DNA from: a virus
Virus record (IMG/VR): IMGVR_UViG_3300034175_000017
Location: 1-64,000 of that record
Strand: one strand, 5' to 3'
DNA length: 64,000 nucleotides
How positions within the stretch are numbered: position 1 is the first letter of the stretch; each line of letters begins with the position of its first letter. Shown piece after piece: positions 1 to 64,000 of the stretch. The position numbers were made by a program, and so were the translations under genes. The notes beneath the pieces were generated by a model. The model searched no databases. It saw only the letters and a program-made list of their open reading frames with translations, and was not told the origin of the DNA.

Positions 1-390
1 AGCAGTGCAAGCGTAGTGGATGCCCTTACCCTCGAAAGGGATCGCCCAATCAGGGCGATTGTAATGAGCACCGCACGCCAGAATGAGCGAACGAGTTGAG
101 AGCCGAGTGCCGCAGTCGAGGTGAACCTCAAAACCGTCACGCAGCCGATCAACCGTGCCCTCATGGATCATTGCGCCGAACTTCTTGGCTTGCTTGCAGG
201 CACGCTCGGTCAAGTTGGGACCGCTGATGCCGTCAGGAAAGCCAAGGAAGTTCTCGATGCGAGAGGAAGTGCCAGCCTGCCCGCCAATGTGGTTGGCAAT
301 GAGAAGCGTTTCGAGGCCCTCACAGGCGGCGTTCACTGCGGCAGACAGGCCCGCAGGCCCGCCGCCGATAATCACTACGTCGTATGGCAT
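1..390 (-). CDS. Thioredoxin-reductase-like FAD-dependent oxidoreductase, N-terminal part (3' end outside window)
   Basis: I translated this reading frame directly; it has no stop inside the window and runs off base 1, so only the first 130 residues are visible. It opens with a dinucleotide-binding glycine motif (VVIIGGGPAGLSAA), followed by GGQAG and the stretch RIENFLGFPDGISG, which together are characteristic of the thioredoxin-reductase family of flavoproteins. Such enzymes pass electrons from NADPH through FAD to a disulfide. Where canonical thioredoxin reductase has YCATC, this protein reads HYACTA, so the usual CxxC pair is not present in the visible part. The ATG overlaps the stop of the upstream CPGC gene (TGATG), implying coupled translation. 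It could be another member of the pyridine-nucleotide disulfide oxidoreductase class. Confidence 0.85.
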   Translation of the reverse strand, partial: MPYDVVIIGGGPAGLSAAVNAACEGLETLLIANHIGGQAGTSSRIENFLGFPDGISGPNLTERACKQAKKFGAMIHEGTVDRLRDGFEVHLDCGTRLSTRSLILACGAHYNRPDWAIPFEGKGIHYACTA

Positions 391-743
391 CACGCCTCCT
401 CAATGTCGCAGGGGTCCAGAAGGACGGTGATTTCTTCGGTCAAGCCCATTTCAGGGTTCTTGAGTAGAAGGTCGAACGCATTCCGCATCGAGCGGGCGAG
501 TTCGGTGCGGGACTGATTGTTGGCGTCAGCGAGGGTCAACATCATGTTGAACCCTGCGACCATGTAACAGCCGGGGCACAGGTCCTGATCGACACGCTGT
601 GCAGGGGTGCGCTCCCCCTGATACTCGTCACGCATCCGACGCTCAAGGTGCTCGGCAATGCGAACACCCATGACGGCACGCTGGCCGTCGTCAATGTGGA
701 TGAGTTGGGGCTTGCCACCGTAAACGCGGGTATCGGCAATCAT
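390..743 (-). CDS. Small protein with CPGC motif, possible redox partner
   Basis: A 117-residue soluble protein of unknown family. Cysteines 56 and 59 form a CPGC motif (DLCPGCY), and a third cysteine lies near the C-terminus (DPCDIEEA). The start chosen is the ATG preceded by AGAGAGG at good spacing; a longer GTG-started form is possible. It ends exactly where the flavoprotein gene begins, in a TGATG overlap, so the two are cotranslated. CxxC pairs occur in thioredoxin-like redox proteins and in metal-binding proteins; the pairing with a thioredoxin-reductase-like enzyme makes a redox role attractive, but that is inference. No thioredoxin fold signature such as WCGPC is present. Confidence 0.75.
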   Translation of the reverse strand: MIADTRVYGGKPQLIHIDDGQRAVMGVRIAEHLERRMRDEYQGERTPAQRVDQDLCPGCYMVAGFNMMLTLADANNQSRTELARSMRNAFDLLLKNPEMGLTEEITVLLDPCDIEEA

Positions 744-812
744 TGGGATATTCCTCTCTTGGGTTTGCACAACGTAGTGCGAAAGGTTGATCTGAACAGG
801 GTGAAAGGTGGA

Positions 813-827
813 GATTACTTAGTATGT
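813..827. promoter_or_regulatory. Copy D of near-palindromic AGTA motif
   Basis: GATTACTTAGTATGT lies between two minus-strand genes and touches the stop codon of the upstream one. It is the weakest copy of the TATTACTNAGTAWTA-like motif found at five other positions in the window. Confidence 0.3.
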
Positions 828-1009
828 TAGAAAAAGCCCTCCCCAATGACGTATGCCGTTCCCAAAAGAATGACGGCAACGATGCCCACCAACACGCCGG
901 GGTGGACAAGTGGGAGAACGAACGCAAAGAACGTGCTGACCGCTACGCCGATCAGTCCGATCACGAACAGCACGACTAGGCCGAGAAGTATGGCAAGAAT
1001 GGTTTTCAT
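827..1009 (-). CDS. Small membrane protein (60 aa)
   Basis: Sixty residues, almost entirely hydrophobic, with two predicted membrane segments (about residues 3-29 and 33-55: ILAILLGLVVLFVIGLIGVA, then VLVGIVAVILLGTAYVIG). The ATG overlaps the stop of the upstream zinc-ribbon gene in an ATGA junction, which fixes the start; a longer in-frame extension upstream would overlap that gene fully and is rejected. No family recognised. Small hydrophobic early phage proteins often act on the host envelope, but nothing in the sequence shows that here. Confidence 0.75.
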   Translation of the reverse strand: MKTILAILLGLVVLFVIGLIGVAVSTFFAFVLPLVHPGVLVGIVAVILLGTAYVIGEGFF

Positions 1010-1248
1010 CCGAAAGCCCTCATGAGTGCTGCGAAAATGAGGTCGCGCTCCTCTTGCCGATTGGCAGTGAACTTCATACGCTGCTCGTCGCCGCAGCGGG
1101 GGCACTGGTGGCCCTCGTCAAACGTCGCATCGCTCTGCTGCACGTCGTCCTCGTTGTGCTTCCACACAGTGCCGCAGGAGTTGCACTTGTGCTTGTGCTC
1201 ATTGTGTCCAACGCGATGGTCTGCGTCACACAGTTGGTTCACGCTCAT
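1006..1248 (-). CDS. Zinc-ribbon protein (80 aa)
   Basis: Eighty residues with two CxxC knuckles (KCNSCG near residue 22 and QCPRCG near residue 49) about 27 residues apart, plus several histidines at the N-terminus (HRVGHNEHKHK). This is the pattern of a four-cysteine zinc ribbon, a fold used for nucleic-acid or protein binding. A Shine-Dalgarno AGGAA precedes the ATG. It overlaps the small membrane gene downstream by four bases. The binding partner cannot be told from sequence. Confidence 0.8.
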   Translation of the reverse strand: MSVNQLCDADHRVGHNEHKHKCNSCGTVWKHNEDDVQQSDATFDEGHQCPRCGDEQRMKFTANRQEERDLIFAALMRAFG

Positions 1249-1260
1249 TGGAATGTTCCT

Positions 1261-1398
1261 TTACTTTAGGAGGGCGTTGTCGCGGACATACACGGTCGCA
1301 CCGGGCAGTCCTTCGGTGATGACGGCCAAGGCACGCTTAGCCTTCAATTCTGCCTGCACAGGGCGGGCGCGGAGGTTGGGGACGTGGGACTTGAACAT
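1261..1398 (-). CDS. Very small protein of unknown function (45 aa)
   Basis: A 45-residue reading frame beginning MFKSHVPNLRARPVQ and ending VYVRDNALLK. It sits one base after the stop of the upstream gene and 12 bases before the downstream start, filling the only space between them, which argues that it is real. The protein is basic at the N-terminus with an alternating hydrophobic C-terminal part. No family recognised. Weak Shine-Dalgarno, so translation probably depends on coupling to the upstream gene. Confidence 0.6.
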   Translation of the reverse strand: MFKSHVPNLRARPVQAELKAKRALAVITEGLPGATVYVRDNALLK

Positions 1399-1399
1399 A

Positions 1400-1606
1400 T
1401 TATTTCGGCTCCAGAGTTACGAAGTCCCTGCCATATCGAATGACAAGGCGTTCGCCGTTCCAATTTCGGACGCGACGGATTTCGCGCCCGAGTTGTGTGT
1501 TGTCGTGAACCATGCGGATCACCATGTCGTAGGCAATCAGCTTGGCCTTATCGAGCGTGTTGCGGTTGACCTCACGACCGAGAAGCGTCTCCGTTAGACG
1601 GAACAT
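1400..1606 (-). CDS. Hypothetical protein (68 aa)
   Basis: Sixty-eight residues starting MFRLTETLLGREVNRN, with a basic, charged second half (REIRRVRNWNGERLVIRYGRD). The start was chosen because AAGGAG lies seven bases upstream of this ATG; a longer frame extending into the upstream gene is a shadow. Its 5' end overlaps the upstream gene by 35 bases. The helix-then-strand pattern is like many small phage proteins of unknown function; no motif was recognised. Confidence 0.75.
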   Translation of the reverse strand: MFRLTETLLGREVNRNTLDKAKLIAYDMVIRMVHDNTQLGREIRRVRNWNGERLVIRYGRDFVTLEPK

Positions 1607-1907
1607 TGAACAACTCCTTGATTTTAAGGAAGCCCTCGCGCTGCTCAATCTTGGCACGGTAGCGTTCCATGCGTCGAACAGCGTGGAAGATGCGAAGGGC
1701 ATCGAACACGCCAAGCATAATCTTGGGCTTGCCTTGCCACTGTCGGCCAAACTCGACGTATGGTTCCTGTCGTGCTTTGCCGGTGAACACCGTGATGTGT
1801 GGCTCGATGTTCTCCTTCGTGTAGAAGTAGGGCCTGTCGCCCGTCCACTTTTCGGGTTCGTGTCGCAGCATGGCGACGACGATGCTAATCGCTGGGTTGA
1901 ATATCAT
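1572..1907 (-). CDS. Hypothetical protein (111 aa)
   Basis: A 111-residue soluble protein, rich in aromatic and charged residues (WTGDRPYFYTKENIEPH; RRMERYRAKIEQREGFLKIK). The C-terminal third looks helical and possibly coiled. It starts 22 bases inside the end of the upstream gene and overlaps the next gene by 35 bases, so it belongs to the same operon. No catalytic motif or known family was recognised. Confidence 0.75.
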   Translation of the reverse strand: MIFNPAISIVVAMLRHEPEKWTGDRPYFYTKENIEPHITVFTGKARQEPYVEFGRQWQGKPKIMLGVFDALRIFHAVRRMERYRAKIEQREGFLKIKELFNVPSNGDASRS

Positions 1908-2313
1908 AAAGGGACCTCACGATTTTGACCATGTAGTCGATTGCTGCATCGAGCGTGAGAGCAGGGGCTTCGATCAGCCACGCATATTGCCACGCTTCGT
2001 CGGGCATAACAGGTGGCCAGATGGTTGCCTTGAACGCTGGCACACCGCCGACTCTTCCACGCTTGGCGATACCGATTTCTTCCCACGTTGGACGGCTTGG
2101 AACGGGGATATAGCTCTCCGTTTGGCCGTCCCACGTCCGACGAAAGCCGGGGCGTATTACTGCACTTCTCCATGCATTTGACTTGCCGCTAAGGGCGTTG
2201 GTGAAGTGAATTAGGTAAGTGTCCTTACCAATTACTTCGTGGGACCTGATGAATACTTGCCGCTCTTGGTAGTATCCATAAGGGATGAGGCCACTTTCAG
2301 GTAGTGTGAGCAT
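1885..2313 (-). CDS. Hypothetical protein (142 aa)
   Basis: A 142-residue protein with a beta-rich N-terminal part (YGYYQERQVFIRSHEVIGKD, YLIHFTNAL) and a tryptophan-rich middle (DEAWQYAWLIEAP). A strong GGGAGAAG precedes the ATG. It overlaps its neighbours at both ends (17 bases upstream, 23 downstream). No family recognised. Confidence 0.75.
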   Translation of the reverse strand: MLTLPESGLIPYGYYQERQVFIRSHEVIGKDTYLIHFTNALSGKSNAWRSAVIRPGFRRTWDGQTESYIPVPSRPTWEEIGIAKRGRVGGVPAFKATIWPPVMPDEAWQYAWLIEAPALTLDAAIDYMVKIVRSLYDIQPSD

Positions 2314-2491
2314 CGACTTCTCCCGATAAACGCACCACCACGCACTGCGGATTGGGGATGCGGAGCAGATCGCCGGGGTGCATCAGTGCAAGCCGAGCGA
2401 ACGTTGGTGCCCAATCCCATGCAGGAGCAATTGCTTGCGCTGCACGGGTGGCGTTGTCGTAGATGTGGCCGTTGATGAGATACTTACGCAT
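2297..2491 (-). CDS. Hypothetical protein (64 aa)
   Basis: Sixty-four residues, beginning MRKYLINGHIYDNATRAAQ. The ATG lies inside the last codons of the upstream 97-residue gene, and the end overlaps the next gene by 17 bases. The middle (WAPTFARLALMHPGDLLRIP) could form a helix-turn. No recognised family. Confidence 0.7.
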   Translation of the reverse strand: MRKYLINGHIYDNATRAAQAIAPAWDWAPTFARLALMHPGDLLRIPNPQCVVVRLSGEVDAHTT

Positions 2492-2777
2492 CTTCGGAGA
2501 CCTTGATACCTTTCAGCATGTTGATGAAGTTTTGGTCGGCCTTGCCTTCGTCCTTGACGAGGCGTTGGAAGTTCTTCGCAGCCCACGAAGCGCGAGGCTT
2601 GTCAGGCCGACCCGGATACTCGGCCAGATAGAACACGGTCTGGCCCATGATGGTGTCGCTGCCGATCACCGTGACGATTTCGCCGTAGTTGGGCGCGGCG
2701 TAGGAGACGGGCTTGAGGTTGTAGACGTTGACCCATGCACCCTTCTTGATGCACACCATTTTCTGTTCACTTGCCAT
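2484..2777 (-). CDS. Hypothetical SH3-like protein (97 aa)
   Basis: Ninety-seven residues. The first 60 alternate short hydrophobic strands with glycine and proline turns (CIKKGAWVNVYNL, YGEIVTVIGSD, VFYLAEYPGRP), a pattern seen in SH3-like small barrels, followed by a charged helical tail (KNFQRLVKDEGKADQNF). The fold suggestion is by eye only. Translationally coupled to both neighbours. Function unknown. Confidence 0.75.
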   Translation of the reverse strand: MASEQKMVCIKKGAWVNVYNLKPVSYAAPNYGEIVTVIGSDTIMGQTVFYLAEYPGRPDKPRASWAAKNFQRLVKDEGKADQNFINMLKGIKVSEDA

Positions 2778-3156
2778 TGTCGAGCACCTCCGTGTTCAGG
2801 CCATAAGCATTCGCAATGCTACGAGCGCCGGGGATGAGCCGAGTGAGGAAGTCCTCGGGCACGTTTGCGGCGTTGTCGTGAGCGTGCTGGATGCGCTTAG
2901 CCAGTTCCAGTTCGAGACCTTCGGAAGGTAGGCCAGCCGCTTCCCGAAGTTCCTTGTTAAAGTCGCTGGCGAAGCCGCCAACAAGCAGGTTCTCGAACTC
3001 GGGGCGGTAGAGTTCGTCAGGGATAAGCTGCCCGACGCCGCACTTGAGGCCCGTTTCCGTGCGGTAGCTGCACATGCCATTGGCGTTGAGGGCAGGGGCA
3101 CCTTGGGCAATCACACCTGAGACGGCGGTGTCGAAGATTTCTTGAAGTGAGCGCAT
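2767..3156 (-). CDS. Hypothetical protein (129 aa)
   Basis: A soluble protein of about 129 residues, mostly helical, with two cysteines in the first third (NGMCSYRTETGLKCGVG) and an acidic central part. The start at 3156 (MRSLQEIF) is nine bases from an AAGGG ribosome site; an alternative ATG at 3165 overlaps the upstream stop in an ATGA junction and adds three residues. I recall similar phage proteins annotated only as hypothetical. Function unknown. Confidence 0.7.
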   Translation of the reverse strand: MRSLQEIFDTAVSGVIAQGAPALNANGMCSYRTETGLKCGVGQLIPDELYRPEFENLLVGGFASDFNKELREAAGLPSEGLELELAKRIQHAHDNAANVPEDFLTRLIPGARSIANAYGLNTEVLDNGK

Positions 3157-3161
3157 GTTGT

Positions 3162-3374
3162 TCATCCCTTGTGGATTGGGCACAAGCAGCCTGCCTGCTT
3201 GAACCGCTTGCGTTGCGAGGCGAAGATCACGCGGGAACGTGCCGTTCCATCGGCATGACCGGGGCGAGCGGCGCGGGCACCCTCAACCGTATCGAAGGTG
3301 CGGGCTAACTCGCCCCACGTTCCATCCGGTTGGAGTGCCATGCCGTCATTTTGGACGACGACGTATAAGCTCAT
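3162..3374 (-). CDS. Hypothetical protein (70 aa)
   Basis: Seventy residues (MSLYVVVQNDG start). The basic C-terminal half (RSRVIFASQRKRFKQAGCLC) carries two cysteines. It begins inside the last 29 bases of the kinase-like gene. A much longer frame runs upstream through that gene, but it is an antisense-like shadow in composition, so the short form is preferred. Function unknown. Confidence 0.6.
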   Translation of the reverse strand: MSLYVVVQNDGMALQPDGTWGELARTFDTVEGARAARPGHADGTARSRVIFASQRKRFKQAGCLCPIHKG

Positions 3375-4374
3375 TGTTCGCTTTCTGGATGAGGTGATTG
3401 TGAGGGCGAAACTTGGGTGGCTTAGAAGGCTTCCGCAAGGTAGCCACGTCACGGAGGAAGACTTCGACGCCCCCGAAGTTCTCCAGAGCATTGCGGCGAG
3501 CAACTTCGCGGTCCATGCGGGCAAGTGCCTGCACTTGGCGAGCGTGTTCAGCAACGCCAAACTCCCGACGAACAGGCACGATAACTTCAGCACCACGCCG
3601 AGCCATTGCGATCATTTCGTCGTGCATGAGGTTAGCGAAGCGGCCAGCCTGCGGCCTGCCCACGAACTCACCGCCAAACCCGACAAGCTCAACGCAAGGG
3701 TTCTCGTCAACGAACGCCTTGCCAAGGTCACGCGCAGTGATGGTATCGCACCATCCCCAACCCGCAGGCTTGGGAGGGCCAAACATCTGTGGGGCGTCCT
3801 TGAGTTGGTCAGAGCCATACCCAAGGCCGTGAAAGCTTGAGCATGGGTCTGTAATGACCAGTTGGTCGCCACGCATCATGCAGTTGCGGTCCGCAACGTC
3901 GTTGAAGTTGCGAGCACCGAACCCACGGATTAGTTCTTGCAGTTCCGGGTAGGGGTGGACGATTGCTCCACGCTTGGCGTCGTAGATTTGGTCAATCAGG
4001 CTGTTGAGTTCGTCACGTCGAGGGTGGTAACGAACCTCTGTGAGTTTTTCGAGCACATAGATCGTGCAGCCGTTAAGCTTGATCTTGGCCCGGATGCGGG
4101 GGGCGAACGGATTTGTGGTGGTCATGCAGTAGTCTGCATAAGCGGCGTAGGCTTCGTCGCCGTTGTTGCAGTCCAGCTTCATCACCCACTTGGAGTTGAT
4201 GGGGTAGACCTTGCTGAAATGGCCCTCACCCAAATAGCTCACGCCGAGCACGTCGCACAACTTCTGCATCCGGGTGCGAAACTCGCCGTTGTAAATGTAG
4301 GAGGTGGCGTTGGGGTCGAAATACTTTGCCGGATTGGCGTAGTAGTCCTTAGCGAGCGAAATAATTTTGGACAC
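3346..4374 (-). CDS. Protein-kinase-like protein (342 aa)
   Basis: Residues about 44-180 show the landmarks of the protein-kinase fold in order: a glycine-rich loop (YLGEGHFSKVY, residues 47-57), a lysine in a VMKL context (Lys66), an acidic residue at 74, a hinge-like IYVLEKL, a catalytic-loop D-x4-N (FNDVADRNCMM, Asp159 and Asn164) and a metal-binding aspartate in VITDP (Asp176). This matches the reduced kinase domains of phage proteins such as T7 gp0.7, which phosphorylate host targets early in infection. The C-terminal 160 residues are basic and unrecognised. The protein is in the middle of the small early-type operon and overlaps both neighbours. Activity and target are inference; all catalytic residues look intact. 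Confidence 0.75.
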   Translation of the reverse strand: MSKIISLAKDYYANPAKYFDPNATSYIYNGEFRTRMQKLCDVLGVSYLGEGHFSKVYPINSKWVMKLDCNNGDEAYAAYADYCMTTTNPFAPRIRAKIKLNGCTIYVLEKLTEVRYHPRRDELNSLIDQIYDAKRGAIVHPYPELQELIRGFGARNFNDVADRNCMMRGDQLVITDPCSSFHGLGYGSDQLKDAPQMFGPPKPAGWGWCDTITARDLGKAFVDENPCVELVGFGGEFVGRPQAGRFANLMHDEMIAMARRGAEVIVPVRREFGVAEHARQVQALARMDREVARRNALENFGGVEVFLRDVATLRKPSKPPKFRPHNHLIQKANNELIRRRPK

Positions 4375-4549
4375 GGAGAATCTCCAGCGATTGAGGCTCA
4401 GGGTCAGTGACTATGGGAGCGAAGAAGCATTCCGAGCGGCGCGGCTTGCGGCCAAGCTTGCCCGATAAGTGCTCCACGGCCTCCAGTTGGGAGAGGCCGT
4501 AGCCGGTGGTCCCGCAGGGGGTGGTGACTTGGTAGGCGACAATACGCAT
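4349..4549 (-). CDS. Hypothetical protein (66 aa)
   Basis: Sixty-six residues beginning MRIVAYQVTTPCG, preceded by GGAGAG at good spacing. The first 20 residues suggest two short strands; the rest is charged (KLGRKPRRSECFF). It overlaps the kinase-like gene by 26 bases. A second frame (4411-4629) covers most of the same DNA; I prefer this one because of its ribosome site. Function unknown. Confidence 0.65.
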   Translation of the reverse strand: MRIVAYQVTTPCGTTGYGLSQLEAVEHLSGKLGRKPRRSECFFAPIVTDPEPQSLEILRVQNYFAR

Positions 4550-4629
4550 ATCGACTCTCCGATGGAAAGGGCACGCCGTGCAGCGATTGCGACGGCTGCG
4601 TGGGGGTATGTGATGTTGGTGTATTTCAC
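4411..4629 (-). CDS. Possible overlapping small gene, GTG start
   Basis: A GTG at 4629 overlaps the stop of the upstream membrane gene in a GTGA junction and opens a 72-residue frame whose first 30 residues (YPHAAVAIAARRALSIGE) look like a real helix. After position 4549 it lies entirely inside the other small gene in a different frame and becomes low-complexity (proline, serine, alanine). It fills an otherwise empty 77-base gap. It may be real, or only its start may be. Confidence 0.3.
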   Translation of the reverse strand: MKYTNITYPHAAVAIAARRALSIGESICVLSPTKSPPPAGPPATASPNWRPWSTYRASLAASRAARNASSLP

Positions 4630-4916
4630 CCAAGCTTGCTTTCGTAATAGATGCCGACCAGCACCGAGATTGCGATCAGGGCGGTGAAGCCCATGAATGC
4701 GAACCCGAAGAAGATGGTCGTCCACACCGAGTTGAACAGGAAGGCGAGTGCGAAAAACACAGCGCAGATCGCGGCCACGAACGAGAACACGAATGCCAGT
4801 TCACCGGCAGTGCGAACGCGTCGCGCATTCCGATAGTCGGCCTTGTCGTCATTGAGCATGGCCAAGCTGTTGTAGTGCTCCTCATTGAGGCGGCGGCGAA
4901 GGTCTTTGCGGTCCAT
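4626..4916 (-). CDS. Small membrane protein (96 aa)
   Basis: Ninety-six residues: a charged cytoplasmic-looking N-terminal third (MDRKDLRRRLNEEHYNS), then two membrane helices (about residues 39-63 and 67-90). The start overlaps the upstream stop (TAATGG), so this ATG is well supported; the long frame upstream is a shadow of the preceding gene. It lies in a run of three consecutive membrane or very small proteins. Function unknown. Confidence 0.75.
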   Translation of the reverse strand: MDRKDLRRRLNEEHYNSLAMLNDDKADYRNARRVRTAGELAFVFSFVAAICAVFFALAFLFNSVWTTIFFGFAFMGFTALIAISVLVGIYYESKLG

Positions 4917-5089
4917 TACTGGTGGTCCTTGATGATGATGGTCAGCATGGAGACGGGCACGCTGACGAGGAAAGCCATGATAAGCGGCATATAGCCATAC
5001 TCGCCAAGCTCGAACGTCATGAAGGAAAGGGCGACCAACGCCACAGCGAGCAGAGTGACCACAATGGTCAGGGCCAGTGCAATTCTCAT
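4916..5089 (-). CDS. Small membrane protein (57 aa)
   Basis: Fifty-seven residues with two hydrophobic helices (IALALTIVVTLLAVALVALS and MPLIMAFLVSVPVSMLTIII) separated by a short acidic loop. The ATG overlaps the upstream stop (ATGA) and its own stop overlaps the next start (TAATG). Probably acts in the inner membrane with its neighbour; no family recognised. Confidence 0.7.
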   Translation of the reverse strand: MRIALALTIVVTLLAVALVALSFMTFELGEYGYMPLIMAFLVSVPVSMLTIIIKDHQ

Positions 5090-5235
5090 TTGATGTTCGC
5101 CTCAATGCGGTTGCGCTCTGCCGCGATTGCCCGAATGGCGTCGGGGCAGATAACGTGGGTGGAGTTCTTGAGCAGATCAGTCAGGGCGAGCACTACGCGC
5201 TGGCAGTCCGCTTTGTCAGACGGGTGCATTGCCAT
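5086..5235 (-). CDS. Very small protein (49 aa)
   Basis: Forty-nine residues (MAMHPSDKADCQRVV start) with two cysteines and a helical C-terminus. A clear GGAGAA precedes the ATG. Coupled to the membrane gene by an ATGA overlap. Function unknown. Confidence 0.65.
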   Translation of the reverse strand: MAMHPSDKADCQRVVLALTDLLKNSTHVICPDAIRAIAAERNRIEANIK

Positions 5236-5392
5236 TGTTGTTCTCCAATGAAAACAGTGGACGAGACCACAGCTTGCAAAGCCGGTAGTTGAGCCGCTAC
5301 CGGACGGCACTTAAACATTTATGCAAAAGCGCGCTTGCGCTGCGGGTTACATTGTCCGTCTCCTTTTGGCCGTCGCACTCGGCTTTGGGGTG
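5236..5392. other. Short noncoding gap with small hairpins
   Basis: About 157 bases between two minus-strand genes. It contains an inverted repeat CCGGTAG/CTACCGG (5282-5303, 8-base loop) and a weaker GCGC stem near 5329-5340. Neither has a clear U-tract. It may be a leader or partial terminator; no gene was seen. Confidence 0.35.
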
Positions 5393-5602
5393 TTAGCCCC
5401 GCACGCACCAACGGTCGTCGGTCATGCGGAGAACTTCTTTCCATTCGCCATTGGGTAGGGCGATGTCGGAAATCTTGGAGGTGACTTGGACGCAGCCCAA
5501 GCGTTGGGATTCGGTGGGGAGCAGTTCTGAACCCATCCAAAAGAGGCCAGCCAGCAGTGTGGCATACATGGAGAGGGCGAGTAGGATGTTGGGGTAGCGC
5601 AT
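5393..5602 (-). CDS. Membrane-anchored small protein (69 aa)
   Basis: Sixty-nine residues: an N-terminal hydrophobic segment (YPNILLALSMYATLLAGLFW, residues 3-22) that could be a signal anchor, then about 45 polar residues with two cysteines (RLGCVQV, DDRWCVRG). The ATG has an AAGGAG ribosome site and is the first gene after the long AT-rich leader at 5603-5839, so it is probably the head of an operon. Function unknown. Confidence 0.7.
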   Translation of the reverse strand: MRYPNILLALSMYATLLAGLFWMGSELLPTESQRLGCVQVTSKISDIALPNGEWKEVLRMTDDRWCVRG

Positions 5603-5618
5603 GGGATAACTCCTTGAG

Positions 5619-5653
5619 TTAAGTGACCAGCGCGGGCAGGGCTGGTCACTTAA
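5619..5653. repeat. Perfect 13-bp inverted repeat in leader
   Basis: TTAAGTGACCAGC (5619-5631) and GCTGGTCACTTAA (5641-5653) form a perfect stem with a nine-base loop. It ends one to two bases from the AAGGAG ribosome site of the minus-strand gene starting at 5602, so in the transcript the hairpin would sit against the ribosome site. It could act as an operator, an RNA-binding-protein site or a stability element. Confidence 0.6.
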
Positions 5654-5703
5654 CACAAGTTAGTCCGAACCTCTCCAAAAGTTACAGACTGTTCATCCTA
5701 TAT

Positions 5704-5768
5704 ATACTCTCTTTTCTTATTATTACTTAGTATAAGAAGAAAAACAGATAAATGATAGAGAGAGTATA
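5704..5768. promoter_or_regulatory. AT-rich palindromic region with motif copy A
   Basis: A strongly AT-rich stretch in the 237-base gap between minus-strand genes. The outer arms ATACTCTCT and AGAGAGTAT are inverted repeats. Inside is TTTTCTTAT followed by TATTACTTAGTATAA (5712-5735), shared with copies at 17605-17628 (opposite strand) and 48062-48084. On the minus strand TATACT could serve as a -10 box for the operon starting at 5602. A role as promoter/operator is inference. Confidence 0.5.
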
Positions 5769-5839
5769 AAGACTCTTTTTTCGACCGAACCCATATTTGG
5801 AGGTGGCTGTTTTTCCCAAGAGTTGGCGTAATTTCCCAA

Positions 5840-6331
5840 CTATAGGGCTAATGCACCAAACGCAGCGGCCTGAACCGAGCGATTGCGGCGTCCAGCGGCA
5901 TTTGTGAGGCGGTTGACTTGTCCGTGCGACAGGCCCGTTAGTTTGGCGATATCCGATTGCTTCATCCCACGCTTCCGTAGCTCTAGGAGTGACATTCGGA
6001 CTACATCAGGCACCTTGCCTTTGGTCCACCCCCCATCCTTCATGGCCGCAAGTATGCCTAAGCCCTGATCTAGGCCCATGCACTCCACATTCCTGCGAAT
6101 AGGCTCGCTTGCCTCATCGCCTACATGGTCCCGCAGAAACAGATAGGCCCGGATTGTGGCGGGGGCCTTCCAATGCAGGATGTATCGGGCATGATCTAGC
6201 CCGATGCTCTCCACAAAGGCGACGAGTTCCAGCGCGTCCCACCAATCCAGATGCTTGAACCGGAAATATTGGGCAACGCGCCGGAACTTCTGTGACGCAT
6301 AGCGTTCAGCCGTGGGCAGCAACGCGTCCAT
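5840..6331 (-). CDS. Helix-turn-helix DNA-binding protein (163 aa)
   Basis: The C-terminal third carries a helix-turn-helix of the Cro/ParB type (MKQSDIAKLTGLSHGQVNRL, about residues 120-140) preceded by helical sequence with WW and many arginines. The start is uncertain: ATG at 6331 gives an overlap of 26 bases with the upstream gene like other junctions here, while 6367 and 6385 are also possible. It ends just before the AT-rich palindromic region and is the best candidate in this area for a regulator acting on it, though that is inference. Confidence 0.65.
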   Translation of the reverse strand: MDALLPTAERYASQKFRRVAQYFRFKHLDWWDALELVAFVESIGLDHARYILHWKAPATIRAYLFLRDHVGDEASEPIRRNVECMGLDQGLGILAAMKDGGWTKGKVPDVVRMSLLELRKRGMKQSDIAKLTGLSHGQVNRLTNAAGRRNRSVQAAAFGALAL

Positions 6332-6488
6332 GTGGAACGGCAGGGAGTTTGGCGGGCAGGACGACATGGGGAATGCCTGTAGCATCCTCGGCGTCGTCAG
6401 CCAAGCGTGTGGCGTGGCGATACGTCATTGGGTTCGGGTTCATGGCGAGGGCGCGTTCTGTGTTCCAGACGATGTAGGATTTACGCAT
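6306..6488 (-). CDS. Hypothetical protein (60 aa)
   Basis: Sixty residues starting MRKSYIVWNTERALAMN, with AAGAGGAA upstream of the ATG and an eight-base overlap with the preceding gene. Proline- and histidine-rich C-terminus. No recognised family. Confidence 0.6.
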   Translation of the reverse strand: MRKSYIVWNTERALAMNPNPMTYRHATRLADDAEDATGIPHVVLPAKLPAVPHGRVAAHG

Positions 6489-6765
6489 TTCGATATTCCT
6501 CTTTCTTGAGCATGGAGATAGTCGCACGGCCAATGGCCATGACTTGGTTCACCTCACGCCTTTGCTGAACCATCTTGGGACAAGGTGGCTTTGGCTTGGG
6601 CGCAACTGTGATCTTGGGGCGAAGCTTGAGAAGCTTCTTAACGTGGCCCTTACTCGGAGGCGTGTAGGTCCGCGCCTTGTCGAAACATTCCGCCGCATAT
6701 TGCGTATCGCCGCGAGCGTTATCGCGCAGATACGGCCAGACGGCATAAATCTCGGACGTGGACAT
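6481..6765 (-). CDS. Hypothetical protein (94 aa)
   Basis: Ninety-four residues. Residues 1-30 are aromatic and acidic; the middle is basic and proline-rich (KLLKLRPKITVAPKPKPP); the end is helical. GGAG precedes the ATG. Two copies of the CTTAAACTGTTTAAG palindrome lie upstream of its start, so its operon may be controlled there. Function unknown. Confidence 0.7.
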   Translation of the reverse strand: MSTSEIYAVWPYLRDNARGDTQYAAECFDKARTYTPPSKGHVKKLLKLRPKITVAPKPKPPCPKMVQQRREVNQVMAIGRATISMLKKEEYRNA

Positions 6766-6822
6766 TTGGGAAACTCCGCAAAGCCGGAAAAATCCGGGCG
6801 ACCCCTACAAACTGAACAAAAC

Positions 6823-6841
6823 GACTTAAACTGTTTAAGTC
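6823..6841. repeat. Palindrome copy 1 (candidate operator)
   Basis: GACTTAAACTGTTTAAGTC is a perfect 19-base palindrome about a central T. It lies 58 bases upstream of the minus-strand gene starting at 6765. An identical copy is at 7685-7703 and a 15-base core copy at 6932-6946. Confidence 0.65.
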
Positions 6842-6901
6842 TGGCGATGAAGATGCACCACGCGCAGTTGCGCTCATGCACCTACATGGCAAGACTTCTC
6901 A

Positions 6902-6923
6902 CCCCCTGCCAGACGGCAGGGGG
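6902..6923 (-). terminator. Hairpin downstream of the 233-aa gene
   Basis: CCCCCTGCC (6902-6910) and GGCAGGGGG (6915-6923) form a nine-base GC-rich stem with a four-base loop, 26 bases after the stop of the minus-strand gene at 6949. There is no U-tract on either side, so termination may be weak or factor-dependent. Confidence 0.5.
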
Positions 6924-6931
6924 TGGAAGGG

Positions 6932-6946
6932 CTTAAACTGTTTAAG
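6932..6946. repeat. Palindrome copy 2 (candidate operator)
   Basis: CTTAAACTGTTTAAG, the 15-base core of the palindrome found at 6823 and 7685. It lies between the stop of the 233-residue gene and the hairpin at 6902-6923. Confidence 0.6.
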
Positions 6947-6948
6947 TG

Positions 6949-7650
6949 TTAGGCGGCGATTGCTTCCACTTCGGGCTGTGCGGTGACTTCCACGTCACTG
7001 TTTACCGCTTCCACTAGTAGGGCGATTGCATCGTGCGCCGCTTCCCGCTCCTCAAGAGGGGCGGCACGATAGGCGGCAAGTAGGGCTTCCGCCATGCTGG
7101 CAAGGCTAGGGGCTTCCCCTTCCACTGGTGGAACAGGGTTGGCGTTGGCGTTGGCTTCCCCTTCCGAAGCGTCCGCTTGTGCCTTGGCAGCTTCCAATTC
7201 AGCGGCCTTCTTTGCCGCCTTCTTGGCGTCCGCTTCCGCCTTGCGGAAGCCGTTGGCAAGATAATGGATTGAGGACAATCCAGCGAGGACTTGATCCCGC
7301 TGTTCCTCGCTTAGCGTGCTCCACTTTTCAGCGACAAGGCGAGCATTGGAAAAGTAAACTTCCAACCGGCCTTTGGCCTTCTTGCCGTTGTCGCTTGTGC
7401 CTAGCGTCTGCCAACCCGCCGCCACCTTGCTATCGCCGATTAGAGCATCAAGGTTGGCGTTGTCCCGATATACAGCCCGGAACAGTGACGTTCCCCAAGA
7501 CTTAGCCGTGTCGCCAATGGCAGCTTCCGCCTTAACAGTCTGTTCCACGATGGAAGCGGCACTTGCGAGCATTAGCGAACGGCTATCCAGTGCTTCCGTA
7601 TCAAGCACGATTGCGGAGTCGTTGGCGTTGTCGATGATAACTTGCGTCAT
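6949..7650 (-). CDS. Hypothetical protein with low-complexity tail (233 aa)
   Basis: A 233-residue soluble protein. Residues 1-140 are a mixed helical domain (SWGTSLFRAVYRDNA; WSTLSEEQRDQVLAGLSSIH). Residues 140-185 are an alanine-, lysine- and glutamate-rich linker, and the rest is an acidic helical tail. AGGGA precedes the ATG. It is isolated by noncoding DNA on both sides and flanked by palindromes at 6932 and 7685, so it is probably an individually regulated transcript. No family recognised. Confidence 0.75.
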   Translation of the reverse strand: MTQVIIDNANDSAIVLDTEALDSRSLMLASAASIVEQTVKAEAAIGDTAKSWGTSLFRAVYRDNANLDALIGDSKVAAGWQTLGTSDNGKKAKGRLEVYFSNARLVAEKWSTLSEEQRDQVLAGLSSIHYLANGFRKAEADAKKAAKKAAELEAAKAQADASEGEANANANPVPPVEGEAPSLASMAEALLAAYRAAPLEEREAAHDAIALLVEAVNSDVEVTAQPEVEAIAA

Positions 7651-7684
7651 TGGATAATTCCCTATGGGATAGTGTGGAAGGAAA

Positions 7685-7703
7685 GACTTAAACTGTTTAA
7701 GTC
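7685..7703. repeat. Palindrome copy 3 (candidate operator)
   Basis: GACTTAAACTGTTTAAGTC, identical over 19 bases to copy 1, located 35 bases upstream of the start of the 233-residue gene. That distance is typical for a repressor or activator site overlapping a promoter. Confidence 0.65.
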
Positions 7704-8041
7704 TCGTTCCAACTCATGTTGGCGCAATCCTCCCGCCTCCAAAGCAGCCTTGTTAGGGGCGGGGAGGGGGTGCTAGGCCAACGCTCGCACCCTATATAGG
7801 GCACAGCGGCGGCCAACCCGGCGAACCGAGGATTGAAACAACAATGAGAAAGAACGAGTCACCCCCAAATAGTAAAACGTAAGGGAGGCAAAGCGATGGT
7901 CTATCGGGCTAGGGTAAAGACATACCCTAAGCCATAGCTAACCCCTTGAAGGGTAACACAATTTATTCTTTCTTTTCCCCGCCCCTACCTACATTATCCC
8001 TCCTCCCCTCCGAAAATATTTTTCGTCGTTTTACGAAAGAC
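7704..8041. other. Noncoding region with hairpins
   Basis: About 340 bases at the switch from minus- to plus-strand genes. Only trivial reading frames (12-13 codons) exist. It holds a strong hairpin GGCTAGGGTA/TACCCTAAGCC (7907-7933, one bulged A), a CCCTT/AAGGG stem just after it, a pyrimidine-rich run (about 7965-8010) and TTTCGT/ACGAAA. It could contain regulatory RNA or promoters for both directions; I see no gene. Confidence 0.5.
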
Positions 8042-8070
8042 TTGACGTATTCTTTTCTTAAGTCTAGGTT
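8042..8070 (+). promoter_or_regulatory. Possible promoter for the fibre block
   Basis: TTGACG (8042-8047) and TAGGTT (8065-8070) are spaced by 17 bases. Transcription would begin at or just before the ATG at 8077, giving a leaderless or nearly leaderless message. Weak -10 match. Confidence 0.3.
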
Positions 8071-8076
8071 CTGCTG

Positions 8077-8421
8077 ATGAGCACATATTATGACAAGAAC
8101 CGAGAGATTCGCCTCAAGTATTCCAACGAATACTACCTTCGCACCCGTGACACGAGACGCCCCAACCGTCTCCTTACTGAGGCAAAGAAACGAGCCAAGG
8201 CGTCTGGCCTACCCTTTGACCTAACAATAGATGACATCGTGATCCCAACGATGTGCCCGGTCCTAAATAAGCCAATGGTGTCCGCTAGTTTGGATCGCAA
8301 AGACAACGACAAGGGTTACGTCAAAGGGAACGTATTTGTAATTTCTTTGGAAGCCAATCAGAAGAAGCGGGATTCAAGCATTGCTGACCTTGAAGCAATC
8401 CTTGCATATATGAAATCCTAA
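8077..8421 (+). CDS. HNH endonuclease of the endonuclease VII type (114 aa)
   Basis: The C-terminal half has the pattern of phage recombination endonuclease VII-like HNH nucleases: a cysteine in CPVLN, then SLDRKDNDKGYVKGN, then VFVISLEANQKKRD. The N-terminal half is basic (RLLTEAKKRAKASG). Such nucleases cut DNA with a divalent metal; small solitary versions are often mobile homing-type genes inserted in phage genomes. It has one rather than two CxxC-type zinc pairs. It stands first in the fibre block, after a long noncoding gap, which fits an inserted gene. Role uncertain. Confidence 0.75.
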   Translation: MSTYYDKNREIRLKYSNEYYLRTRDTRRPNRLLTEAKKRAKASGLPFDLTIDDIVIPTMCPVLNKPMVSASLDRKDNDKGYVKGNVFVISLEANQKKRDSSIADLEAILAYMKS

Positions 8422-8477
8422 CAACCGCTACATCCATGCCCTTGACAACACGCTGCCCCACAGCCATTCAGCATGGC

Positions 8478-8774
8478 ATGACCCAATCCTTCTCCATCTA
8501 CCAAGGTGACACCTTCCTCGCAGACGCCGTGTATCGGACAGCAGAGGGCGTGCCCATTCCCATCACCCCCGGCCTAATCTCAGCATCCCTCAAGACGCGA
8601 GACGACCGGCACATGCCGATCCAAGTCATACTTGGCGAAGCTGTTGGAACCTATCAGTTGAAAGCAGACACAGAGAACTGGCCCCTCGGTCGAAACTTCT
8701 TGGTTGTCCGATATACGTCTGAGGGTATTGTGCGAACCGCCGAAATGGTTCAGGTAAACGTGGAAGATGCGTAA
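8478..8774 (+). CDS. Small virion-type protein next to fibres (98 aa)
   Basis: About 98 residues from the ATG at 8478 (MTQSFSIYQGDTFLADAVY). The N-terminus, an alternating strand with IYQGDTF, resembles the short beta-sandwich proteins that phages place near tail fibres and baseplates. An earlier ATG at 8436 is possible but gives an unnatural N-terminus. It overlaps the collagen-like gene by one base (TAATG). Exact role unknown; probably structural. Confidence 0.6.
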   Translation: MTQSFSIYQGDTFLADAVYRTAEGVPIPITPGLISASLKTRDDRHMPIQVILGEAVGTYQLKADTENWPLGRNFLVVRYTSEGIVRTAEMVQVNVEDA

Positions 8775-8989
8775 TGCCAAACGAAACAATTCTAGTTATC
8801 ACCCAACGGGACGCAACCACGCAACTTGACCCCTTGCCAGTGGGGGGTGTATTGACGCTAACACACGAAGGCGGTTTACCCGGCCCTCCGGGGCCACAAG
8901 GACCAATCGGTCCAACTTTGGTAGTCACCGGCACTGAAGTTTTTGACCCCGGAGACCTGTTGGTCTACCTAGAGAATGGAATGAATTGA
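8774..8989 (+). CDS. Short collagen-like fibre protein (71 aa)
   Basis: Seventy-one residues with a central collagen-like Gly-X-Y run (LPGPPGPQGPIGP, about residues 35-47) between two short beta-like segments. Phage fibres use such stretches to form triple helices, so this is likely a trimeric linker or accessory part of the adjacent fibres. Too short to be a fibre by itself. Confidence 0.7.
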   Translation: MPNETILVITQRDATTQLDPLPVGGVLTLTHEGGLPGPPGPQGPIGPTLVVTGTEVFDPGDLLVYLENGMN

Positions 8990-8990
8990 T

Positions 8991-9503
8991 ATGGCTACCC
9001 TTCAGACCCGCCTTCAAGACCTCGCAACTGCGATTGGCACACAGATCAAGACCATCAAGACGACCGAAGGTCAGCTTACCGCGTTGACGACCGATGCGAA
9101 GACCAGCCTTGTCGCCGCGATCAACGAACTTCAGGCAGAGATCAATGCTGCTGTCGCCGCTTCCGGTGCCACCATCAACGACGCTGCTACGGTATCGACC
9201 ACGCAGACTTACTCGATCACGAAGATTCGTGACCTTGTTTCGACCAGCATTGCAGTTCTGACAACCGGCGCTCCTGCCGCGATGGATACGCTGGACGAAC
9301 TGTCGGCTGCTTTGGGTGATGATGCAAACTTCGCAGCCACCATCACGACTGCTCTGGCCAACCGTGTTCGCTTCGACGCCGTTCAGACCTTGACCGCCCC
9401 ACAGAAGGCACAGGCTAAGGCGAACATCGACGCATACGGCTCGCTGGAACTCGGCAACCCCGACACAGACTTGGTGGCCGTCCTTACTACCGCGATGGCG
9501 TAA
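8991..9503 (+). CDS. Tail fibre component (170 aa)
   Basis: One hundred and seventy residues, alanine- and threonine-rich, helical N-terminal half (LQDLATAIGTQIKTIKTT), then LDELSAALGDDANFAATITT and a LTAPQKAQAKANIDAYG stretch. These last two motifs recur in many phage tail-fibre proteins, usually just before the tip. It begins two bases after the collagen-like gene and leads directly into the large fibre. Confidence 0.75.
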   Translation: MATLQTRLQDLATAIGTQIKTIKTTEGQLTALTTDAKTSLVAAINELQAEINAAVAASGATINDAATVSTTQTYSITKIRDLVSTSIAVLTTGAPAAMDTLDELSAALGDDANFAATITTALANRVRFDAVQTLTAPQKAQAKANIDAYGSLELGNPDTDLVAVLTTAMA

Positions 9504-9506
9504 CAC

Positions 9507-12500
9507 ATGACGCTTCAGGGTCGCCTTGAAGCGTTTGCGACTGCCGTTGGAGCCAAGTTTAAGGCTATAACTCCACGTTTGCAGCCCGCAGGCGGCACAA
9601 TTGGCCAAGTATTGGCCAAAAATAGTGCAACTGACTTCGATTTTGGGTTCATTACACCCGGAACTGTGCGTTCTGTGGTGCTAACTCAGCCGATTTCGGG
9701 CTTTACGATCACCAATTCGGGCGCTTCCCAATCAACCAACGCCTCTTCGACGTTCGCTTTGGCCGACGATTTGGCTGCTGTTGAGGGTCTTTCGACCCTT
9801 GGTTTCGTCAAGCGCAGTGCCACAAACACTTGGACAACGCAGTCGGCTATCGCTTTGGGCGACCTTGGGACCATCCCCGCCCTCACAATCCTTGGTAACA
9901 TAGGTGGAAGTGCCGCTTCTCCTGCTGCGCTGACTCCAACTGAGGTCACTTCGCTGCTCGATATCTTCACGGCGGGCAAGAAGGGCCTTGTTCCACCCGC
10001 ACCTGCTGTTCCTTCGGGTCTGTTTCTGACCGACTACGGGACTTGGGTCGCTGCGCCCACTGGATCGGGCGGTCCTTCCACTCCAAGCGAGCCGACCTCT
10101 GCTCCTCAGCCGATTGAGTGGGTTCCTGTAACTGCAATAGGGACGGGATCACCACAAACGATCAACCTGACCGCAGCCCTTGCTGCTGACCAAATCTTTG
10201 TCTATGTCCAAGGTCTTCTTCTCGACCCGACCACCGAATACACGGTGAGTGGGGCTGTTCTAACGCTGACTGCGGGCCTTGGTGATATGATTACAGTTCG
10301 GTATCTTAGCTCTACCGCACCTGTTGTGAGCAACGACACGACGCCGAATGCGTTCTCCTTTACTGATGCACCCGGTGTAGCTCTTGGTGCCGTCCAGACT
10401 TCCAACACGATCACTGTTGCTGGTCTTGGTATTGGCATCCCAACTGCTGTGAACATCAGCAACGGCACCTATTCTAAGAATGGTGGCACCTATACCAACG
10501 CTTCGACTTCGGCTGTGAACGGCGACACCTTCTCGGTGCGTCACACGTCATCCGCGCAGAACAGCACGGCGGTCAACACGATCCTCACTATTGGTGGTGT
10601 CAGCGATACGTTCACCTCGACCACCTCTGCGGCTGCTGTGGATGCCACCCCGAACCAGTTTGCGTTCACTGATGTGACCAACGTGGTCGCTAGTTCTGTG
10701 CAGACCTCGAATACTATCACGATCAGCGGCATGACGGCTGGTGCAAGTGCGGCAGTCACGATCACCAACGGCACCTACTCCAAGAACGGTGGAGCCTACA
10801 CTGGTGCTGCTGGAACTGCCTCTGTTGGTGACACCTTCTCGGTGCGTCACACTGCTTCTGCGGCAGGCACGGCCAACACTGACACGACGCTGACCATCGG
10901 CGGTATCAGCGACACTTTTACCTCGACCACTGCTGCTGCTGCACAGGCTGGTGTCCCCGGCATCATCATGAGCAGCGACGTGGAAATGGATCACGACGAC
11001 CTTGCAATGTTTGGTGTCTGCGTTGGCATGCACCAGCGCAATCAGGTCAACATCCTTGCATGGGTCGCTGACTGTCGCGTTCCTACCGGGTCGGCTGCGC
11101 TTCGCGGCGTTCTCAACTATTCCGGCCTGAACCACATCCCTGTTGGGCAGTGGAAGGGCAATACGGGCGGCACCGGCACGACGTGGGCGAATGAAGTCGC
11201 TACGATGACCGGCACTGGCGATCTTCGCATGGCCGACTTCCCTGATGCTGTTGCTGTGACTCGCACGGCCATCATTAACGCGCCAACCAACAACAACATC
11301 ATCATTTCGGGCGGTTCGGCCAGTGTTATCGCTGGTTTCTTGCAGACCCCCGGCGATGCTGCCGATCCTCGCACCGGCCTTCAGCTTGCAATCGACAAGG
11401 TTACTCGCATTGGCTACATGGGCGGCGAGATGGGCACGACCACCAACGAGTATAACTACGGTCACGATATGGCTGCTGCTGAGTATATGCTCAACAACTG
11501 CCCTGTGCCTCTCTTCTTGGTCAGCGGTTCCGAGACCGGCAACATCGTTTCGGGTCCTGCTCAAAGCCAAGACCCCGCGCTCGACCCATATCGTGCAGGC
11601 TTCTTGGCCACGAAGGTCAATCCGGGCGGCGCGTTTATGACCGCTACCGACAAGCGTGCGTCGTATGACCCGACTACGCTGCATTACGCGGTGGTGGGCA
11701 ACTCCACTGGTGCATATGCGTATGTGCGAGGCACGCAGGCCCGCAACCCCGGCACCAACGGTGGTATCTGGACGCCTAGCCCAACTGGTCCTCACTATCA
11801 CCTCGACGTGGTGGCTTCGCTCGCCTCTGTGGGCGCTGTGCTGGATGATCTAATCGCGGAAGCCTACGTTGCACCCTACGTCTTGCCTGCCCCAACTGGT
11901 TTGGTAGCGACTGACGTTCAGAGCACTTCGTTCAAGATCAACATGGCCGAGCTTTCGGGTGCCACGTCCTACGAGTCGTCGGTGAACGGCGGCGCTTGGA
12001 CTGCATTGCCTCGTTCGCGCCTCATCGGTGGCCTTCAGCCTTCGACTGCCAACACAATTAAGCTGCGCGGCATCCGCCCCGGTGCAGTTGGCACGGCCAG
12101 TGCGGACATCACTGTGACGACCACTGCTGCTGCTGCTTTGTGGTCGCCTGATGAGTTGCTCGCGTCCAAGAAGATTGCTCGCTACCGGATGGAAGCTGAT
12201 GCGGCCACCATCGCAGGCGGCACGGCCTCACAGGTCAATGACTTGTGGGGAACTCGTCACATGTTGCAGGCAAACACGGCTTTGCAGCCTGTTGCCACGA
12301 ACACCGCATTCAACGGTGAAGCTCCGGGCTTCTCGGCCAGCAGTGACGAGATGGTTGCAGCCAACGCCTTGATGGGCCTGACCAACAACGTGTTCGTCTT
12401 CATATTGCTGCGTTACAAGGGCGGCAACACCAACGATGGTCGCGTGGTCTCAATGGCTCGCGCTGGCAGCGCAGACTGGGATAACGGCATCATTCCAATG

Positions 12501-12905
12501 TCGATCCGCGCAAACGGTACTTGGTGGGGTTCGTTCTTCGGAGCCAGTTCTGCTGACGGCACCACGCCTCAGACGCCTATTATCGTTTCCTCGTATCTCG
12601 ACAACCTCACCGTCGCCAAGCGCGTCAATGGGTTGCAGATCAGCACGGCCACTGTAACCGCTCGCAATCTGGCGAACACCGCTCGTCTCGGCATCTTCGA
12701 CAACGTGCAGGACGTGGGCACGCAAGAGCCTGCACAGGTCGAGATGGCGGAACTCATCATCTGCAAGGACCTGACGATAGCCGAGGTCGAGAAAATCGAG
12801 GGCTACCTTGCATGGCGTTCGCGTGGCACTGGCAACATCAAGTATAACTCGTTGCTCAACGTCAACCATCCTTACAAGGTGGCCTATCCGCCTGCCGGGT
12901 CTTAA
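9507..12905 (+). CDS. Large tail fibre with nucleoside-hydrolase-like domain (1132 aa)
   Basis: Modular protein. Residues 1-270: fibre-type N-terminus (LEAFATAVGAKFKAI; GTIGQVLAKNSATDF). Residues about 275-480: two near-identical beta repeats of roughly 103 residues (each with GTYSKNGG and GDTFSVRHT). Residues about 481-790: a nucleoside-hydrolase-like domain with the acidic metal-binding motif SDVEMDHDDLAMFG, an IGYMGGEMG stretch and NYGHDMAAAEYML. Residues about 790-870: fibronectin-III-like. Residues about 875-1110: lectin/LamG-like jelly-roll, usual for host-binding tips. The enzyme family cleaves N-glycosidic bonds of ribonucleosides; on a fibre it may act on, or merely bind, a surface sugar. 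The motif looks intact, activity is not proven. Confidence 0.8.
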   Translation: MTLQGRLEAFATAVGAKFKAITPRLQPAGGTIGQVLAKNSATDFDFGFITPGTVRSVVLTQPISGFTITNSGASQSTNASSTFALADDLAAVEGLSTLGFVKRSATNTWTTQSAIALGDLGTIPALTILGNIGGSAASPAALTPTEVTSLLDIFTAGKKGLVPPAPAVPSGLFLTDYGTWVAAPTGSGGPSTPSEPTSAPQPIEWVPVTAIGTGSPQTINLTAALAADQIFVYVQGLLLDPTTEYTVSGAVLTLTAGLGDMITVRYLSSTAPVVSNDTTPNAFSFTDAPGVALGAVQTSNTITVAGLGIGIPTAVNISNGTYSKNGGTYTNASTSAVNGDTFSVRHTSSAQNSTAVNTILTIGGVSDTFTSTTSAAAVDATPNQFAFTDVTNVVASSVQTSNTITISGMTAGASAAVTITNGTYSKNGGAYTGAAGTASVGDTFSVRHTASAAGTANTDTTLTIGGISDTFTSTTAAAAQAGVPGIIMSSDVEMDHDDLAMFGVCVGMHQRNQVNILAWVADCRVPTGSAALRGVLNYSGLNHIPVGQWKGNTGGTGTTWANEVATMTGTGDLRMADFPDAVAVTRTAIINAPTNNNIIISGGSASVIAGFLQTPGDAADPRTGLQLAIDKVTRIGYMGGEMGTTTNEYNYGHDMAAAEYMLNNCPVPLFLVSGSETGNIVSGPAQSQDPALDPYRAGFLATKVNPGGAFMTATDKRASYDPTTLHYAVVGNSTGAYAYVRGTQARNPGTNGGIWTPSPTGPHYHLDVVASLASVGAVLDDLIAEAYVAPYVLPAPTGLVATDVQSTSFKINMAELSGATSYESSVNGGAWTALPRSRLIGGLQPSTANTIKLRGIRPGAVGTASADITVTTTAAAALWSPDELLASKKIARYRMEADAATIAGGTASQVNDLWGTRHMLQANTALQPVATNTAFNGEAPGFSASSDEMVAANALMGLTNNVFVFILLRYKGGNTNDGRVVSMARAGSADWDNGIIPMSIRANGTWWGSFFGASSADGTTPQTPIIVSSYLDNLTVAKRVNGLQISTATVTARNLANTARLGIFDNVQDVGTQEPAQVEMAELIICKDLTIAEVEKIEGYLAWRSRGTGNIKYNSLLNVNHPYKVAYPPAGS
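10324..10947 (+). repeat. Tandem beta-domain repeat inside the fibre gene
   Basis: Two consecutive units of about 310 bases encode matching domains: each starts TPN-F-FTD, contains VQTSNTIT, then GTYSKNGG-YT, GDTFSVRHT and TIGG-SDTFTSTT. They probably lengthen the stalk. Confidence 0.7.
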
Positions 12906-12908
12906 TCC

Positions 12909-14192
12909 ATGAACATTAAGCCGTATCAGATTACGATGAGCGTAGGTGGTGTGCTTGGTCAAACAGCAGCCGGAAATGCACGCCCTCTCACGGCGGCTGA
13001 ACTGACAAACTTCTCGAACACGTTCACGACCACGCTTAAGGGCCTCGTCCCTGCACCGGGCACGTCTACCGGCATGGTGCTCTACGACAATGGAACTTGG
13101 GGTGGCCTGCCTGCTCTTGCGAACGACAGCGTTACCAATCTCAAGCTGGCACAGATGCCCACGCTGACGTTGAAGGGCAATGCCACTGGTGCTCTTGCAA
13201 ATGCGAGCGATCTTACCGTTGCTCAAGTCAATGCGATCCTTCCTGTGTTCACGCAAACGCTCCGTGGTCTTGTCCCACCACCCGGCACAGTAACCGGCAA
13301 GGTGCTGTCAGATAACGGCACTTGGATCACGCCTTCGGGCGGCGGTGGATCGACTGATCCTCTCTGGCTTCCGACTGAATACGTCACTACCAACCCGGCT
13401 AACCCTGCCAGCGGTGTCGTCCTATTTGCCCTCAAGCGTGGCAATCGACGTATCCCCGGATGGGAAGGCACCGATGGTCGTGTTCAGCGCGTGCAGGCGG
13501 CAATAGGCGGTAACAACGTCTATTGGGATCGTGCGACGTGGGGCGCTGCTACCACTTCGGCTATCGGTGTCGGCTGGACCGGCACCCTCACACTCGTAGC
13601 TGGCCCTACCAGCGGCTACCTGAACTCGCTGCCTCGCGGCACGATGACGATTGCCACTGCTGCTGGTATGCTTGATCGACGGACGGCTGTGAACTTCCTG
13701 AACCGTGAAGCGATTTGGGGCGGCTATCATGTGCATATGCGCTTTGGCACTCCTGCTTTGCCAACTGATGCTAAGGTGTTCTTTGGTCTATCGGGCACTG
13801 CTGCTGGCACGGCTTTCACGAACGTCAATCCTTCAACCTTCCTGAATATCTTTGGTGTCGGCAAGGATCAGACGGACACTGCGCTTTCGGTATTCTCGAA
13901 TGACGGCACAGGTGCGGCGACCAAGACGGCTTTGCCTAACACTGGCTCGTTGACCAACATCGCCAATGCCACCTTTCAAGTCGATATTTACACTGTGCCG
14001 GGGGGCGTGGACATTGGTATTCGTGTGCAACGCTACAACAACGCCGATGGCGCGACGACTGTGGACGAGCTTGTGATTGCTACTGACCTTCCAGTAGCGG
14101 CTACCTATAAAGGCGTTCGCTACTGGATGGCCAATACAACGGCGGTGACGCTCACTTTCGCTTACATCCACACCTACATCGAGACGGACTAA
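12909..14192 (+). CDS. Tail fibre or tailspike-like protein (427 aa)
   Basis: Residues 1-150 hold two copies of a short fibre motif (LKGLVPAPGTSTGMVLYDNG and LRGLVPPPGTVTGKVLSDNG) that also occurs in the preceding fibre. The remaining 280 residues form a beta-rich domain of the kind that caps fibres (IWGGYHVHMRFG; FTNVNPSTFLNIFGVG; a terminal VTLTFAYIHTYIETD). It is the last plus-strand gene of the fibre block and overlaps the convergent primase gene by four bases. A receptor-binding role is likely by position. Confidence 0.75.
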   Translation: MNIKPYQITMSVGGVLGQTAAGNARPLTAAELTNFSNTFTTTLKGLVPAPGTSTGMVLYDNGTWGGLPALANDSVTNLKLAQMPTLTLKGNATGALANASDLTVAQVNAILPVFTQTLRGLVPPPGTVTGKVLSDNGTWITPSGGGGSTDPLWLPTEYVTTNPANPASGVVLFALKRGNRRIPGWEGTDGRVQRVQAAIGGNNVYWDRATWGAATTSAIGVGWTGTLTLVAGPTSGYLNSLPRGTMTIATAAGMLDRRTAVNFLNREAIWGGYHVHMRFGTPALPTDAKVFFGLSGTAAGTAFTNVNPSTFLNIFGVGKDQTDTALSVFSNDGTGAATKTALPNTGSLTNIANATFQVDIYTVPGGVDIGIRVQRYNNADGATTVDELVIATDLPVAATYKGVRYWMANTTAVTLTFAYIHTYIETD

Positions 14193-16675
14193 CTGCCGAA
14201 CGTTGGCTTCTGCGGCAGGAACGCGTTGCTTAAGATCAGCCCGCTAATCTCTTCGCGCTGGATGCCGACACCATCCTGATACGGCACGACAGGGTAGCCC
14301 AACTCTTCGACCATCTGCCGGAACCGCTCGTAGGTCACAGACCAACCCTTCGAGATTTCCTTCATGTAGTAGACGTAGTGATCGAATACGTTGCGAAGGT
14401 CAGCCGTGTCAGTTGGCTTGCCGGGGCGAACCTTGTCACTCGACTGCAAGAATGCTGCAACGCTGTTGTTCGCACGAACGACCTGATTGAGGCGCATCTT
14501 GTGCGACTCTGGCAGGGTGTATTCGTTCTGCGTCTGTAGGCGACGAAGCCCTTGCACAGCCCAAGCAGCGATGGCCTCACGCTCTTCTGCGACCAACACC
14601 TTGAAGTAGTCCACGACACGCTCCGAGTCAGGCACCACGCGGTCGAAGTCGAAGATCAACCAGCGACGGGCGAAACCACCTGACGTATCACGCGAGCGCG
14701 GCAAGTGGTTCGACGCGAACCAGTGTGCGGCAATCGGCTTGAACTCAAAGCCATCACGCCCCTTGAACTCGGTAGGCACTTCCTCGCCGCCGACGATCAT
14801 CTTGAACTTATCGCCTGCGATGACTGCTTCCTCTGGCAACTCGCCGCATAGGTTTAGTGTCTTGCCCACCAGCGCGGAAAGCTGGAAGCGTTCGTTCCAC
14901 AATCCCGGTGGCAGGGACGTGCGGCTGTCCTCAGGCATGATCGCCCGCAAGACTTCCATTGCCTGCGACTTGCCGGTGCGTGGCTTGCCATGCAGCAGGA
15001 ACGCACGCTGGTAGCGAGACGCGATGCCGAACAGCGTGGCGGCGAATGCCTCTTGGAGGGCCATTACGCGCTCGTTGTAGTCAGGCTCGTCACCCCATGC
15101 TTGCTCAAGGAACTCCAACCACTTGTGCGCTTCAGTAGCGCGTTCAGGGATGTAGTTGAACGGCATGGTGAACGTCTTACCATACTTGGGCGAGTGGTCA
15201 TGCAGGGTTAGGCTTGAGTCGAGGAACCCGTTAGCGAAGTTCACGCCTTCCTCAAGCTCCGTGGCAAGGTTGCCGCGAACCATGTTCTCAATGGTCTTCG
15301 TCACCGCCTCGTAGTCGTTGTGCCGACGAACGAGAACATTACCTTTCACGGTCTTGGCGACCATCATGTAAATGTCCTTGCGGTCGATGGCCTTGAAGTG
15401 AGCGCCGTTCCACTGCCAGAACTGACCCTGCGAGTGGATGATGTCACCACCTCGATTGATCTCTTCCACGACCTGACGTGCCACCTCTTCGTGGTCGCCT
15501 GCCTGCTCGTTGTCGTCCCGACGCGCAGCCTTGAACTCGGCCTTCAAGTCAGGACGCGACAGATCAAGACCCTCGCCGGATAGACGCTGGATGTTCTTGA
15601 TGAGCGTGTTGAACTCGAACTCCGAGAAGTTCTCGTCCTTGGCGACTTCGGAAATGAGGGTCTGAATGACCTTCATCCGATACTTGGGATCGTCGTTGGT
15701 GTCCTTGGCGATGTTCTCTTCAAGGTAGTCCCGCGCCCGCGTGATATCCCACTTCTGCTTGTTGTTCTTCTCGATCATCGCGGCAATGCCGGGGTGAGCA
15801 AGGTCAGCTTCGGTGAGACCCACGTCCCAATCGTTCGGCAGGGTCTTGCCTGCCTCAACGTCCTTGAGCAGGAACTCGATCAGCTTGCCGACGCCTTTCG
15901 ACGGGTCCATGTCGTCGCCCGACTTGTTCGCCGTGTAGGTTTCCACCCATGAAGCCATCTGCTGCATCGCGTCGGCCAACGGGAAGCGAAGGTTCTTGTC
16001 GATCCCAAGGACCACGCGTGCGAGGTAGCCAGCGTGACGAACCATCTGAATGTCGCGCTCGCCCTGTGGCACCACGTCCAGCGGGCCGGAACGACCACTC
16101 TGTGCAAGGCTGACACCCTTGAGACCAAGCGCATCGCGCAAGATTTTCTCAATGTCCATCGGCATGACGGGGATTTTGTCGAGCACGTCCCACAGATTGA
16201 CGTTCGACGTGTAGGGTTTCTTCGTGTCAGGGTGGATCGAAGGCGGCATGACCATTTGGTTTCCCTTGCCGAGGAACTCGACAATGGACTGGTTCTCGCT
16301 GTCACGCAGCTTGAAGTTGGGTTGACCCTGCCACTTGAAGATCAGGCCCATGCCCTTCTTGCCGATACGCACCCAAGGGGACGTTGGCAGGGCATCACGA
16401 ATGGTCTTCACCATATCCTGATCTTCGGTGTCGATGTCGATGGCACACAGGCCAGATGCAGGACCGAATGGCAGACCGATGTTGGACTGTGGGTATGTCA
16501 CCAGCCAGTGTCCGCGCACTGCCTCGCTTGGCATCACGTCACCGTATTGGGTCCACTCGTTGAGGATCGGTGCCTTGCCTGCACCCTTGCTGGTGCTGTC
16601 AAATCGCTTGAGCGGGATTACAGGAATCCCGGCGTCCCAATAGAGGGCCGCGTTGTCTTGAAAAATATTGGACAT
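14189..16675 (-). CDS. Bifunctional primase-polymerase / helicase (828 aa)
   Basis: The N-terminal domain (to about residue 200) has the PrimPol signature: AGIPVIPLKRF, then CAIDIDTED with the catalytic acidic pair (Asp80, Asp82) and a serine-x-histidine (PPSIHPD). The C-terminal half is a superfamily-3 (D5/P4-type) helicase with Walker A GKPRTGKS near residue 565, followed by a Walker B-like CGELPEE region and ASNHLPRSRD. It would unwind the origin and synthesise primers for the phage replication fork. It is far from the polymerase gene and forms a small minus-strand operon with the next two genes upstream. Confidence 0.85.
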   Translation of the reverse strand: MSNIFQDNAALYWDAGIPVIPLKRFDSTSKGAGKAPILNEWTQYGDVMPSEAVRGHWLVTYPQSNIGLPFGPASGLCAIDIDTEDQDMVKTIRDALPTSPWVRIGKKGMGLIFKWQGQPNFKLRDSENQSIVEFLGKGNQMVMPPSIHPDTKKPYTSNVNLWDVLDKIPVMPMDIEKILRDALGLKGVSLAQSGRSGPLDVVPQGERDIQMVRHAGYLARVVLGIDKNLRFPLADAMQQMASWVETYTANKSGDDMDPSKGVGKLIEFLLKDVEAGKTLPNDWDVGLTEADLAHPGIAAMIEKNNKQKWDITRARDYLEENIAKDTNDDPKYRMKVIQTLISEVAKDENFSEFEFNTLIKNIQRLSGEGLDLSRPDLKAEFKAARRDDNEQAGDHEEVARQVVEEINRGGDIIHSQGQFWQWNGAHFKAIDRKDIYMMVAKTVKGNVLVRRHNDYEAVTKTIENMVRGNLATELEEGVNFANGFLDSSLTLHDHSPKYGKTFTMPFNYIPERATEAHKWLEFLEQAWGDEPDYNERVMALQEAFAATLFGIASRYQRAFLLHGKPRTGKSQAMEVLRAIMPEDSRTSLPPGLWNERFQLSALVGKTLNLCGELPEEAVIAGDKFKMIVGGEEVPTEFKGRDGFEFKPIAAHWFASNHLPRSRDTSGGFARRWLIFDFDRVVPDSERVVDYFKVLVAEEREAIAAWAVQGLRRLQTQNEYTLPESHKMRLNQVVRANNSVAAFLQSSDKVRPGKPTDTADLRNVFDHYVYYMKEISKGWSVTYERFRQMVEELGYPVVPYQDGVGIQREEISGLILSNAFLPQKPTFGS

Positions 16676-16687
16676 GTATTGCTCCGG

Positions 16688-17062
16688 TTAGATATCGAGT
16701 TCGCGGCGATCAACGCCAATCACAGACTTCTTGCGAGAAATACGGCTGTGAAGAAAACCAATGTCGTGGGTAATCATAGTCAGTGGCTTGCCATCATAAA
16801 TGTCGCTGCGGATATTGTCGATCAGCAGTTCAGCCACCTTGTCGCCGGGTTCAACGTCGTCATACTCTCGCAGCGTTTGCAGAAAGCTACGACGCATCTT
16901 GCGATCCACGAACTTGAGCATGACGGCCACGATGAAACAGCCAATCGCCATGCAGGCGAGGATGATGCTCGGCCATATGGTGTGAAAGGCGTTGTAGCTG
17001 AAGAAGGAGAACGTCGTGTTGGCGATGCCAAGGGTAGAGTAGAACTGTATCATCTTCTTCAT
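16688..17062 (-). CDS. Membrane protein (124 aa)
   Basis: Two membrane helices in the first half (about residues 10-27 and 29-50: IWPSIILACMAIGCFIVAVM), followed by a basic stretch (KFVDRKMRRSFLQTLREYDD) and a soluble C-terminal 70 residues ending ISRKKSVIGVDRRELDI. It overlaps the upstream gene by four bases. Function unknown; the topology would leave the C-terminal domain in the cytoplasm. Confidence 0.7.
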   Translation of the reverse strand: MKKMIQFYSTLGIANTTFSFFSYNAFHTIWPSIILACMAIGCFIVAVMLKFVDRKMRRSFLQTLREYDDVEPGDKVAELLIDNIRSDIYDGKPLTMITHDIGFLHSRISRKKSVIGVDRRELDI

Positions 17063-17556
17063 CGGTAGGGTTCCAATTTGCGGAGGAAAATCTCGCGGTC
17101 CTTTTCACTGCCTACGTCGGCAACGATGCCGATGACGACTTCCATGAACTCTTCCATGCGTTGCGCTGTCGTATTCCGTTCTCGCATCTTTAGCAACTGA
17201 TCGACCAAATTGGCTTTCGTCTTCGTGATTGCAAGGCGGTCGCGGGTCTCAAGACCCTCGCCGGTTCCCATTTCGTTGAGGGCTGTCATCAGGTCGCGGA
17301 TTTCGGTGGTCAGCTTCTGCTGGTCCTCTTCCGAAAGCTTGATGTCCTTCGACGGACGCCCTCGACCAACCTTGGCCTCGACTTGGACTTCCTTTTCGAC
17401 TACCACTTCCTTGATTTCGGGGGCCAGCAGCTTCTTCAAAAGGTCAACGACCTCCTTGTCATACGGACATTCAGGTGCATCGAGCATTGCAAGATTGTCC
17501 TTGAGGGTGTTAAGCCCTGTAAGGACGGCGAGTCGGAGTTGGGGGTAAACTATCAT
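17059..17556 (-). CDS. Probable small terminase subunit or regulator (165 aa)
   Basis: A highly charged, helical protein. A KVGRGRPSKDIKLSEED stretch near residue 65 resembles an AT-hook-like DNA-binding segment, and the C-terminal 90 residues are predicted coiled helix (DRLAITKTKANLVDQLLKMR), as in many small terminases that form rings. It is the gene next to the large terminase but divergently oriented. The ATG at 17556 follows GAAGG at five-base spacing. The small-terminase call rests mainly on position and composition; a replication or transcription regulator is the alternative. Confidence 0.5.
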   Translation of the reverse strand: MIVYPQLRLAVLTGLNTLKDNLAMLDAPECPYDKEVVDLLKKLLAPEIKEVVVEKEVQVEAKVGRGRPSKDIKLSEEDQQKLTTEIRDLMTALNEMGTGEGLETRDRLAITKTKANLVDQLLKMRERNTTAQRMEEFMEVVIGIVADVGSEKDREIFLRKLEPYR

Positions 17557-17604
17557 GGACACCTTCTCTCTCTTATTCTCTCATAACGCAAACTGTTTTT
17601 TGGA

Positions 17605-17628
17605 TAATAATAAGTAATATAGAGAAAA
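17605..17628 (-). promoter_or_regulatory. Motif copy C in divergent promoter region
   Basis: Read on the minus strand: TTTTCTCTA then TATTACTTATTATTA. It matches copy A (5712) and copy B (48062) in both the TTTTCT element and the 15-base core. It lies in the 127-base gap (17557-17683) between the divergent small-terminase-like and large-terminase genes, an AT- and CT-rich region that must hold promoters for both. Confidence 0.5.
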
Positions 17629-17683
17629 CTAGGTTGTAGAGCAACCATTGCCATCCCTTTCAATCTCGGTCACAGAGGCCCCC

Positions 17684-19435
17684 ATGTTTGAACAGCTATA
17701 CCAGCAAGCGAAGCTACGGTTCGGTGATTCCAACGCGTCCCAATCTATGGGCGATTGGATGATGTCGAACACGACGATCAAGAAACGACCGTTCTCGTTT
17801 GACGATTACCCATTCCAGAAGGCTATTGCCGACGATATGCACGGCAATCTCTCGGTGAAGAAGTGTTCACAGGTCGGCCTGACCGAAGTGCAGATCAGGA
17901 AGTATCTCGCCATCCTGTCGCGCTCGAACGCCATCAACGGCATCTTCTCGCTGCCGAATGAGAAGATGTTCACCAAGATTTACAACGGTCGTATCAAGCC
18001 GATCCTCGAACAGGATAACGTCTTCAATCCGCCAACGGGTATCAAGCCCACACGGTCGAAGGATCAAATCCAAATCCGAGACAGCTTCGGTTACATCACG
18101 GCTTGCACCGAGGGTGACGCTACCTCCATCTCTGCTGACTTCCTGTTTCACGACGAGTTAGACCTCTCGCCGCAGGAGATAATTGCGCTCTATCAGTCCC
18201 GTCTTCAAGGTTCTGATATGCGTATTACGCAGTCATTCTCCACGCCAAGCTTCGTGAACTACGGCATCGACAAAAACTACAAGCTGACGGACCAGCGCGA
18301 ATACACGATGAAATGCGAGGCGTGCAATCACGTCCAAATCCCACGCTTTGAGCCGAAGTTCATCCACCTCGATCACTTCCCCTTTGATGTGGAGTCGTTC
18401 ACGGAACTGACGGCGCAAGAGATTGCGACCATCGACCTGAGCAATACATATGTTAAGTGCGAGAAGTGCGATGCACGCTTGGACCTGTCGAACGCCGATC
18501 AGCGCGAATGGGTCGCTACGTTCCCAACGCGTCTGAACTTCCGGGGCTATCAGGTTCGCCCCTTCTCGACGCACCGCATCAAGCCGGATTACATCTTCAA
18601 CCAGCTTGCCAACTACCAAGAGCGCAGCTTCACTCGCGGTTTCTACAATACTGTGTTGGGTGAGGAATACACTAGCTCAGACGCGAAGATTCAGCGTGCC
18701 GACGTGGAAGCAGCGATGCAGAAGGGAACGGCCAGTATCCCCAACATCAGCAGCGACGATGCCTGCTTCCTCGGGATCGACGTTGGTATGGCGTGCCATA
18801 TCACGATTTCCAAGGACGATGCGAACGGCTTCCCTGTGTTCGTCCTGTTCGAGACGGTGCCAGCGTCATACCTCGTCCGTCGCGTCGAGGAACTGATGTC
18901 TATCTACAACATCGTGCAGGGTGCCATCGACCGCTTCCCTTACACGAACGAGGCCAACGAACTGCGTGACCTGACGATGAGCCGCATCATGCCGATCCAG
19001 TATCGCGGCAACGCAGGTTTGCAGCCAGTATTCGAGCCTGACACCAAGATCATCTCCCACTACTCGGCCAACAATACGATGGCTCTCGACCGGGTGCGTG
19101 CGCTGGTTTCCAATCGAAAGATGTCTATCTCTGGCTATCAGGGAGCGAAGGAAACAGTCATCGCCCAATTGACTGACATGGTTCGTAATGACGCGCCGGG
19201 TGGTGACGATATGGGTGAGTGGCTGAAGGTCAGCGGCAATGACCACTACATGCACTCGATGGCCTTCAACTTGCTGTCGCGTCGTATTGGTGATCACTTG
19301 TTTGCAACTCAAGGCTCAACCATGCTAACAAGCCCCTCGTTTTTTGGTCAGACCTTTGGTAGTGGCCAAGGTTCACTTGACCTCAACGCGGGGATGAGTA
19401 TGAAATCAATCCAACGTATTTCGAGGTTAGGGTAA
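17684..19435 (+). CDS. terL: Large terminase, GpA family (583 aa)
   Basis: DNA-packaging motor. The ATPase half shows a Walker A-like KKCSQVGLTE (about residues 59-68) and Walker B FLFHDELD; a zinc-knuckle pair (MKCEACNH and VKCEKCDA) follows around residues 215-265; the nuclease half begins with the RNase H-like FLGIDVGM. This layout matches the lambda gpA branch, which usually packages from cohesive ends, so cos packaging is a reasonable inference. The ATG at 17684 has AGAGG five bases upstream; the TTG extension upstream is less likely. The portal gene follows with no gap. Confidence 0.9.
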   Translation: MFEQLYQQAKLRFGDSNASQSMGDWMMSNTTIKKRPFSFDDYPFQKAIADDMHGNLSVKKCSQVGLTEVQIRKYLAILSRSNAINGIFSLPNEKMFTKIYNGRIKPILEQDNVFNPPTGIKPTRSKDQIQIRDSFGYITACTEGDATSISADFLFHDELDLSPQEIIALYQSRLQGSDMRITQSFSTPSFVNYGIDKNYKLTDQREYTMKCEACNHVQIPRFEPKFIHLDHFPFDVESFTELTAQEIATIDLSNTYVKCEKCDARLDLSNADQREWVATFPTRLNFRGYQVRPFSTHRIKPDYIFNQLANYQERSFTRGFYNTVLGEEYTSSDAKIQRADVEAAMQKGTASIPNISSDDACFLGIDVGMACHITISKDDANGFPVFVLFETVPASYLVRRVEELMSIYNIVQGAIDRFPYTNEANELRDLTMSRIMPIQYRGNAGLQPVFEPDTKIISHYSANNTMALDRVRALVSNRKMSISGYQGAKETVIAQLTDMVRNDAPGGDDMGEWLKVSGNDHYMHSMAFNLLSRRIGDHLFATQGSTMLTSPSFFGQTFGSGQGSLDLNAGMSMKSIQRISRLG

Positions 19436-20938
19436 ATGGCAGGTATCATCGACGGACTAGGCGCTGTTCTCCTGCCCAAGGGTAAGGGGGTCAAGGGCGG
19501 CAAAGGTTTCACGCCGACGTTCAACCCACGTTCGGCAACGATGACTGCTCCGCAGTATCGTGACCACCTCACCGACCTCTACAGTTCGCGCCAATCGAGT
19601 GACAGTCGGTCGCTCATGGCGATCCTCGCCAACATGGACCCTGACGTATCAGCGGCCATGACTGCGTTCCTGTCTATCGCTGGCTCTGTCGATCCTGTTG
19701 TCTATGCCTACAACGAGAAGGACGAGATTGACCCTGAGGGGATCACCCTCGGCCAGCAGTTGCTTGCCTTGCTGACGACGACCAACGATTACACAATTGG
19801 CTACTCGGCCAAGCCCACTGTCGATGCGCTGTGCAACGACCATCGCTACCTCACGCTGCTTCGCGGTGGCACAGCATGCGAACTGGTGCTGGACAAGACT
19901 TATGTCCCGAACGAACTGCGTCTTGTGGACCCGGTTAGCCTTGAGTGGGAACAGCGGCAGAATGGCGTCTACTCGCCCATCCAGCGTCCTGCCAACTCGA
20001 ACGTGCCTATCGACTTGAACATCCCAACGTTCTTCACGTCGAACTTCCATCAGTCGCCGCTCGACCTCTACACCTATTCGACCTTTGTGAGCGCGATCAA
20101 CACTATCGCCTCGCGTCAACAGGTCATCAATGAACTCTACCGGATCATGAAGATCGTCGGCTATCCTCGCGTCGATATCGAAGTGATGGAAGATATGCTG
20201 GCCACCGCTGCGCCGCCTTCCATGCGGACTGACCCTGTGAAGATGCGTGCCTTCGTTGAGAACGAGCTTGGGCGTATTCGCGCAACTATCTCAACACTTG
20301 GCAGCGCCGATGCTTTCGTGCATACGAGCGCAGTCAAGGCTACGATCATCAACGACAAGAACCCGTCAGCGGGTATTCAAATCGACAACGTGATTGAAGT
20401 GTTGAACGCACAAAACCAAGCGGCACTTAAGGTCATGCCTTCCGTGGTCGGCAAGGGGAACAACGGACAGGTCGCTTCAACAGAGGCCCGTCTGTTCGCT
20501 CTCAACGCGGACGCTCTTAATCGGTCGGTGGCAGGATTGTTCACTAAGGCATTGACCTTGGGTGCGCGCTTAAGCGGCTACGCTGGTCGCATTGAAGTTG
20601 TCTTCCCGCCTGTAGAACTTCGTCCTGCGCTTGAGCTTGAACCGCAGAAGACGATGCGTGCCAGCCGCTTGAAGACTGACCTCTCCCTCGGCATCATCAC
20701 CGACATTGAGTATTCGATGGAAATGTATGGTCGCCCACCACTGCCGGGTGCTCCACCTCTGTCGGGCACGAACTTCCTTGACGCCAAGGAAGAAGAAGTT
20801 ACGATGAAGACGGACGACGTTTCATCGAACACCGACTCCTTAGGCCGTAGCCTGAGTGGTGAAGGTGGTAATGGTGTTGCGAAGGACAACGCTGCGAAGA
20901 GCGGCAATACCAAGGCTAAGCCTGCTGGAAAGCTATAA
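19436..20938 (+). CDS. Portal protein (500 aa)
   Basis: A 500-residue protein directly after the large terminase. Its helical core, tryptophan-poor wing and long helical segment (VIEVLNAQNQAALKVMPSVV) followed by RLFALNADALNRSVAGLF are typical of portals, which form the dodecameric DNA channel in the capsid vertex. The C-terminal 50 residues are polar and disordered (DDVSSNTDSLGRSLSGEGG). Identification is from context and general features rather than a strong motif. Confidence 0.85.
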   Translation: MAGIIDGLGAVLLPKGKGVKGGKGFTPTFNPRSATMTAPQYRDHLTDLYSSRQSSDSRSLMAILANMDPDVSAAMTAFLSIAGSVDPVVYAYNEKDEIDPEGITLGQQLLALLTTTNDYTIGYSAKPTVDALCNDHRYLTLLRGGTACELVLDKTYVPNELRLVDPVSLEWEQRQNGVYSPIQRPANSNVPIDLNIPTFFTSNFHQSPLDLYTYSTFVSAINTIASRQQVINELYRIMKIVGYPRVDIEVMEDMLATAAPPSMRTDPVKMRAFVENELGRIRATISTLGSADAFVHTSAVKATIINDKNPSAGIQIDNVIEVLNAQNQAALKVMPSVVGKGNNGQVASTEARLFALNADALNRSVAGLFTKALTLGARLSGYAGRIEVVFPPVELRPALELEPQKTMRASRLKTDLSLGIITDIEYSMEMYGRPPLPGAPPLSGTNFLDAKEEEVTMKTDDVSSNTDSLGRSLSGEGGNGVAKDNAAKSGNTKAKPAGKL

Positions 20939-20939
20939 T

Positions 20940-21362
20940 ATGACCACCATTGCTTGCGACCTCAAATCAATGTCCGGTGACGGATACACTACCAAGGGCG
21001 ATACCATCGTTGGTCACGACGATGAGAAAGTCTTTCGTTTGCCTGACGGCAAGATCGTCGGCGGATCAGGTGACGTGGTAAACATCGCGCACTTCATCGA
21101 GTGGATACAAGAAGACGTGACGGACGAAGGTCCGAAGCTGAGCAAAAACTTTGAAGCCTTAGTTCTCCACCCGGATGGCAAGCTTTACCACTATGACAAT
21201 CGACTTACCCCGAGTCTCTGTCTAGGTCATAGCGCGATTGGTTCGGGTGGAGACTTTGCCTTGACTGCGATGGACATGGGTGGCGACAGCAAGAAGGCTA
21301 TTGAAATGGCGATCTTGCGCGACTTGTCCACTGGCGGTAAGATCACAACTCTCAAATTATAG
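20940..21362 (+). CDS. HslV/proteasome-like Ntn hydrolase (140 aa)
   Basis: Starts one base after the portal stop. After removal of Met the N-terminus is Thr-Thr-Ile, as in HslV. Further HslV landmarks are in order: a GDG loop (MSGDGYT), a lysine in EKVFRLPDGKIVGGSGD corresponding to HslV Lys33 before V-R-R-L, and IGSGGDFALTAM matching the conserved HslV GSGG segment with its serine. The C-terminal AIEMAILRDLSTGGKI corresponds to the final helix. The family uses an N-terminal threonine nucleophile for proteolysis. At 140 residues it is shorter than HslV (about 175), mainly in the middle helices. No HslU-type unfoldase is in the window. Position between portal and capsid genes suggests head maturation; host-protein turnover is the alternative. 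Confidence 0.85.
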   Translation: MTTIACDLKSMSGDGYTTKGDTIVGHDDEKVFRLPDGKIVGGSGDVVNIAHFIEWIQEDVTDEGPKLSKNFEALVLHPDGKLYHYDNRLTPSLCLGHSAIGSGGDFALTAMDMGGDSKKAIEMAILRDLSTGGKITTLKL

Positions 21363-21383
21363 AGTGGTTGCCCAACAACCACT
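21363..21383 (+). other. Short hairpin after the Ntn hydrolase
   Basis: AGTGGTTG and CAACCACT form an eight-base stem with a five-base loop immediately after the stop codon. There is no U-tract; it may be a processing or attenuation hairpin in the head operon. Confidence 0.4.
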
Positions 21384-21419
21384 GGACTCCTGACATCACT
21401 CCGTAATACAGGCCACAAC

Positions 21420-22577
21420 ATGAAGCAGTTACCAATGACCGCCGAGCTTTCGGCACTGATTAAAAGTCGGGTGGGCGAGGACGTTGACACGTCCAATCTC
21501 GCGGTCTTTGAAACGATTGCTCTCAATACGAAGCCCCTACCCGGCAAGCGTGGCACCATTTGGGAAAACGCAGTTGTTAAGCCGGTCACTCTAGCGCAGA
21601 TGGTGGACTACATCATTTCGGGAAACCACCTCCCGTTGATTGCAGACCATGAATTGTTTGGTGCCCCCAAGGGCCGGTTCTTCGACGCCGCGCTGTTCTC
21701 GGACAGCAACAGCCTAGACGATCTGGAAATGCGGGCGCTGTTCTATTTGGACGAAACTGAGGCTGTCACCATTGCCAAGCTGAACGCAGGTTCGCTTGAC
21801 GAAGTATCGGTCTCGTTCCTTCCTACTGCGTTTCTCTGTTCCGATTGCGGGTTTGACTATTTCTCGCAGGGTGATATGGACAACATCGACTCTCGGACTT
21901 GTGATCTCGGTCACACCTTGGGTTCTGATGGCGTCCACGCAGAGATGGTTGGGCTTAATCAGTTTGTTGAGCTTAGTTTGGTTGCACGCGGTGCAGCAGA
22001 CAAGCCTAAAATAGTTGGCAAAAGTAATTCAAAGCTTGCGCCTGAATCTGTCTATCGCCTAGCGGCGAAAGGTTTTGCAACCGATCGCCTCGTTTTACAG
22101 GCGTCAATTAAGAAAGTAGACGACATGGATACCACTGTTCTTGTGACCAACCTTGCCGAAGTTACGGGCAAGTTTGCTGTCAGCGAAGCCGACAAGGCCC
22201 GCCTGACGACTGAACTTTCGGAAGTGAAGGGCAAGCTGACAACTGCTGAAGCTGATGTCGCTCGTCTCACGACCGAACTCGCCGCCGCCGTTTCCGCGCA
22301 GCCTGCAAAGCCTGCCGATTACGACACCGCCGTTGCAGGCAACACGGCTGCGGTCGCGTTCTTGCAAGAGCAGCTAAACGGCCTCTTGGTCGCCAGCGGC
22401 AAGCCGAAGCTTGAGGGTGATGCGCTTCCTAAGGAAGTGTCTGAACTCAAGGCGTCAATCACCGAGCACACCAATAACCTCACTGCTATCATCCCTACGG
22501 GTGGTGTTTCGCAGAGCGGCACTGGTGCCTCAACCGAGCCGAAGGTCGATTACTCGAACTTCTCGGTTCGTCGTTAA
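21420..22577 (+). CDS. Prohead protease fused to scaffold-like domain (385 aa)
   Basis: Residues about 30-200 resemble the HK97-type (S78) prohead protease: a histidine in IADHELFGAPKG (His77) and a serine in LDEVSVSFLP (Ser130 or Ser132), with an intervening LDDLEMRALFYLDE. A cysteine knuckle (LCSDCG, later TCDLGH) is inserted after the catalytic serine. Residues about 230-300 are a helical, coiled-coil-like segment (VTGKFAVSEADKARL repeated as VKGKLTTAEADVARL), typical of scaffolds. Such fusions direct capsid assembly and then clear the scaffold. It lies just upstream of the decoration and major capsid genes. Confidence 0.75.
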   Translation: MKQLPMTAELSALIKSRVGEDVDTSNLAVFETIALNTKPLPGKRGTIWENAVVKPVTLAQMVDYIISGNHLPLIADHELFGAPKGRFFDAALFSDSNSLDDLEMRALFYLDETEAVTIAKLNAGSLDEVSVSFLPTAFLCSDCGFDYFSQGDMDNIDSRTCDLGHTLGSDGVHAEMVGLNQFVELSLVARGAADKPKIVGKSNSKLAPESVYRLAAKGFATDRLVLQASIKKVDDMDTTVLVTNLAEVTGKFAVSEADKARLTTELSEVKGKLTTAEADVARLTTELAAAVSAQPAKPADYDTAVAGNTAAVAFLQEQLNGLLVASGKPKLEGDALPKEVSELKASITEHTNNLTAIIPTGGVSQSGTGASTEPKVDYSNFSVRR

Positions 22578-22599
22578 TCTGAAACAAGGATAAGAGCAC

Positions 22600-23028
22600 A
22601 TGGCTTACACTGGTTCCGGCGTCGTCGCCAGCGGGTTCCCTCAGACCGCTGACAAGTTCACTTTCACCTACTACCTGACGGGCGCGTTCGCTGACGAGAA
22701 TGCTGTCCGTGCCACAGAAGGCAAGGCTGTTTCTCAGGACACCGCCGCTGCCAGTTCTGTGAAGCTTGCTGCCAACGGCGAGCGCATCTTTGGTCGCGTT
22801 TACGTTGCCGAGCGGCGTGCGATCTTGGGCTTCAACACGGCTTCCATCCAGCGGAAGTTCAAGGAGAAGCTTCCTGCCGCAGTCGGCCACGGCATCGGTC
22901 TCGGTGCTTCGGTTGTCGGCGCGGGTAATGGTCTCGTTCGTCTCGCTGCTGCTGGTGCAGAAGCGGGTAGCGCGGGCAACATCGTAGTCGAGACGGGTGA
23001 CAATTACGTCGTCGTCGAGCAGTTCTAA
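22600..23028 (+). CDS. Probable capsid decoration/stabilisation protein (142 aa)
   Basis: One hundred and forty-two residues, glycine- and alanine-rich with short strands; the C-terminus reads NIVVETGDNYVVVEQF. A small protein of this size and composition directly before the major capsid gene is the usual place for the head decoration protein (lambda gpD-like role). The call rests on position and size. Confidence 0.6.
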   Translation: MAYTGSGVVASGFPQTADKFTFTYYLTGAFADENAVRATEGKAVSQDTAAASSVKLAANGERIFGRVYVAERRAILGFNTASIQRKFKEKLPAAVGHGIGLGASVVGAGNGLVRLAAAGAEAGSAGNIVVETGDNYVVVEQF

Positions 23029-23040
23029 GGGATACCGAAC

Positions 23041-24243
23041 ATGACTAATCTGCTTTCCATTGTTAAGGGTCGTCAGCCAGCCGAGACGCTGCTTGCCGGT
23101 CTGCGGGACGAGAACCGCGCCGCCTCTTTGTCTGCCGGTCAGAACCTGATCGCCAAGGCAAAGGAAGCTCGCGTCAGCGTTCCTGATTACCTTCGTCTGG
23201 CCGTTGACACGACCACGGGCAAGTTTGCCGGTGCGTCCGCTGACGGCTTTGAGGTCGCACTCGCGTTCCTGAACCTCCCGGTCAAGGAAGACTTCAGCAA
23301 AGGCATTCTGCTTGAAGCTGCTGCCGAAGCGTTTACGACCTTCCCCGGCACGCGTGCCCTCTTCCCTGCCGTGATCGACACACAGGTTCAGTGGCGCTAC
23401 CGTCAGGATCAGATCGAAGACGTGACCAACTTGGTCTCGCAGAGCCGCAACATCAGCGGCGTCGAGATGATTACGACTGTGGTTGACGACCGCCCTGAGG
23501 ACTACCAGCAGGTCGGCGTTATCGCGGAAGGTGCGAACATCCCCGTTCGTGCGCTTCGCACCAGCGAGAAGGGCGTCAAGTTCTTCAAGTTCGGTGGCGG
23601 TATCGAGTTCACCTATGAGTTCGAGCGTCGGGCTTCGCTGGACATCATCAACCCATACGCTGCGCGTATGGAGCGTGAAGTTCAGATCGGTCAGACTGCC
23701 ATCGCCACGGCGATGCTCATCAACGGCGACGGCGTGAACGGCGCTGCCCCTGTGGTGAATGCGAGTGACCTCGCCCTGTCGCTCCCTGAGTCGGGTCGTC
23801 CTGTTGCTGCGGCTGGCCGCATCAATTGGGAAATCTTCCTGACGTGGCTCGTTCGTCGCGCACAGACGGGTGCTCCGATTGATACCATCGTAGGCAACTA
23901 CGACATGTATCTTGAGTGGGTCCGCATGTTCGCCACGCCTTCGGCCAACTCGGGTGCTCCGCAGATTCAGGCGCTTCAGGCGGCGGGTGTGCAGGTTGCA
24001 ATCGACAACCCGAACTTCCCGCTGAACGTGCGTTTCGCGCTCAGCACCACGGCCCCCGCCGCGAAGCTCATCGGCTTCATCAAGTCGGAGACCTTGGAGG
24101 AGTTGGTTGAGAATGGTTCGGATATCGAAGAGTCGATCCGCGCCATCGAGAACCAAAAGGTTCGTTACTTCAAGACCACCAACAAGGGCTATCGTTTGAT
24201 CTTCAACGACACCCGGTCGGTCCTCAACCTCAACGCCGCATAA
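23041..24243 (+). CDS. Major capsid protein (400 aa)
   Basis: A 400-residue protein with features of the HK97-fold coat protein: a charged helical N-terminal region, then FTTFPGTRALFPAVID, a central VEMITTVVDDRPEDYQQVG, the typical FKFGGGIEFTYEFERRASLD and a C-terminal RYFKTTNKGYRLIFNDTRSV strand set. Length and place, followed by a strong terminator, fit the most highly expressed head gene. An AAGGG-like site precedes the ATG. Confidence 0.85.
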   Translation: MTNLLSIVKGRQPAETLLAGLRDENRAASLSAGQNLIAKAKEARVSVPDYLRLAVDTTTGKFAGASADGFEVALAFLNLPVKEDFSKGILLEAAAEAFTTFPGTRALFPAVIDTQVQWRYRQDQIEDVTNLVSQSRNISGVEMITTVVDDRPEDYQQVGVIAEGANIPVRALRTSEKGVKFFKFGGGIEFTYEFERRASLDIINPYAARMEREVQIGQTAIATAMLINGDGVNGAAPVVNASDLALSLPESGRPVAAAGRINWEIFLTWLVRRAQTGAPIDTIVGNYDMYLEWVRMFATPSANSGAPQIQALQAAGVQVAIDNPNFPLNVRFALSTTAPAAKLIGFIKSETLEELVENGSDIEESIRAIENQKVRYFKTTNKGYRLIFNDTRSVLNLNAA

Positions 24244-24261
24244 GCGTTGACATCTAACGGG

Positions 24262-24290
24262 AAAGGGGGCTAAGGCCCCCTTTCTTGTAT
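24262..24290 (+). terminator. Intrinsic terminator after capsid gene
   Basis: AAAGGGGG (24262-24269) and CCCCCTTT (24276-24283) form an eight-base stem with loop CTAAGG, followed by TCTTGT. Placed 18 bases after the capsid stop, it would limit read-through into the connector genes. Confidence 0.75.
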
Positions 24291-24319
24291 CTGTTACAAG
24301 TCCTTGCAAGGAGAATACA

Positions 24320-24709
24320 ATGCCCCGTAAGCCTGAAGACACGAAGCTTCCAGAGAACGCTTCGCCCACCGATTTGAATGCCAACAACAACACCCGCGCC
24401 GAAGAGTTCGAGCTTAACCGCACGACCGACACGGACAGCGGCGAAGTCCTTGAGAACTCCACCGGCTCCAACTCGGTCGATGGCGAAGACAGTTCCAAGG
24501 AAGGACGCGACGGCGGTCCTCCCCCTCCCGGCACCGACAACTCGACTGCCGAGCGCATCAAGGTGAAGACCTCGGGTGCTTTCCTGTTCCACGACCCGTT
24601 CAGCAACACAACCGTGGACAACAGTGACGACGGCGGCAACAAGGACGGCGTGCTTCGTTCTGCACTTGTGCAGGGTGCGCTTGACGACGGTCGGCTGGTC
24701 GAAGCCTAA
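24320..24709 (+). CDS. Disordered small head protein (129 aa)
   Basis: Residues 1-80 are asparagine-, aspartate- and threonine-rich and probably disordered (NANNNTRAEEFELNRTTDTD; GGPPPPGTDN). Residues 85-129 look folded (VKTSGAFLFHDPFSNTTV; RSALVQGALDDGRLVEA) and resemble the short C-terminal part of small head proteins encoded between coat and connector genes. AAGGAG precedes the ATG. Function unknown, perhaps connector-associated. Confidence 0.65.
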   Translation: MPRKPEDTKLPENASPTDLNANNNTRAEEFELNRTTDTDSGEVLENSTGSNSVDGEDSSKEGRDGGPPPPGTDNSTAERIKVKTSGAFLFHDPFSNTTVDNSDDGGNKDGVLRSALVQGALDDGRLVEA

Positions 24710-25422
24710 TGCTGCGTAGCGGAAACGCTGCCAGCTTTCTCGTAGAGTTCCCGTCAGGTGCGCCTGACGGGAATCTCTCTTGGACGCTATTGGGGCCTGA
24801 TGGAACGCTTCTGACGAGCGGCTCTATCAACACGCCTGACAATGCCGTCTCTGAACAGATTGTAGTTCCCGGCCAGTATAACACGCTCCCGGCTGGTGAG
24901 CTTACTTCTTACCGTGATCTGACGTGGACCTATTCAAAGGGCGGCGCAATCATCAACGGTGAAGAGCGTTACACGCTTCAAGGCCGAGTGCCTTACGGTG
25001 CCACCCCTCAGGGTGTTCGCAACAAGTTGGGTGTCGATCCACACGATCTGCCTGACGACGAGATAGACTTGGTGAAGGCATACTACGATTATGGTGTGCT
25101 CGTCGCACGCACAGCCTTCCCTGACGTGATTACCGTGCCGCAGCAGGACATACGCATTCGAGACGCGATAGAGGCGCTGGCGGCGCTTGTGCTGGTTCCT
25201 AGCATGCAAGTTCGCATTGCCTCGAAAGAGAGCAGCGGCACTGATACGTTCCAGCGTCAGAAGATTGATTGGGCGCTACTCGCTGATAACCTCAACGCCA
25301 TCGTTGTGGGCGGTGCGCTCATTCTCGATCCGGCGTTCGATGAGACGGCAGGCTTCGGGGCTGTGTTCATTCTTGCTTCGCCAACCACCGATGCCATCAC
25401 CGCAGAGGGAGCGGTGGGTTAA
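24709..25422 (+). CDS. Probable head-tail connector protein (237 aa)
   Basis: The N-terminal half is beta-rich (FLVEFPSGAPDGNLSWTLLG). The C-terminal half is helical, with GVRNKLGVDPHDLPDDEIDL followed by AYYDYGVLVA, similar in style to gp6-type head-tail adaptors. It overlaps the previous gene by one base (TAATG) and the convergent gene by four. A connector role is inferred from position and helical content. Confidence 0.55.
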   Translation: MLRSGNAASFLVEFPSGAPDGNLSWTLLGPDGTLLTSGSINTPDNAVSEQIVVPGQYNTLPAGELTSYRDLTWTYSKGGAIINGEERYTLQGRVPYGATPQGVRNKLGVDPHDLPDDEIDLVKAYYDYGVLVARTAFPDVITVPQQDIRIRDAIEALAALVLVPSMQVRIASKESSGTDTFQRQKIDWALLADNLNAIVVGGALILDPAFDETAGFGAVFILASPTTDAITAEGAVG

Positions 25423-25889
25423 TCCCCACGCTCATGCGCTATCTCGGTGCGCTTCACTTCCAAACCAATGGTCCGGTAGTTACGGATTTCTGATTGAGCC
25501 ATCGGCAGCATGCTGAAGTTGCTGATGACCAACTCGCTGACTTCATCGCCATTGTCCATGTTCAGCAGCTTGATCTTCGCGCCTTCGTAGAAGTAACCAT
25601 GTATGGCGTCGATGAGTTCGATCTCGTCCAGCAAGTTCAGGTCTCGGTAGCTTGACACAGCAAGAGCAACCCGGATCGCCCACAGACCGCCGTTCTCGTC
25701 AAACGAGAAGCCGTCTAATCCTACCAGCGTGTGCTTCGGTAGTTCGTTCTCGTCGTTGCGGCTCTCAAAGTTGTGCCACTCCAAGAAGCCGTGCGTGCCT
25801 CGGGCGTTCAACTCATCAATCGTGTCGGTGACGTGCCGCATGATTGACTTGTAGACAGGTTCGATTACGGAGGGACGCGGAGAAGACAT
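25419..25889 (-). CDS. Possible tail-terminator-like protein on the opposite strand (156 aa)
   Basis: A well-formed 156-residue reading frame on the minus strand inside the plus-strand head-tail region. It is mixed alpha/beta: a helical N-terminus (IMRHVTDTIDELNARGTHGF), then strands ending RTIGLEVKRTEIAHERGD. Size and position would suit a tail terminator or neck protein, which bind the tail tube end. It abuts the divergent gene at 25890 and overlaps the convergent gene at 25422 by four bases, so there is no plus-strand alternative. Function inferred only from location. Confidence 0.55.
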   Translation of the reverse strand: MSSPRPSVIEPVYKSIMRHVTDTIDELNARGTHGFLEWHNFESRNDENELPKHTLVGLDGFSFDENGGLWAIRVALAVSSYRDLNLLDEIELIDAIHGYFYEGAKIKLLNMDNGDEVSELVISNFSMLPMAQSEIRNYRTIGLEVKRTEIAHERGD

Positions 25890-26801
25890 TTGGCGAGACT
25901 TTCACAAAGTGCTGTTGTTATTCGTTTCGTCCTTGGCAAGGGCCTTGTCAAGGCTCGTCAGCGTTACGACGACACCGCTCGCGCTATCTTCCGTCGCGTT
26001 ACTCTTGAATATGCCGAGGGTGCTTACGAGGAAATGCGTAAGAACCTACAGGCCACTGTCGAGGCCGACGTTCGAGCAGAGCTTGTTCACATGGCCCTCC
26101 TGTTCCGTCGTCACATCATCGGAGCCGCAGGCACCAAGACTACGCCATCTGGCGGATTAGATACCGTCACGAAAGGGTCCGGTGCTCCACGCCAAACTCT
26201 AAGTTCTATGCTTCCTGCGTGGGCACCTCGCAATGCTGAGTATCTTCAGCGCAAGCGCACTGCCACAGGTGGCGTAGGATGGTTCGACAATCGCGGCTGG
26301 AAAGAGTCGCAGTATGACGCCCGATACTCTAGCCGTGTTAGCCGCAAGCCGGGTAGGGCAGCTATGCACGGTTTGCTGTTTCGTGAAATGCGGCAGGATA
26401 CTTGGGAGACTATGTTCGGTCCCATCAGCGTTCGCTTCTATCGTCAGCGCAAGCTGGAATCCACAGATGGCGTTGCCAACTTGGGTGTCGCCAAGAAGAA
26501 GAATATGCAGGTGCAGATCGGCAGCATCCAAGTGCGGGCGCTTGGCCGCATCACGCCTGCAATGCTCCCCGGCTTCACGTCAGGAGACGTGCGAGCAAGT
26601 GTCGCAGGCAATCCAGAGTTGATAAAGCTGGTGTATGGTTATGACCCACAACTTGCTCTGCGCTTGGGTCAAATGAACAACGGTGTGTATCGTCCTACCC
26701 TTGAGCCGTTCCTTGGCTTCTTCCTCACCCGCTCGCTGCCGTATGCAGTGAACGAGCGGCTGAGGAAGGGTGTTCTCAAGACTGCATTTAGATCGTCATA
26801 G
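25890..26801 (+). CDS. Head-tail region protein, TTG start (303 aa)
   Basis: A basic protein (many Arg/Lys) of 303 residues with a helical N-terminal third (RYDDTARAIFRRVTLEYAEG), a central disordered part (KTTPSGGLDTVTKGSG), and a folded C-terminal part ending RSLPYAVNERLRKGVLKTAF. The frame opens with TTG immediately next to the divergent ATG at 25889. Probably a tail completion or minor head protein by position; no motif was recognised. Its end overlaps the convergent tail chaperone gene by 14 bases. Confidence 0.55.
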   Translation: MARLSQSAVVIRFVLGKGLVKARQRYDDTARAIFRRVTLEYAEGAYEEMRKNLQATVEADVRAELVHMALLFRRHIIGAAGTKTTPSGGLDTVTKGSGAPRQTLSSMLPAWAPRNAEYLQRKRTATGGVGWFDNRGWKESQYDARYSSRVSRKPGRAAMHGLLFREMRQDTWETMFGPISVRFYRQRKLESTDGVANLGVAKKKNMQVQIGSIQVRALGRITPAMLPGFTSGDVRASVAGNPELIKLVYGYDPQLALRLGQMNNGVYRPTLEPFLGFFLTRSLPYAVNERLRKGVLKTAFRSS

Positions 26802-27524
26802 CGCGATTGATCGCGGCTACAGCAGCATGGACATCAGCATGACCAGCCGCAAGGTTCTTCACGCCCTCATCACCCACCTTCGGTGGAGTAGGCTGACTAC
26901 CCTTACCACCGCCAAGTGCAGCGTTAAGAAGAAGAGCCATAGAGTTGTGACGTGCAAGGGACTGCGAAGTAGTGAACCCTAGCTTCAACTGAAGCTTAGC
27001 TTGGATTTCACGCCGAGCTAGGCTCCAGTATATTCCATCAAGATCGGATTCTACGCAGTCGAATCCCCAACAGACGGCATCTCCGAAGTCGAGGGACTCG
27101 AACCATTCGGTAATGGCACTGATGGGGCTGGCATCATTGCTTGAAACTGGACGCTGAGGTTTGCCAGACCCGTGGTCCGCTTGGCGAAAAAATACAGGGC
27201 ATGCTCCGCTGCCCACATAAGCATCCGCTCAATTACTTCACCATCAAGATCAACTTGATCCGGCTTGATGAGGTCGGCCTCAGGGTCCGTGATGATTTGG
27301 TTCTTGTCGGTGAGGCAGCGGCGGATGACGTAATCCTGTGTGAAGGGATCGTTCATGAGCAAAGCCATTGCCGTCTGAGGATCAGGCAGCATCCGACGAA
27401 TGTCCATCTCAAGACCGTAGGTCATCTTGAGGGGAGCTTTGCCGGTCTCTGGAGGGAAGGTGAAGAACAACTCAGGACGGGGCATATCCTTGAGTGCTTG
27501 AAGAGTTGCGGCCTGATCGTCCAT
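26788..27524 (-). CDS. Tail assembly chaperone, -1 frameshift product (gpGT-like, about 245 aa)
   Basis: Fusion made by slipping at 27186-27192. The first 113 residues are shared with the short form; translation then continues in the -1 frame (RQADHGSGKPQRPVSS) for 132 more residues to the stop at 26788. The two frames overlap from 27216 to 27051 and the offset is exactly -1, matching lambda G/GT, where the fusion recruits tail-tube subunits onto the tape measure during assembly. Unusually, it lies on the strand opposite to the tape measure and tube genes. The C-terminal extension is helical and alanine-rich near the end. Confidence 0.8.
27051..27524 (-). CDS. Tail assembly chaperone, short form (gpG-like, 157 aa)
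   Basis: The unshifted product: 157 residues, mixed helical (LEMDIRRMLPDPQTAMALLM; VIERMLMWAAEHALYFFAKR), acidic overall, with a polar disordered C-terminus (LPNGSSPSTSEMPSVGDSTA). Short forms of this family coat the tape measure during assembly and are absent from virions. The ATG overlaps the stop of the ribbon-helix-helix gene (TAATGG). Confidence 0.75.
   Translation of the reverse strand: MDDQAATLQALKDMPRPELFFTFPPETGKAPLKMTYGLEMDIRRMLPDPQTAMALLMNDPFTQDYVIRRCLTDKNQIITDPEADLIKPDQVDLDGEVIERMLMWAAEHALYFFAKRTTGLANLSVQFQAMMPAPSVPLPNGSSPSTSEMPSVGDSTA
27186..27192 (-). other. Slippery heptamer T TTT TTC for -1 frameshift
   Basis: On the coding (minus) strand the sequence is TAT TTT TTC GCC, giving the canonical X XXY YYZ heptamer TTTTTTC in the zero frame. 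After a one-base backward slip both tRNAs re-pair with TTT, and reading continues CGC CAA GCG into the long downstream frame. Confidence 0.8.
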
Positions 27525-27724
27525 TATTCTTTCTCCGATACGACCATTCGCTTGACGAACTTGGCAATGGCCTCGTTCAGCGAAATGTTCTGCTTCATGC
27601 CGAGTGTGAGAAGCTCATTGACCTTTGCGTTCAAGTTGGTATTGTCGGCGCGTGCAAGGTCACTCATCTCGCTGTATCTCGCAAGCGGCACCCTGATTGT
27701 GAAACTACGGTGTGATTCAGCCAT
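27524..27724 (-). CDS. Ribbon-helix-helix (Arc-like) DNA-binding protein (66 aa)
   Basis: Sixty-six residues with the ribbon-helix-helix layout: a strand (SFTIRVPLARYSEM), helix A (LARADNTNLNAKVNELLTLG) and helix B (LNEAIAKFVKRMVV). Proteins of this fold bind DNA operators as dimers through the strand. GGAAG precedes the ATG. It leads the minus-strand operon with the tail chaperones and faces the tail-tube gene across a 109-base gap, a natural place for a local repressor of one or both. Target is inference. Confidence 0.7.
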   Translation of the reverse strand: MAESHRSFTIRVPLARYSEMSDLARADNTNLNAKVNELLTLGMKQNISLNEAIAKFVKRMVVSEKE

Positions 27725-27833
27725 TATATCTTCCAGCGGTTATCTGTGGTTGTCTTCGTCTCTATTGAGTAAAACTCGAAAGAAGGCAAGGGACAATTAC
27801 CAAACACCCGCGAGTTTCAAATAGGAGCCACAC

Positions 27834-28682
27834 ATGGCCGACGTTCAGAAGTCTGCATTTTCTCTCTCCTCGGCCACGATCATGCTTGGCCGTGCATTTC
27901 AAGACGATGTTTTTGGTTTGAAGCCTGCCACCGATTCTGTCGGTATGGTCTCGGAAGTCAGCATCGGCATCGACAGTTCTATTACGGAACTGTTGAACGG
28001 CGTGCAGCAAGTTGCTGTTGACGCCAAGCGCACAGGCGTTTCGGCGTCGATCACTGGCAACGTGTTCGAGTTTACTGCTCAGAACTTTATGCGTTCGCAG
28101 GCAATGTCGGGCACGGCCACTCAGGTCAAGCGCGGCGTTCTGTCTGCTGACGTTGCTGGCGGTGCGGTTTCACTCTCGGTTACGTCTGACCCAATTCCGG
28201 GTGAAGCTGCCTCGGCCATCACGGCGATCAGCGACATTCCATCGGGTTCGACTATCCTGATCCAGCGCACTGGTGGTGAGACCGACTATGTGTTCCCGAC
28301 CAAGACTTCGGCTGCTGCCACCGGCACTGGTCCGTATGTTCTGCCGATTGCTGCTCCGTATGCAATCCCTACCGGCACCACCTTCAAGGCCGGTGATCGC
28401 GTGTGGGTTGTTTCGCCTGTTGGTGTTGGCGATATGGATGCGGACGCACTCTTCTGTGCGAAGATTGTCGGCACCCTGTCGGGCTACGACCGTCCTGTGA
28501 TGTATATCGCACCGAAGGTTCGCATGGTTCGCGGTTTCCAAGTCTCGTTCAACGAGACGGCATACAGTTCTATGCCTTGGGAAATGCGTCCTCTGAACCT
28601 GTCGGCTGGTGAAGTGTCCTCGTCTGCCCGTCTTGGCGACATCGGCACCCGCCGCACCGGACTGCTCTACGTCGGCGGTTAA
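27834..28682 (+). CDS. Major tail tube protein (282 aa)
   Basis: A 282-residue beta-rich protein (SAFSLSSATIMLGRAF; VSASITGNVFEFTAQNFMRS; VRGFQVSFNETAYSSMPWEM) placed where tail tube genes lie, followed by a strong terminator as expected for an abundant structural protein. A hairpin-like insertion around residues 130-200 may be a surface domain. Tube subunits stack as hexameric rings around the tape measure. The call is by position, composition and the late strands typical of the family. Confidence 0.75.
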   Translation: MADVQKSAFSLSSATIMLGRAFQDDVFGLKPATDSVGMVSEVSIGIDSSITELLNGVQQVAVDAKRTGVSASITGNVFEFTAQNFMRSQAMSGTATQVKRGVLSADVAGGAVSLSVTSDPIPGEAASAITAISDIPSGSTILIQRTGGETDYVFPTKTSAAATGTGPYVLPIAAPYAIPTGTTFKAGDRVWVVSPVGVGDMDADALFCAKIVGTLSGYDRPVMYIAPKVRMVRGFQVSFNETAYSSMPWEMRPLNLSAGEVSSSARLGDIGTRRTGLLYVGG

Positions 28683-28707
28683 TCTGTTACCCATTGACTG
28701 AACTTGA

Positions 28708-28740
28708 GGGGCGTTGCATTAGTGCAGCGCCCCTTTTGTT
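28708..28740 (+). terminator. Intrinsic terminator after tail tube gene
   Basis: GGGGCGTTGCA (28708-28718) pairs with TGCAGCGCCCC (28723-28733) through a TTAG loop with one wobble pair, followed by TTTTGTTT. It lies 25 bases after the tube stop codon. Confidence 0.8.
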
Positions 28741-28750
28741 TGGACCGTAG

Positions 28751-29245
28751 ATGCACACCATTCCTGTTGAACACGTCAAGGACTCGCATCAGCTAATCGC
28801 TGAGGGGCGAGTAGACTTGTTCACCCTCACTCCTTCTGGCGGATCGGGCAACGTCAACTTCAAAGCCGACAACGATGTAACCTATCGCGGCATCGTTTAC
28901 ACTGGCCTGCCAATGACCTTGAGTGGTGAGAAGCGCACGGCAGAGACCGGCCTCAATATGCCCAAGCTCACTATCGGTCAGACCGACATTGACTTGTCGC
29001 TGTTCAAGCCAATGATCTATGACGGCTACCTCGACAACGCTGTGATCGTAAAATCCACGGTGCTGACCAACAACCTCATCAACAACGCGAACATCCGTGA
29101 GCTTCGCACCTACCGCGTCAAGCGCGTTGAGCAGTATTCCCGCACGCAGATCATCATGCAGCTTGCCACGCTGTCGGACAGCCTCGGCTTCATGATGCCC
29201 TATCGACAGTATCTCCCACCCGCATTCCCCACGGTGAAGCTGTGA
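28751..29245 (+). CDS. Minor tail protein L-like (164 aa)
   Basis: Resembles lambda gpL in its N-terminal domain: VDLFTLTPSGG followed by TYRGIVYTGLPMTLSGEKRT and LNMPKLTIGQTDIDLSLFKP. Lambda gpL (232 residues) sits at the tail tip and has a C-terminal cysteine-rich iron-sulfur domain. This protein is only 164 residues and contains no cysteine at all, so that domain is missing. It is translationally coupled to the next gene (GTGA overlap). Confidence 0.75.
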   Translation: MHTIPVEHVKDSHQLIAEGRVDLFTLTPSGGSGNVNFKADNDVTYRGIVYTGLPMTLSGEKRTAETGLNMPKLTIGQTDIDLSLFKPMIYDGYLDNAVIVKSTVLTNNLINNANIRELRTYRVKRVEQYSRTQIIMQLATLSDSLGFMMPYRQYLPPAFPTVKL

Positions 29246-29724
29246 CCCTAGAAGACCTCAAGTATGAGCACCTCCAAGCCATTCCTTTCACTGAGATTGG
29301 TGATCGCGATTGCTACGAATTGTGCCGTGACTTCTTCCGCGAGAACTTCAAGATCGAGCTAACGCCCTATGTGCGTCCGCACGATTGGGAGTCCGACAGC
29401 CTCGACCTGATCCGCATGTTCCACGACAACGAGGGCTTCGACAGCATCACCGATTGGCGTCCCAAGGACCTTCGCCCCGGCGACGTGCTGGCAATGTCTA
29501 TCAACGAAAGCAACCCGAACCACCTTGCAATCTATGTGGGGGATGACAAAATCCTTCATCACCTGTATGGGCGCATGTCGCGCATTGAACCGCTGCACGG
29601 CTTCTGGCGTAACCACACGTCATTTATCCTTCGACACAAGGACGTTCCTGATCTAAGGCCCGTCTATCCCGATGTAGATTATATGGAATTGCTCCGTGCT
29701 AGAAACACTCCTCCAGCCGAATGA
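29242..29724 (+). CDS. NlpC/P60 cysteine peptidase, tail tip (160 aa)
   Basis: Corresponds to the C-terminal domain of lambda gpK. The catalytic cysteine is in RDCYELCRDFF, the histidine in NHLAIYVGD and a third polar residue follows in ILHHLYGRM. NlpC/P60 enzymes cleave peptide bonds in peptidoglycan and in tails may assist penetration or assembly. GTG start overlapping the L-like stop. In lambda the enzyme is one chain with a JAB domain; here that domain is the next gene. Confidence 0.8.
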   Translation: MTLEDLKYEHLQAIPFTEIGDRDCYELCRDFFRENFKIELTPYVRPHDWESDSLDLIRMFHDNEGFDSITDWRPKDLRPGDVLAMSINESNPNHLAIYVGDDKILHHLYGRMSRIEPLHGFWRNHTSFILRHKDVPDLRPVYPDVDYMELLRARNTPPAE

Positions 29725-30028
29725 TCCTATCGAACGGTGCGGTCTCGTCCTAAAGGATGGGTCCTACGTTGAGATAGAAAACATCGCAGATGACCCAGTA
29801 ATAAGCTACGAGATGAGTCCCATTGAGGTGCTCCCTTACTTGACAGGGGATAGCATCATCGGCACATGGCACACTCATCCCTTCTCCCCGCCGCGTCTCA
29901 GCGGTGAGGACTATGTTGGGTTCATGGGCTGGCCGCACCTCACTCATCACGTCATTGGCGTGGAGAATGGTGAGGTCAAGGTGAAGTCCTACTACATCAA
30001 GAATGGAGCTATTCTCGAATGCGATTAA
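29696..30028 (+). CDS. JAB/MPN metalloprotease-like tail protein (110 aa)
   Basis: Carries the JAMM signature GTWHTHPFSPPRLSGEDY (H-x-H-P then S-x2-D), with an upstream glutamate (SPIEVLPYL). This matches the N-terminal domain of lambda gpK. The GTG start lies 29 bases inside the NlpC gene, and it overlaps the I-like gene by ten bases. JAB domains coordinate zinc and cleave isopeptide-like or peptide bonds; in phage tails the substrate is unknown. Confidence 0.8.
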   Translation: MLETLLQPNDPIERCGLVLKDGSYVEIENIADDPVISYEMSPIEVLPYLTGDSIIGTWHTHPFSPPRLSGEDYVGFMGWPHLTHHVIGVENGEVKVKSYYIKNGAILECD

Positions 30029-30567
30029 TCTTCCACGGCATTCTCAGGGACCTATTCGGTCCAGAGGCACGGATGGAAGCATCGTCTATCAAAGAGGCGG
30101 TGGAAGGATTCTCACGTCAGGTAGATTGGCCCAAGGACCTTCGGGTTGATATTGTCGGCTACCGTGACGAACATAAGCTTCTCACCGAACGTCCAGATGA
30201 AATCAACATCATGCCCTCGCTGCATGGCGGCGGCGGCAAGTTCGGTCAGATTATCATGGGTGCCGTAGTCGTGGCTATCGGTGCTGTTGTCTTCTTCACT
30301 CTCAGCCCCACAGTCGGCATTTCGCTGATGATTTCGGGCGGCATGATGATGGCACAAGGCGTGGTGGGCTTGTTCTTCAAGTCCCCTAAGATGGATAAGT
30401 CCGTCGATCCCGAAGACTCAAAATATCTCGGCATCAACCGAAATACTACGGCGGCACGAACGCCGATCACAATGGCGTGGGGTCGTGTCAATCTTTACCC
30501 CCACTGGCTAAGCTTGCAGTCCGACAGCAATCAACTGTCGCATGGAGCTTTCCCTGTTACTCCTTAA
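30019..30567 (+). CDS. Tail assembly protein I-like (182 aa)
   Basis: Matches lambda gpI: N-terminal ubiquitin-like stretch (LIFHGILRDLFGPEARMEAS; DEINIMPSLHGGGGKFGQII), then two hydrophobic glycine-rich segments (MGAVVVAIGAVVFFTLSPTV; GISLMISGGMMMAQGVVGLF). Needed for tail tip assembly. The C-terminal 50 residues extend beyond the usual family end. Lies in overlap with the JAB gene. Confidence 0.8.
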   Translation: MRLIFHGILRDLFGPEARMEASSIKEAVEGFSRQVDWPKDLRVDIVGYRDEHKLLTERPDEINIMPSLHGGGGKFGQIIMGAVVVAIGAVVFFTLSPTVGISLMISGGMMMAQGVVGLFFKSPKMDKSVDPEDSKYLGINRNTTAARTPITMAWGRVNLYPHWLSLQSDSNQLSHGAFPVTP

Positions 30568-30579
30568 AGGATCATATAT

Positions 30580-31857
30580 ATGCGAAGCGGAACTACAGAC
30601 AGTCTTGAGGAACTGAAGGCATGGGCAACACCCGCTCAAAGCCGCATCATCGACGCTATCCAAAGCGCGAACGGAAACAGGCGGGAAGCAGCGCGGGCGT
30701 TGGGTCTCCATCACAGCGTCGTCCAGCGGGCTATCAAACGCGTGAAGAAGAACGCAGCAGCGCACGGCTTCTCACCGGAGCATGGCTTGGAGCGGGTGAT
30801 CCCGGCACCGTTCGTAGCGCGTGGCCACTCGACAATGGACAAGGTGGACCCGGAGACGGGCGAGCGTCGAATGATGTTGCAGTGGACGAAGACTCGTCTG
30901 GACGACACACAGTGGGTTGAGAAGGTCGAGCAGGGCATCGCTGCCTTTGTCGAAGGCATCGAACACAACATCGTCATCCCTGACGCGCCACTTGACGCCG
31001 ACGATGACATCATTCCTTGGATTCAGATCGGTGACGCTCACTTGGGTATGCTCGCTCATGAAGCCGAGACCGGCGCGAACTTCGACCTCAAGATCGCAGA
31101 GCGTGAACTGCTCACCGCCATTGCGATGCTGATTGCTGAAATGAAGCCTGTAAAGCGCATGGTCATCAACGACCTTGGCGACTTCACCCACTACGAGAAC
31201 ATGAAGGGCGAGACGGAGCACAGCGGTAACAAGCTGGACTACGATGGCCGCTTCCCCAAGATGATCGACGTTTACTCCCGCGTTATGCGGACCATCGTGG
31301 ACCTTGCGCTCACGAAGGCCGAGACAGTGGACATCATCATCAATCAGGGCAATCACTCCCGCACGAATGACATTTGGATGGCTGTCCTTCTGCGCGAGGT
31401 CTATGGTGCTTCTGGCCGCGTCAACGTGCTCAACAACCATTCGCCCTTCATCGGCTACCGAATGGGCAACACGTTCGTAATGACCCACCACAGCGACAAG
31501 ACTCGCCCCAACAAGCTGGCACAGGTGATGACCAGTGACTTCCGTCGTGACTTCGGTGAGACCGAGTTTCACTACATCGACATTGGTCACATCCACCACC
31601 ACATGCGCTCTGTCGAGCATCCCGAAGTTATCATTGAGAGCTTCGGCATCCTAGCGTCCAAGGACGCCTACGCACACGACAACGGCTATCGCTCACGTCA
31701 GTCGATCACGGTCATCAATCGCAGCCGCAAGTATGGTGAGATTGGTCGTCGCCTTCTGCCGATCCAGCAGGTTCGTGATCGTATTCGTGCGATTGCAGAA
31801 GCCAGCGGCAAGGCAGTTCCTTACATGCCACAGCCGATTAAGTCCTTCACCGTATAG
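30580..31857 (+). CDS. Metallophosphoesterase with N-terminal helix-turn-helix (425 aa)
   Basis: Residues 17-55 form a FIS-type helix-turn-helix (RIIDAIQSANGNRREAARAL; LGLHHSVVQRAIKRVKKNAA). Residues about 150-390 form a calcineurin-like phosphoesterase with metal ligands in IGDAHLG, NDLGDFTHYE, INQGNHSRT, MTHHSDK and IGHIHHHM. This class includes DNA-processing nucleases and phosphatases. It sits inside the tail operon, between the I-like protein and the tape measure, an odd place for a nucleic-acid enzyme. The helix-turn-helix suggests DNA binding; a role at DNA ejection or late replication is speculation. Confidence 0.8.
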   Translation: MRSGTTDSLEELKAWATPAQSRIIDAIQSANGNRREAARALGLHHSVVQRAIKRVKKNAAAHGFSPEHGLERVIPAPFVARGHSTMDKVDPETGERRMMLQWTKTRLDDTQWVEKVEQGIAAFVEGIEHNIVIPDAPLDADDDIIPWIQIGDAHLGMLAHEAETGANFDLKIAERELLTAIAMLIAEMKPVKRMVINDLGDFTHYENMKGETEHSGNKLDYDGRFPKMIDVYSRVMRTIVDLALTKAETVDIIINQGNHSRTNDIWMAVLLREVYGASGRVNVLNNHSPFIGYRMGNTFVMTHHSDKTRPNKLAQVMTSDFRRDFGETEFHYIDIGHIHHHMRSVEHPEVIIESFGILASKDAYAHDNGYRSRQSITVINRSRKYGEIGRRLLPIQQVRDRIRAIAEASGKAVPYMPQPIKSFTV

Positions 31858-31911
31858 CGGTTGCCCACTGACCCCTTGATTTCGCCATGCTTTATCTGAA
31901 AAGGATAGGGC

Positions 31912-34900
31912 ATGGCGAAACCATATGAACAAGATGTCGTTTTAGACGCTGACGGCAAGCCGCTCTTTTCGGCTATGGATATTTTTCAACGTCGCGTTGA
32001 TGCTATCCAGAAGACAATCACCAACATTCAGAAGGACAGCTACAAGACCGTAGCTGACCTCAACAAGACCCTCGACGCCAACGTCAAGTCATTGCGCGAT
32101 GCGATGAATGGTCTGCGTGCAGTCAGCACGCCCAAGGCTACCCGAGACCGAGACTATACTGCTGCCCTCAAGGCCGAAGCCAATGCGGTCAAGGACACTG
32201 ATCGTGTTGTTAAGGGTGCCCTTCGGGAGCAGGCCGAGCTTCGCAAGAAGGGCTATGACGAAGCCCGCGCCTTTACGCTAAAGGAAGCCAAGGATCGTCA
32301 AGCGGCCAGCCGTGAGACTACTCAGCGTATTGCTGCTGACGAGCGTGAGGGTGCCCGCATCGTTGCAGAAAATAATCGTCGCCGGGTGCAGCAGGAGATT
32401 GAAACTCAGAAGCTCATCCGTGCTTCGCGTATCAGCGCAGCGCGTGACGAAGCTGTTGCAAACGCCAAGAGCATTCAGGATTCCAATGCTCTGACGCGTG
32501 CGCGTGTTGACAACATGAACAAGATGCAGATATTTCGTCAGGCGCAGAAGACCGAGACGAACCCCGAGCAGCTTCGCGCACTGGCACAGCTTATTGCGAT
32601 GGAGAAGGCGCGTGGCCAAGCTCTTGAGCAGAACATGCGGACCTTTGAAGCGGCTAATCGTCGCATGTCCGGTCTCGACAACAAGACACAGAAGGCCCTT
32701 GCGCCTGCTGCCGCGCAGCGTGACGTGCAGATTTACGGTATATCCAACGCACGCAGCCGTGCTGTTGACGCGCAGACCCTAGCCACGCAGAACTTGCTGA
32801 ACGCCGCTTCCGAGCGTGAGCGTGTTACTGCCCTGCAAAGTCTCGACCTTGCGCGTGCCAAGCTCGCTGCCATTGAGCGTATGGTCGCCAAGGAGAACCA
32901 ACTGGCTGCTGCCGCCGAGCGCGTGAAGAAGGCCGACGAGCGGGCTGCTGCTGGCGATGCAAACCTTAGCGGTCGCAGTCAGAAGATGCTGGCCAATCGC
33001 TATGCGACGGATGCCATTGCTTCGCTTGGTCCGCAGCAGGCTTTGAATGCTGCCTTGGGTCGTCAGCTTATTGCACAGAACGCTCTCAAGGGTGCCGTTG
33101 GTCAGCAGCAAGTCGCTGCTCAACGCCTGCTTGGTATTGAGGACGCTCGCGTTGCTGCTATTGAGCGTCAGATTGCCGCAGCCAGCCGTCGTGCGGCTCA
33201 AGATGCACGCGAAGCTGCGCGAGGTGCGCCCGGTCCTGAGAAAGAGAACCCGCTTAAGCGCATCCTGTCACCCGGCTACGCTGTCTCAGCTATCGCACGC
33301 ACCGGAGTTTACGGAGCGGCTGCTGGTGCGGCTTACGGCGCGTTCAACGCGGCACAATCCGGTCTGTCGAACACCATCGAAATCGAAGACGAGATGGTCA
33401 AGCTACAGGCCATTGCCAATGCGACCGATACGCAGATGCAAACGCTGCGTGGGTCGATCTTCGCTATCGGTGAAACGTCGCGGTTCGCCACGACTGATCT
33501 TATCAAGATTTCACAGACCCTCGCACAGGCTGGTGTCGCCGCTGGTGACATGCAGAAGGTGCTGGCATCTGTCACCACGCTCGCTACCGCATCAGGTTCC
33601 ACGCCTGAGGAAGCTGTGCAGCTTGTCACGTCGGCCCTTGGATCGTTCCAGTTGTCGGCCAGCGAGAGCAGCCGCGTTGCTGACCTGATGACTGAAGCTC
33701 TGAACCGCACCAAGTTGACGGTGCAGCAGGTTGGTCAGGCCATCCAGTATGTCGGTGCCACCGCATACGAGCAGAACATCAGCCTTGAGCAGTTGCTTGC
33801 CACTGTTGGTTCCGTCGCACAGGCTGGTATCAAGAGCGGTTCCACCATCGGCACCGGCTTCCGTCAGTTCCTTGTGGACTTGCAGGACCCAAGCAAGAAG
33901 CTCACCGAGCAGCTTACGCTTCTCAAGCTAACCTCGGCTGACATTGACGTGAGCGTGCGTGGCTTGCCTGCTGTGCTCGACACGCTGCGTAACGCTGGCT
34001 TCGGTGCCTCACAGGCTTACGCTGGTCTTGAGACCCGCGCTGCTGCGTTCTACCTGACCGCGAAGAACAACGTGGACGTGGCTGACCAGTTGCAGTTGTC
34101 GTTCTCGTATTCGACGGCTGCGTTGGTAGCTAACGAGCGTGCGATGAACTCGGTCACGGCTCAGTGGCAGCGGTTCAAGAACATCGTCGGCCAGCAGTTT
34201 ACAGAAGATATGCAGGGCGTCGTCAGTCAGATGGAGAATACTCTCCGTTGGATCAGCGATAAGCTTGTGCAGTCCGAGAAGTTGTTAGACGAGCGTCAGG
34301 GTCGTCGTGACAAGGGTCAGGAGAAGTTCTATGAAATGGACATCACTGGCGGCTACAGCAACACCGAAGGTTTGGCTGGTGGTCTCAATAGCCTGATCTC
34401 TCTCGTCTCTACGAACGATAGTGTTGCTCAGTGGTTCGTTGATATTCAGAAGAGCAGCGACGGAGCTAGTGCTGCTTCGGAGCGTCTCGGCACGCAGATC
34501 AACGAGACCAGCGGTAAGATTGATGAGCACAAGCAGCGGGTTACTGAACTCGACAAGGAGCTTATTCGTCTCATCACGCAGAAGGATACTCTGCGGAACA
34601 ACGACACACGCTCTGCTGCGGAGACTGCTACTCTTACGTCGCGCTTCGTTGGTCTTGCCAATCAGTTGACCGTAACGGGCAATCGTTACGATGATCTTGT
34701 GCAGGCTGCTCGTCGGTATCGGCTTGAGCAGTTGCGCCTTATGGGTGTCGAGCTTCAGGTCCAGCAGCTACAGCTTGGCCAGCAGTCACGTGAGTCCCGC
34801 AGCAACTTGCGGACTAATCTTTATCAGATCAACAACAACGCCGAAGTCATGGCGGCTCTCAACCCGCAAGAGCGCGGCGCGGTAAAGGGTCTGTATAATA

Positions 34901-37281
34901 GCGAAGTTGGTAGTCAGGCGTTCACGGCTAACTTGGGTATTCTTTCGGCTGCTGTTGAGCGTCTTGGAAAGACCAATCAATCTGTTGCCAATGTGTTGTC
35001 GCGTGGTCTCAATCCTGCCGGAACCTACGCACAATCTACCGCGCAGCTTGGTGCTATTGCTCCTGCTCTTGGTGCGGCTCGCGCTGGTCAGACCGGAGCA
35101 GGTGCTCAACTGAACACCGGCTATACAAATATCTCGGCCATCATTGAGCAGCTTGGTTCGCAAACCAACGGTTCGCCTGAGAAGCGTAGGCTCACTGGAC
35201 AGGGCAACGCCATTCTCAACGAGATGGACACCCTCATCAATCGTAGGCTTGCCCAAAATCCTAACGCTGGTGAGAACCGCACCTACCTGCTTGGGATGCA
35301 GCAGGAAGTTACCAGCTTTCGCACGCAGCTTCGTGCTCTTAATTCCGCTACGGCAGAGGAAGTGGCGACCGGCAAGAAGCTCGCACGCGAGCGCACGCAG
35401 CAGGAGCGTAGGGCGGGTGCCGAAGCACGTCGCGCTGATAGCGAAGCTGCTAAGGGGCCAGCGATCACACAGGCACAGTTTGACGAAGTGCTTGCTCGCG
35501 TCACTGGTATGCCGCTTGGTAGCGGACAGCGCACTGCCGCCGAGCAGAATGACTTGCATCGCCGGGGCAAGACCCGCGCTACTGCTGATACATCCTCTCA
35601 CTCCAAGCCGGGTGGTATCGCCCGCGACGTGAGGACCGGAGCGATCAGCGATGCTCGCGGTGAGCAGCTTGAGGAAGCTGTTCGTGCCGAGTTTAAGCGT
35701 GCCTACGGCATCGACGTTTATGTGAAGTATGAGAATGGGCGAGGCAAGAACAACGGCACCGCTCCGCACCTTCATGGCAACACCCTGCCCGGTCAGAATC
35801 GCATCAAGCCGGGTAGCGAAAGCCGTGGTGCCAGCGAGCAGTTCCAGTATGACACGGCGATGGATCAGGCGCAGCTTGAGCTTGATCGCAAGGGGCTTGC
35901 CGAGTCCCTGAAGCAGATGGCCACGGCCACTACCAGCGAGACCTTTGACGCTGCTGCTGCAAGCGCACAGAAGGCGTTGGAGCGCGTCAATCAGAACCTC
36001 AAGGACATCGCTGGCAACGAACTGGCTTCGGCTGGTATCGCCAATACATCTGACCCTCGCTGGCAAGCGAAGATGGCTCAAGTCGATCAGGCTATCGCGC
36101 AGAACATTGAAGCCTATCAGCGGCAGATCACTGACGGCTTGCTCAAGAGTTTCAAGGCTACCGTGAAGCGTGTGCAGGAGTCCTTTGAGGCTTCGCTGAA
36201 GCCATCACAGAATACCCTCGCAATCGCACAGGCGAGCGCGTCAGGGCTGAACAACTATACGATGCGTAACCGTGTGCCAGAGCAGACGCGCATTCTTGCT
36301 GACGCCCGCGTAGCACAAGCCCAAGAGGGCGCGCAGCGTGCCGAGTTGCAGCAGCTTCCGGGTCGTATCGCTGGTGAGGAAGCTGCGCTTGCAGATTTGA
36401 AGTCGCGTGCTGAGAAAACTAGCGGCCTCGACCTCGACCGTATCAACGCACAGATCGAAGAGACCAACAACAACCTCGCCAACCTTCGCACAACGCGTGA
36501 GGCGCTGGCTGCTTCGCTTGGTGTTGAGGGCTTGCTGCCACAGACTTTAAGTCAGGGCGTCAGTCAGGCGATTGCTGCCTACAAAGAAATGAACAACATG
36601 AATCAAACGTTCACGCAGACGCTGAACGGTGAGATGTTGGGCGGCATCACGACTATCGGTGACGCTTTCCAGAATATGTTCAGCGGTATCATCAGCGGTT
36701 CGCAGAGTGTGCTTGGTGCTATTGGTGGATTTGCCAAGGCGATCATGAGCGCGATCACACAGATCGTGACGAAGATCATTGCGACCAAGATCATCAGCCT
36801 GATGTTCAGCATCTTCGGCGGTTCGCTTGGTGGTGATCCCTTCTCGGCAAGCAACGCTGGTCCGGTCAATATCGACTCCAGTTCTGTTGCTAGTCTTGTG
36901 CCGTCATTCGCTGGCTATCATGGTGGTCAAGTTCCCGGCTTTGCTGGCGGCGGTCAAGTAATGGGTGGCCACGATATGCGCGACAGCACGCTTGCTAAGC
37001 TGTCGAAGAAAGAGTTCGTCGTTCGTCGCGCAGCCGTCGAGAGCGTTGGCACAGATTTTATGCACAAGCTCAACAAGCGGGGTGCTGCTGCGCTTGACAG
37101 CACGAAGGACACGCCGCCTATTGCCGTAGCCGCGCAACAGTCGGTCAACGTCTGGATGGTCAAGCCTGACGAGAAGCCTTCGATGGGACCGCAGGACGTT
37201 CTTGTCACTTGGCAGAACGACGTGCTAAGCAATGGCGAGTCACGTCGCCTCATTCAGCATGTTGCTAGGGATTCTCGTTAA
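31912..37281 (+). CDS. Tail tape measure protein (1789 aa)
   Basis: The longest helical gene of the tail module. Residues 20-430 are coiled-coil. Residues about 480-780 match the TP901-type core (EIEDEMVKLQAIANATD; FAIGETSRFATTDLIKISQT; LATASGSTPEEAVQLVTSAL). Residues about 1183-1295 look like an inserted M15-type peptidase domain (GQRTAAEQNDLHRRG; SSHSKPGGIARDV; APHLHG). Near residues 1570-1650 are hydrophobic segments (MFSGIISGSQSVLGAIGGFA; IVTKIIATKIISLMFSIFGG) that may enter the membrane at ejection. At roughly 1.5 angstrom per residue the tail would be some 250 nm long. Preceded by AAAAGGA. Confidence 0.9.
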   Translation: MAKPYEQDVVLDADGKPLFSAMDIFQRRVDAIQKTITNIQKDSYKTVADLNKTLDANVKSLRDAMNGLRAVSTPKATRDRDYTAALKAEANAVKDTDRVVKGALREQAELRKKGYDEARAFTLKEAKDRQAASRETTQRIAADEREGARIVAENNRRRVQQEIETQKLIRASRISAARDEAVANAKSIQDSNALTRARVDNMNKMQIFRQAQKTETNPEQLRALAQLIAMEKARGQALEQNMRTFEAANRRMSGLDNKTQKALAPAAAQRDVQIYGISNARSRAVDAQTLATQNLLNAASERERVTALQSLDLARAKLAAIERMVAKENQLAAAAERVKKADERAAAGDANLSGRSQKMLANRYATDAIASLGPQQALNAALGRQLIAQNALKGAVGQQQVAAQRLLGIEDARVAAIERQIAAASRRAAQDAREAARGAPGPEKENPLKRILSPGYAVSAIARTGVYGAAAGAAYGAFNAAQSGLSNTIEIEDEMVKLQAIANATDTQMQTLRGSIFAIGETSRFATTDLIKISQTLAQAGVAAGDMQKVLASVTTLATASGSTPEEAVQLVTSALGSFQLSASESSRVADLMTEALNRTKLTVQQVGQAIQYVGATAYEQNISLEQLLATVGSVAQAGIKSGSTIGTGFRQFLVDLQDPSKKLTEQLTLLKLTSADIDVSVRGLPAVLDTLRNAGFGASQAYAGLETRAAAFYLTAKNNVDVADQLQLSFSYSTAALVANERAMNSVTAQWQRFKNIVGQQFTEDMQGVVSQMENTLRWISDKLVQSEKLLDERQGRRDKGQEKFYEMDITGGYSNTEGLAGGLNSLISLVSTNDSVAQWFVDIQKSSDGASAASERLGTQINETSGKIDEHKQRVTELDKELIRLITQKDTLRNNDTRSAAETATLTSRFVGLANQLTVTGNRYDDLVQAARRYRLEQLRLMGVELQVQQLQLGQQSRESRSNLRTNLYQINNNAEVMAALNPQERGAVKGLYNSEVGSQAFTANLGILSAAVERLGKTNQSVANVLSRGLNPAGTYAQSTAQLGAIAPALGAARAGQTGAGAQLNTGYTNISAIIEQLGSQTNGSPEKRRLTGQGNAILNEMDTLINRRLAQNPNAGENRTYLLGMQQEVTSFRTQLRALNSATAEEVATGKKLARERTQQERRAGAEARRADSEAAKGPAITQAQFDEVLARVTGMPLGSGQRTAAEQNDLHRRGKTRATADTSSHSKPGGIARDVRTGAISDARGEQLEEAVRAEFKRAYGIDVYVKYENGRGKNNGTAPHLHGNTLPGQNRIKPGSESRGASEQFQYDTAMDQAQLELDRKGLAESLKQMATATTSETFDAAAASAQKALERVNQNLKDIAGNELASAGIANTSDPRWQAKMAQVDQAIAQNIEAYQRQITDGLLKSFKATVKRVQESFEASLKPSQNTLAIAQASASGLNNYTMRNRVPEQTRILADARVAQAQEGAQRAELQQLPGRIAGEEAALADLKSRAEKTSGLDLDRINAQIEETNNNLANLRTTREALAASLGVEGLLPQTLSQGVSQAIAAYKEMNNMNQTFTQTLNGEMLGGITTIGDAFQNMFSGIISGSQSVLGAIGGFAKAIMSAITQIVTKIIATKIISLMFSIFGGSLGGDPFSASNAGPVNIDSSSVASLVPSFAGYHGGQVPGFAGGGQVMGGHDMRDSTLAKLSKKEFVVRRAAVESVGTDFMHKLNKRGAAALDSTKDTPPIAVAAQQSVNVWMVKPDEKPSMGPQDVLVTWQNDVLSNGESRRLIQHVARDSR

Positions 37282-37679
37282 TGGCCGAAACGTTCAACTT
37301 CTGTCCTAATGGTCAAGTGCCAGAAACGCTTCCGCGTGAACTGACCAGTGCCATGACTATGAACGGATGGACTTTCGTATCCAAGCCGACGACCCCTTAT
37401 GTTCGCAAGTTCCGAGTGAAGCTGCACGGCCTACGCTGGTTTCTAAACACAAACGGTTTGTATGATGTAGCGTCGTCACAAGATGTCAACGCCAAACTAT
37501 TGGAGGAGTTCTATGAGCGTCATGAAACGTGGAATCCGTTTAATTGGGTTCATCCTCATCGCGGCACTATGCTTGTACGGTTTGCCAGCCCTGTTATTGT
37601 TCCTGCTGCTCTCCCAGCAAGCGGAGGCTTTATTGAACCTGTTGAAGTAAACTTCGTTCACCACAATCCGGGCTACTAA
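37281..37679 (+). CDS. Minor tail protein M-like (132 aa)
   Basis: Resembles lambda gpM: a small beta protein with VRKFRVKLHGLRWFLNTNG and a central FYERHETWNPFNWVHPHRG, ending FIEPVEVNFVHHNPGY. Part of the tail tip complex that caps the tube. TAATG overlap with the tape measure stop. Confidence 0.75.
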   Translation: MAETFNFCPNGQVPETLPRELTSAMTMNGWTFVSKPTTPYVRKFRVKLHGLRWFLNTNGLYDVASSQDVNAKLLEEFYERHETWNPFNWVHPHRGTMLVRFASPVIVPAALPASGGFIEPVEVNFVHHNPGY

Positions 37680-37681
37680 TC

Positions 37682-38233
37682 ATGGTTTCTCTTAAGACAG
37701 TTGGTGAGCGTTTCTATCATCACTTTGAAGTCATTGATAATGGCACAGGATTTGTGCGCGGCATCTTGTCTGAGACTGAACAGCAGTCGCAGCCATCGTA
37801 TGTGTTCGTTGCACCACGTCACGTCTTCCGCACGCCGCACCCTACGGCCTTGCGCCCCGGCATGGCTATTCGTGATCGCATCGGTGACGTGTTCATTGTT
37901 GGCGTCAACGGCCCCTCGGAGCGTCGTGAGGGAACACTGTGGCAGAGCTTCCGTCTGATGCAGGCCACTGGCCAATACACTTGGACTCGCCGCCGCAGGA
38001 TCATGGACCCTATCACCAAGACGCTGCGCGAGAACGGCGTAGAAGACAAGGGCCTGATATGGGCTGCGCTTGAAGCACTGGACCGTGAGGTTACTGACCG
38101 TGAGATGCGTCAGAACTTTGAGCAGCGCCGCGTCATCACTGGTGCGAACATCCAAGCTGGCGACTTGATTGACAACCAAGCCATTACCAAAGTAGACACG
38201 CAGCTAGGTTTGAGGATAGGAGTTCTCACCTAG
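37682..38233 (+). CDS. Tail tip-associated protein (183 aa)
   Basis: A 183-residue mixed alpha/beta protein between the M-like and J-like genes. The first 100 residues look like a beta barrel (HHFEVIDNGTGFVRGILSE; MAIRDRIGDVFIVGVNGPSE), the rest is helical and charged. Lambda has no equivalent at this point because L, K and I, which lie here in lambda, are upstream in this phage. Likely a tip component; family not recognised. Confidence 0.55.
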   Translation: MVSLKTVGERFYHHFEVIDNGTGFVRGILSETEQQSQPSYVFVAPRHVFRTPHPTALRPGMAIRDRIGDVFIVGVNGPSERREGTLWQSFRLMQATGQYTWTRRRRIMDPITKTLRENGVEDKGLIWAALEALDREVTDREMRQNFEQRRVITGANIQAGDLIDNQAITKVDTQLGLRIGVLT

Positions 38234-38251
38234 TCTCGTTAAGGTGTGCGT

Positions 38252-41200
38252 GTGTCGATTCAGGTTTTCAAAGGTGCAAAGGGTGGACAGAGCAGCGGCT
38301 CCGGTAGCAGCTTCGTGCAGACTGCCGACAACCTGCGTTCCGAGGATACGTTTGAAGGACTGATGGGCGTCTGCATCGGCCCTATCAAGGGACCAACGAA
38401 GGGCCTCAAGTCTGTGAAGCTCGACGGCACTGCTGTCCAGAGCGAGAACGGTGAAAGCAACTTCCCCGGCTTCATCACTATTATGTCGGACGGCAACCCT
38501 GCCAACCACCCTGAGAAGCCTATTCTTCGTCTCGGTGCTGGTGCTGCTCCTACGCCTGTCAATCTTGCTCTGACTAACCCACCCAACGGCACGTCGCAGT
38601 GGGTAACGAAGACTGTCAACAACATTGCACCTGACTATATCGACCTGCGTTTCATTGCCAATCAACTGTTCACGCAGAACAAGCAGGGCGTCTATAACGG
38701 CACCGCCAGTATTGAAATTGAAATGAAGCCAACTGGCTCGGCAACATGGGTTAATCCTATGGCCTATGCTGCTGGTGTTCCTGCTGGAACGCAAATGCAG
38801 ACTTCGATTGTTGGGTTGGTCGCTCAAGTTTATTTCAACGACTCCTATAATCAGAATGCTCAGACCGGCTATGCTGCTCAGCGAGCCTTTCAGATCACCG
38901 GCAAGACGGGTAGCCCATCTGTGCATGAGCTTCGCATGTGGGTGCCTTCGACCGGCGCGTATGCGAACCGCACTTGGGACATTCGCTGCCGTCTCGTTGA
39001 GAAAGACAGCGTTGACGCTGATCCGATCTTTGAGAAGCGCAACATCAATTGGGAGTCGGCTGCTGCCGTCTATCAGGATGAGATTGGCGAAGAGGAAGAT
39101 TGGCGCGGCGTCTCTTGGCTTCAGATTTACGGCAAGGCATCGAACCAACTTTCGGGCGTGCCTGACGTTGAGGTCGAGACCGACGCAAAGATCGTCTCTG
39201 TGCCGCCGACTTCGATCTTCAACCCTGAGACCCGCGTCTACAACGCTGGCATTTGGGATGGCTCTTGGGCGAAGGGCTGGACGAACGATCCGGCTTGGGT
39301 CATCAATGACATTATCTCTGACGAACTGAGCGGCATTTCCCTGCTCGCACCCGGCTCGTATCTAAACAAGTGGGATGCGCTGGAAGCGTCCAAGTGGTTC
39401 AGTGAGATGGTGCCTGACGGCAAGGGCGGCGTGCATCCTCGCTACAGCCTCAACGTCGTTGCCAACCAGCAGATGAAGGCCGAAGAGTTTGTTCGCTACA
39501 TGGCGGGCGCTGTAGGCGGCTTTGCGTGGGACGAAGGTGACGGCCAGTGGAGGATGAAGGTCGATAAGCCTGACAATCCCGTTGACCTGTTCACGCTTGA
39601 CAATATCGAAGGTGACTTTGTTTACAGTCACAGCGACGTGGATTCGCGCTTCAACGATTACACCGGCACGTTTCTCAATGCCGAGATGGACTATCAGGAA
39701 GATACGGTTCATCTCTACGACAATAACAGCATTGCGCTGATTGGGCACAAACCATCCAGCATTGCACTGGTGGGCTGCACCAATCGTCAAGAAGCGATGC
39801 GTCGTCTGATGATCCGTCTGCGCTCGTCTGTGAATGAGACACGGCTTGTCAGCTTCACTACGAACCGTCGTGGCCGCAACATCGAACAGCTTTCCACGAT
39901 CCTCGTAGCGGACGGCCACCTTGGCGATCAGGCCAAGCGCACCACTGGTCGCACGATCACTGTGGCTGCTGATCGCATGTCGATCATCGTGCGCGACCCT
40001 TTGCGTCTTGAGCTTAACATTCCCTACAAGCTCAAGTTCGCTTATATGAATCCGCTGTATAATCCTGCGAGCACGACGCAGCCAACGAACTCGGATTGGA
40101 CGAAGCCGACGATTGTTGCAGAGCGCAATGTCACCAACAACTTCGCACAGCGCGGCTCGGTCACGACCATCTATCTTGACGCTGCATTGCCTGCTGGTCT
40201 GCCAGACAACCTCGCCATTGCGCTTGAGGCTGCAACGCTTGTTACCCTGCCGCTGCTGTATCGCGTGACGAACGTAGAATACAGCGACGATGGCGAGCGC
40301 GTGACGATCAGCGCACTGGAAGTGGACACTGGCAAGTGGGCTGCTTCTGATGGCGTGAGCAACGTCAACACTGTCTATCAGACTTTGCGGGGCAACGTGC
40401 CAACCCCGTTGCTACCGCCTGACAACACGCTGCTGCGCGTCATGGTGACGGAAGCTGTGCAGGGTCAGAACGTCAGCCTCACCGCCAACTGGCAGCGTCC
40501 TTCAGGCGCACAGGTCAGCGGCTTCCGCGTCACCTACTCGGTGAATGGTGGCGTTGAGCAAGTGCTCACTGAGAAGACCACGCTGACAAGTGCTGACTTA
40601 GTGAACCCACCTGATGGCACCTATATCTTCAATGTTTATACGATCAATCGTAGTGGTGCGCGTTCTGCGCCCCTAGTTGGCACGGCTGTTGTCGATGCCA
40701 ATACGATTACTGCGGCTCAGGTCTTCTACTCGGGTGGCCAGCAGACGCTTGAAGACTTGCGTCCTGCTACGCCGGGTGCCACACGTAACAATCCACGCGG
40801 CGCATGGGCCAGCAATACTGACTACTTTGTGGGCGACATCTTCAGCCACCAAGGTGTGAGCTACATGGTTACTGCGGACCACAGGTCTACTGGAACTGTG
40901 CCGACCTTTGAGAAGATCGTTCTCTTTGTGGATCGCGGTGCTCCGGGTCTGAATACTGCGACGGTCTATCTGTATCAGCGCAAGGCTACTACGCCTGATC
41001 TACCAACAACTGCTGCGACCTACACGTTTTCGTCGGGTGTTCTTACCGGACACAACAACGGTTGGGTGCGAACAATCCCCACCACCAATGGTCTGCCGTT
41101 GTGGGTTACTGTCGCGTCAGCAAGCAACGACACGAACTCTGACATCATCCAGCCAAACGAGTGGGCTGGTGCCACGATTCTTGCACAGGATGGTCCTCCC

Positions 41201-43708
41201 GGCACTGGCAGCGAAGGCCCCGCTGGTCTCAACGTGGCGACGGTGTTCTTGTATAGGCGTTCGCCTGTTACAACTGTGCCGACGAAGCCGACAACGAATC
41301 TGACTTTTACGTTCGCTACGGGTCTGCTGTCTGGCGATCTTCAGGGCTGGCAGCAGACTGTTCCAACCAACGACGGCAACCTGCTTTACGTCACCACTGT
41401 TACCGCCTCGTCAGCAGACCCCACAGACGTTATTCCGGGGGCCGAGTGGGCTGCGCCTACTGTCATGGCCCAAAACGGTGCTGGTGGCTCACAGGGCTTG
41501 AACAACGCCATTGTCTACATCTACCAGCGTGCGACCAATGCTCCTACCTTGCCAACGTTAGGCGTGACCTACACGTTCTCGTCGGGTGTTGTGGCCAATC
41601 TCAACAACGGTTGGCAGGCTACCATTCCAAACGACAACGGCTTGCCGTTGTGGGTTGCTGTCGCCACGGCAAGCAACGTCAATACGACAGACACCATTGC
41701 TGCGACTGAGTGGACGGCTCCACAGATTTTGGTCGCCAGTGCCAGCGGTAGTCAGGGGCCATCGGGTATCAGCGTTGCGACTGTGTTCCTCTACAAGCGT
41801 GCCGCTTCGATCCCAACCAAGCCAACTTTGAACACGACCCTCACGTTCCAAACCGGCGTGCTGTCTGGCGATCTTCAGGGCTGGACGCAAGCTGTGCCCA
41901 CAGTCAACGCGGCTAACGATCCCCTGTATGTGACCACGGCCACTGCTGCTGCTGCTGCTGCGACGGACACGATCGCTCCTACCGAGTGGGCCACTCCTAC
42001 GGTCATGGCATCGAATGGTTTGAATGGCTCTGTCATCAAGCTGACGGCTGACCAGCAGGCGTTCCTTTTCTTGGACAACGTGGCTGTCAATCCTAACCAG
42101 CTAATCACGCTGACGGCTACGCCGCAGAATGCCAGCGAGACTATAACGTGGACGGTCTCGCCCAACGTGACGCTCAATGGAACGGGCAACACTCGCACGC
42201 TTTCGCTCGCCAACTTCGGCGGCAACCTGCAAGTGACGGTGACTGCCAAAGGAAACCTCACCAACATCACAGATACGTTCACGATCATTCGCACCGACAG
42301 GTCTACGGCTGCTGCTGGTGCAGACGTTACCTCGCTCAACACCGCGCTTGGTGACGGCAATCGCGTGCGCTTCTCCTTAATGGAGGGCGGCACTAACGGT
42401 TGGGCACCTTTGCTCGCTGTCGCTAACAATGTTTATTTTGACAAGCAAGTAATAGATGGTCGTGCTTTTATCGTAGGCACGACTCGCTTTGGTGCTGCTG
42501 GAACTGAAACAGCTAGTATCGGAACTAAGTTAGCGGTAGCACCAATTCCTGTTCGTCCTTTTGAACGTCTTAGTGTTTCAGCTTACATTGGCATTGATGC
42601 ACAAGGTCAAAATCGTGCTTGGAACTTTGTGATTTGGTGGGTTGATGCCAACGGTAACGGCATAACCAATACTTCAATTGCAAGTGGAACCGGAGGCACT
42701 CCTCTACTTTACAAGCCAGCAGCCTTTGTAAACGTGCCTGCCAATGCTTATTATGCTTGGCTTGAAGTCTATGCTGGTGCAGGCGGTGGCCCTGCTGGCG
42801 ACATGATTACCTACATCGGTGAACCAATGGTGACGACTGCTGGTTCGTCTCAGACTGTGCATCCTAACTTCACGCCGGGTCCCGGCAACGAGATGGGTGC
42901 TGACGTTACCGCGAACTCGCAGGTGACTTCAGAATACACGGTTACAACTGTAACGCTCAATGCCAATAGCAGCGGTGTTCTTGACGCGGGTCAGTTTCCT
43001 GTCACGTTGGCTCTGCCTAAGGTGCTCAAAGGCGGTCAGTTAGTGACGACCAGCGGGGATACTACCTACGCTATTTCCGGCCAGACTCCCGCTTTATCCG
43101 GTATCTCTGTTGACAACGGCGCTGGCAGTCCATCGAAGGGCCAAGTCACTCTTCCTAACACTGTGACAGGCAGCGGCAGCTTCACGCTGAACATTTACTA
43201 CAAGGGCACGCTTGTTTCGGCTCACCCTGTAGCTGTAGCTAAACAGAACGCGGTTTATGTGCCGCCACCTGTTACTCCTCCTCCCACAGGTGGAACAGGA
43301 TCAGGCGCTGCTGTCTATATGCCGACGAACGTAACGGCAGTAGCGGGAACACCGGCTGTCACTGCGGCTGCTCCTGTCTATGTGGGTTCGGGCAAGACGT
43401 TGGTGTGCAACTTGAGTGCTCAATATTCCTGCTTCGGTATCACTAGGTCCACGCGTCTTGTGGCGAAGTTCCAGTATTCTCCTGCGGGAGCCAATAGCTG
43501 GACGGACATTGGGCCATATGCCACCGGAAGTGTTACCTCTACGGATCAAGAAGGAAACCTAAATGACTATGGTGAGCTAACTATGGTTCAATCGGTCGCG
43601 CCTGCTGCGGGAAACTATGACGTTCGCCTCAATTTCTACAAAGCCTTGACCGCGAATGCGCTTCGCCTAGAACCAAACTCCGATGGTTATGCGAATGGTA
43701 ATGGCTAA
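38252..43708 (+). CDS. Tail tip / host specificity protein J-like (1818 aa)
   Basis: The N-terminal 600 residues match lambda gpJ (FVQTADNLRSEDTFEGLMGV near the start; LQIYGKASNQLSGVPDVEV; NVVANQQMKAEEFVRYMAG). A fibronectin-III-like domain follows near residues 730-810, then four related 90-residue repeats (about 900-1256), a bacterial-Ig-like domain (about 1258-1360), a low-GC module (about 1380-1530) and a beta-rich C-terminus preceded by PPPVTPPPTGGTGSG. The protein forms the trimeric tip that contacts the receptor. GTG at 38252 has AAGG seven bases upstream; a GTG at 38246 is the alternative. Confidence 0.85.
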   Translation: MSIQVFKGAKGGQSSGSGSSFVQTADNLRSEDTFEGLMGVCIGPIKGPTKGLKSVKLDGTAVQSENGESNFPGFITIMSDGNPANHPEKPILRLGAGAAPTPVNLALTNPPNGTSQWVTKTVNNIAPDYIDLRFIANQLFTQNKQGVYNGTASIEIEMKPTGSATWVNPMAYAAGVPAGTQMQTSIVGLVAQVYFNDSYNQNAQTGYAAQRAFQITGKTGSPSVHELRMWVPSTGAYANRTWDIRCRLVEKDSVDADPIFEKRNINWESAAAVYQDEIGEEEDWRGVSWLQIYGKASNQLSGVPDVEVETDAKIVSVPPTSIFNPETRVYNAGIWDGSWAKGWTNDPAWVINDIISDELSGISLLAPGSYLNKWDALEASKWFSEMVPDGKGGVHPRYSLNVVANQQMKAEEFVRYMAGAVGGFAWDEGDGQWRMKVDKPDNPVDLFTLDNIEGDFVYSHSDVDSRFNDYTGTFLNAEMDYQEDTVHLYDNNSIALIGHKPSSIALVGCTNRQEAMRRLMIRLRSSVNETRLVSFTTNRRGRNIEQLSTILVADGHLGDQAKRTTGRTITVAADRMSIIVRDPLRLELNIPYKLKFAYMNPLYNPASTTQPTNSDWTKPTIVAERNVTNNFAQRGSVTTIYLDAALPAGLPDNLAIALEAATLVTLPLLYRVTNVEYSDDGERVTISALEVDTGKWAASDGVSNVNTVYQTLRGNVPTPLLPPDNTLLRVMVTEAVQGQNVSLTANWQRPSGAQVSGFRVTYSVNGGVEQVLTEKTTLTSADLVNPPDGTYIFNVYTINRSGARSAPLVGTAVVDANTITAAQVFYSGGQQTLEDLRPATPGATRNNPRGAWASNTDYFVGDIFSHQGVSYMVTADHRSTGTVPTFEKIVLFVDRGAPGLNTATVYLYQRKATTPDLPTTAATYTFSSGVLTGHNNGWVRTIPTTNGLPLWVTVASASNDTNSDIIQPNEWAGATILAQDGPPGTGSEGPAGLNVATVFLYRRSPVTTVPTKPTTNLTFTFATGLLSGDLQGWQQTVPTNDGNLLYVTTVTASSADPTDVIPGAEWAAPTVMAQNGAGGSQGLNNAIVYIYQRATNAPTLPTLGVTYTFSSGVVANLNNGWQATIPNDNGLPLWVAVATASNVNTTDTIAATEWTAPQILVASASGSQGPSGISVATVFLYKRAASIPTKPTLNTTLTFQTGVLSGDLQGWTQAVPTVNAANDPLYVTTATAAAAAATDTIAPTEWATPTVMASNGLNGSVIKLTADQQAFLFLDNVAVNPNQLITLTATPQNASETITWTVSPNVTLNGTGNTRTLSLANFGGNLQVTVTAKGNLTNITDTFTIIRTDRSTAAAGADVTSLNTALGDGNRVRFSLMEGGTNGWAPLLAVANNVYFDKQVIDGRAFIVGTTRFGAAGTETASIGTKLAVAPIPVRPFERLSVSAYIGIDAQGQNRAWNFVIWWVDANGNGITNTSIASGTGGTPLLYKPAAFVNVPANAYYAWLEVYAGAGGGPAGDMITYIGEPMVTTAGSSQTVHPNFTPGPGNEMGADVTANSQVTSEYTVTTVTLNANSSGVLDAGQFPVTLALPKVLKGGQLVTTSGDTTYAISGQTPALSGISVDNGAGSPSKGQVTLPNTVTGSGSFTLNIYYKGTLVSAHPVAVAKQNAVYVPPPVTPPPTGGTGSGAAVYMPTNVTAVAGTPAVTAAAPVYVGSGKTLVCNLSAQYSCFGITRSTRLVAKFQYSPAGANSWTDIGPYATGSVTSTDQEGNLNDYGELTMVQSVAPAAGNYDVRLNFYKALTANALRLEPNSDGYANGNG
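40949..42020 (+). repeat. Four tandem ~270-base repeats in the J-like gene
   Basis: Units begin near 40949, 41228, 41499 and 41768. Each encodes a V-L/I-Y-x-R start, a TFSSGV- or TF-TGLLSGDLQGW-type core and a final EW-A-P. Units 1 and 3 are of one type (NNGW, NGLPLWV) and units 2 and 4 of another (GDLQGW, LYVTT), giving an A-B-A-B order. Confidence 0.75.
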
Positions 43709-44012
43709 GATGAAAAAGTGGCTGGTCTTTGACGAAGATGGGAAGATGCATCAGGTTCTAACGAACCCCGGCGAGGACCCGCCAGAGGGGCACATCGTTC
43801 GTGCCACGACGAAGCATACGACTGATCCTGCCTGTGAATGGTTCGACCTTGAGAAGGGCCGTTGGGTCAAGGACAACGCCAAGCGTGAGAAACTGGATAA
43901 AGAAAATCGCCGTAGCGGCGTGACAAGAGGCGAGTTGGTTGATAGGGTGGAAGCTCTGGAAGCCCAAGTCGCAACCCTGTTGGAGAGGATCAATGCCCAA
44001 GGTCAAGCGTAA
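43701..44012 (+). CDS. Small protein after the J-like gene (103 aa)
   Basis: About 103 residues (MAKMKKWLVFDEDGKMHQVL start). The N-terminal half is a small beta domain with CEWFDLEKGRWVKDN; the C-terminal third is a coiled coil (VDRVEALEAQVATLLERINA). The ATG at 43701 lies inside the last codons of the J-like gene; 43710 is possible. Probably a tail tip or fibre accessory by position, trimerised through the coiled coil. Confidence 0.65.
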   Translation: MAKMKKWLVFDEDGKMHQVLTNPGEDPPEGHIVRATTKHTTDPACEWFDLEKGRWVKDNAKREKLDKENRRSGVTRGELVDRVEALEAQVATLLERINAQGQA

Positions 44013-44283
44013 CCCTGTCGCAGCCTCGCTGCGTTTGCCTATTAACAGACCCAAGGTCGTGAAAGACAAGCGGCGTAAGGTATTAAATCTGATACACAAA
44101 AAAGAGGGGGCTTTCGCCCCCTCTTCCTTTATCTGCGGAACGACTGTGTATCTCCGAAGCGTCGGATCATTTCTCCTGACGCTCCCTTGGTCGGTCGGTC
44201 GTCAACAAGATTGCCGGTCTCGTTCGCGTCCGCGAGGATGCCGAGGCAGGCCCGCGCATGACCGACATGATGCACGCCGCTGA
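43993..44283 (+). CDS. Possible small basic protein overlapping a terminator
   Basis: An ATG at 43993 overlaps the end of the previous gene and opens MPKVKRNPVAASLRLPINRP followed by KVVKDKRRK. I recall very similar short basic proteins (about 40-55 residues) in other phages. Here the frame does not stop after the basic part but runs through the terminator at 44102-44125 and into antisense of the DUF5664 gene, ending at 44283. Either the start is real and the tail non-native, or a stop was lost. Confidence 0.35.
   Translation: MPKVKRNPVAASLRLPINRPKVVKDKRRKVLNLIHKKEGAFAPSSFICGTTVYLRSVGSFLLTLPWSVGRQQDCRSRSRPRGCRGRPAHDRHDARR
44102..44125. terminator. Bidirectional terminator between convergent genes
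   Basis: AAGAGGGGGC and GCCCCCTCTT form a ten-base stem with loop TTTC. A run of A bases before it (44096-44103) gives a U-tract to the minus-strand transcript, and TCCTTT follows on the plus strand. It lies between the end of the tail operon and the minus-strand nucleotide genes. Confidence 0.8.
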
Positions 44284-44809
44284 TAGGATCGAAGTCCTCA
44301 CCATCAAGAAGCTGATAAAGATGCCGAATGGCAGCCGCGATATAAACCCGGTAGAGAACGGGGTTGTCACGCCAGTTGTATGGGCCATACTTCTTCGCTC
44401 CGTCCATCATTGCCTGCGACTCATAGAGTAGCGCGGCACCGGGGATAAGCGACAGGTCTGGCTTCGTCAATCCGATCAGGTCCTTGGGGTTCACGCCGGT
44501 TGTCAGCGGCTCCGTCGAGTTGTCAGCTTCACCAGCATAGGTGAAATCACCAATCACGTTGGGACCAACGCCGTTGTCAATCGCAAGAGTGACATCGTGC
44601 GAGTATGCCTCAATCTCTTCGGCAGGGATCGGCTCTGGCATGTGCGAGATACCGACAGCCTGCAAGGCGGCGAGAGGATCGAACGGCTGCTCGTCGCTGA
44701 TGACTTCCGTCAGTTCCAAATCGGGCAACTGAACAGGAGCCTTACCGGCTGCTTCCAGATCGTCGGCCTCGGCTTCGCTGCCGAGGTGCATGTATTGGGA
44801 ATCGCTCAT
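44129..44809 (-). CDS. DUF5664-type dATP/dGTP diphosphohydrolase-like protein (226 aa)
   Basis: The C-terminal half (about residues 105-205) has the DUF5664 signature: [50 protein letters not shown] and [18 protein letters not shown]. Members in phages are annotated as dATP/dGTP (di)phosphohydrolases acting on the nucleotide pool. The N-terminal 100 residues are acidic and possibly disordered. The start overlaps the thymidylate synthase stop by four bases, and a longer upstream frame is a shadow. Substrate is family-based inference. Confidence 0.75.
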
Positions 44810-45807
44810 ACTGAAACTTCCGCTTTGATTGAGGGGAGGGGGCTGTAGTTGAAGAGTTGAATATCTTCCGAGTTCAGGTCGAAGATGTCCTTGTCGCCAA
44901 CAACCTTGAGTGACGGAAAGGGTGTTGGGTTTCGTGACAACTGTTCCTTCGCCTGCTCGACGTGGTTGGCATACAGGTGAAGATCGCCAAAGGTGTGGAT
45001 GAACTCGCCCACACCCAAGCCAACTTCGCGGGCAATCAAGTGCGTCAACAGCGCGTAGGATGCGAGGTTGAAGGGCACGCCAAGAAAGATGTCGGCGGAT
45101 CGTTGATACAACTGACATGAGAGCTTTCCATCCTTGACGTAGAACTGGAACAGGGCGTGGCAGGGACGCAAGCGCATGCTGTCAATGTCAGCCACGTTCC
45201 ATGCGCTGACGATATGGCCGCGATCATTTGGCTTCTCGATCAAGCTCTTGATGACGTTGGAGATTTGGTCGATCACAAGAGGCTTCTGGATAGACCAATC
45301 CATACCCATGAACTCGGTCTCTCCGCGCTCTACGGTCGTTCGATTGGTTTCCCAAGCCCGCCACTGTTTACCATACACAGGGCCAAGCTCGCAGTTCTCG
45401 TCGCACCACTCGTCCCAAATGTGAACGCCCTTCTCTTGCAGAGGCAAGGCGCTGGTGCTGCCTGACAGCATCCACAACAGTTCCTCTACGACGCCACGAA
45501 AGAACACCTTCTTCGTGGTCAGCAGAGGAAACTCGTCCTCAATGTCGAACCGCATCTGCCGTCCGAACGTCGAGAAGGTGCCAGTGCCTGTGCGATCTTC
45601 GCGTGGCGTAGGGTCTTCCTCATGCAGATCGACTAGCTCTTGGAGCAGGCCGAGATACTGTAGCTCGCCGTGGTAGGGGCGATTGCCGTTGCGTAGCTGC
45701 GAAGCGTCCACCTGAATGACAGACGACCCGGCAACAGGCTGGAACACGCCGCCGTTGGGGTCAACGATGGCCGGTCCACCCGACATGATTAGAGGATGCT
45801 TTTTCAT
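44806..45807 (-). CDS. thyA: Thymidylate synthase (333 aa)
   Basis: Converts dUMP to dTMP with methylene-tetrahydrofolate. Recognisable parts: [20 protein letters not shown], the [20 protein letters not shown] core, the catalytic cysteine in [12 protein letters not shown], then [20 protein letters not shown] and [15 protein letters not shown]. An extra 45 residues precede the usual family start. It is cotranscribed with DUF5664 downstream and the gene upstream (one-base overlap), and works together with the dUTPase at 50399. Confidence 0.93.
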
Positions 45808-46193
45808 TACGCGACCTCTGGCAGGAAGTAACCCGGCATTGGATCAGGACGACCCTTGCGCGGGATTGAATAGAGGATCAGGGTGCCGCCGTCACGACCA
45901 GTGGCCATGATGTGCGTGCCTGCCTCATAGTCTGCGCGTGCCTTGATAATGGCGGGGTTGTCATTGTCCCAACCTAGCAGCGTGGCAGAACGACGAGCAA
46001 CAGTGTGCTTCCGAATGTCAGGGCGACCAAGGCCACCATAACGCTCTTCGGCTGTGACGACGCGCTCTTGCTGGCTGTTGATGACCGAGAACACTTCGTC
46101 AACGCTGACACCTACGGAGGTGGCAGTCTTGAAAGGGGAGCGGGTCTGCTTGTAACGCACAAGTATGTCCGCGATGACTTCGGGGGTAAGCAT
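45807..46193 (-). CDS. Hypothetical protein (128 aa)
   Basis: One hundred and twenty-eight residues. The N-terminal third may be a helix-turn-helix ([20 protein letters not shown], then [16 protein letters not shown]), the C-terminal half is beta-rich ([20 protein letters not shown]). It heads the minus-strand operon with thymidylate synthase; motif copy E lies 66 bases upstream. A DNA-binding role is possible but unproven. Confidence 0.65.
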
Positions 46194-46258
46194 TTCTAAA
46201 TCTCCTGTGATACAGCCAGATACAACTAAGCTCTGCTACTGCAAAACGAATATCAGGC

Positions 46259-46273
46259 TATTACTCAGTATTA
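46259..46273. promoter_or_regulatory. Motif copy E upstream of the thymidylate synthase operon
   Basis: TATTACTCAGTATTA, matching the palindrome TATTACTNAGTAATA at all but one position. It covers the stop codon of the SbcC-like gene and precedes the start at 46193. Confidence 0.45.
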
Positions 46274-48021
46274 CCTAAGTCGATCACATGATCGGCTGCT
46301 GCCACGCCGCGATGCGTGACGAGGATGACTTGCTTGAGGTGGCCCTTGTCGAGCAGCGCAGCCATTGCTTCGGCCACTGCTTCACGTCGGCTCTCGTCAG
46401 CAAAAGCATCCATTTCATCCCCAAGAAACACAGGGAAGGTCTCAACGACGAGCACCTGCCCAAGCGCAAGACGAAGGGCGATGTTGGCGACGGTCTCGTT
46501 GCCGCCAGATAGGGTCTCGATACTTTGACCGTTGACCGTTATCTCCATGTCGTCGTCAACAATTACTTCGGAATACTTTCCGTTGGTCATATCGTTTAGG
46601 AGACGCGAAGCGACTCGACTAAGAGACGGAGCAAGGAGCGCCTTGAGCGTGGCCCTTGCATCTGCAAGGCTAGTTGCTCCTTCTCGGAATGCGTCAGCAA
46701 GTCGCAGGGCTTCCGCGATTTCTGCCGAGGTTTTTTCGTATCGGTCTTGCTGCACTTGGTAATCATTGAGTAGCCTTTCATAGTAGCGAGCGTCAAACAG
46801 CCGTGTCTTGAGAGCGTCCAAATCTGCTGCGGTGGGCACGTCACCCATGAGAGCAAGGTCACGCTTGGCGTTGGCGTTGATTACACGCTGACCTTCGGCA
46901 CGCTTGGTTAAGGCATCAAAGCCGTTCCACTGTGCGATCAGGTTATTCACTGAGTGCAGTTCTTCGTTCACGTCTTGTGTCTTAGGCAATGCCGCCAGTT
47001 CTGCGCGAGCCTTGTTGGAGTCCTCGATCAACCGCATCATCTGACCGTGACGACGTATCTCTTCTCGCGTCAGGTCAGGACCATCAGGCATAGTGACATG
47101 ACCAACCCCCGGCACGAAGTTGTCGCCGCAGGTGGGGCAGGTGACAGCATTCTCAGCAAGGGCATGATAGGCTAGACGCTCGACAGCTTTCTCAAGCTGC
47201 TCTGGCGTATATTCGTTCTCAGTCTGCTCAACGATCTGTGCTTGGAGAGCTTTTCGTTGAGCCTCGACGCGCTTGTGCTTGTCCTGTCGGGCTATCAAAA
47301 CCTCACGTTCACCGTCCTTCGGGCGCACACCATCGGGCTTAGGGATTTCTTTCTCGGGTCGAATAAGCTCGCGTAGTTTTTGTGCCAGCTTGTAGCGATC
47401 TTCATCCTGCGCGTATTCCAGCCCAAGGTCGCTGCTGGTTTCATAGTCGTCGGGCTTGACCGGCTTCTCGGGCACGAAAAGCTGTCGCGTCAGCGCCTCG
47501 GCCTCGCGCTTGTAGGTCGCAGCCTCGTTCTTCACAGCCTTCTCAACCTGCTCGTTGCTGGTAAGGCCCACGACTTCATCGACCATGCGCTTGCGCTCGG
47601 CTGGTCGCATGGCTCCGAAGATGTCAGCCTTCTTCTGCACGCTGGCATTGCACACGTCGAACACGGACAGGCCGTAGCCCATCAGTTCGATGATCTTCTT
47701 GTTGACAGCATCAGCACCAACGGCCAGCACCTCTCCGGTGGTGTCCGTAATGGTTTCCTTCTTGCTAGAGCGTGCGATTGTGTAGTCAGCACCCTTGATG
47801 TTGACAACGCCTGACGCATCAAGCTTCTTGTAATCTGACGCTGGCCCTCGTAGGGCGGCTTTCCCGTAAAGCAGGAAGCGGGACATCTCGATGGAGCCGA
47901 AGGTCTTGCCAACTCCATTGGGTCCGATGACGGCGGTGAGGCCCGGTTGTGGTTCAAACTTCCCTTCCAAGGCAACTTGGTTTATAGGGAAGGCAACCGA
48001 GTAGGTGATATTTTTCAGCAT
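46261..48021 (-). CDS. SbcC/Rad50/gp46-like ATPase (586 aa)
   Basis: Recombination nuclease subunit. Walker A is VIGPNGVGKT (about residues 31-40), a zinc hook CPTCGDNF lies in the coiled-coil middle (near residue 294), the ABC signature is TLSGGNETVANIALRL (near 503) and Walker B is FLGDEMDAF (near 530). At 586 residues it is close to T4 gp46. It forms a DNA end-processing complex with the SbcD-like nuclease at 51043. The ATG at 48021 has GGAA upstream; a longer form from 48051 is possible but lacks a ribosome site. Confidence 0.88.
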   Translation of the reverse strand: MLKNITYSVAFPINQVALEGKFEPQPGLTAVIGPNGVGKTFGSIEMSRFLLYGKAALRGPASDYKKLDASGVVNIKGADYTIARSSKKETITDTTGEVLAVGADAVNKKIIELMGYGLSVFDVCNASVQKKADIFGAMRPAERKRMVDEVVGLTSNEQVEKAVKNEAATYKREAEALTRQLFVPEKPVKPDDYETSSDLGLEYAQDEDRYKLAQKLRELIRPEKEIPKPDGVRPKDGEREVLIARQDKHKRVEAQRKALQAQIVEQTENEYTPEQLEKAVERLAYHALAENAVTCPTCGDNFVPGVGHVTMPDGPDLTREEIRRHGQMMRLIEDSNKARAELAALPKTQDVNEELHSVNNLIAQWNGFDALTKRAEGQRVINANAKRDLALMGDVPTAADLDALKTRLFDARYYERLLNDYQVQQDRYEKTSAEIAEALRLADAFREGATSLADARATLKALLAPSLSRVASRLLNDMTNGKYSEVIVDDDMEITVNGQSIETLSGGNETVANIALRLALGQVLVVETFPVFLGDEMDAFADESRREAVAEAMAALLDKGHLKQVILVTHRGVAAADHVIDLGNTE

Positions 48022-48061
48022 GAGATTTCCATAGCAACCACTTCCTATCATTGATATGTTT

Positions 48062-48085
48062 TTTTCTTCTATTACTAAGTATAAT
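48062..48085 (+). promoter_or_regulatory. Motif copy B upstream of the lysis cassette
   Basis: TTTTCTTC then TATTACTAAGTATAA, with a full TATAAT (48080-48085) at its end. It lies 23 bases before the endolysin ATG in the gap between divergent lysis and SbcC-like genes. It could be the lysis promoter; no good -35 box at 17 bases was seen. Confidence 0.5.
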
Positions 48086-48107
48086 ACATAAAAGAAAGCC
48101 TTATAAA

Positions 48108-48722
48108 ATGAACCTCCCCGTATTTTATGACCGACTCCGCAAAGGGAAACTGCTTGGGCCGGTGTTGGATGCGGACGAGTTCGAGGGGACCAGCGAGATT
48201 GTCAACGCAGCATTGGTGCGGGGTGTTGGCCTAGCACAATTGGCTTACATGCTGGCGACGACCTACCATGAGACCAACGGCACCATGCAGCCGATCAAGG
48301 AACTCGGTGGACACGGCTATCTCACTCGTATGTATGACCCTCGCGGCACGCGCCCCACGTTGGCGAAGCGCAACGGAAACATTTATCCCGGCGACGGAAT
48401 CAAGTATGCTGGTCGCGGTTTTGTGCAGTTGACGTGGCGCGGGAACTACGCTCGCGTCGGTGCGCTGTTGAAGATTGACCTTGTGAACAACCCCGACCTT
48501 GCTATGACGCTGCCGGTCGCCGCTCGTATTCTCGTTGAGGGGATGATGGCCGGATGGTTTACGGGCGTGTCGCTGACGAAGCGACTGCCTGCCAAAGGTA
48601 AGGCTACTCGCGCACAGTTCGTGCTTGCACGTCCTATCATCAACGGAACGGACAAAGCCGACAAGATCGCTGGCTATGCCATGATCTTCCAAGAGGACTT
48701 AATTGTAGCGGGGATGTCATGA
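48108..48722 (+). CDS. Endolysin, GH19 lysozyme/chitinase-like (204 aa)
   Basis: A peptidoglycan-degrading enzyme of the glycoside hydrolase 19 type. The acidic catalytic residue is in ATTYHETNGTMQPIKELGG and the second signature is DGIKYAGRGFVQLTWRGNYA, followed by NNPDLAMTLPVAARILVEGM. No signal peptide, so release needs a holin. It is first in the plus-strand lysis cassette and overlaps the next membrane gene by four bases. Confidence 0.88.
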   Translation: MNLPVFYDRLRKGKLLGPVLDADEFEGTSEIVNAALVRGVGLAQLAYMLATTYHETNGTMQPIKELGGHGYLTRMYDPRGTRPTLAKRNGNIYPGDGIKYAGRGFVQLTWRGNYARVGALLKIDLVNNPDLAMTLPVAARILVEGMMAGWFTGVSLTKRLPAKGKATRAQFVLARPIINGTDKADKIAGYAMIFQEDLIVAGMS

Positions 48723-48901
48723 CACCACTCGAATGGCTGCTGATACTATCCATCGGTAAACTGGTGGTTGGCTCGCTGCTTACCCTAGTCCTTTGGGAGA
48801 GCTTGCAAAAGTTCAAAAAGTCAATATTGACAATCGTCACAATCTTAACGGTTGCTAATATCTTTTGTATCTACATCCTCATTGAGATTTTGTTTCCATG
48901 A
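48719..48901 (+). CDS. Small membrane protein, holin candidate (60 aa)
   Basis: Sixty residues with two membrane helices (WLLILSIGKLVVGSLLTLVL and ILTIVTILTVANIFCIYILI) joined by a basic loop (QKFKKS). ATGA overlap with the endolysin and with the next gene. Either this or the following protein is likely the holin, which permeabilises the inner membrane. Confidence 0.65.
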   Translation: MTPLEWLLILSIGKLVVGSLLTLVLWESLQKFKKSILTIVTILTVANIFCIYILIEILFP

Positions 48902-49293
48902 TTTCGCCACCTGCCACACTCAAGAGCCGCTACGGATGGACGCTTGTTGCGTTTGCTCTGGCTGCATTCACTGTCGCCGCCTTCGTGGGCTGGCAACTCT
49001 ATGAGACTGCGCCGCGTGCGTGGTGCGCTCTTGCGGAAGCTACGTCTCCTGAGAACACGAACGCGTGTCTCGCTGTTCTGCTCAAGCTCATTGACATGAA
49101 GGACCATGCGCTCATTGGTCTCATGTCCATCCTCGGCATCACTGTGGTCAGCATCCTTGCTGTCGCCTTGGGCCTTCGCATTTCTGCGGCTGGCCCCGGT
49201 GCCACCTCAATCAACGTTGGTGCCAGCGACACTACCGTTCAGAATGAAGACGTTTCGCTGACTGTCCCCACCCCTCCCTCAGAGTCCAAATAA
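48898..49293 (+). CDS. Membrane protein, holin candidate (131 aa)
   Basis: Two membrane helices (about residues 14-34 and 69-95: HALIGLMSILGITVVSILAV) with a periplasm-sized loop carrying two cysteines (RAWCALAEA, NACLAVLL), then a polar C-terminal tail. Class II holin-like topology. Overlaps the upstream small membrane protein. Which of the two is the pore-former cannot be decided here; one could be an antiholin. Confidence 0.65.
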   Translation: MISPPATLKSRYGWTLVAFALAAFTVAAFVGWQLYETAPRAWCALAEATSPENTNACLAVLLKLIDMKDHALIGLMSILGITVVSILAVALGLRISAAGPGATSINVGASDTTVQNEDVSLTVPTPPSESK

Positions 49294-49294
49294 A

Positions 49295-49738
49295 ATGGCA
49301 TTGTCTATCAAATCCATCCTCGGCGGCTCACTCTGGAAAGCCGCTACCATCGTTGCCTTTCTCGCTTCGCTCGTTGTCGGCTACTTCCTGATTCAATCAG
49401 GGTTCGAGAACAAGCAGATCACCAAGGAGCGCGACCGTCTTGCATTGACGATCACCGATCCCAAGACCGGCTACATCGCACGGCTCACACAGGCTAATGC
49501 GAACGTGGTGATCTTGCAGAAGGCTATCGAGACGCAGAACATCGCGTTTACGAAGCAGTCTGAGGCGTCGAAGGTTGAACTACGACGCTTGACAAAGGAA
49601 CTCGCCTTGGCCCAAGCAAAGTCGCGTGAGGCTGAACGTCGCCTAGCGGAGTTCATGTCACGGAAACCACAGGGTGCTACCTTGCAGGACCGGATCACCG
49701 ACATTGATAACCGAGTTCTGAAAGACCTGAAACGATGA
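49295..49738 (+). CDS. i-spanin, Rz-like (147 aa)
   Basis: One N-terminal membrane helix (about residues 12-35: AATIVAFLASLVVGYFLIQS) followed by a long periplasmic coiled coil (KVELRRLTKELALAQAKSRE). This is the i-spanin layout: the protein anchors in the inner membrane and spans the periplasm to bind the o-spanin. ATGA overlap with the o-spanin gene. Confidence 0.8.
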   Translation: MALSIKSILGGSLWKAATIVAFLASLVVGYFLIQSGFENKQITKERDRLALTITDPKTGYIARLTQANANVVILQKAIETQNIAFTKQSEASKVELRRLTKELALAQAKSREAERRLAEFMSRKPQGATLQDRITDIDNRVLKDLKR

Positions 49739-50025
49739 AAGCCGCCTTCCTTCTACCTCTATTGCTGTTGTCAGCCTGTGCTACCAAGCAGGCAGCAGTG
49801 CCAGAGCCGATCATCAAGACGGTAACAGTCAACGTGCCGGTGTCGCAAGCGTGCGTCCCGAAGACGATGACAGCACCGCCAACCTACGTTGATACTGACG
49901 AGGCTTTGCTTGCAGCTAAGGATGCAGCAGAGCGTTATCAGCTTGTCTACGCTGGTCGCATGCAGCGCGTAGCGCGGCTAGGCGAAGTAGAACCAGTGAT
50001 CGCGTCATGCCCGAAGGAAAAGTAA
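49735..50025 (+). CDS. o-spanin lipoprotein, Rz1-like (96 aa)
   Basis: Signal peptide with a lipobox LLSAC (cysteine about residue 16: FLLPLLLLSACATKQ), then a proline- and valine-rich segment (VPEPIIKTVTVNVPVSQACV) and a helical C-terminus. The lipid-anchored outer-membrane half of the spanin pair that fuses the two membranes at lysis. Unlike lambda Rz1, it is not nested in the i-spanin gene. Confidence 0.85.
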   Translation: MKAAFLLPLLLLSACATKQAAVPEPIIKTVTVNVPVSQACVPKTMTAPPTYVDTDEALLAAKDAAERYQLVYAGRMQRVARLGEVEPVIASCPKEK

Positions 50026-50415
50026 GTGCCCGAAACCGAGGATTACCGGGAGTTGCGTGATAAGGTCGCCTCGCTTGAGCTTGCTACTGCCGAGAACCGG
50101 CATGCCCTCGCTAACAGCCGTCAGATTCTTGACGTAAAGCTGGACAAGATCACTGGCGACATCACCGACTTGAAGAATGCCCTAAAGTGGGCCGGTGGTC
50201 TCATCATATCTTTGATGCTGTCGTTCATGGCGTGGGCTGCACTTCAGCAGTATAACGCCAACGAGTCGCAGAAGAAGGATTTGCAAGAGCAAGTCTCGCT
50301 CCTCAAGACGCAAGATCAAGCGGCCAAGGAGCGAGACATGATACTCAAACAGATTCAGGCACAGCAGGGTGGGTCAATAGTTCGTATTGACCCTGATCCT
50401 ACGCCACGCCAGTAG
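50026..50415 (+). CDS. Membrane-anchored coiled-coil protein of the lysis cassette (129 aa)
   Basis: A coiled coil on each side (residues 5-55 and about 85-115) of a single membrane helix (residues 58-77: LIISLMLSFMAWAALQQY). The layout recalls the small XhlA-type proteins that assist holins. GTG start follows the o-spanin stop directly, with AAGGAAAAG upstream. Its end overlaps the convergent dUTPase gene by 17 bases. Confidence 0.6.
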   Translation: MPETEDYRELRDKVASLELATAENRHALANSRQILDVKLDKITGDITDLKNALKWAGGLIISLMLSFMAWAALQQYNANESQKKDLQEQVSLLKTQDQAAKERDMILKQIQAQQGGSIVRIDPDPTPRQ

Positions 50416-50851
50416 AAGAGAAGCGGCCTTCGCCGCGCTCGGTCTCTTCTGTGTCAATGAAATCGACTTCATCAATCTCGGCCCGTAGCACTGGCGCTGT
50501 AACAGCCTGCGCTACGCGGTCGCCACGCTTGATATAGAAATCTTCCAGACCCAAGTTGGTCAACAGCACCATGATTTCACCACGGTAGTCGCTGTCAACA
50601 GTCCCCGGCCCATTCGTAACGAAGATACCTTTCGAGGCCAGCCCGCCCCTTGAGCGTATCTGAATCTCGTAGCCTTCGGGGACCACCATTCGGATGCCGG
50701 TGGCGACGACCTTTGTCGCGCCTCTTGCGACCATCACGTCCTCTGCGGACGACAGGTCCATCCCCGCCGAACCCTCTGTTTGGTAACGTGGGAAGGGTAG
50801 GCCCGCCCCATGCGGCAGGACTTCCAGCTTCACTTTGATTGTGCTCTGCAT
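50399..50851 (-). CDS. dut: dUTP diphosphatase (150 aa)
   Basis: Hydrolyses dUTP to dUMP, feeding thymidylate synthase and keeping uracil out of DNA. All five trimeric dUTPase motifs are present: SAGMDLSS, RSRGGLASKG, GTVDSDYRGEI, RGDRVAQAV and RGEGRFSSTG. Normal length for the family. Confidence 0.95.
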   Translation of the reverse strand: MQSTIKVKLEVLPHGAGLPFPRYQTEGSAGMDLSSAEDVMVARGATKVVATGIRMVVPEGYEIQIRSRGGLASKGIFVTNGPGTVDSDYRGEIMVLLTNLGLEDFYIKRGDRVAQAVTAPVLRAEIDEVDFIDTEETERGEGRFSSTGVA

Positions 50852-51128
50852 AGGTATTCTCCATCCATTCGATACCAGTGGTCACAGCCGATGCTAGTCT
50901 TTGTGGCGTGTGAACATCTAGCGATAGTTGATACGATGCCCCCTCAGGGGGGCGGTGACTGCTGATGCGGATTACCGCTCTGTTCCAATCACGCGGGAAC
51001 AGGATGACGTAACGACTGTCAGATCGTGCAACCAACGAGGATTCAACCCTCGCTGGTATTCCCATCTGTCTCGCCTTGTCGAACAGCTTCAGGGCTACCG
51101 TCATGCTGTTCTGCGGTGGTGTCTTCAT
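50595..51128 (-). CDS. Hypothetical protein whose frame overlaps dUTPase (177 aa)
   Basis: The first 90 residues (MKTPPQNSMTVALKLFDKAR; SRYVILFPRDWNRAVIRISS) look like a genuine small alpha/beta domain and fill the gap between the SbcD-like gene and dut. The frame has no stop at the dut start and continues for a further 256 bases inside dut, where composition becomes Arg/Gly-rich and unnatural. AGGAG lies ten bases before the ATG at 51128; the ATG at 51104 is an alternative. The real C-terminus may be altered by a lost stop or a frameshift. Confidence 0.5.
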   Translation of the reverse strand: MKTPPQNSMTVALKLFDKARQMGIPARVESSLVARSDSRYVILFPRDWNRAVIRISSHRPPEGASYQLSLDVHTPQRLASAVTTGIEWMENTYAEHNQSEAGSPAAWGGPTLPTLPNRGFGGDGPVVRRGRDGRKRRDKGRRHRHPNGGPRRLRDSDTLKGRAGLERYLRYEWAGDC

Positions 51129-52071
51129 AAGGCAGGCGCTCCTTAATGAAATCCCGAACCTTGGGATCGAGCTTAGCGATACGCTCGGACAAGATTTTAT
51201 TCCAGTCAAAATCTGCAAGTGACGCAGTAACCTTTGTCGGTTGCTCATCGACCTTCACCCTCTTTTGGGTGACTGCCAGCGCGTCTAGGTCAGGCAAATC
51301 CTCGCCGGGTTTCAGCAGGACGCGAACATGCTTGCCCTTAAAATCGTCAGCAGGGCGGCTACGCGCCTCGTCAGCCGTGATTGTCAGGTAGAGACGGCCC
51401 GCAGGGTCCTCACCGTGGCTGTAGGGCTGTAGCGAGCCTGTGCAGATGACTTCTCCATACCTGCCGGGGACATGATAGTGGCCGCTCCACAGTGGCACGT
51501 CACCGAAGGCAGCGCGAAGCTCCTTGATGGGCACAAAGTGCTTGTCTTTCTCGGCGTCGAACAGGGTCAGGTCCCAATGCCCTACCACTGTAAGGATGCC
51601 GGTCTCACCTGCGAGGTCTGAAACTTGCTCGTCGGCTCTGCGGTCCCATTCCCAAGGAAAGAGGGCTACTGATTTGACGACCATTGGCCGACGAGCAATT
51701 AAGAGATTCTCATAACGACCTCCCAAGCGTTCTTCAAGGTCGTGGAAGGCCCCCACAGCGGTTGTGTTGCGAGGCATGTCGTGGTTGCCAGCCATCATGA
51801 CGTAAGTCACGTCAGGGTTATTAAGGGCTGCGCTTACTAAGGCTTGCTGTGTCTCTGTAACTACTGCGTAGCCTACATAAGGATGATCGAAGAGGTCTCC
51901 GACCATGATAATGAGGTCTGCGTCCACCTCAAGGCGGTCGCGGAAGTCTTGGAACTGGCTGGCCTCACGCTTTCCCCTGTTACGCAGCGACACACCCTGC
52001 TCGAACTTCTTGCCAAGGTGGGGGTCTCCGATCAGGTGAACGCGCAGGCCGTCAGGCAGCACGAAGTCCAT
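51043..52071 (-). CDS. SbcD/Mre11/gp47-like nuclease (342 aa)
   Basis: Calcineurin-fold nuclease subunit. Metal ligands appear in order: LIGDPHLGK, MVGDLFDHP, MAGNHDMPR, VVGHWD and WSGHYHVPG. C-terminal 120 residues are charged and may contact the SbcC-like partner at 46261. Together they process DNA ends in recombination-dependent replication. The partner gene is 3 kb away on the other side of the lysis cassette. Confidence 0.85.
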   Translation of the reverse strand: MDFVLPDGLRVHLIGDPHLGKKFEQGVSLRNRGKREASQFQDFRDRLEVDADLIIMVGDLFDHPYVGYAVVTETQQALVSAALNNPDVTYVMMAGNHDMPRNTTAVGAFHDLEERLGGRYENLLIARRPMVVKSVALFPWEWDRRADEQVSDLAGETGILTVVGHWDLTLFDAEKDKHFVPIKELRAAFGDVPLWSGHYHVPGRYGEVICTGSLQPYSHGEDPAGRLYLTITADEARSRPADDFKGKHVRVLLKPGEDLPDLDALAVTQKRVKVDEQPTKVTASLADFDWNKILSERIAKLDPKVRDFIKERLPYEDTTAEQHDGSPEAVRQGETDGNTSEG

Positions 52072-52292
52072 TAGGCTTTCCGCTTCTTCGGCTTACCATG
52101 ACGATCCAGCACGATCCAAGAGCGCGGACGGCTCTGTAGGTGAGGGATGGTGTTGATGCAGTCCTGTAGGTTCTCGTAGGACTCGGTGGTCGCGTAGATT
52201 TTGCGCCCGTTCTTGCTGACATACCGCCAACGCCACTTGTCTTTCAGCAGACCCGAGGGGTAGACGTAGAACTGTCCTTGAATGTCATCCAT
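52071..52292 (-). CDS. DUF1508/YegP-like small protein (73 aa)
   Basis: Seventy-three residues with the YegP-like pattern KDKWRWRYVSKNGRKIYATT followed by SYENLQDCINTIPHL, a small beta-alpha domain of unknown function. Basic C-terminus (GKPKKRKA). Coupled to the exonuclease upstream and SbcD-like downstream by one-base overlaps. Confidence 0.7.
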   Translation of the reverse strand: MDDIQGQFYVYPSGLLKDKWRWRYVSKNGRKIYATTESYENLQDCINTIPHLQSRPRSWIVLDRHGKPKKRKA

Positions 52293-52849
52293 TACAGCAC
52301 CTCACTTGGAATGAAACGGGACTTGATGTGCATGAGCATATCAATCTGATACGCGCAGTCATGCAGACCATTGTGTGCGTCACCCTCGTTGACGACGCGG
52401 CCCTCCAAGTCAGGATGCTCCGGGTTGCCGATCAGACCAGCGGCGAAGCTGTTGAGGTCACGCGCATAGCGAAAGTGATACGGCATCTTCATATCCAAGG
52501 ACTCCAAGGCGTCCGCAAGGAACGCAAAGTCGAAGGAGAGAGGCTTGCTCCAGAAGCGATAGCCGTTGGCAGGCGCACCATCAGTGGAGAACTTCACGAA
52601 GTCCTCATACACAGGACGTGCAGGCTCGGAGCGCATGATGATGCTCTCGTAGACCTTGCGGTTACGACCATTCCAGAACTCACGCGTGCTGTCGCTCCAC
52701 CCTCGGAAGGGGAGCGGCATAGGACAGCGGTCGAACATGCCCCCTAGCTCGCCGGTCTCGTAGTTGAACTTGATAGCAGAAACTTGGATGATCCCTGACG
52801 TGTGGGGGTTGGTGCCCATCGTCTCAATATCAACCATCACGTCAGTCAT
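52292..52849 (-). CDS. DnaQ-fold 3'-5' exonuclease (185 aa)
   Basis: The first acidic motif is VMVDIETMGTNP; a second acidic residue lies in KPLSFDFAFLADALES; the third motif is HNGLHDCAYQIDML (H-x4-D type). This resembles phage DexA/ExoVIII-like exonucleases, which degrade DNA 3'-5', possibly host DNA or recombination intermediates. The ATG at 52849 is preferred over a GTG three codons upstream and overlaps the previous gene's stop (ATGA). Confidence 0.85.
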   Translation of the reverse strand: MTDVMVDIETMGTNPHTSGIIQVSAIKFNYETGELGGMFDRCPMPLPFRGWSDSTREFWNGRNRKVYESIIMRSEPARPVYEDFVKFSTDGAPANGYRFWSKPLSFDFAFLADALESLDMKMPYHFRYARDLNSFAAGLIGNPEHPDLEGRVVNEGDAHNGLHDCAYQIDMLMHIKSRFIPSEVL

Positions 52850-53262
52850 ATTTTCCACGGCTGCAAATCCTTAAACTTAATGGATCGCTTACCGTCTTCG
52901 ATGAGCGATGAATATTGAAGGCAAGACATAACAAACCATTGCCCTAATTCATAGGAGAAAATGTAGAATTGATAGCTGTGGGAGCCTCGCTTGGCCTCAC
53001 GAATAGCAGCCTGATGCTGTCCGTCTTGTATCGCACCAAAGGGGAAGCTCACGCCTTTCAGCGTGGACTTCACCTCGGCATAGTGCAGCGGATCAACAGG
53101 TGACGAGACAAGGAAGTCAGAAGGCTTCTTGAAATCGCTGATGTTCTTGACGCCGGGGTTCAGGGCCATCAAGTCCTTGCGATCACGAAGACGCTGGACG
53201 TGCCCCTTGGCAGACCAGTGTCGTTCAAATGCCCTCTCGGCTTCCTTGCCGTCGTTTTTCAT
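52846..53262 (-). CDS. RecU-like Holliday junction resolvase / nuclease (138 aa)
   Basis: Begins GKEAERAFERHW, then KPSDFLVSSPVDPLHYAEVK with the PD-(D/E)xK residues (Asp in PSDF, Glu and Lys in AEVK), then FPFGAIQDGQHQAAIREAKR, the RecU-family signature. The C-terminal strands (SYQFYIFSYELGQWFVM) complete the fold. It would cut branched recombination or replication intermediates before packaging. Confidence 0.8.
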   Translation of the reverse strand: MKNDGKEAERAFERHWSAKGHVQRLRDRKDLMALNPGVKNISDFKKPSDFLVSSPVDPLHYAEVKSTLKGVSFPFGAIQDGQHQAAIREAKRGSHSYQFYIFSYELGQWFVMSCLQYSSLIEDGKRSIKFKDLQPWKI

Positions 53263-53504
53263 GATCGGAAGTCGTCAGCAGTTTCAGGGACCGTCCGTGA
53301 CGCTGCGATAGCTCCGCGAATATACAGGCCAAACGCCGTGCCGATCTGCATCATCAGCATGGCTTGACGGTCCTGCCGCTGCCACCATGCAAGGTTGAAG
53401 TCCCACAGGGCCACAGCCACAATCAGGTAGGGCACCACTAGGATCAGGAAAGCGAGGATCGCATAGCCGATCAGCCGTCCCGTCATTTCAGGGCTTATCT
53501 TCAT
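53259..53504 (-). CDS. Small membrane protein (81 aa)
   Basis: Two membrane segments (about residues 10-34: LIGYAILAFLILVVPYLIVA; and 47-66). Its ATG overlaps the polymerase stop (ATGA) and its own stop overlaps the RecU-like start. Unknown function; conserved placement directly after the polymerase suggests simple cotranscription. Confidence 0.65.
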   Translation of the reverse strand: MKISPEMTGRLIGYAILAFLILVVPYLIVAVALWDFNLAWWQRQDRQAMLMMQIGTAFGLYIRGAIAASRTVPETADDFRS

Positions 53505-56101
53505 GTAAACATCCAATCCAAAAGGGTTTCAATCTGTGGTTCGTCAAGGGCCTTACCCTCATACTCCTTGCCGATCACACCTTCAATAGCCGAAGCCTCG
53601 TCCAACTCGATCTGCGTCATCTTAGGATCGGTCTTGGAGAATGGCCGGAAGGTGCGTCCCATTGCAACGGTGCAGTGGAGCGGCAAGGTCTTCACAATGT
53701 CAGGGTGAGTGGTCATAGCCTCACGCAGGACGGGGATGAAGGCAGGCACGTCACGCTTATTCACGCTGAACACAAGCTCGTCGTGAATAGGCATCATCAA
53801 GCGAGCCTTGATGTCAGTTTCGATCAGCTTGGGCTTGAGGTTGAGCAGAGTGCGCTTGGCCAACGTGGCACAGGTGCCTTGGATTTCTGCGTTCACCACC
53901 TGATTGCGAGCACGGCCCTGTATCTTACGGATGGCCTTCTCGGCATAGTTCTGCATCCCCGGCGCAGCCGTGATCTGCATGAACTTGTCCTTCATCTGCC
54001 TGCCCCACTCGCTCGTCGTCTCGAAACGATTGCGGCGGTGCCCGTCAGGGAGAATGACGTAGCCGTGCTCTGCTGCGAACTGGTGCCGCCCGACACGCCA
54101 CGCTTCCTCGTCAGGGAAACGCTCACGATACTTGTCTACGGCGTCCCAATGCTCTTTGTCTGACCAACCAAGGTTTGCCGCCACCGTGGAAAGAGCACCC
54201 GAATACCAGTAGGAGAAGTTAATCCCCTTTCCGACAGCAGTGCCCCGCGCCCACTTGTGAAAGTCCGAAGGTGAAAGGGTCTGACCGGACATATCAACGA
54301 GCGTTCGATTGTTGGGGTTTCGGCCATACTTGAACTCCTTGAACTCTTCCTCAGTCAGCCCCGGCAGGGTCTTGACCGACAATCCATCGACTGCTGCGCC
54401 CGAGTGCATGTCTCCATAGGGCAACTGCCCATAGACCTTGCGAAATCCCTCGCCGCCAGACAGTTCACCAATGAGGACCAACTCGATGGCAGACCAGTCA
54501 GCGGAAACGACGACGCTATCGTCATCATCAGCAAGATAGAACCCTCGGATATATGCGGACTCTCCCAACTTGGCGAGTTGCATAGGGTTTGGGAACGACG
54601 TGGCAAGTCGTCGCGTGGCAAGCTGTGAGGAAAGGCTAGGATAGACACGGCTGGTATCGGGGTCCATAAGTTGAGTGTAGGGCGTCAGATACAGCTTCAT
54701 GCGCTGGTCAATGTCGGCCATTAGCTGAATGGACTCCATCAAGTCCATCTTCTGCTGGTCAACCAACTTCAATCTGATCTTACCGCGAGCGTCACCGTCC
54801 GACTGCACCTTGCCATGCTCATACACGATAGGCAGGCCAGCCAGATCATACATCAGCACACGCATAGTCTGCCAGTAGCCGAGGTTCAGCTTGCCAGCAG
54901 GCACGGCCATGTTGTTCTCTGCCGCCCATCCATTGCCGACAGGGTTGGCAGTCTGGAAGCACTGCGTGAAGTCATCGTCGCTGTCATCTGAACGTGCCCA
55001 CAATTCAATCTGATTGCGCTTCTTCATCCAGTGCGTAGCATACCAATCTTCCTTCTCCATCAGCTTCTCATTGGGCTTGCCGGGGAAGGGGAGCATGGCC
55101 TTGACCTGTGCTTTGAACTTGCGAAGCAGCTTCGCCATTTCCTCGCGCTCAATGTCACGACGCTTGAAGACTTCAACAAGGTTAAGTCGAATACCTTCCA
55201 ACCATGCGTCAGCATAGAGGTAGATCATCGGGTTCTCGGTCAACAAGAACGCCTTGAGCGCAGCCGGATTAGTCTTGAGCATGTCGTTGAACATGCGACG
55301 GAAGTGTAGCACCGCCCAATAGGCATCGTCGGCACCGTAGGCCACGACTTGCTCACCAGTAAGCTCGCCCATGTGGTTCGCGCCGTTCTCTTTCAGCACT
55401 TCGTCATAGGTCTTCTGCTTCACACCGTAGGCGCTGAACGTCAGCTTCTTAAGTGAGTAGCCGTAAGCAATACTGTCAACGAATCCGTTGTAGTTGTGAG
55501 CAGACTTACTCTCTTTGGCTGTAAACTTTCCAAGGAGTTCTTGCTGCTTGGCGTTCGGGCTGGCCCCACGCTCATAACTAGCCCATTCCGTGACGATAGG
55601 TGCTGCGAGCGTCTTGGAGAAAGCGTAGGGGAGCGGCGTTTGCGCGAACGTGGTGAGGTCATATTCGTCAGGTCCATGATGGGACACCGCCATCTGCATG
55701 GTGCAGATCACGTTGTCGAGTTGAACACCCAAGCACTGGTTGAACATCACCAGTTCAAAGGGAGCGTTATGAGCGATGCACAAGGCATCCTTGCTTGCTG
55801 CTTCCAGCACCTCAAGCGCCACGCTCTGCTGCAAGCGGTTCGCTTCGTCAGCGTGAGCGAGGTTGAAATAGTATGCGGTGTCGCTGCCCTCGACGTAGGT
55901 CGAGAAGCCGGTCATCACAGTGCGGCGGTGGTCAAAGACGTGCCGCTTCTTGTTGTTATAGATTTCGAGACCCGGATGCCGGTTCTCGTCCTGCGTCTCG
56001 CAGTCAAGGCCATACACCTCGCACGTTGCAAGCTCTGCCTTAATGGCGTCGAGCGTCTCACGCGGGGTATTGGCGTCAACGAGGACTGACTTGATGCTCA
56101 T
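53501..56101 (-). CDS. DNA polymerase, family A (866 aa)
   Basis: Replicative polymerase with a proofreading domain. The exonuclease domain begins with VYGLDCETQDENRH and continues to about residue 300. Polymerase motif A is VVSADWSAIELVLIGELSGG, motif B is ARGTAVGKGINFSYWYSG and motif C is PIHDELVFSV. In motif A the usual glutamine of SQIE is replaced by alanine and the usual arginine of IELR by valine. ATG at 56101 is preceded by GGAA and overlaps the upstream short gene. Confidence 0.93.
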   Translation of the reverse strand: MSIKSVLVDANTPRETLDAIKAELATCEVYGLDCETQDENRHPGLEIYNNKKRHVFDHRRTVMTGFSTYVEGSDTAYYFNLAHADEANRLQQSVALEVLEAASKDALCIAHNAPFELVMFNQCLGVQLDNVICTMQMAVSHHGPDEYDLTTFAQTPLPYAFSKTLAAPIVTEWASYERGASPNAKQQELLGKFTAKESKSAHNYNGFVDSIAYGYSLKKLTFSAYGVKQKTYDEVLKENGANHMGELTGEQVVAYGADDAYWAVLHFRRMFNDMLKTNPAALKAFLLTENPMIYLYADAWLEGIRLNLVEVFKRRDIEREEMAKLLRKFKAQVKAMLPFPGKPNEKLMEKEDWYATHWMKKRNQIELWARSDDSDDDFTQCFQTANPVGNGWAAENNMAVPAGKLNLGYWQTMRVLMYDLAGLPIVYEHGKVQSDGDARGKIRLKLVDQQKMDLMESIQLMADIDQRMKLYLTPYTQLMDPDTSRVYPSLSSQLATRRLATSFPNPMQLAKLGESAYIRGFYLADDDDSVVVSADWSAIELVLIGELSGGEGFRKVYGQLPYGDMHSGAAVDGLSVKTLPGLTEEEFKEFKYGRNPNNRTLVDMSGQTLSPSDFHKWARGTAVGKGINFSYWYSGALSTVAANLGWSDKEHWDAVDKYRERFPDEEAWRVGRHQFAAEHGYVILPDGHRRNRFETTSEWGRQMKDKFMQITAAPGMQNYAEKAIRKIQGRARNQVVNAEIQGTCATLAKRTLLNLKPKLIETDIKARLMMPIHDELVFSVNKRDVPAFIPVLREAMTTHPDIVKTLPLHCTVAMGRTFRPFSKTDPKMTQIELDEASAIEGVIGKEYEGKALDEPQIETLLDWMFT

Positions 56102-56250
56102 TTCGGGTTCCATTTCGGTAAGCTCTTGCCCTTGAGGGCAGCGTAGTCAGAGCAGGTAGGGGAGACACAGAGCACTCTGCTGCCTTCGACCACGCGAAGG
56201 TGCCGAGGGTGTAGGTAGTCGGTGTGCGTAGCCTTCACGTCCGCACCCAT
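56098..56250 (-). CDS. Very small protein upstream of polymerase (50 aa)
   Basis: A 50-residue frame starting MGADVKATHTDYLHPRHLRV and ending KGKSLPKWNPK, with two cysteines (VLCVSPTC). It overlaps its upstream neighbour by 16 bases and the polymerase start by four, and accounts for DNA that is otherwise unassigned. No known family. Confidence 0.6.
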   Translation of the reverse strand: MGADVKATHTDYLHPRHLRVVEGSRVLCVSPTCSDYAALKGKSLPKWNPK

Positions 56251-56456
56251 TGATCGTTAAGATGCGCTGGCTTGCCGGGGATAGTTTCATGCCGGATGCG
56301 ACCGGCCTCGCGCTCACGCTGTAGCAGGCTGTTGGTAGCGTTCTCAAGGTCGTCAATGGGCACGTTGGCACGCTGCAAGGCACGCCGAATGTCAGCGTGG
56401 GTGAAGGTGCCTGTTGCCATGAGAGACAGGGCTGCTCGCTCTTGTGCTGGTGTCAT
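56235..56456 (-). CDS. Small helical, possibly DNA-binding protein (73 aa)
   Basis: Seventy-three residues with a helix-turn-helix-like pattern: QERAALSLMATGTFTHADIR, RALQRANVPIDDLENATNSL, then a short winged region (RIRHETIPGKPAH). The arrangement is that of a small winged-helix domain. Four-base overlap with the MazG-like gene. Function unknown. Confidence 0.65.
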   Translation of the reverse strand: MTPAQERAALSLMATGTFTHADIRRALQRANVPIDDLENATNSLLQREREAGRIRHETIPGKPAHLNDQWVRT

Positions 56457-56818
56457 TGTGGTAACGCCGATCCTGTTGGCTTCGCGGCCTGCTTGGCACG
56501 AATCTTCTGCATGATAAGTGGGTTAGAGATACGCTTCATTTCGGTGTTAGCAGCACCATTAAGATTGATATTGTTGGCGTTGCACAGAGCAGCAAGAGTA
56601 ATCATCACACCGCCTACCTCTTGCACAGGATTTCCAGTAGGACGATCAAACACATAGTCCACCAGTGCATGAGCACGCTCACGCGTGAACTCTGGCGTGG
56701 TCTGTGCCAGTTCCAACGCCTCTTCGGTAAAGCGGTCAGCACGTTCTAGCGTGTCACTACTAATAGCTCGACCAAAACAAATGTCTGTCCATGCTTTCAC
56801 TCGGGTCTGTAAGGTCAT
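56453..56818 (-). CDS. MazG-like nucleotide pyrophosphohydrolase (121 aa)
   Basis: An all-helical domain with acidic pairs typical of the MazG/all-alpha NTP pyrophosphatase group: DRFTEEALELAQ, then NPVQEVGGVMITLAALCNAN, and the C-terminal IMQKIRAKQAAKPTGSALPQ. Such enzymes split NTPs or dNTPs to monophosphates; phage versions may adjust the nucleotide or alarmone pool. Coupled to the exonuclease upstream by a four-base overlap. Confidence 0.75.
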   Translation of the reverse strand: MTLQTRVKAWTDICFGRAISSDTLERADRFTEEALELAQTTPEFTRERAHALVDYVFDRPTGNPVQEVGGVMITLAALCNANNINLNGAANTEMKRISNPLIMQKIRAKQAAKPTGSALPQ

Positions 56819-57597
56819 AGAAAGAACTCCGTCAATCGTTGGTGTGCGGCCATTCGGTTAAGCTCGCCATTCTTAATGCCGCCCTCAAGCTCATCGTCTG
56901 GCACGTCCTCAAAGTAGGTGACAGTCAGCATGGCTTGGAGCAGGTTCACGTTCTCTTGGTCTTGGAGCCAAGCGATAACTCCGGGCTTGAAGGGTAGCCC
57001 AACAAACCCCGCAGGATTTCCTTGGGCAATGGCCCGCTCGATCTGCGCCCAATGATCTTCCATCGCCTCCCACCGCTTGTGTCCGAAGTTGGGGATGCCT
57101 TTAATGTTGTCGCTGGTGTCACCGTTCATCGCCTTGTAGAGAGGAACCCACCGCGCTGGCACGCCCTTGGTGTTGACACCAACGAGGGTGACACCCGGTA
57201 GGTGCGCGAGTTGCGCGTAGTCCATATCATTAGAGTGTATATTGACGGGAACGCCCTTACTGGAAAGTCGTCGGGTGAGTGTGCTGATAACATCATCTGC
57301 TTCCCATCCATAGACTTCGACCTGTGTTGCGGTGGACATGGTGAGTATCTCTTTCCAGAGCTTCACCTGTGCGAATACGTCCATAGCCGCAGGCTCGCGG
57401 TTGGTCTTGTAGAGCGGGTAGATCGCCTGACGGCGCTCGTTGTGCTTATACCCATCCCACACCCAAATCTCGGTGCCTTTAGGCTTGGCAATGGTGGCCT
57501 CGTAGCGTTGGCGAAGCGTCATTGGTGAGGCTGGCCCCACCTGCTGCTTCTCCATTGCCCGACGCATGACGTTGTTGCCGTCATAAAGGTTAATCAT
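56815..57597 (-). CDS. 5'-3' exonuclease (flap endonuclease-like, 260 aa)
   Basis: Starts MINLYDGNNVMRRAMEK, with the first metal aspartate; EIWVWDGYKHNERR, GWEADDVISTLTRR, IHSNDMDYAQL and NGDTSDNIKGIPNFGHKR supply the remaining acidic residues and the helix-hairpin-helix. This matches the T5 D15/T7 gp6/PolI 5'-nuclease family that removes RNA primers and flaps. The polymerase at 53501 lacks its own 5' nuclease domain, so this gene completes it. GGAGAAG precedes the ATG. Confidence 0.88.
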   Translation of the reverse strand: MINLYDGNNVMRRAMEKQQVGPASPMTLRQRYEATIAKPKGTEIWVWDGYKHNERRQAIYPLYKTNREPAAMDVFAQVKLWKEILTMSTATQVEVYGWEADDVISTLTRRLSSKGVPVNIHSNDMDYAQLAHLPGVTLVGVNTKGVPARWVPLYKAMNGDTSDNIKGIPNFGHKRWEAMEDHWAQIERAIAQGNPAGFVGLPFKPGVIAWLQDQENVNLLQAMLTVTYFEDVPDDELEGGIKNGELNRMAAHQRLTEFFL

Positions 57598-57760
57598 CGG
57601 TCTTCTCCGCATCTTCCACCACTTCACGTTGCATGACGATACGATGGCTAGGCTGTGGAGAGTTAGCGAGGGTCGCCACTACCTGATAACCCTCACGACC
57701 AAGCTCGTTGAGAGCACGTTCGGTAGGAGACTGCACGATCTTAAACTCGAACCAAGGCAT
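57590..57760 (-). CDS. DUF4177-like small protein (56 aa)
   Basis: Fifty-six residues: MPWFEFKIVQSPTERALNEL, GREGYQVVATLANSPQ. The strand-helix-strand with N-E-L-G-x-E-G-Y/W-Q-V-V matches small DUF4177-type domains of unknown function. GGAGAG precedes the ATG. Confidence 0.65.
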   Translation of the reverse strand: MPWFEFKIVQSPTERALNELGREGYQVVATLANSPQPSHRIVMQREVVEDAEKTDD

Positions 57761-57772
57761 AGGTCTCTCCAA

Positions 57773-57804
57773 GAAAAAAAGGGGAGGGAGTTGCCCCCCT
57801 CCCC
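57773..57804 (-). terminator. Intrinsic terminator after the possible SSB gene
   Basis: GGGGAGGG (57781-57788) and CCCTCCCC (57797-57804) make an eight-base stem; on the minus strand it is followed by a run of U. It separates the 218-residue gene from the exonuclease operon. Confidence 0.85.
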
Positions 57805-57812
57805 TTCAAGGA

Positions 57813-57833
57813 CGTAAGGGATTGAACCTTACG
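57813..57833 (-). other. Second hairpin covering the stop codon
   Basis: CGTAAGG and CCTTACG form a seven-base stem with loop GATTGAA, overlapping the stop of the 218-residue gene. It may protect the message end or be part of a tandem terminator. Confidence 0.45.
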
Positions 57834-58485
57834 AAGTTGCTTCACCGATCAGGACGAACTCAACGACGCCCCACTCGTTGCCCTTGGAATTGACCTGACC
57901 CTTGTGGCGGATGGTCACATCCACGGTCGAGTTCTGCAAGCCCTTCTTGCGAAGCTCGTTGTAGAACTTCGTCCAGAACTTCACGCCGGTAATCGCCGGG
58001 GTGATGCCGATGCGCTGGCCCTCGGAGACGCCGCCTGCATCTGCAAGCAACTCGGCAGGGATTTCGACAGTCTGATAAGGACCGTCCACCTTGTCGTTCT
58101 GAGCGCGAAGCTGAGCAGTGGCCTGCTCAAAGTTCTGACCCTGCGAGGTCATGCGTCCGTCATACGACTTGATGAAAGTCGTCTGGCCTGCCCGGTTGGC
58201 ACGAACCGACAAGATCGGCTGCACTTCGGAAAGGTCGATACGGACGGTAGCCTCCGTGAACATCTTCGCCTTGGCATCGCCAAGACGGAAGCCGCTGTCC
58301 TTGACGGTCAGGTATTCATCAACCTGAATGCCTGCGCTGTCAGCGATGCTGTCGAGCGTGGGCCGCGAGGACTCGTTGGAAACGGCGGGAACATTGGAGG
58401 GGGTCTGAAGCGCGGGAGCCTGAAAGTTAGCCGAAGCGTCTTCGGCCTGTGACATGACGCGCTCAAGTGCAGAGGGATTAGCCAT
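57829..58485 (-). CDS. Possible single-stranded DNA-binding protein (218 aa)
   Basis: The N-terminal 70 residues are disordered and helix-prone; residues 75-215 are strand-rich (EATVRIDLSEVQPILSVRAN; ITGVKFWTKFYNELRKKGLQ; STVDVTIRHKGQVNSKGNEW), compatible with an OB-type domain. It is a separate transcript with its own strong terminator in the replication region, as expected for an abundant binding protein. No SSB signature is certain; the call is contextual. Confidence 0.4.
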   Translation of the reverse strand: MANPSALERVMSQAEDASANFQAPALQTPSNVPAVSNESSRPTLDSIADSAGIQVDEYLTVKDSGFRLGDAKAKMFTEATVRIDLSEVQPILSVRANRAGQTTFIKSYDGRMTSQGQNFEQATAQLRAQNDKVDGPYQTVEIPAELLADAGGVSEGQRIGITPAITGVKFWTKFYNELRKKGLQNSTVDVTIRHKGQVNSKGNEWGVVEFVLIGEATS

Positions 58486-58595
58486 TCTGTTTTCCTATCA
58501 AGTTTGTTGTTGGTATCGGTATCGGGTAGAAGCCTGTATTTAGGCCGAGGTGTCTGAGTTAGCAAGCCCTCCTGTTGAATGTTACCGGGTATTAG

Positions 58596-58745
58596 TTACC
58601 CGCCGACCATCAGATTGCACTGACAAGGGCCTTCTTCGCACACCTTGCACGACACTGGCTTGCTCAAACAGGTGCCGATGGTGCTGGCCTTGAAGCCACG
58701 CGTGCCGGTGCCTCGACAGTGAGGACAGTTCTTATCGCCTTTCAC
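58596..58745 (-). CDS. Small cysteine-rich zinc-binding protein (49 aa)
   Basis: Forty-nine residues from a GTG with AAGGATTC upstream. It holds NCPHCRGTGTRG, a DnaJ-type CxxCxGxG knuckle, and then GTCLSKPVSCKVCEEGPCQC, giving seven cysteines. Probably binds one or two zinc ions. It overlaps the alarmone-hydrolase-like gene. Function unknown. Confidence 0.65.
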   Translation of the reverse strand: MKGDKNCPHCRGTGTRGFKASTIGTCLSKPVSCKVCEEGPCQCNLMVGG

Positions 58746-59256
58746 GGAGAATCCTTTCTTCTGTAAGCAGTTGGTTCCAAACGTGACCACGCAAGGGTGC
58801 GTAACCATCACCCATCACAGCCAGTTGCAGCCGCTTCTCTGGCAGATACACAGCAGCGAACTTGGGATCATCCGTCGCTAGGTTCGTGATGTTATCCAGA
58901 ATATCAGCATACTTGATGTTCTGTGCCTGCGGCGTGATGATGGCCAGCTTATCTCGCTGATACTTGGCACGCTGTGTGCGGTTCAAAGCAGGCTGCTTGG
59001 CATTGGTGACTTGCAACACCAGCGTAGATACCTGTGGTCCGAACCGACGCTGAATATCGAAGATGTCGTAGGGCGTATCTTCAACCACGTCATGCAGCGC
59101 ACCGGCTACGAGCGTCGTCAGGTCCACACCACGAACCATCGTGGCAAGTGTATGCACCACAGCGCGTGGATGCACGCTGTAGGGCTTGCCAGACAGCTTT
59201 CGTATCTGTCCAGCGTGTGCCTGCTCCATGAATTGAATTGCATCGCGTAGGATCAT
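58732..59256 (-). CDS. HD-domain (p)ppGpp hydrolase-like protein (174 aa)
   Basis: Matches the small alarmone hydrolase (MESH1/SpoT HD) pattern: QAHAGQIRKLSGKPYSVHPR (histidine ligand), LVAGALHDVVEDTPYDIFDI (HD pair and E-D-T), and NIKYADILDNITNLATDDP (final aspartate). SpoT-type HD domains remove pyrophosphate from ppGpp. Length and order of motifs are complete. In infection it could lower host stringent-response signalling; this is inference from the family. It is coupled to the next HD gene (ATGA overlap). Confidence 0.82.
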   Translation of the reverse strand: MILRDAIQFMEQAHAGQIRKLSGKPYSVHPRAVVHTLATMVRGVDLTTLVAGALHDVVEDTPYDIFDIQRRFGPQVSTLVLQVTNAKQPALNRTQRAKYQRDKLAIITPQAQNIKYADILDNITNLATDDPKFAAVYLPEKRLQLAVMGDGYAPLRGHVWNQLLTEERILRERR

Positions 59257-59831
59257 AGTTGTCCTCCTAGTTCGGTGGGGAAGAGGTCCGAGAAACGAGC
59301 ACGGAACTCATGATAGGCGCGACCGGGGTCCCAACTGCCAAGATCGACGTAAGCGATATATTGATCGAACTCGACGCCGTTCAGAATGGCATGCTCTTCG
59401 GGGTTCTGGCCGCGAAGATACTTCATTTCGAGGCCGAGCATCACCCGGTCAACAAAATGCACCTGCTCCGACAGCGGGTAGACGAACTTGAAGCGGTCGG
59501 CCATCGCGGTCTCGATCTTCACTTCCAAGGTCTTGAAGAGAGGAACTGCAACCTTGAGCGGCGTCACAATGTCGTTCGTGAATGCCTCTGCGGTGTCGTG
59601 CATCAGCGCCGAGTAGCTCTGAGTAGGATCAATCGCATCCATGATGAGCGAGGCATTCACGGCGTGCTGTGCAACCGAATAGAAGTGTGGTAGCTGCCCT
59701 GCAAAGCGGCAGATGTTCGCTAGTGGGCGAGCAATGTCGTCCAGACCGACGATAGCTAGTTCAGGCTGCTCGTATGAGAAGCGTTGGCCGCTCAAGAGCG
59801 TGATGCCGTCAGTAAGTTGAAGCTGTTCCAT
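59253..59831 (-). CDS. YfbR-like HD phosphohydrolase (192 aa)
   Basis: HD ligands are in LPHFYSVAQHAVNASLIM, SYSALMHDTAEAFTNDIVTP (HD pair with E) and HFVDRVMLGLEMKYL (final aspartate). YfbR-type enzymes are deoxynucleotide 5'-monophosphatases; related phage enzymes include dATP triphosphohydrolases. It belongs to the nucleotide-pool group. The ATG at 59831 follows a terminator that ends the outer-membrane protein transcript, so it has its own promoter or relies on read-through. Confidence 0.82.
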   Translation of the reverse strand: MEQLQLTDGITLLSGQRFSYEQPELAIVGLDDIARPLANICRFAGQLPHFYSVAQHAVNASLIMDAIDPTQSYSALMHDTAEAFTNDIVTPLKVAVPLFKTLEVKIETAMADRFKFVYPLSEQVHFVDRVMLGLEMKYLRGQNPEEHAILNGVEFDQYIAYVDLGSWDPGRAYHEFRARFSDLFPTELGGQL

Positions 59832-59853
59832 AGGTTGTCTCCGTTTTGAGGGC

Positions 59854-59882
59854 AAAAAGATAGGGGCCACTCGGCCCCTATC
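59854..59882 (-). terminator. Intrinsic terminator after the outer-membrane protein gene
   Basis: GATAGGGGCC and GGCCCCTATC pair over ten bases with loop ACTC; on the minus strand the stem is followed by UUUUU. It lies 22 bases after the stop of the outer-membrane protein gene. Confidence 0.88.
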
Positions 59883-59903
59883 TCTCTAACAATGTGCTAC
59901 GGC

Positions 59904-60401
59904 TTAGAACCTAAGTCCGAGGCCGACGAGTGCTTCATGACGGCCAGCGTTGCGCTGGAAGTCACTGTATCGGTATTCAATCTTGGAATACAAGCCCCGA
60001 CCGCTTGCAATTTCAGCACCGCCGCCGACGCGCAGCCCTTCAAGGGTGCGGAAGTCATTGGGTGAGCGAACGTCACGCAGTGGGCGCAGCGAGGCATAAC
60101 CTGCCGTGCCGTAGAGCAACAAGTTGTCCGAAGCAGCGACACCCAAGCGCACAGCGGCACCCAAGTCCTTGCGGTCGAACACGTTGTTGGCATTGACCTC
60201 GGCACCTACCGTCAGGCGATCACCGAGAGGCAAATCAACGCCAGCATTGGCACCGTAGTTGATCGTGCTGTCGCGGAAGCGGTTCAGATCATCCAGACCA
60301 GCCGTCACGTCGATGCGAGGGCCGGTGAAGTTGCTGTTTGGTGCGGCAACGGCAGGAGTGGCAGCAAAGAGGGCTGCAAGAACGAGAAAAAATGACTTCA
60401 T
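59904..60401 (-). CDS. Outer-membrane beta-barrel protein with signal peptide (165 aa)
   Basis: A Sec signal peptide (MKSFFLVLAALFAATPAVAA, about 20 residues, A-x-A cleavage) followed by about 145 residues of alternating strands with aromatic girdles, ending in RHEALVGLGLRF, the terminal phenylalanine used by the Bam machinery. It matches the small OmpA/opacity-type eight-stranded barrels of alphaproteobacteria. AGGAACA precedes the ATG. A phage gene for a host-envelope protein may block superinfection or alter the surface; it could also be a captured host gene. Confidence 0.82.
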   Translation of the reverse strand: MKSFFLVLAALFAATPAVAAPNSNFTGPRIDVTAGLDDLNRFRDSTINYGANAGVDLPLGDRLTVGAEVNANNVFDRKDLGAAVRLGVAASDNLLLYGTAGYASLRPLRDVRSPNDFRTLEGLRVGGGAEIASGRGLYSKIEYRYSDFQRNAGRHEALVGLGLRF

Positions 60402-60402
60402 G

Positions 60403-60747
60403 TTATTGTTCCTTTCCAATGGCTTGTTCGATTGTCCGTATCACAACTTCATCAGCGATACGGTAGCACAGAACAGCAAGCTGTTCATAATACACACACG
60501 TCATGTCCACGATTTGGGTCATTTGTGTGCGCGTTGCGATGAAACGCACAGGTATTGTGCGATCCTTGTATAGGTCGCCGGTCTTGGGATCAACCCATTG
60601 ACCGACAGCCGGTTTCATGATGGTTAAACCACCTGAAATGTTTCTGACCTTTTCGTCCCATATCCGGTGATACCGAAGGTAAAAGGGACGACCGTCATTG
60701 CGTGTCGTGGGGACCAGTATCTCCCACAGGTAGGTGGGGTCATCCAC
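60403..60747 (-). CDS. Conserved phage hypothetical protein (114 aa)
   Basis: About 114 residues from a GTG: DDPTYLWEILVPTTRNDGRP, YHRIWDEKVRNISGGLTIMK, then strands and a helix (IADEVVIRTIEQAIGKEQ). I recall homologues with the WEILVPT and GGLTI motifs across unrelated tailed phages, annotated without function. GTG overlaps the upstream membrane gene by eight bases. Confidence 0.65.
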   Translation of the reverse strand: MDDPTYLWEILVPTTRNDGRPFYLRYHRIWDEKVRNISGGLTIMKPAVGQWVDPKTGDLYKDRTIPVRFIATRTQMTQIVDMTCVYYEQLAVLCYRIADEVVIRTIEQAIGKEQ

Positions 60748-60979
60748 GGCGGCGCTTCGCAGCCTGCTTCTTGTCAACGACATTGAGGATGCCAGCGACA
60801 CCGAAGAAGGCTCCTGCAATGCCCAAGAGAATGACGACAGGACCGTAGAGCGGCAGCAACACTAGCCACCACGACCAATCAATCTTGCCGAGTAGCTTGA
60901 GGGTGACAAAGACGATGGTCAGCAGGCCAAGAAAGCCGATGCCGCCGCTCGATGCTGATGAGGTGGTAGGTGTGGTCAT
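60740..60979 (-). CDS. Small membrane protein (79 aa)
   Basis: Two membrane helices (IGFLGLLTIVFVTLKLLG; WWLVLLPLYGPVVILLGIAG) with a serine/threonine-rich N-terminus and a basic tail (DKKQAAKRRRG). TAATG overlap with the RNA ligase gene. Function unknown. Confidence 0.7.
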   Translation of the reverse strand: MTTPTTSSASSGGIGFLGLLTIVFVTLKLLGKIDWSWWLVLLPLYGPVVILLGIAGAFFGVAGILNVVDKKQAAKRRRG

Positions 60980-61611
60980 TATTTTGTTTCCTTTCGTGAT
61001 TGATTTTCGGCCCACTTGCCCTGCTCGTCGTAGTCGAAGGTGCGCTTGAACAGCGTCTTCGACGGACCATGATACATGACGATGCCCTCAGGGTTCATGA
61101 AGCCGGGGACCAGCTTGGACCCGGCGAGGCTAAGGTCGATCAGAGCGTTGTCGAACACGCCAGCGTGTGACAGGTAGCCCTCGAACAGGACAGGCACCAC
61201 GTCCACGCGGTCAGGCAGTTCAACGCCACGCCAGCGAGGATTGAAGAGGGCAAAACGCTTCTCGGTCAGACCGTAGTTGCGCTGGATGCCTGCACCATAC
61301 CACTCACCGAAGTGACGACCGGCACCGAGTGTCTCGACAAAGCCTCGCGCATTGTCAGCAACGAAACGAGCGAAGCCAGCATGATCGCCGGTCTTGCTGG
61401 TATCGAGCAGACGATTGCGGCTTCCGGCGAACACCGAATAGACCACATTTTCGTGCATAAGCACTGCTACAGCAGGCCCATACTTGATGTTAGGGGACAT
61501 CGTGTCTTCAGGGACGATGTTGATCTGTGCGTTGCTGCCGTCGATCTTCTCGCTGATCGTCCAATCGTGGCTGAAGCGGGTTAGCTTGGGGAATGGTTCA
61601 AAGGCGCTCAT
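60979..61611 (-). CDS. RNA ligase (Rnl2-like, 210 aa)
   Basis: Nucleotidyltransferase motif I is SEKIDGSNAQI with the lysine expected to be adenylated (Lys22). Later motifs are HFGEWYGAGIQRNYGL (motif III-like), MNPEGIVMYHG (motif IV) and KTLFKRTFDYDE (motif V). Phage RNA ligases of this type seal breaks, for example in tRNAs cut by host defence nucleases; no polynucleotide kinase partner is visible here. At 210 residues it is a minimal ligase lacking a C-terminal domain. Confidence 0.82.
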   Translation of the reverse strand: MSAFEPFPKLTRFSHDWTISEKIDGSNAQINIVPEDTMSPNIKYGPAVAVLMHENVVYSVFAGSRNRLLDTSKTGDHAGFARFVADNARGFVETLGAGRHFGEWYGAGIQRNYGLTEKRFALFNPRWRGVELPDRVDVVPVLFEGYLSHAGVFDNALIDLSLAGSKLVPGFMNPEGIVMYHGPSKTLFKRTFDYDEQGKWAENQSRKETK

Positions 61612-61781
61612 TGGATTTGATCCTCAGGTGTAAGTGAATGTTGAATCTCAAGGTAGAGGCGTTGCACTTCCAGTGCGGCCATTCCTACCTCACGCTCAGC
61701 GTCTTGCTGACGCTGGTATGCCTGTCCTTGCTCGAATGCGATGCCTAGCATCTCCTGTATCTTGTTGAAAACTTCTTCCAT
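61608..61781 (-). CDS. Small coiled-coil protein (57 aa)
   Basis: Fifty-seven residues, entirely helical and amphipathic (EEVFNKIQEMLGIAFEQGQA; EVQRLYLEIQHSLTPEDQIQ). Four-base overlap with the RNA ligase gene. Motif copy F and a terminator lie between it and the upstream glycosidase gene, so a promoter may start here. Function unknown. Confidence 0.6.
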   Translation of the reverse strand: MEEVFNKIQEMLGIAFEQGQAYQRQQDAEREVGMAALEVQRLYLEIQHSLTPEDQIQ

Positions 61782-61797
61782 GTTCACTCCAAACAAA

Positions 61798-61828
61798 GAG
61801 GCCCACCTACATGGGGTAGGTGGGCCTC
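61798..61828 (-). terminator. Intrinsic terminator after the GH5 gene
   Basis: GAGGCCCACCTAC (61798-61810) and GTAGGTGGGCCTC (61816-61828) form a perfect 13-base stem with loop ATGGG; the minus-strand transcript continues UUUGUUUGG. Found 26 bases after the GH5 stop. Confidence 0.9.
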
Positions 61829-61849
61829 AAATGCACTAATAATGTGAGA

Positions 61850-61864
61850 TGTTACTAAGTAAGA
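61850..61864. promoter_or_regulatory. Motif copy F
   Basis: TGTTACTAAGTAAGA overlaps the stop codon of the GH5 gene. It matches the palindrome TATTACTNAGTAATA at 12 of 14 positions. Part of it is coding, so it may be coincidental. Confidence 0.3.
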
Positions 61865-63708
61865 GCTGCCTTGGCGGCAGTGATCTTGTCGGTCAATCCC
61901 TTGACCTGAGCATCGCGGGTTGCAACCAGCGCCTCAAGCTCCTTGATGCGAGCATCGCGGGGATCAGTCGTTGGCGGCGGCGGTGTCACAGGTGGTGGTG
62001 GAGCCGTGTCAGCGGCCAACGTGACCGAGTTCCAAGAGTCCACCCATCCGCTGTCACCCTCGGCATCGAAGGCAGTAACGCGGCCCTTGATGGGCTTGCC
62101 AAGATGCTCCGCTGGGATGGTCAGCCGTGGTGTATCGCCCGATGCCAACGTGACGCCGTTGCTGCGTGCCTCATAAAAGCGACGAACAATCGGCTGGCCG
62201 TTCCAATCGGCACCTTCGATGGTCACGTCCTTCGTGCCAGCGACGACGCTGATGTAGGTCTGCGCCTTAGCAGTAGGAACGGTGTTGGTCGTTGGAGCAA
62301 CAGGCGGCGGGGCTGGTGGGAGCGGTTCGCCTGCCATATCGGTGATCCAGTTGGAAATGGTTGTGGTCGAAGTGACCAGCCCGCCCGTCAGGTTCCCAAT
62401 GATGATGTCAGACTGCTCTTGATTGCCCGCAACCCACGACGACTGATCGTTGGTCTCGGCTACGTTGTCCAGCTTGATCGGACGCTCCACCGTGAAGGTG
62501 AAGTTACCAGCCTGCGTGATACGCACGGTGCCAGAGTTTTCGTTGGCCGGAACATATACGATGCCGGTCTTGGCAGCGAACATATCCGCAACAGACTTGG
62601 TGAAGTCCGCAGCGTTCACCGTGTTCTGATAGGTGATGGTGAACGACTGATCGACCTTGCCGTTGGCGACCTCAAACGTCAGCCCTTGGTTCTGTCCCTC
62701 GTTCAGCGTGTCGCTTCCGACGCGGCGAACAGTAAGACGGGACTCGACAGGGGTAGGCGCAATCACAACAGGCGTTCCGGGGACAGCCGTGAAGTAATTC
62801 TTGAGCAGACCGAAGGCAGACGAGTCGGCTGTTCCGGGCTTGGACAGATACAACTCGTAGTCGGCAGGCCACCAAGCACCAACGGACCATGCAGTGCCGC
62901 CGATGGTGTTCGCCACCATGTAATCGAGCATGTTCTTCTCGGCGTCCAGCCAACGTGCGTCGTTGCTAGGCACACCGAACTCACCGATCATGCCACGGAA
63001 GTTGTTGGCCTTGATCCAATCGACAAACTTCTTGAGCTTGTCCACGCCGACCATCGGGTAAGCGCCCTCGCCGTCATAGCTATACTTGTAGCTGCCGGAG
63101 CTATCCCGGTCGAGATACTGGTGAGCCTGATAGACGAGGTTGTTGGCTGGATCGTTGACGATGAACGTCGGGTCCCAAGAGTGAGCACCGGACCAGTTGT
63201 CACCCTCGATATAGATCGTGTGGGTGGTGTCCACTTCGCGGATCGCATTAATCGCAGCCTGTGCTGCAACCTTCCAAGCCGTTGCCGAGGGCATGTTGTT
63301 CGGCTCGTTCATCACGTCGTAGCCCTCAAGGGCCGGATGATTTTTCACTGCTGACGCCATCTTTCGCCAGAAGTCAGCGAGGTTGGCAGCGGTGGGTCCA
63401 CCCGTCGAGCCGATAGCGTTGCCGCCGTGGCGTGCGTAGCTGTGGTTGTCGATGAACAGGGTCATACCGAGTGTCTGTGCGTCGTTCAGCACGCGGGTCA
63501 TGAGCGCAAGCTCTGCGGTATTGAGTGGACCGTTCAGAACGTTCTGCATGCGGTCCCAAATGAACGGCAGGCGGAACCACAGGATGCCCTTGTTCTTGTA
63601 GTAGAGCAACTCGTCGTAGGTGGGGTAATGGTATTGCTGATCGTGGATGCCAGCGGTGCCGCCGAACTCGGCACCGGAAATGTTGGCGGAAATAAGCTGA
63701 TGAGCCAT
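61855..63708 (-). CDS. GH5-type glycoside hydrolase with accessory domains (617 aa)
   Basis: Residues 1-310 form a family 5 (cellulase-like) TIM barrel: FRLPFIWDRM, FIDNHSYARHGG, the acid/base glutamate in GYDVMNEPNN (Glu135), HQYLDRDSSG and the nucleophile in MIGEFGVPSND (Glu243). Residues 310-440 and 480-580 are beta-rich accessory domains, with proline-rich linkers and a final coiled coil (IKELEALVATRDAQVKGLTD). No signal peptide. The start at 63708 has GGAGAACC. It would cut beta-1,4-type glucans or host exopolysaccharide; whether it is a virion part or a released enzyme is unknown. A phage structural depolymerase is likely. Confidence 0.85.
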   Translation of the reverse strand: MAHQLISANISGAEFGGTAGIHDQQYHYPTYDELLYYKNKGILWFRLPFIWDRMQNVLNGPLNTAELALMTRVLNDAQTLGMTLFIDNHSYARHGGNAIGSTGGPTAANLADFWRKMASAVKNHPALEGYDVMNEPNNMPSATAWKVAAQAAINAIREVDTTHTIYIEGDNWSGAHSWDPTFIVNDPANNLVYQAHQYLDRDSSGSYKYSYDGEGAYPMVGVDKLKKFVDWIKANNFRGMIGEFGVPSNDARWLDAEKNMLDYMVANTIGGTAWSVGAWWPADYELYLSKPGTADSSAFGLLKNYFTAVPGTPVVIAPTPVESRLTVRRVGSDTLNEGQNQGLTFEVANGKVDQSFTITYQNTVNAADFTKSVADMFAAKTGIVYVPANENSGTVRITQAGNFTFTVERPIKLDNVAETNDQSSWVAGNQEQSDIIIGNLTGGLVTSTTTISNWITDMAGEPLPPAPPPVAPTTNTVPTAKAQTYISVVAGTKDVTIEGADWNGQPIVRRFYEARSNGVTLASGDTPRLTIPAEHLGKPIKGRVTAFDAEGDSGWVDSWNSVTLAADTAPPPPVTPPPPTTDPRDARIKELEALVATRDAQVKGLTDKITAAKAALT

Positions 63709-63776
63709 CAAGGTTCTCCATTGTGTGTGACGTGTAGGATATAGGGCATCACACCCTACACGTCCAGAAACACAGG

Positions 63777-64000
63777 TTATATTCCGCAGGTTCCGCCGCC
63801 GGTCAGGTCACAAACGTCGTGCGTCTGCTCAACATATTCCTGACCGTCATGCTTCACTGCTTCCGAGTATGGAACAGGAGTGAGAGGCTGACCGCCACGA
63901 CTACCATCAGGGTAGCAAGTGAAGCCGCGCAGACGGTGAGCGTAGCGAGCCAAGGTAGATGCGAACTCATCGACTTTATCCTCGTTGTTCAACTCGCTGC
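63777..64000 (-). CDS. Hypothetical protein, 5' end outside window
   Basis: The frame is open to the window edge, so at least 74 residues are seen and the true start lies beyond 64000 or at the TTG at 63992. It is acidic at the N-terminal side (ELNNEDKVDEFASTLARYAH) and cysteine-bearing at the end (DVCDLTGGGTCGI). No family recognised. Confidence 0.5.
   Translation of the reverse strand, partial: SELNNEDKVDEFASTLARYAHRLRGFTCYPDGSRGGQPLTPVPYSEAVKHDGQEYVEQTHDVCDLTGGGTCGI

What the first reader, a model, noticed from the sequence alone, without database searches (positions are those of the whole stretch)
3346..4374. Protein-kinase-like enzyme in the early-type operon of a siphophage
The G-loop, lysine, D-x4-N catalytic loop and VITDP metal motif are all present in order. 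T7 gp0.7 has this role in podophages; a kinase with a 160-residue unknown C-terminal domain in a lambda-tailed phage is less usual.
Basis: partly seen in the sequence, partly recalled or inferred. Interest (0 to 1): 0.6.

Follow-up and report, generated by a model that had tools for sequence, protein, structure and literature searches.

The report
T7-type protein kinase in a siphophage
A long-tailed phage from a metagenome carries a very small protein kinase related to the one phage T7 uses to take over its host, with an unrelated, positively charged tail whose function is unknown.

Summary
Observation confirmed. The 342-aa ORF (3346-4374, minus) has every claimed motif in order. It matches the T7 gp0.7 kinase family: PHROG 15752 E 2.7e-7; hhalign 98%, E 2.3e-13 against five T7-type kinases; 106 bits against a family profile built without it, best of 2000 shuffles 5.9 bits. 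The predicted fold (pLDDT mostly about 90, residues 31-180) is a protein-kinase core. The phage is an 81-kb siphovirus-type genome near Achromobacter JWF and Caulobacter Seuss. No T7-type RNA polymerase was found in it; the kinase was found in none of 12 named relatives. Differences from T7 gp0.7: the C-terminal 165 residues show no similarity to the shutoff domain, and the catalytic loop is DVADRN where 45 of 49 family rows have His at +2. The family appears to be a truncated kinase: structural alignments stop near the DFG equivalent, also for a T7 gp0.7 model. Most likely it phosphorylates host proteins early in infection; activity and targets are inferred. In passing: metagenomic phages with arrays of up to seven such mini-kinases, and one 1250-aa ORF with six kinase domains.

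The parts
3346..4374 (-). gp0.7-like protein kinase gene, 342 aa, GTG start
4382..4385 (-). GGAG, likely ribosome-binding site just before the GTG
   Evidence: read from the sequence
3832..4284 (-). kinase core, residues 31-181, predicted with pLDDT about 90 over most of its length
4204..4230 (-). glycine-rich loop GEGHFSKVY, residues 49-57
4177..4179 (-). Lys66 (beta-3 lysine), present in 49 of 49 family rows
3883..3900 (-). catalytic loop D159-V-A-D-R-N164; the +2 residue is Ala instead of the family His
3844..3852 (-). metal-binding TDP, residues 175-177 (DFG equivalent)
3349..3831 (-). orphan C-terminal region, residues 182-342; basic in its last 77 residues (net +10); helices predicted at 243-261, 274-311 and 326-339 with mostly low confidence
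3162..3374 (-). next gene (70 aa), overlapping the kinase end by 29 bases: translationally packed operon

Best explanation
The gene encodes a phage protein kinase of the gp0.7-like family in an 81-kb siphovirus-type phage that has no detectable T7-type RNA polymerase. The N-terminal ~180 residues form a minimal ATP-dependent kinase core: N-lobe, hinge, helices, catalytic loop and metal loop, ending at TDP. The remaining 165 residues are a separate, partly basic, helix-rich tail that probably binds nucleic acid or a target protein. Made early from a cluster of small genes, it most likely phosphorylates host proteins, either of the gene-expression machinery (as T7 gp0.7 does) or of defence (as its relative JSS1_004 does), to favour the phage. 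Shown here: ORF, homology, predicted fold, conserved catalytic residues, lack of similarity of the tail to the T7 tail. Inferred: catalytic activity, early timing, substrates, role of the tail.
For: PHROG 15752 (T7 gp0.7 kinase) E 2.7e-7 and PHROG 2828 E 5.7e-4; hhalign against five T7-type or annotated phage kinases E 2.3e-13 over residues 37-183; 106 bits versus 5.9 for the best of 2000 shuffles; Lys66, Asp159, Asn164, Met166, Asp176 and Pro177 identical in 49 of 49 rows; predicted kinase fold. The T7 gp0.7 model has a similar architecture, kinase core to TDP and then a long basic helix 230-305. The T7 N-terminal ~30 kDa domain is an active kinase as purified protein (PMC4858673, passages). 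JSS1_004 inactivates DndFGH by phosphorylation and has a basic C-terminal shutoff domain (PMC12345140, abstract and passages). The tail's last 77 residues carry net +10.
Against: No Pfam hit. Identity to named relatives is only 28-32% over 40-49% of the protein. The +2 residue of the catalytic loop is Ala rather than the family His, which could lower or abolish activity. The tail has no relative in any search and no similarity to the T7 tail. The region just after TDP (181-265) is not basic, net -3. Early expression was not shown; the promoter scan of 1-8500 found no more sites than shuffles.
Confidence: 0.66

Rival explanations
1. Pseudokinase or binding scaffold: it keeps the fold and perhaps nucleotide binding but acts by sequestering a host protein.
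For: Ala161 replaces the His present in 45 of 49 rows; only 4 of 49 rows, the window included, deviate. No recognisable classical C-lobe after the metal loop.
Against: Every other catalytic residue is intact: Lys66, Asp159, Asn164 and Asp176 are identical in 49 of 49 rows. The T7 enzyme is active with the same truncated architecture in prediction. Receptor tyrosine kinases have Ala at +2 and Arg at +4 (recalled), as here (D-V-A-D-R-N).
Confidence: 0.16
2. Small-molecule kinase of the aminoglycoside/choline-kinase type, phosphorylating an antibiotic, nucleoside or envelope component.
For: The family loop D-x-H-x-x-N resembles that of aminoglycoside phosphotransferases (recalled); one APH(2'')-Ia chain (5iqc) is among the listed Foldseek rows. 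APH/ChoK-like kinases occur in cyanophage virions (PMC10665884, passages).
Against: The closest biochemically studied relatives, T7 gp0.7 and JSS1_004, act on proteins. The other 49 listed Foldseek rows are protein kinases or pseudokinases. The window protein itself lacks the His.
Confidence: 0.08
3. The kinase acts on phage or virion proteins, or is packaged in the virion, rather than being an early host-takeover enzyme.
For: [quoted passage not shown] other family members lie beside baseplate-type genes (L012, named by eye) or near terminase and tail sheath genes (L119).
Against: In the window it lies in a cluster of small unnamed genes on the strand opposite to the structural genes.
Confidence: 0.1

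Closest known systems
T7 gp0.7 (PHROG 15752 / 2828), protein kinase and host shutoff protein
   Same: Homologous kinase core with G-loop, Lys, Asp-x4-Asn and TDP; similar total length (342 versus 359 aa); similar layout of core plus basic helical tail
   Different: No similarity in the tail; Ala instead of His at +2 of the catalytic loop; no PF00940 RNA polymerase found in this genome; siphovirus-type genome of 81 kb
JSS1_004 of phage JSS1 (gp0.7 homologue that inactivates the DndFGH defence)
   Same: Kinase core plus basic C-terminal region, by family membership
   Different: JSS1 is T7-like; the tail here shows no similarity to T7-type tails; no defence target is known here
Rhizobium Cuernavacavirus putative protein kinases (such as RHEph02/03/08/09, RHph_N37)
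   Same: Closest named relatives by tblastn, 32% over 137-142 query residues; DQLVLTDP motif; also carry a long tail of their own
   Different: Autographiviridae; RHEph02 has a single-subunit RNA polymerase (G010); DLHxxN loop kept
Short kinases of Naomviridae DSS3_PM1/VP1 and of large phages RHph_I1_18, Milchi, DLP_6
   Same: gp0.7-like kinase core outside T7-like phages
   Different: Most have a much shorter tail; the DSS3_PM1 record is annotated with its own RNA polymerase

Membership tests
gp0.7-like phage kinase domain (PHROG 15752) | Significant profile match over the kinase domain | tested here: met
   E 2.7e-7; hhalign E 2.3e-13; 106 bits against a profile without the window
gp0.7-like phage kinase domain (PHROG 15752) | Catalytic set: beta-3 Lys, Asp-x4-Asn, metal Asp in (T/I)DP | tested here: met
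   K66, D159, N164 and D176 identical in 49 of 49 rows
gp0.7-like phage kinase domain (PHROG 15752) | His at +2 of the catalytic loop (common, not treated as defining: 4 of 49 rows lack it) | tested here: not met
   A161; His in 45 of 49 rows
T7 gp0.7 proper (kinase plus host-shutoff protein) | Homologous C-terminal shutoff domain | tested here: not met
   hhalign probability 0.1%, five columns aligned. It is therefore filed as a kinase-domain relative, not as a gp0.7 orthologue
T7 gp0.7 proper (kinase plus host-shutoff protein) | Phosphorylation of host proteins during infection | not testable with these tools
   needs an assay or phosphoproteomics
Hanks-type protein kinase (Pfam Pkinase) | Match to a Pfam kinase model | tested here: not met
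   0 Pfam families at E up to 1
Hanks-type protein kinase (Pfam Pkinase) | C-lobe after the DFG motif (activation segment, later helices) | tested here: inconclusive
   The best VIA alignments stop near model residues 178-191, at the metal loop; residues 190-272 have pLDDT under 50, so their fold is not tested
APH/choline kinase-like enzymes | APH-type fold and loop | tested here: inconclusive
   one APH chain among the listed Foldseek rows; no Pfam hit
HipA-type kinases | HipA profile match | tested here: inconclusive
   no Pfam family listed at E up to 1; no dedicated comparison was made

The most novel reading that the evidence does not exclude
The gp0.7-like family is a minimal class of working protein kinases built only from the front half of the kinase fold, ending at the metal-binding loop, with no activation segment or later C-lobe helices. 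The window protein is a branch in which the family His of the catalytic loop is replaced by a tyrosine-kinase-like D-x-A-x-R-N, coupled to a new basic tail, perhaps giving tyrosine or dual specificity and a new target.
Probability: 0.3. Interest if true: 0.65.

Novelty: new variant of a known kind. Interest (0 to 1): 0.42.

Why it matters
It shows the T7-type host-takeover kinase outside the T7 lifestyle, in a long-tailed phage without a detectable T7-type polymerase, so phosphorylating the host need not be tied to switching to a phage polymerase. The family survey suggests these are among the smallest protein kinases, some ORFs ending two to five residues after the metal-binding loop. No solved structure of T7 gp0.7 turned up in the PDB copy, so how such a kinase works is an open and testable question.

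Tried and rejected
Close relatives: none in viral contigs or genome contigs from the single protein. DNA similarity to phages: none.

Motif search as a finder: DQ(L/I)VITDP in viral contigs gave 10 stretches, mostly other ORFs, so the motif alone was rejected as evidence.

C-terminal tail: tblastn at E up to 10 gave five chance-level rows; hhalign against seven T7-type tails gave nothing. The idea that it is the T7 shutoff domain was rejected; functional analogy through basic charge stays open.

Misassembly from a T7-like phage: thought unlikely, since the gene sits in a packed gene cluster, the record has TerL, portal, capsid and tape-measure genes, and its ends match over 259 bp.

VIA lists are second looks only; families absent from them are not excluded.

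Papers: searches listed no paper that I could see to describe a gp0.7-like kinase in this siphophage group, a gp0.7 structure, or arrays of phage kinases; only titles and starts of abstracts were seen for most, and subscription journals and bioRxiv are not held.

Full report
Observation. The ORF at 3346-4374 on the minus strand is 342 aa with a GTG start. A GGAG lies just upstream, and the next gene overlaps its end by 29 bases. The motifs are as reported: GEGHFSKVY at 49-57, Lys66, D159-VADR-N164, VITDP ending at 177, then 165 further residues. Codon-position GC of the tail (0.71, 0.45, 0.60) is similar to that of neighbouring ORFs such as 6949-7650 (0.67, 0.46, 0.60), so the tail looks coding.

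Is it more than chance? A single motif is not enough: the DQ(L/I)VITDP pattern hit 10 viral-contig stretches, of which one is a clear and one a weak kinase. The whole-domain evidence is strong. PHROG 15752, the T7 gp0.7 kinase family, matches at E 2.7e-7 and PHROG 2828 at 5.7e-4, with no Pfam match at E up to 1. tblastn found 13 phage records, 10 Rhizobium and 3 Escherichia, 28-32% identical and covering 40-49% of the protein. A profile of five T7-type or annotated phage kinases aligns to residues 37-183 with probability 98% and E 2.3e-13. A profile of 48 relatives without the window gives 106 bits; the best of 2000 shuffles gives 5.9 and the best other ORF 7.8, of 454 window ORFs searched. 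One reservation: the 48 relatives were gathered in part with alignments that held the window protein, and one of the five (SRT7) was found by tblastn with it.

Fold. AlphaFold2 with a 49-row alignment gives pLDDT of about 90 over most of residues 31-180 and low values for most of the tail (190-272 under 50). The 50 Foldseek PDB rows listed are protein kinases or pseudokinases plus one aminoglycoside kinase; best E 3.1e-5. In the VIA second look the best Z is 8.6, rmsd 3.6, 127 residues; the best alignments end near residue 180 of the model, at the metal loop, for example TTK 515-669. Z near 8 is middling by the tool's own note, so the fold claim rests on sequence and structure together. In the viral library the best rows include annotated phage protein kinases.

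Family survey. Searches in viral contigs with alignments gave 5, 5 and 60 confirmed loci. Of 49 aligned rows, chosen from them after removing near-duplicates (T7-type rows thinned further by hand), Lys66, Asp159, Asn164, Met166, Asp176 and Pro177 are identical in 49; His at +2 of the catalytic loop is in 45; the window has Ala there, and three other rows have Lys, Cys or Ser. The window is the only row with Arg at the position before Asn. Receptor tyrosine kinases have D-L-A-A-R-N here (recalled, no call), so the loop is unusual for the family but not obviously dead.

A truncated kinase. Of the 41 rows whose TDP the script could place (8 of 49 were not measured), 10 end two to five residues after it. 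A model of T7 gp0.7 itself (35 rows, mean pLDDT 87.6) shows the kinase core ending at TDP 212-214, followed by a long helix 230-305, and its structural alignments also stop near 213-222. Yet the T7 ~30 kDa N-terminal domain is an active kinase as purified protein (PMC4858673, passages). So the lack of a recognisable later C-lobe is no argument against activity. No T7 gp0.7 structure was found in the PDB copy (three noise-level rows).

The tail. Residues 182-342 have no relative in phages and no similarity to seven T7-type tails. The last 77 residues carry net +10 while 181-265 carry -3; T7's tail carries +11 over 145 residues. JSS1_004, a gp0.7 homologue, has a basic C-terminal shutoff domain needed together with the kinase to overcome DndFGH (PMC12345140, abstract and passages). 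A similar two-part action here is plausible by analogy only.

The phage. The window lies in an IMG/VR record of 81,356 bases. Its ends share 259 bp at 98.5%, so it is probably close to complete. TerL is 36-43% identical to that of Pseudoalteromonas KB12-38, Caulobacter Seuss, Achromobacter JWF and 2-1, Xylophilus Lumi and Acinetobacter EAb13 (77 records at E up to 1e-20); EAb13 is called an unclassified siphovirus (PMC10508131, start of abstract in the search listing). Tape-measure, portal, capsid and terminase genes match PHROGs. No PF00940 polymerase was found in the record. Twelve named TerL relatives, of the 77 records, were searched with the family alignment: 0 of 12 have the kinase. The same search found it in the 4 of 4 phages added because they were already known to have it. 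The gene therefore looks like an accessory acquired by this lineage, or lost by the others.

Beyond T7. Of 24 records with such a kinase (23 relatives plus the window's own), 7 had PF00940 and 17 did not; many are fragments. Named 168-175 kb phages have it: RHph_I1_18 two matches, DLP_6 one, Milchi six, two of which have stops inside. A published survey named two characterised phage protein kinases, those of T7-like phages and of 933W, besides CotH- and HipA-type proteins (PMC8008677, passages).

Verdict. A homologue of the T7 gp0.7 kinase domain, probably active, in an unusual genomic setting, with a variant catalytic loop and an orphan tail. It is a variant of a known kind. The family-level questions, how a kinase works without a recognisable later C-lobe and why some phages carry arrays of them, are more interesting than the single gene.

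Noticed in passing
L105 1008-5868; L108 2348-5741 with L119 4236-5363; L106 1735-5320: Arrays of gp0.7-like mini-kinase genes in metagenomic phage contigs: seven in a row in L105, five adjacent in L108 plus two ORFs upstream in the same contig, and four to five on both strands in L106. The L108 contig also has terminase and tail sheath genes.
   Followed up: partly
L112 1673-5422 (same domain pattern in L113 and L120): One 1250-aa ORF with six kinase domains in a row, in two contigs; some repeats lose the catalytic His.
   Followed up: partly
L012 1863-3379: Two adjacent kinases of about 250 aa, each ending three to five residues after TDP, beside T4-like baseplate-type genes (naming of those genes is by eye).
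   Followed up: partly
L131 398-2052 and L123 41-1866: Named phages Milchi and RHph_I1_18 carry adjacent gp0.7-like kinase genes; Milchi has six family matches in all, two with stops inside.
   Followed up: partly
window 5708-5743; L117 4272-4305; weaker at window 48055-48095 and 17605-17628: AT-rich near-palindromic element (core ATTATTACTTAGTATAAGAA) repeated outside the larger ORFs, one copy upstream of the kinase in its gene cluster; the exact 20-mer occurs once in each piece, none in shuffles. Possibly a phage operator or promoter.
   Followed up: partly
window 1-260 and L117 18098-18356: The two ends of the 81-kb record match over 259 bp at 98.5%, so the genome is probably close to complete; the FAD oxidoreductase-like gene at 1-393 runs off this end.
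   Followed up: partly
L043 10262-11203: A different kinase-like protein (ADVHLNNIG...VITDPGHA) in an 82.7-kb viral contig, only weakly matched by the gp0.7-like profile.
   Followed up: no

What the first reader, a model, noticed from the sequence alone, without database searches (positions are those of the whole stretch)
9507..12905. Nucleoside-hydrolase-like enzyme domain inside a tail fibre
A domain of about 300 residues with SDVEMDHDDLAMFG, IGYMGGEMG and NYGHDMAAAEYML lies between stalk repeats and a FN3-lectin tip. Nucleoside hydrolases normally are free metabolic enzymes. Displayed on a fibre it may cleave or bind a glycosidic surface receptor, an unusual depolymerase class.
Basis: partly seen in the sequence, partly recalled or inferred. 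Interest (0 to 1): 0.7.

Follow-up and report, generated by a model that had tools for sequence, protein, structure and literature searches.

The report
Nucleoside-hydrolase domain in phage fibre protein
A virus of bacteria carries, inside one of its attachment-fibre proteins, a domain from a family of sugar-bond-cutting enzymes normally found as free metabolic proteins, and two unrelated phages turn out to have done the same, suggesting a previously undescribed way for phages to recognise or trim sugars on their hosts.

Summary
ORF 9507-12905 (+, 1132 aa) is a fibre-type protein. Residues 484-785 match a nucleoside-hydrolase (NH) profile built without this sequence (E=6e-25). An AlphaFold2 model (pLDDT 80.9, pTM 0.85) has NHs as all 50 best listed PDB matches. 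The acidic metal/ribose site is kept (D491, D497, D498, E648, N650, D721); the first Asp of the DxDxxxDD motif is Ser489. No Pfam, PHROG, NCBIfam or PDB sequence search hits the domain directly, so ordinary annotation misses it.

It is not unique. A temperate-phage contig (IMGVR_UViG_3300049027_000038) has an NH domain in a DUF2793 tail fibre after the tail-tip gene. A Rhizobium rhizoryzae phage-plasmid has an NH + laminin-G protein at the end of its tail operon, 29% identical to the window domain. In the contig the metal Asp is lost, so activity is not universal. The nearest cellular relatives are mostly exported lipoproteins.

Best reading: a virion-borne NH-fold module that engages, and probably trims, a terminal furanosyl group on the host surface; more likely an exo-acting receptor modifier than a chain-cutting depolymerase. 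Activity and substrate are untested. No paper found describes this. Tail or head location is unsettled.

The parts
9507..12905 (+). Fibre-type protein, 1132 aa, carrying the NH domain
   Evidence: ORF; PHROG short tail fibre match to the stalk (phrog_4924, 3.6e-6); tblastn of the stalk to Synechococcus phage S-SCSM1 short tail fibre
9507..9638 (+). N-terminal segment (aa 1-44) shared with Caulobacter phage CcrSC gp126 and viral contigs L089/L090
   Evidence: 50% identity to gp126 over 44 aa; phrog_22680
9981..10046 (+). KGLVP...L.DYGTW repeat (aa 159-180), also found twice in the next fibre gene
   Evidence: pattern scan
10335..10607 (+). Stalk repeat 1 (aa 277-367)
   Evidence: 59% identical to repeat 2
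10641..10913 (+). Stalk repeat 2 (aa 379-469)
10956..11861 (+). Nucleoside-hydrolase-superfamily domain (aa 484-785)
   Evidence: independent HMM E=6e-25; AlphaFold2 model; Foldseek PDB hits all NHs
10971..11000 (+). SSDVEMDHDD metal/ribose motif: S489 (replaces first Asp), D491, D495, D497, D498
   Evidence: alignment A2 and residue check
11448..11456 (+). EYN motif E648/N650 (EFN in NHs; E166/N168 in C. fasciculata numbering, from memory)
   Evidence: invariant columns in A2
11664..11669 (+). Y720-D721: the C-terminal metal Asp (D242 equivalent) is kept; the His241 position is Tyr here and mostly Trp in the closest relatives
   Evidence: alignment A2; PDB profile alignment
11892..12146 (+). 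FN3-like segment (about aa 796-880)
   Evidence: by eye; weak match to phrog_4971 (E=0.005)
12147..12902 (+). C-terminal tip, possibly ConA/laminin-G-like
   Evidence: short motif shared with the L196 ArabFuran-catal tip; otherwise unconfirmed
8991..9503 (+). Small fibre-cassette protein (phrog_4757), homologue of CcrSC gp125
   Evidence: E=5e-43; 50% to gp125; 16 viral loci
12909..14192 (+). Second fibre gene of the cassette, same KGLVP...GTW repeats, no NH domain

Best explanation
The ORF is a modular virion fibre. A short attachment N-terminus and a repeat stalk present a domain of the nucleoside-hydrolase superfamily, followed by an FN3-like linker and a tip. The domain descends from NHs that work outside the cytoplasm. 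It keeps the acidic Ca2+/ribose site apart from one Asp-to-Ser change. The fold, the residues, the fibre-like context and the recurrence are shown here. The mechanism is inferred: the phage uses the domain as an exo-acting glycosidase or binding module that engages a terminal (ribo)furanosyl group on a host surface glycan and probably hydrolyses it, as an adsorption step. The pocket geometry fits trimming a residue better than cutting a polysaccharide chain.
For: Independent HMM E=6e-25. Model pLDDT 80.9/pTM 0.85, with all 50 listed PDB matches being NHs, best 8e-13. D491, D497, D498, E648, N650, D654 and D721 are invariant across 29 sequences. A profile links the group to solved NHs: 8qnd 1.2e-7, RihA 1.7e-7, Leishmania NH 4e-7. 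A second phage has an NH domain (HMM 3e-48) in a DUF2793 + ArabFuran-catal fibre after a Phage-tail_3 gene. A third, the R. rhizoryzae phage-plasmid, has PF01156 1.5e-19 + Laminin_G_3 5e-13 and clusters with the window domain, 98/96 support (29% identity). 26 of 31 Bacteroidota relatives carry a lipobox; one is fused to a GH101 glycosidase domain.
Against: The first Asp of DxDxxxDD is Ser489 here, and the window domain sits on a very long branch, so it may be inactive. The L194 copy has lost the metal Asp (D to G) and the catalytic Asn. No substrate, host or structure is known. The Bacteroidota contexts examined point to ribose or nucleoside salvage (ribokinase and ADP-ribosylglycohydrolase neighbours; an ADP-ribosylglycohydrolase fusion), not polysaccharide digestion.
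Confidence: 0.5

Rival explanations
1. The NH fold has been recruited as a non-catalytic lectin: it binds a pentofuranosyl-containing receptor or merely spaces the tip, and catalysis is lost or irrelevant.
For: Ser489 replaces the first motif Asp here. The L194 phage copy lost the D242-equivalent and the catalytic Asn while keeping the fold signature. The window domain has the longest branch of the tree.
Against: The window and Rhizobium copies keep the other metal and ribose residues despite only 25-29% identity. That selective conservation is what catalysis or metal-dependent binding would predict.
Confidence: 0.33
2. The domain is a true nucleoside, NAD or ADP-ribose hydrolase acting on extracellular small molecules or nucleotide-decorated surface groups, for example to clear decoys or feed ribose, rather than on a glycan receptor.
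For: NH ancestry. The Parabacteroides relative sits with ribokinase and ADP-ribosylglycohydrolase. The best PDB matches include XopQ with bound ADP-ribose.
Against: A virion-attached enzyme in a few copies is a poor way to process soluble metabolites. The domain lies between stalk repeats and a tip, where phages place receptor-active domains.
Confidence: 0.12
3. The protein is not a fibre, or not on the virion: it is an accessory secreted or cytoplasmic enzyme.
For: The cassette lies outside the tail operon of this phage, upstream of the primase. No virion proteomics exists.
Against: Stalk repeats match a phage short tail fibre. It shares a KGLVP...GTW repeat with the next gene. The preceding gene is a PHROG family matching many tail proteins. 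In two other phages the NH domain lies at the end of tail operons.
Confidence: 0.05

Closest known systems
Inosine-uridine-preferring nucleoside hydrolases (PF01156): C. fasciculata IU-NH 1mas/2mas, E. coli RihA 3g5i, L. reuteri RihC 8qnd
   Same: Fold, DxD...DD acidic cluster, E-x-N motif and C-terminal metal Asp
   Different: 12-18% identity. Two residues are inserted inside the acidic motif, the first Asp is Ser, and Tyr sits where the canonical His is. It is one domain of a 1132-aa phage fibre; PF01156 itself does not score on it
Exported Bacteroidota/Gemmatimonadota NH subfamily (e.g. Parabacteroides distasonis WP_005858071.1)
   Same: The same extended motif D-x-D-x-G-x-D-x-DD; nearest cellular relatives, 22-29% identity over about 290 aa
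   Different: Free, mostly lipobox-bearing exported enzymes, one seen in a ribose-salvage operon
Rhizobium rhizoryzae phage-plasmid protein WP_165137779.1 (NZ_CP049252)
   Same: NH domain in a phage structural region; the window's closest phage relative; sister in the tree
   Different: NH is N-terminal with a confirmed Laminin_G_3 tip and no stalk; all site residues kept, PF01156 above cut-off
Known phage tailspike depolymerases (endosialidase, rhamnosidase, levanase, hyaluronidase, pectate lyase) and LPS deacetylases (PMC5380687)
   Same: Carbohydrate-active domain displayed on a virion fibre
   Different: Those described are mainly beta-helix depolymerases; that review contains no word beginning with 'nucleosid' or 'ribofuranos'

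Membership tests
Nucleoside hydrolase superfamily (PF01156) | NH alpha/beta fold | tested here: met
   Model pLDDT 80.9; Foldseek PDB top hits all NHs, E down to 8e-13
Nucleoside hydrolase superfamily (PF01156) | Sequence score above the Pfam gathering cut-off | tested here: not met
   No PF01156 hit to the window domain; reached only through intermediates
Nucleoside hydrolase superfamily (PF01156) | N-terminal DxDxxxDD Ca2+ motif | tested here: inconclusive
   SSDVEMDHDD: second Asp and the DD pair kept, first Asp is Ser, two residues inserted; the insertion is shared with the subfamily
Nucleoside hydrolase superfamily (PF01156) | E-x-N motif and C-terminal metal Asp | tested here: met
   E648, N650 and D721 invariant in A2
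Nucleoside hydrolase superfamily (PF01156) | Hydrolysis of N-ribosidic bonds | not testable with these tools
   needs purified protein
Phage fibre / receptor-binding protein | Fibre-like modular architecture shared with known fibres | tested here: met
   Stalk match to a phage short tail fibre, duplicated stalk repeat, shared repeats with the neighbouring gene
Phage fibre / receptor-binding protein | Present on the virion, on the tail | tested here: inconclusive
   The cassette lies away from the tail operon; its start resembles CcrSC gp125-126 near the major capsid gene, so a head fibre is possible
Polysaccharide depolymerase | Cleavage of host surface polysaccharide | not testable with these tools
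   no assay; a pocket-type site argues for exo action (inference)

The most novel reading that the evidence does not exclude
Phages have repeatedly captured exported nucleoside-hydrolase-fold glycosidases as virion receptor-processing domains: a new enzyme class on fibres that trims terminal furanosyl (ribosyl-type) groups from bacterial surface glycans, with some lineages decaying to pure lectins.
Probability: 0.4. Interest if true: 0.75.

Novelty: new variant of a known kind. Interest (0 to 1): 0.56.

Why it matters
Phage fibres are the main source of enzymes that strip bacterial capsules and O-antigens, and the known folds are few. An NH-fold domain on fibres of three unrelated phages adds a carbohydrate-active fold not described there in the papers searched. 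It would point to furanosyl or ribosyl groups as phage receptors. Standard annotation does not detect the window domain, and where such a domain is detected (Rhizobium) it is labelled a plain metabolic 'nucleoside hydrolase', so more cases may be hidden. The culturable Rhizobium phage-plasmid makes the idea testable.

Tried and rejected
Direct Pfam, NCBIfam, PHROG and PDB-sequence searches of the domain found nothing relevant. Three viral-contig scans from the NH domain alone or its alignments and one from the whole fibre found no relative. A pattern scan on the window's own acidic motif (D-h-E-x-D-x-DD) gave 61 loci with no NH. A scan for the canonical DTDPGxDDA motif gave 0 viral contigs. 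The pattern D-x-D-h-G-x-D-x-DD found the second phage. Caulobacter phage Seuss gp53/gp60 'nucleoside hydrolases' (PMC4591317) do not match the NH profile and look like P-loop proteins, so they are misnamed; the similar label in Acinetobacter phage TCUP2199 (PMC9228384) was not checked. NH hits in public 'phage' records are one Salmonella genome contig and 11 records without annotation, the three opened being marked UNVERIFIED; treated as probable host DNA. A single-sequence fold of the tip failed (pLDDT 33).

Full report
WHAT IS THERE. The window is the first 64 kb of an 81,356-base virus record. Its terminase is 41-43% identical to those of Pseudoalteromonas phage KB12-38, Caulobacter phage Seuss and Achromobacter phage JWF. 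It is therefore an approximately 80-kb siphophage of that loose group, infecting an unknown host. ORF 9507-12905 (+) encodes 1132 aa in a small cassette: an ORF that looks like an HNH nuclease by eye (8077-8421), an unknown ORF (8436-8774), a phrog_4757 protein (8991-9503), the finding, and a second fibre gene (12909-14192). The cassette lies upstream of a primase (14189-16675, minus) and the terminase, away from the tail operon.

THE DOMAIN. No library hits the domain directly. The link came from tblastn to an annotated nucleoside hydrolase on a Parabacteroides plasmid: 26% over 86% of the query, E=5e-4; pairwise E=1e-17. That protein is a PF01156 member, 8.6e-15. A genome scan gave 80 Bacteroidota relatives. 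A profile from 28 of them, excluding the window, hits this ORF at E=6e-25 (aa 484-785); the next frame in the window is at E=1.6, and 1000 shuffles reach at most 6 bits against 88. The match is not chance. The profile of the whole group reaches solved NHs, about 1e-7 for the best.

STRUCTURE AND SITE. The AlphaFold2 model (29-sequence alignment; pLDDT 80.9, pTM 0.85) matches nucleoside hydrolases in all 50 listed PDB hits: XopQ/XOO4466, plant, trypanosomatid and bacterial enzymes. Among predicted viral proteins only giant-virus NHs match well; no phage protein does. D491, D495, D497, D498, E648, N650, D654 and D721 are invariant in the alignment. The first Asp of the DxDxxxDD motif is Ser489. 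Tyr720 stands where canonical NHs have the His that protonates the leaving base (role from general knowledge); the nearest relatives mostly have Trp there. The numbering and roles of C. fasciculata IU-NH residues (D10, D14, D15, E166, N168, H241, D242) are from memory, not tested here.

NOT UNIQUE. A pattern search found IMGVR_UViG_3300049027_000038 (38 kb): a 903-aa protein with DUF2793 (tail-fibre N-terminal module), an NH domain (HMM 3e-48), tail-fibre modules and an ArabFuran-catal-type tip. It directly follows DUF2460, Gp84-type, NlpC/P60 and Phage-tail_3/Rcc01698 tail-tip genes, with an integrase-like frame nearby. Its site is partly broken: EFN became EHD and the metal Asp became Gly. 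A third case is on the Rhizobium rhizoryzae DSM 29514 'plasmid unnamed5'. This is plainly a phage-plasmid (terminase, portal, protease, capsid, tail tube, endolysin, ParA/ParB). WP_165137779.1 there is NH (1.5e-19, above cut-off) + Laminin_G_3 (5e-13), the last gene before the endolysin, with an intact site. Window and Rhizobium domains are 29% identical over 202 aa and sister in a tree (98/96), with a Gemmatirosa NH (signal-peptide-like start) next (98/94); L194 falls elsewhere. Long branches make the tree tentative. The fibre N-termini and stalks of the three are different, so the module has moved between, or been acquired by, unrelated phages.

ORIGIN AND MECHANISM. 26 of 31 checked Bacteroidota relatives have a lipobox, so the nearest cellular enzymes mostly work outside the cytoplasm. 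One is fused to a GH101 glycosidase domain, one to ADP-ribosylglycohydrolase with a weak CE2_N match, and one to GDPD. One sits with ribokinase and a sugar transporter. The simplest account is capture of an exported furanosyl hydrolase into a fibre. NH pockets enclose a single terminal ribosyl (general knowledge), so I infer exo-trimming or binding of a terminal furanosyl group, not chain depolymerisation. Shown: fold, residues, fibre-like modular context, recurrence. Inferred: catalysis, substrate, role in adsorption.

TAIL OR HEAD. The first 44 residues and the preceding gene match Caulobacter phage CcrSC gp126/gp125, which lie close to the capsid genes of a phiCbK-like phage. phiCbK-type phages have a head filament as well as a tail fibre (PMC3556154). 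A head fibre therefore cannot be excluded for the window protein.

LITERATURE. Searches for nucleoside hydrolase with phage plus tail fiber, depolymerase or receptor-binding protein return only two genome papers of related phages. In Seuss the label is a misannotation of P-loop-type proteins; the label in TCUP2199 was not checked. A review of virion-associated carbohydrate enzymes has no occurrence of words beginning 'nucleosid' or 'ribofuranos'. The library holds open-licence papers only.

LIMITS. The tip domain is unresolved. Prophages outside Bacteroidota could not be surveyed. No activity is shown. The unusual Ser489 and the long branch leave a substantial chance that the window domain is a binding module only.

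Noticed in passing
window 8077-8421 (+): 114-aa ORF beside the fibre cassette that looks like an HNH endonuclease by eye (CPVLNKP...SLDRKDNDKGYVKGNVFVIS); 41% to an ORF in viral contig L086, no Pfam hit. It may mobilise the cassette.
   Followed up: partly
window 38246-43708 (+): The J-like tail-tip protein carries a CBM_5_12 carbohydrate-binding module at aa 853-882 (1.8e-5, just under the Pfam cut-off).
   Followed up: no
NZ_CP049252.1 (L199): Rhizobium rhizoryzae DSM 29514 'plasmid unnamed5' is a 41-kb phage-plasmid with full capsid and tail genes, filed as a plasmid.
   Followed up: yes
KT001914 gp53 and gp60 (L100): Seuss genes named 'nucleoside hydrolase' do not match the NH profile; by sequence gp53 looks like a P-loop kinase and gp60 (Walker A GPNEAGKS) like an SMC/SbcC-type ATPase, a misannotation that confuses literature searches.
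   Followed up: yes
L196:3800-6511 (-): Fibre of contig IMGVR_UViG_3300049027_000038 combines an NH-like domain and an alpha-L-arabinofuranosidase B-type domain in one protein.
   Followed up: partly
public phage records OR845292, OR851504, OR849863, OR846590, OR847566: Unannotated 'phage' records (some only 1.7-4 kb) containing bacterial-type nucleoside hydrolases; the two of these opened are marked UNVERIFIED, probably host DNA contamination.
   Followed up: partly
L007:3941-6298, L010:1679-4207, L035:3923-5749: Bacteroidota lipoproteins fuse the exported NH subfamily to GH101, ADP-ribosylglycohydrolase (with a weak CE2_N match), or GDPD domains.
   Followed up: no
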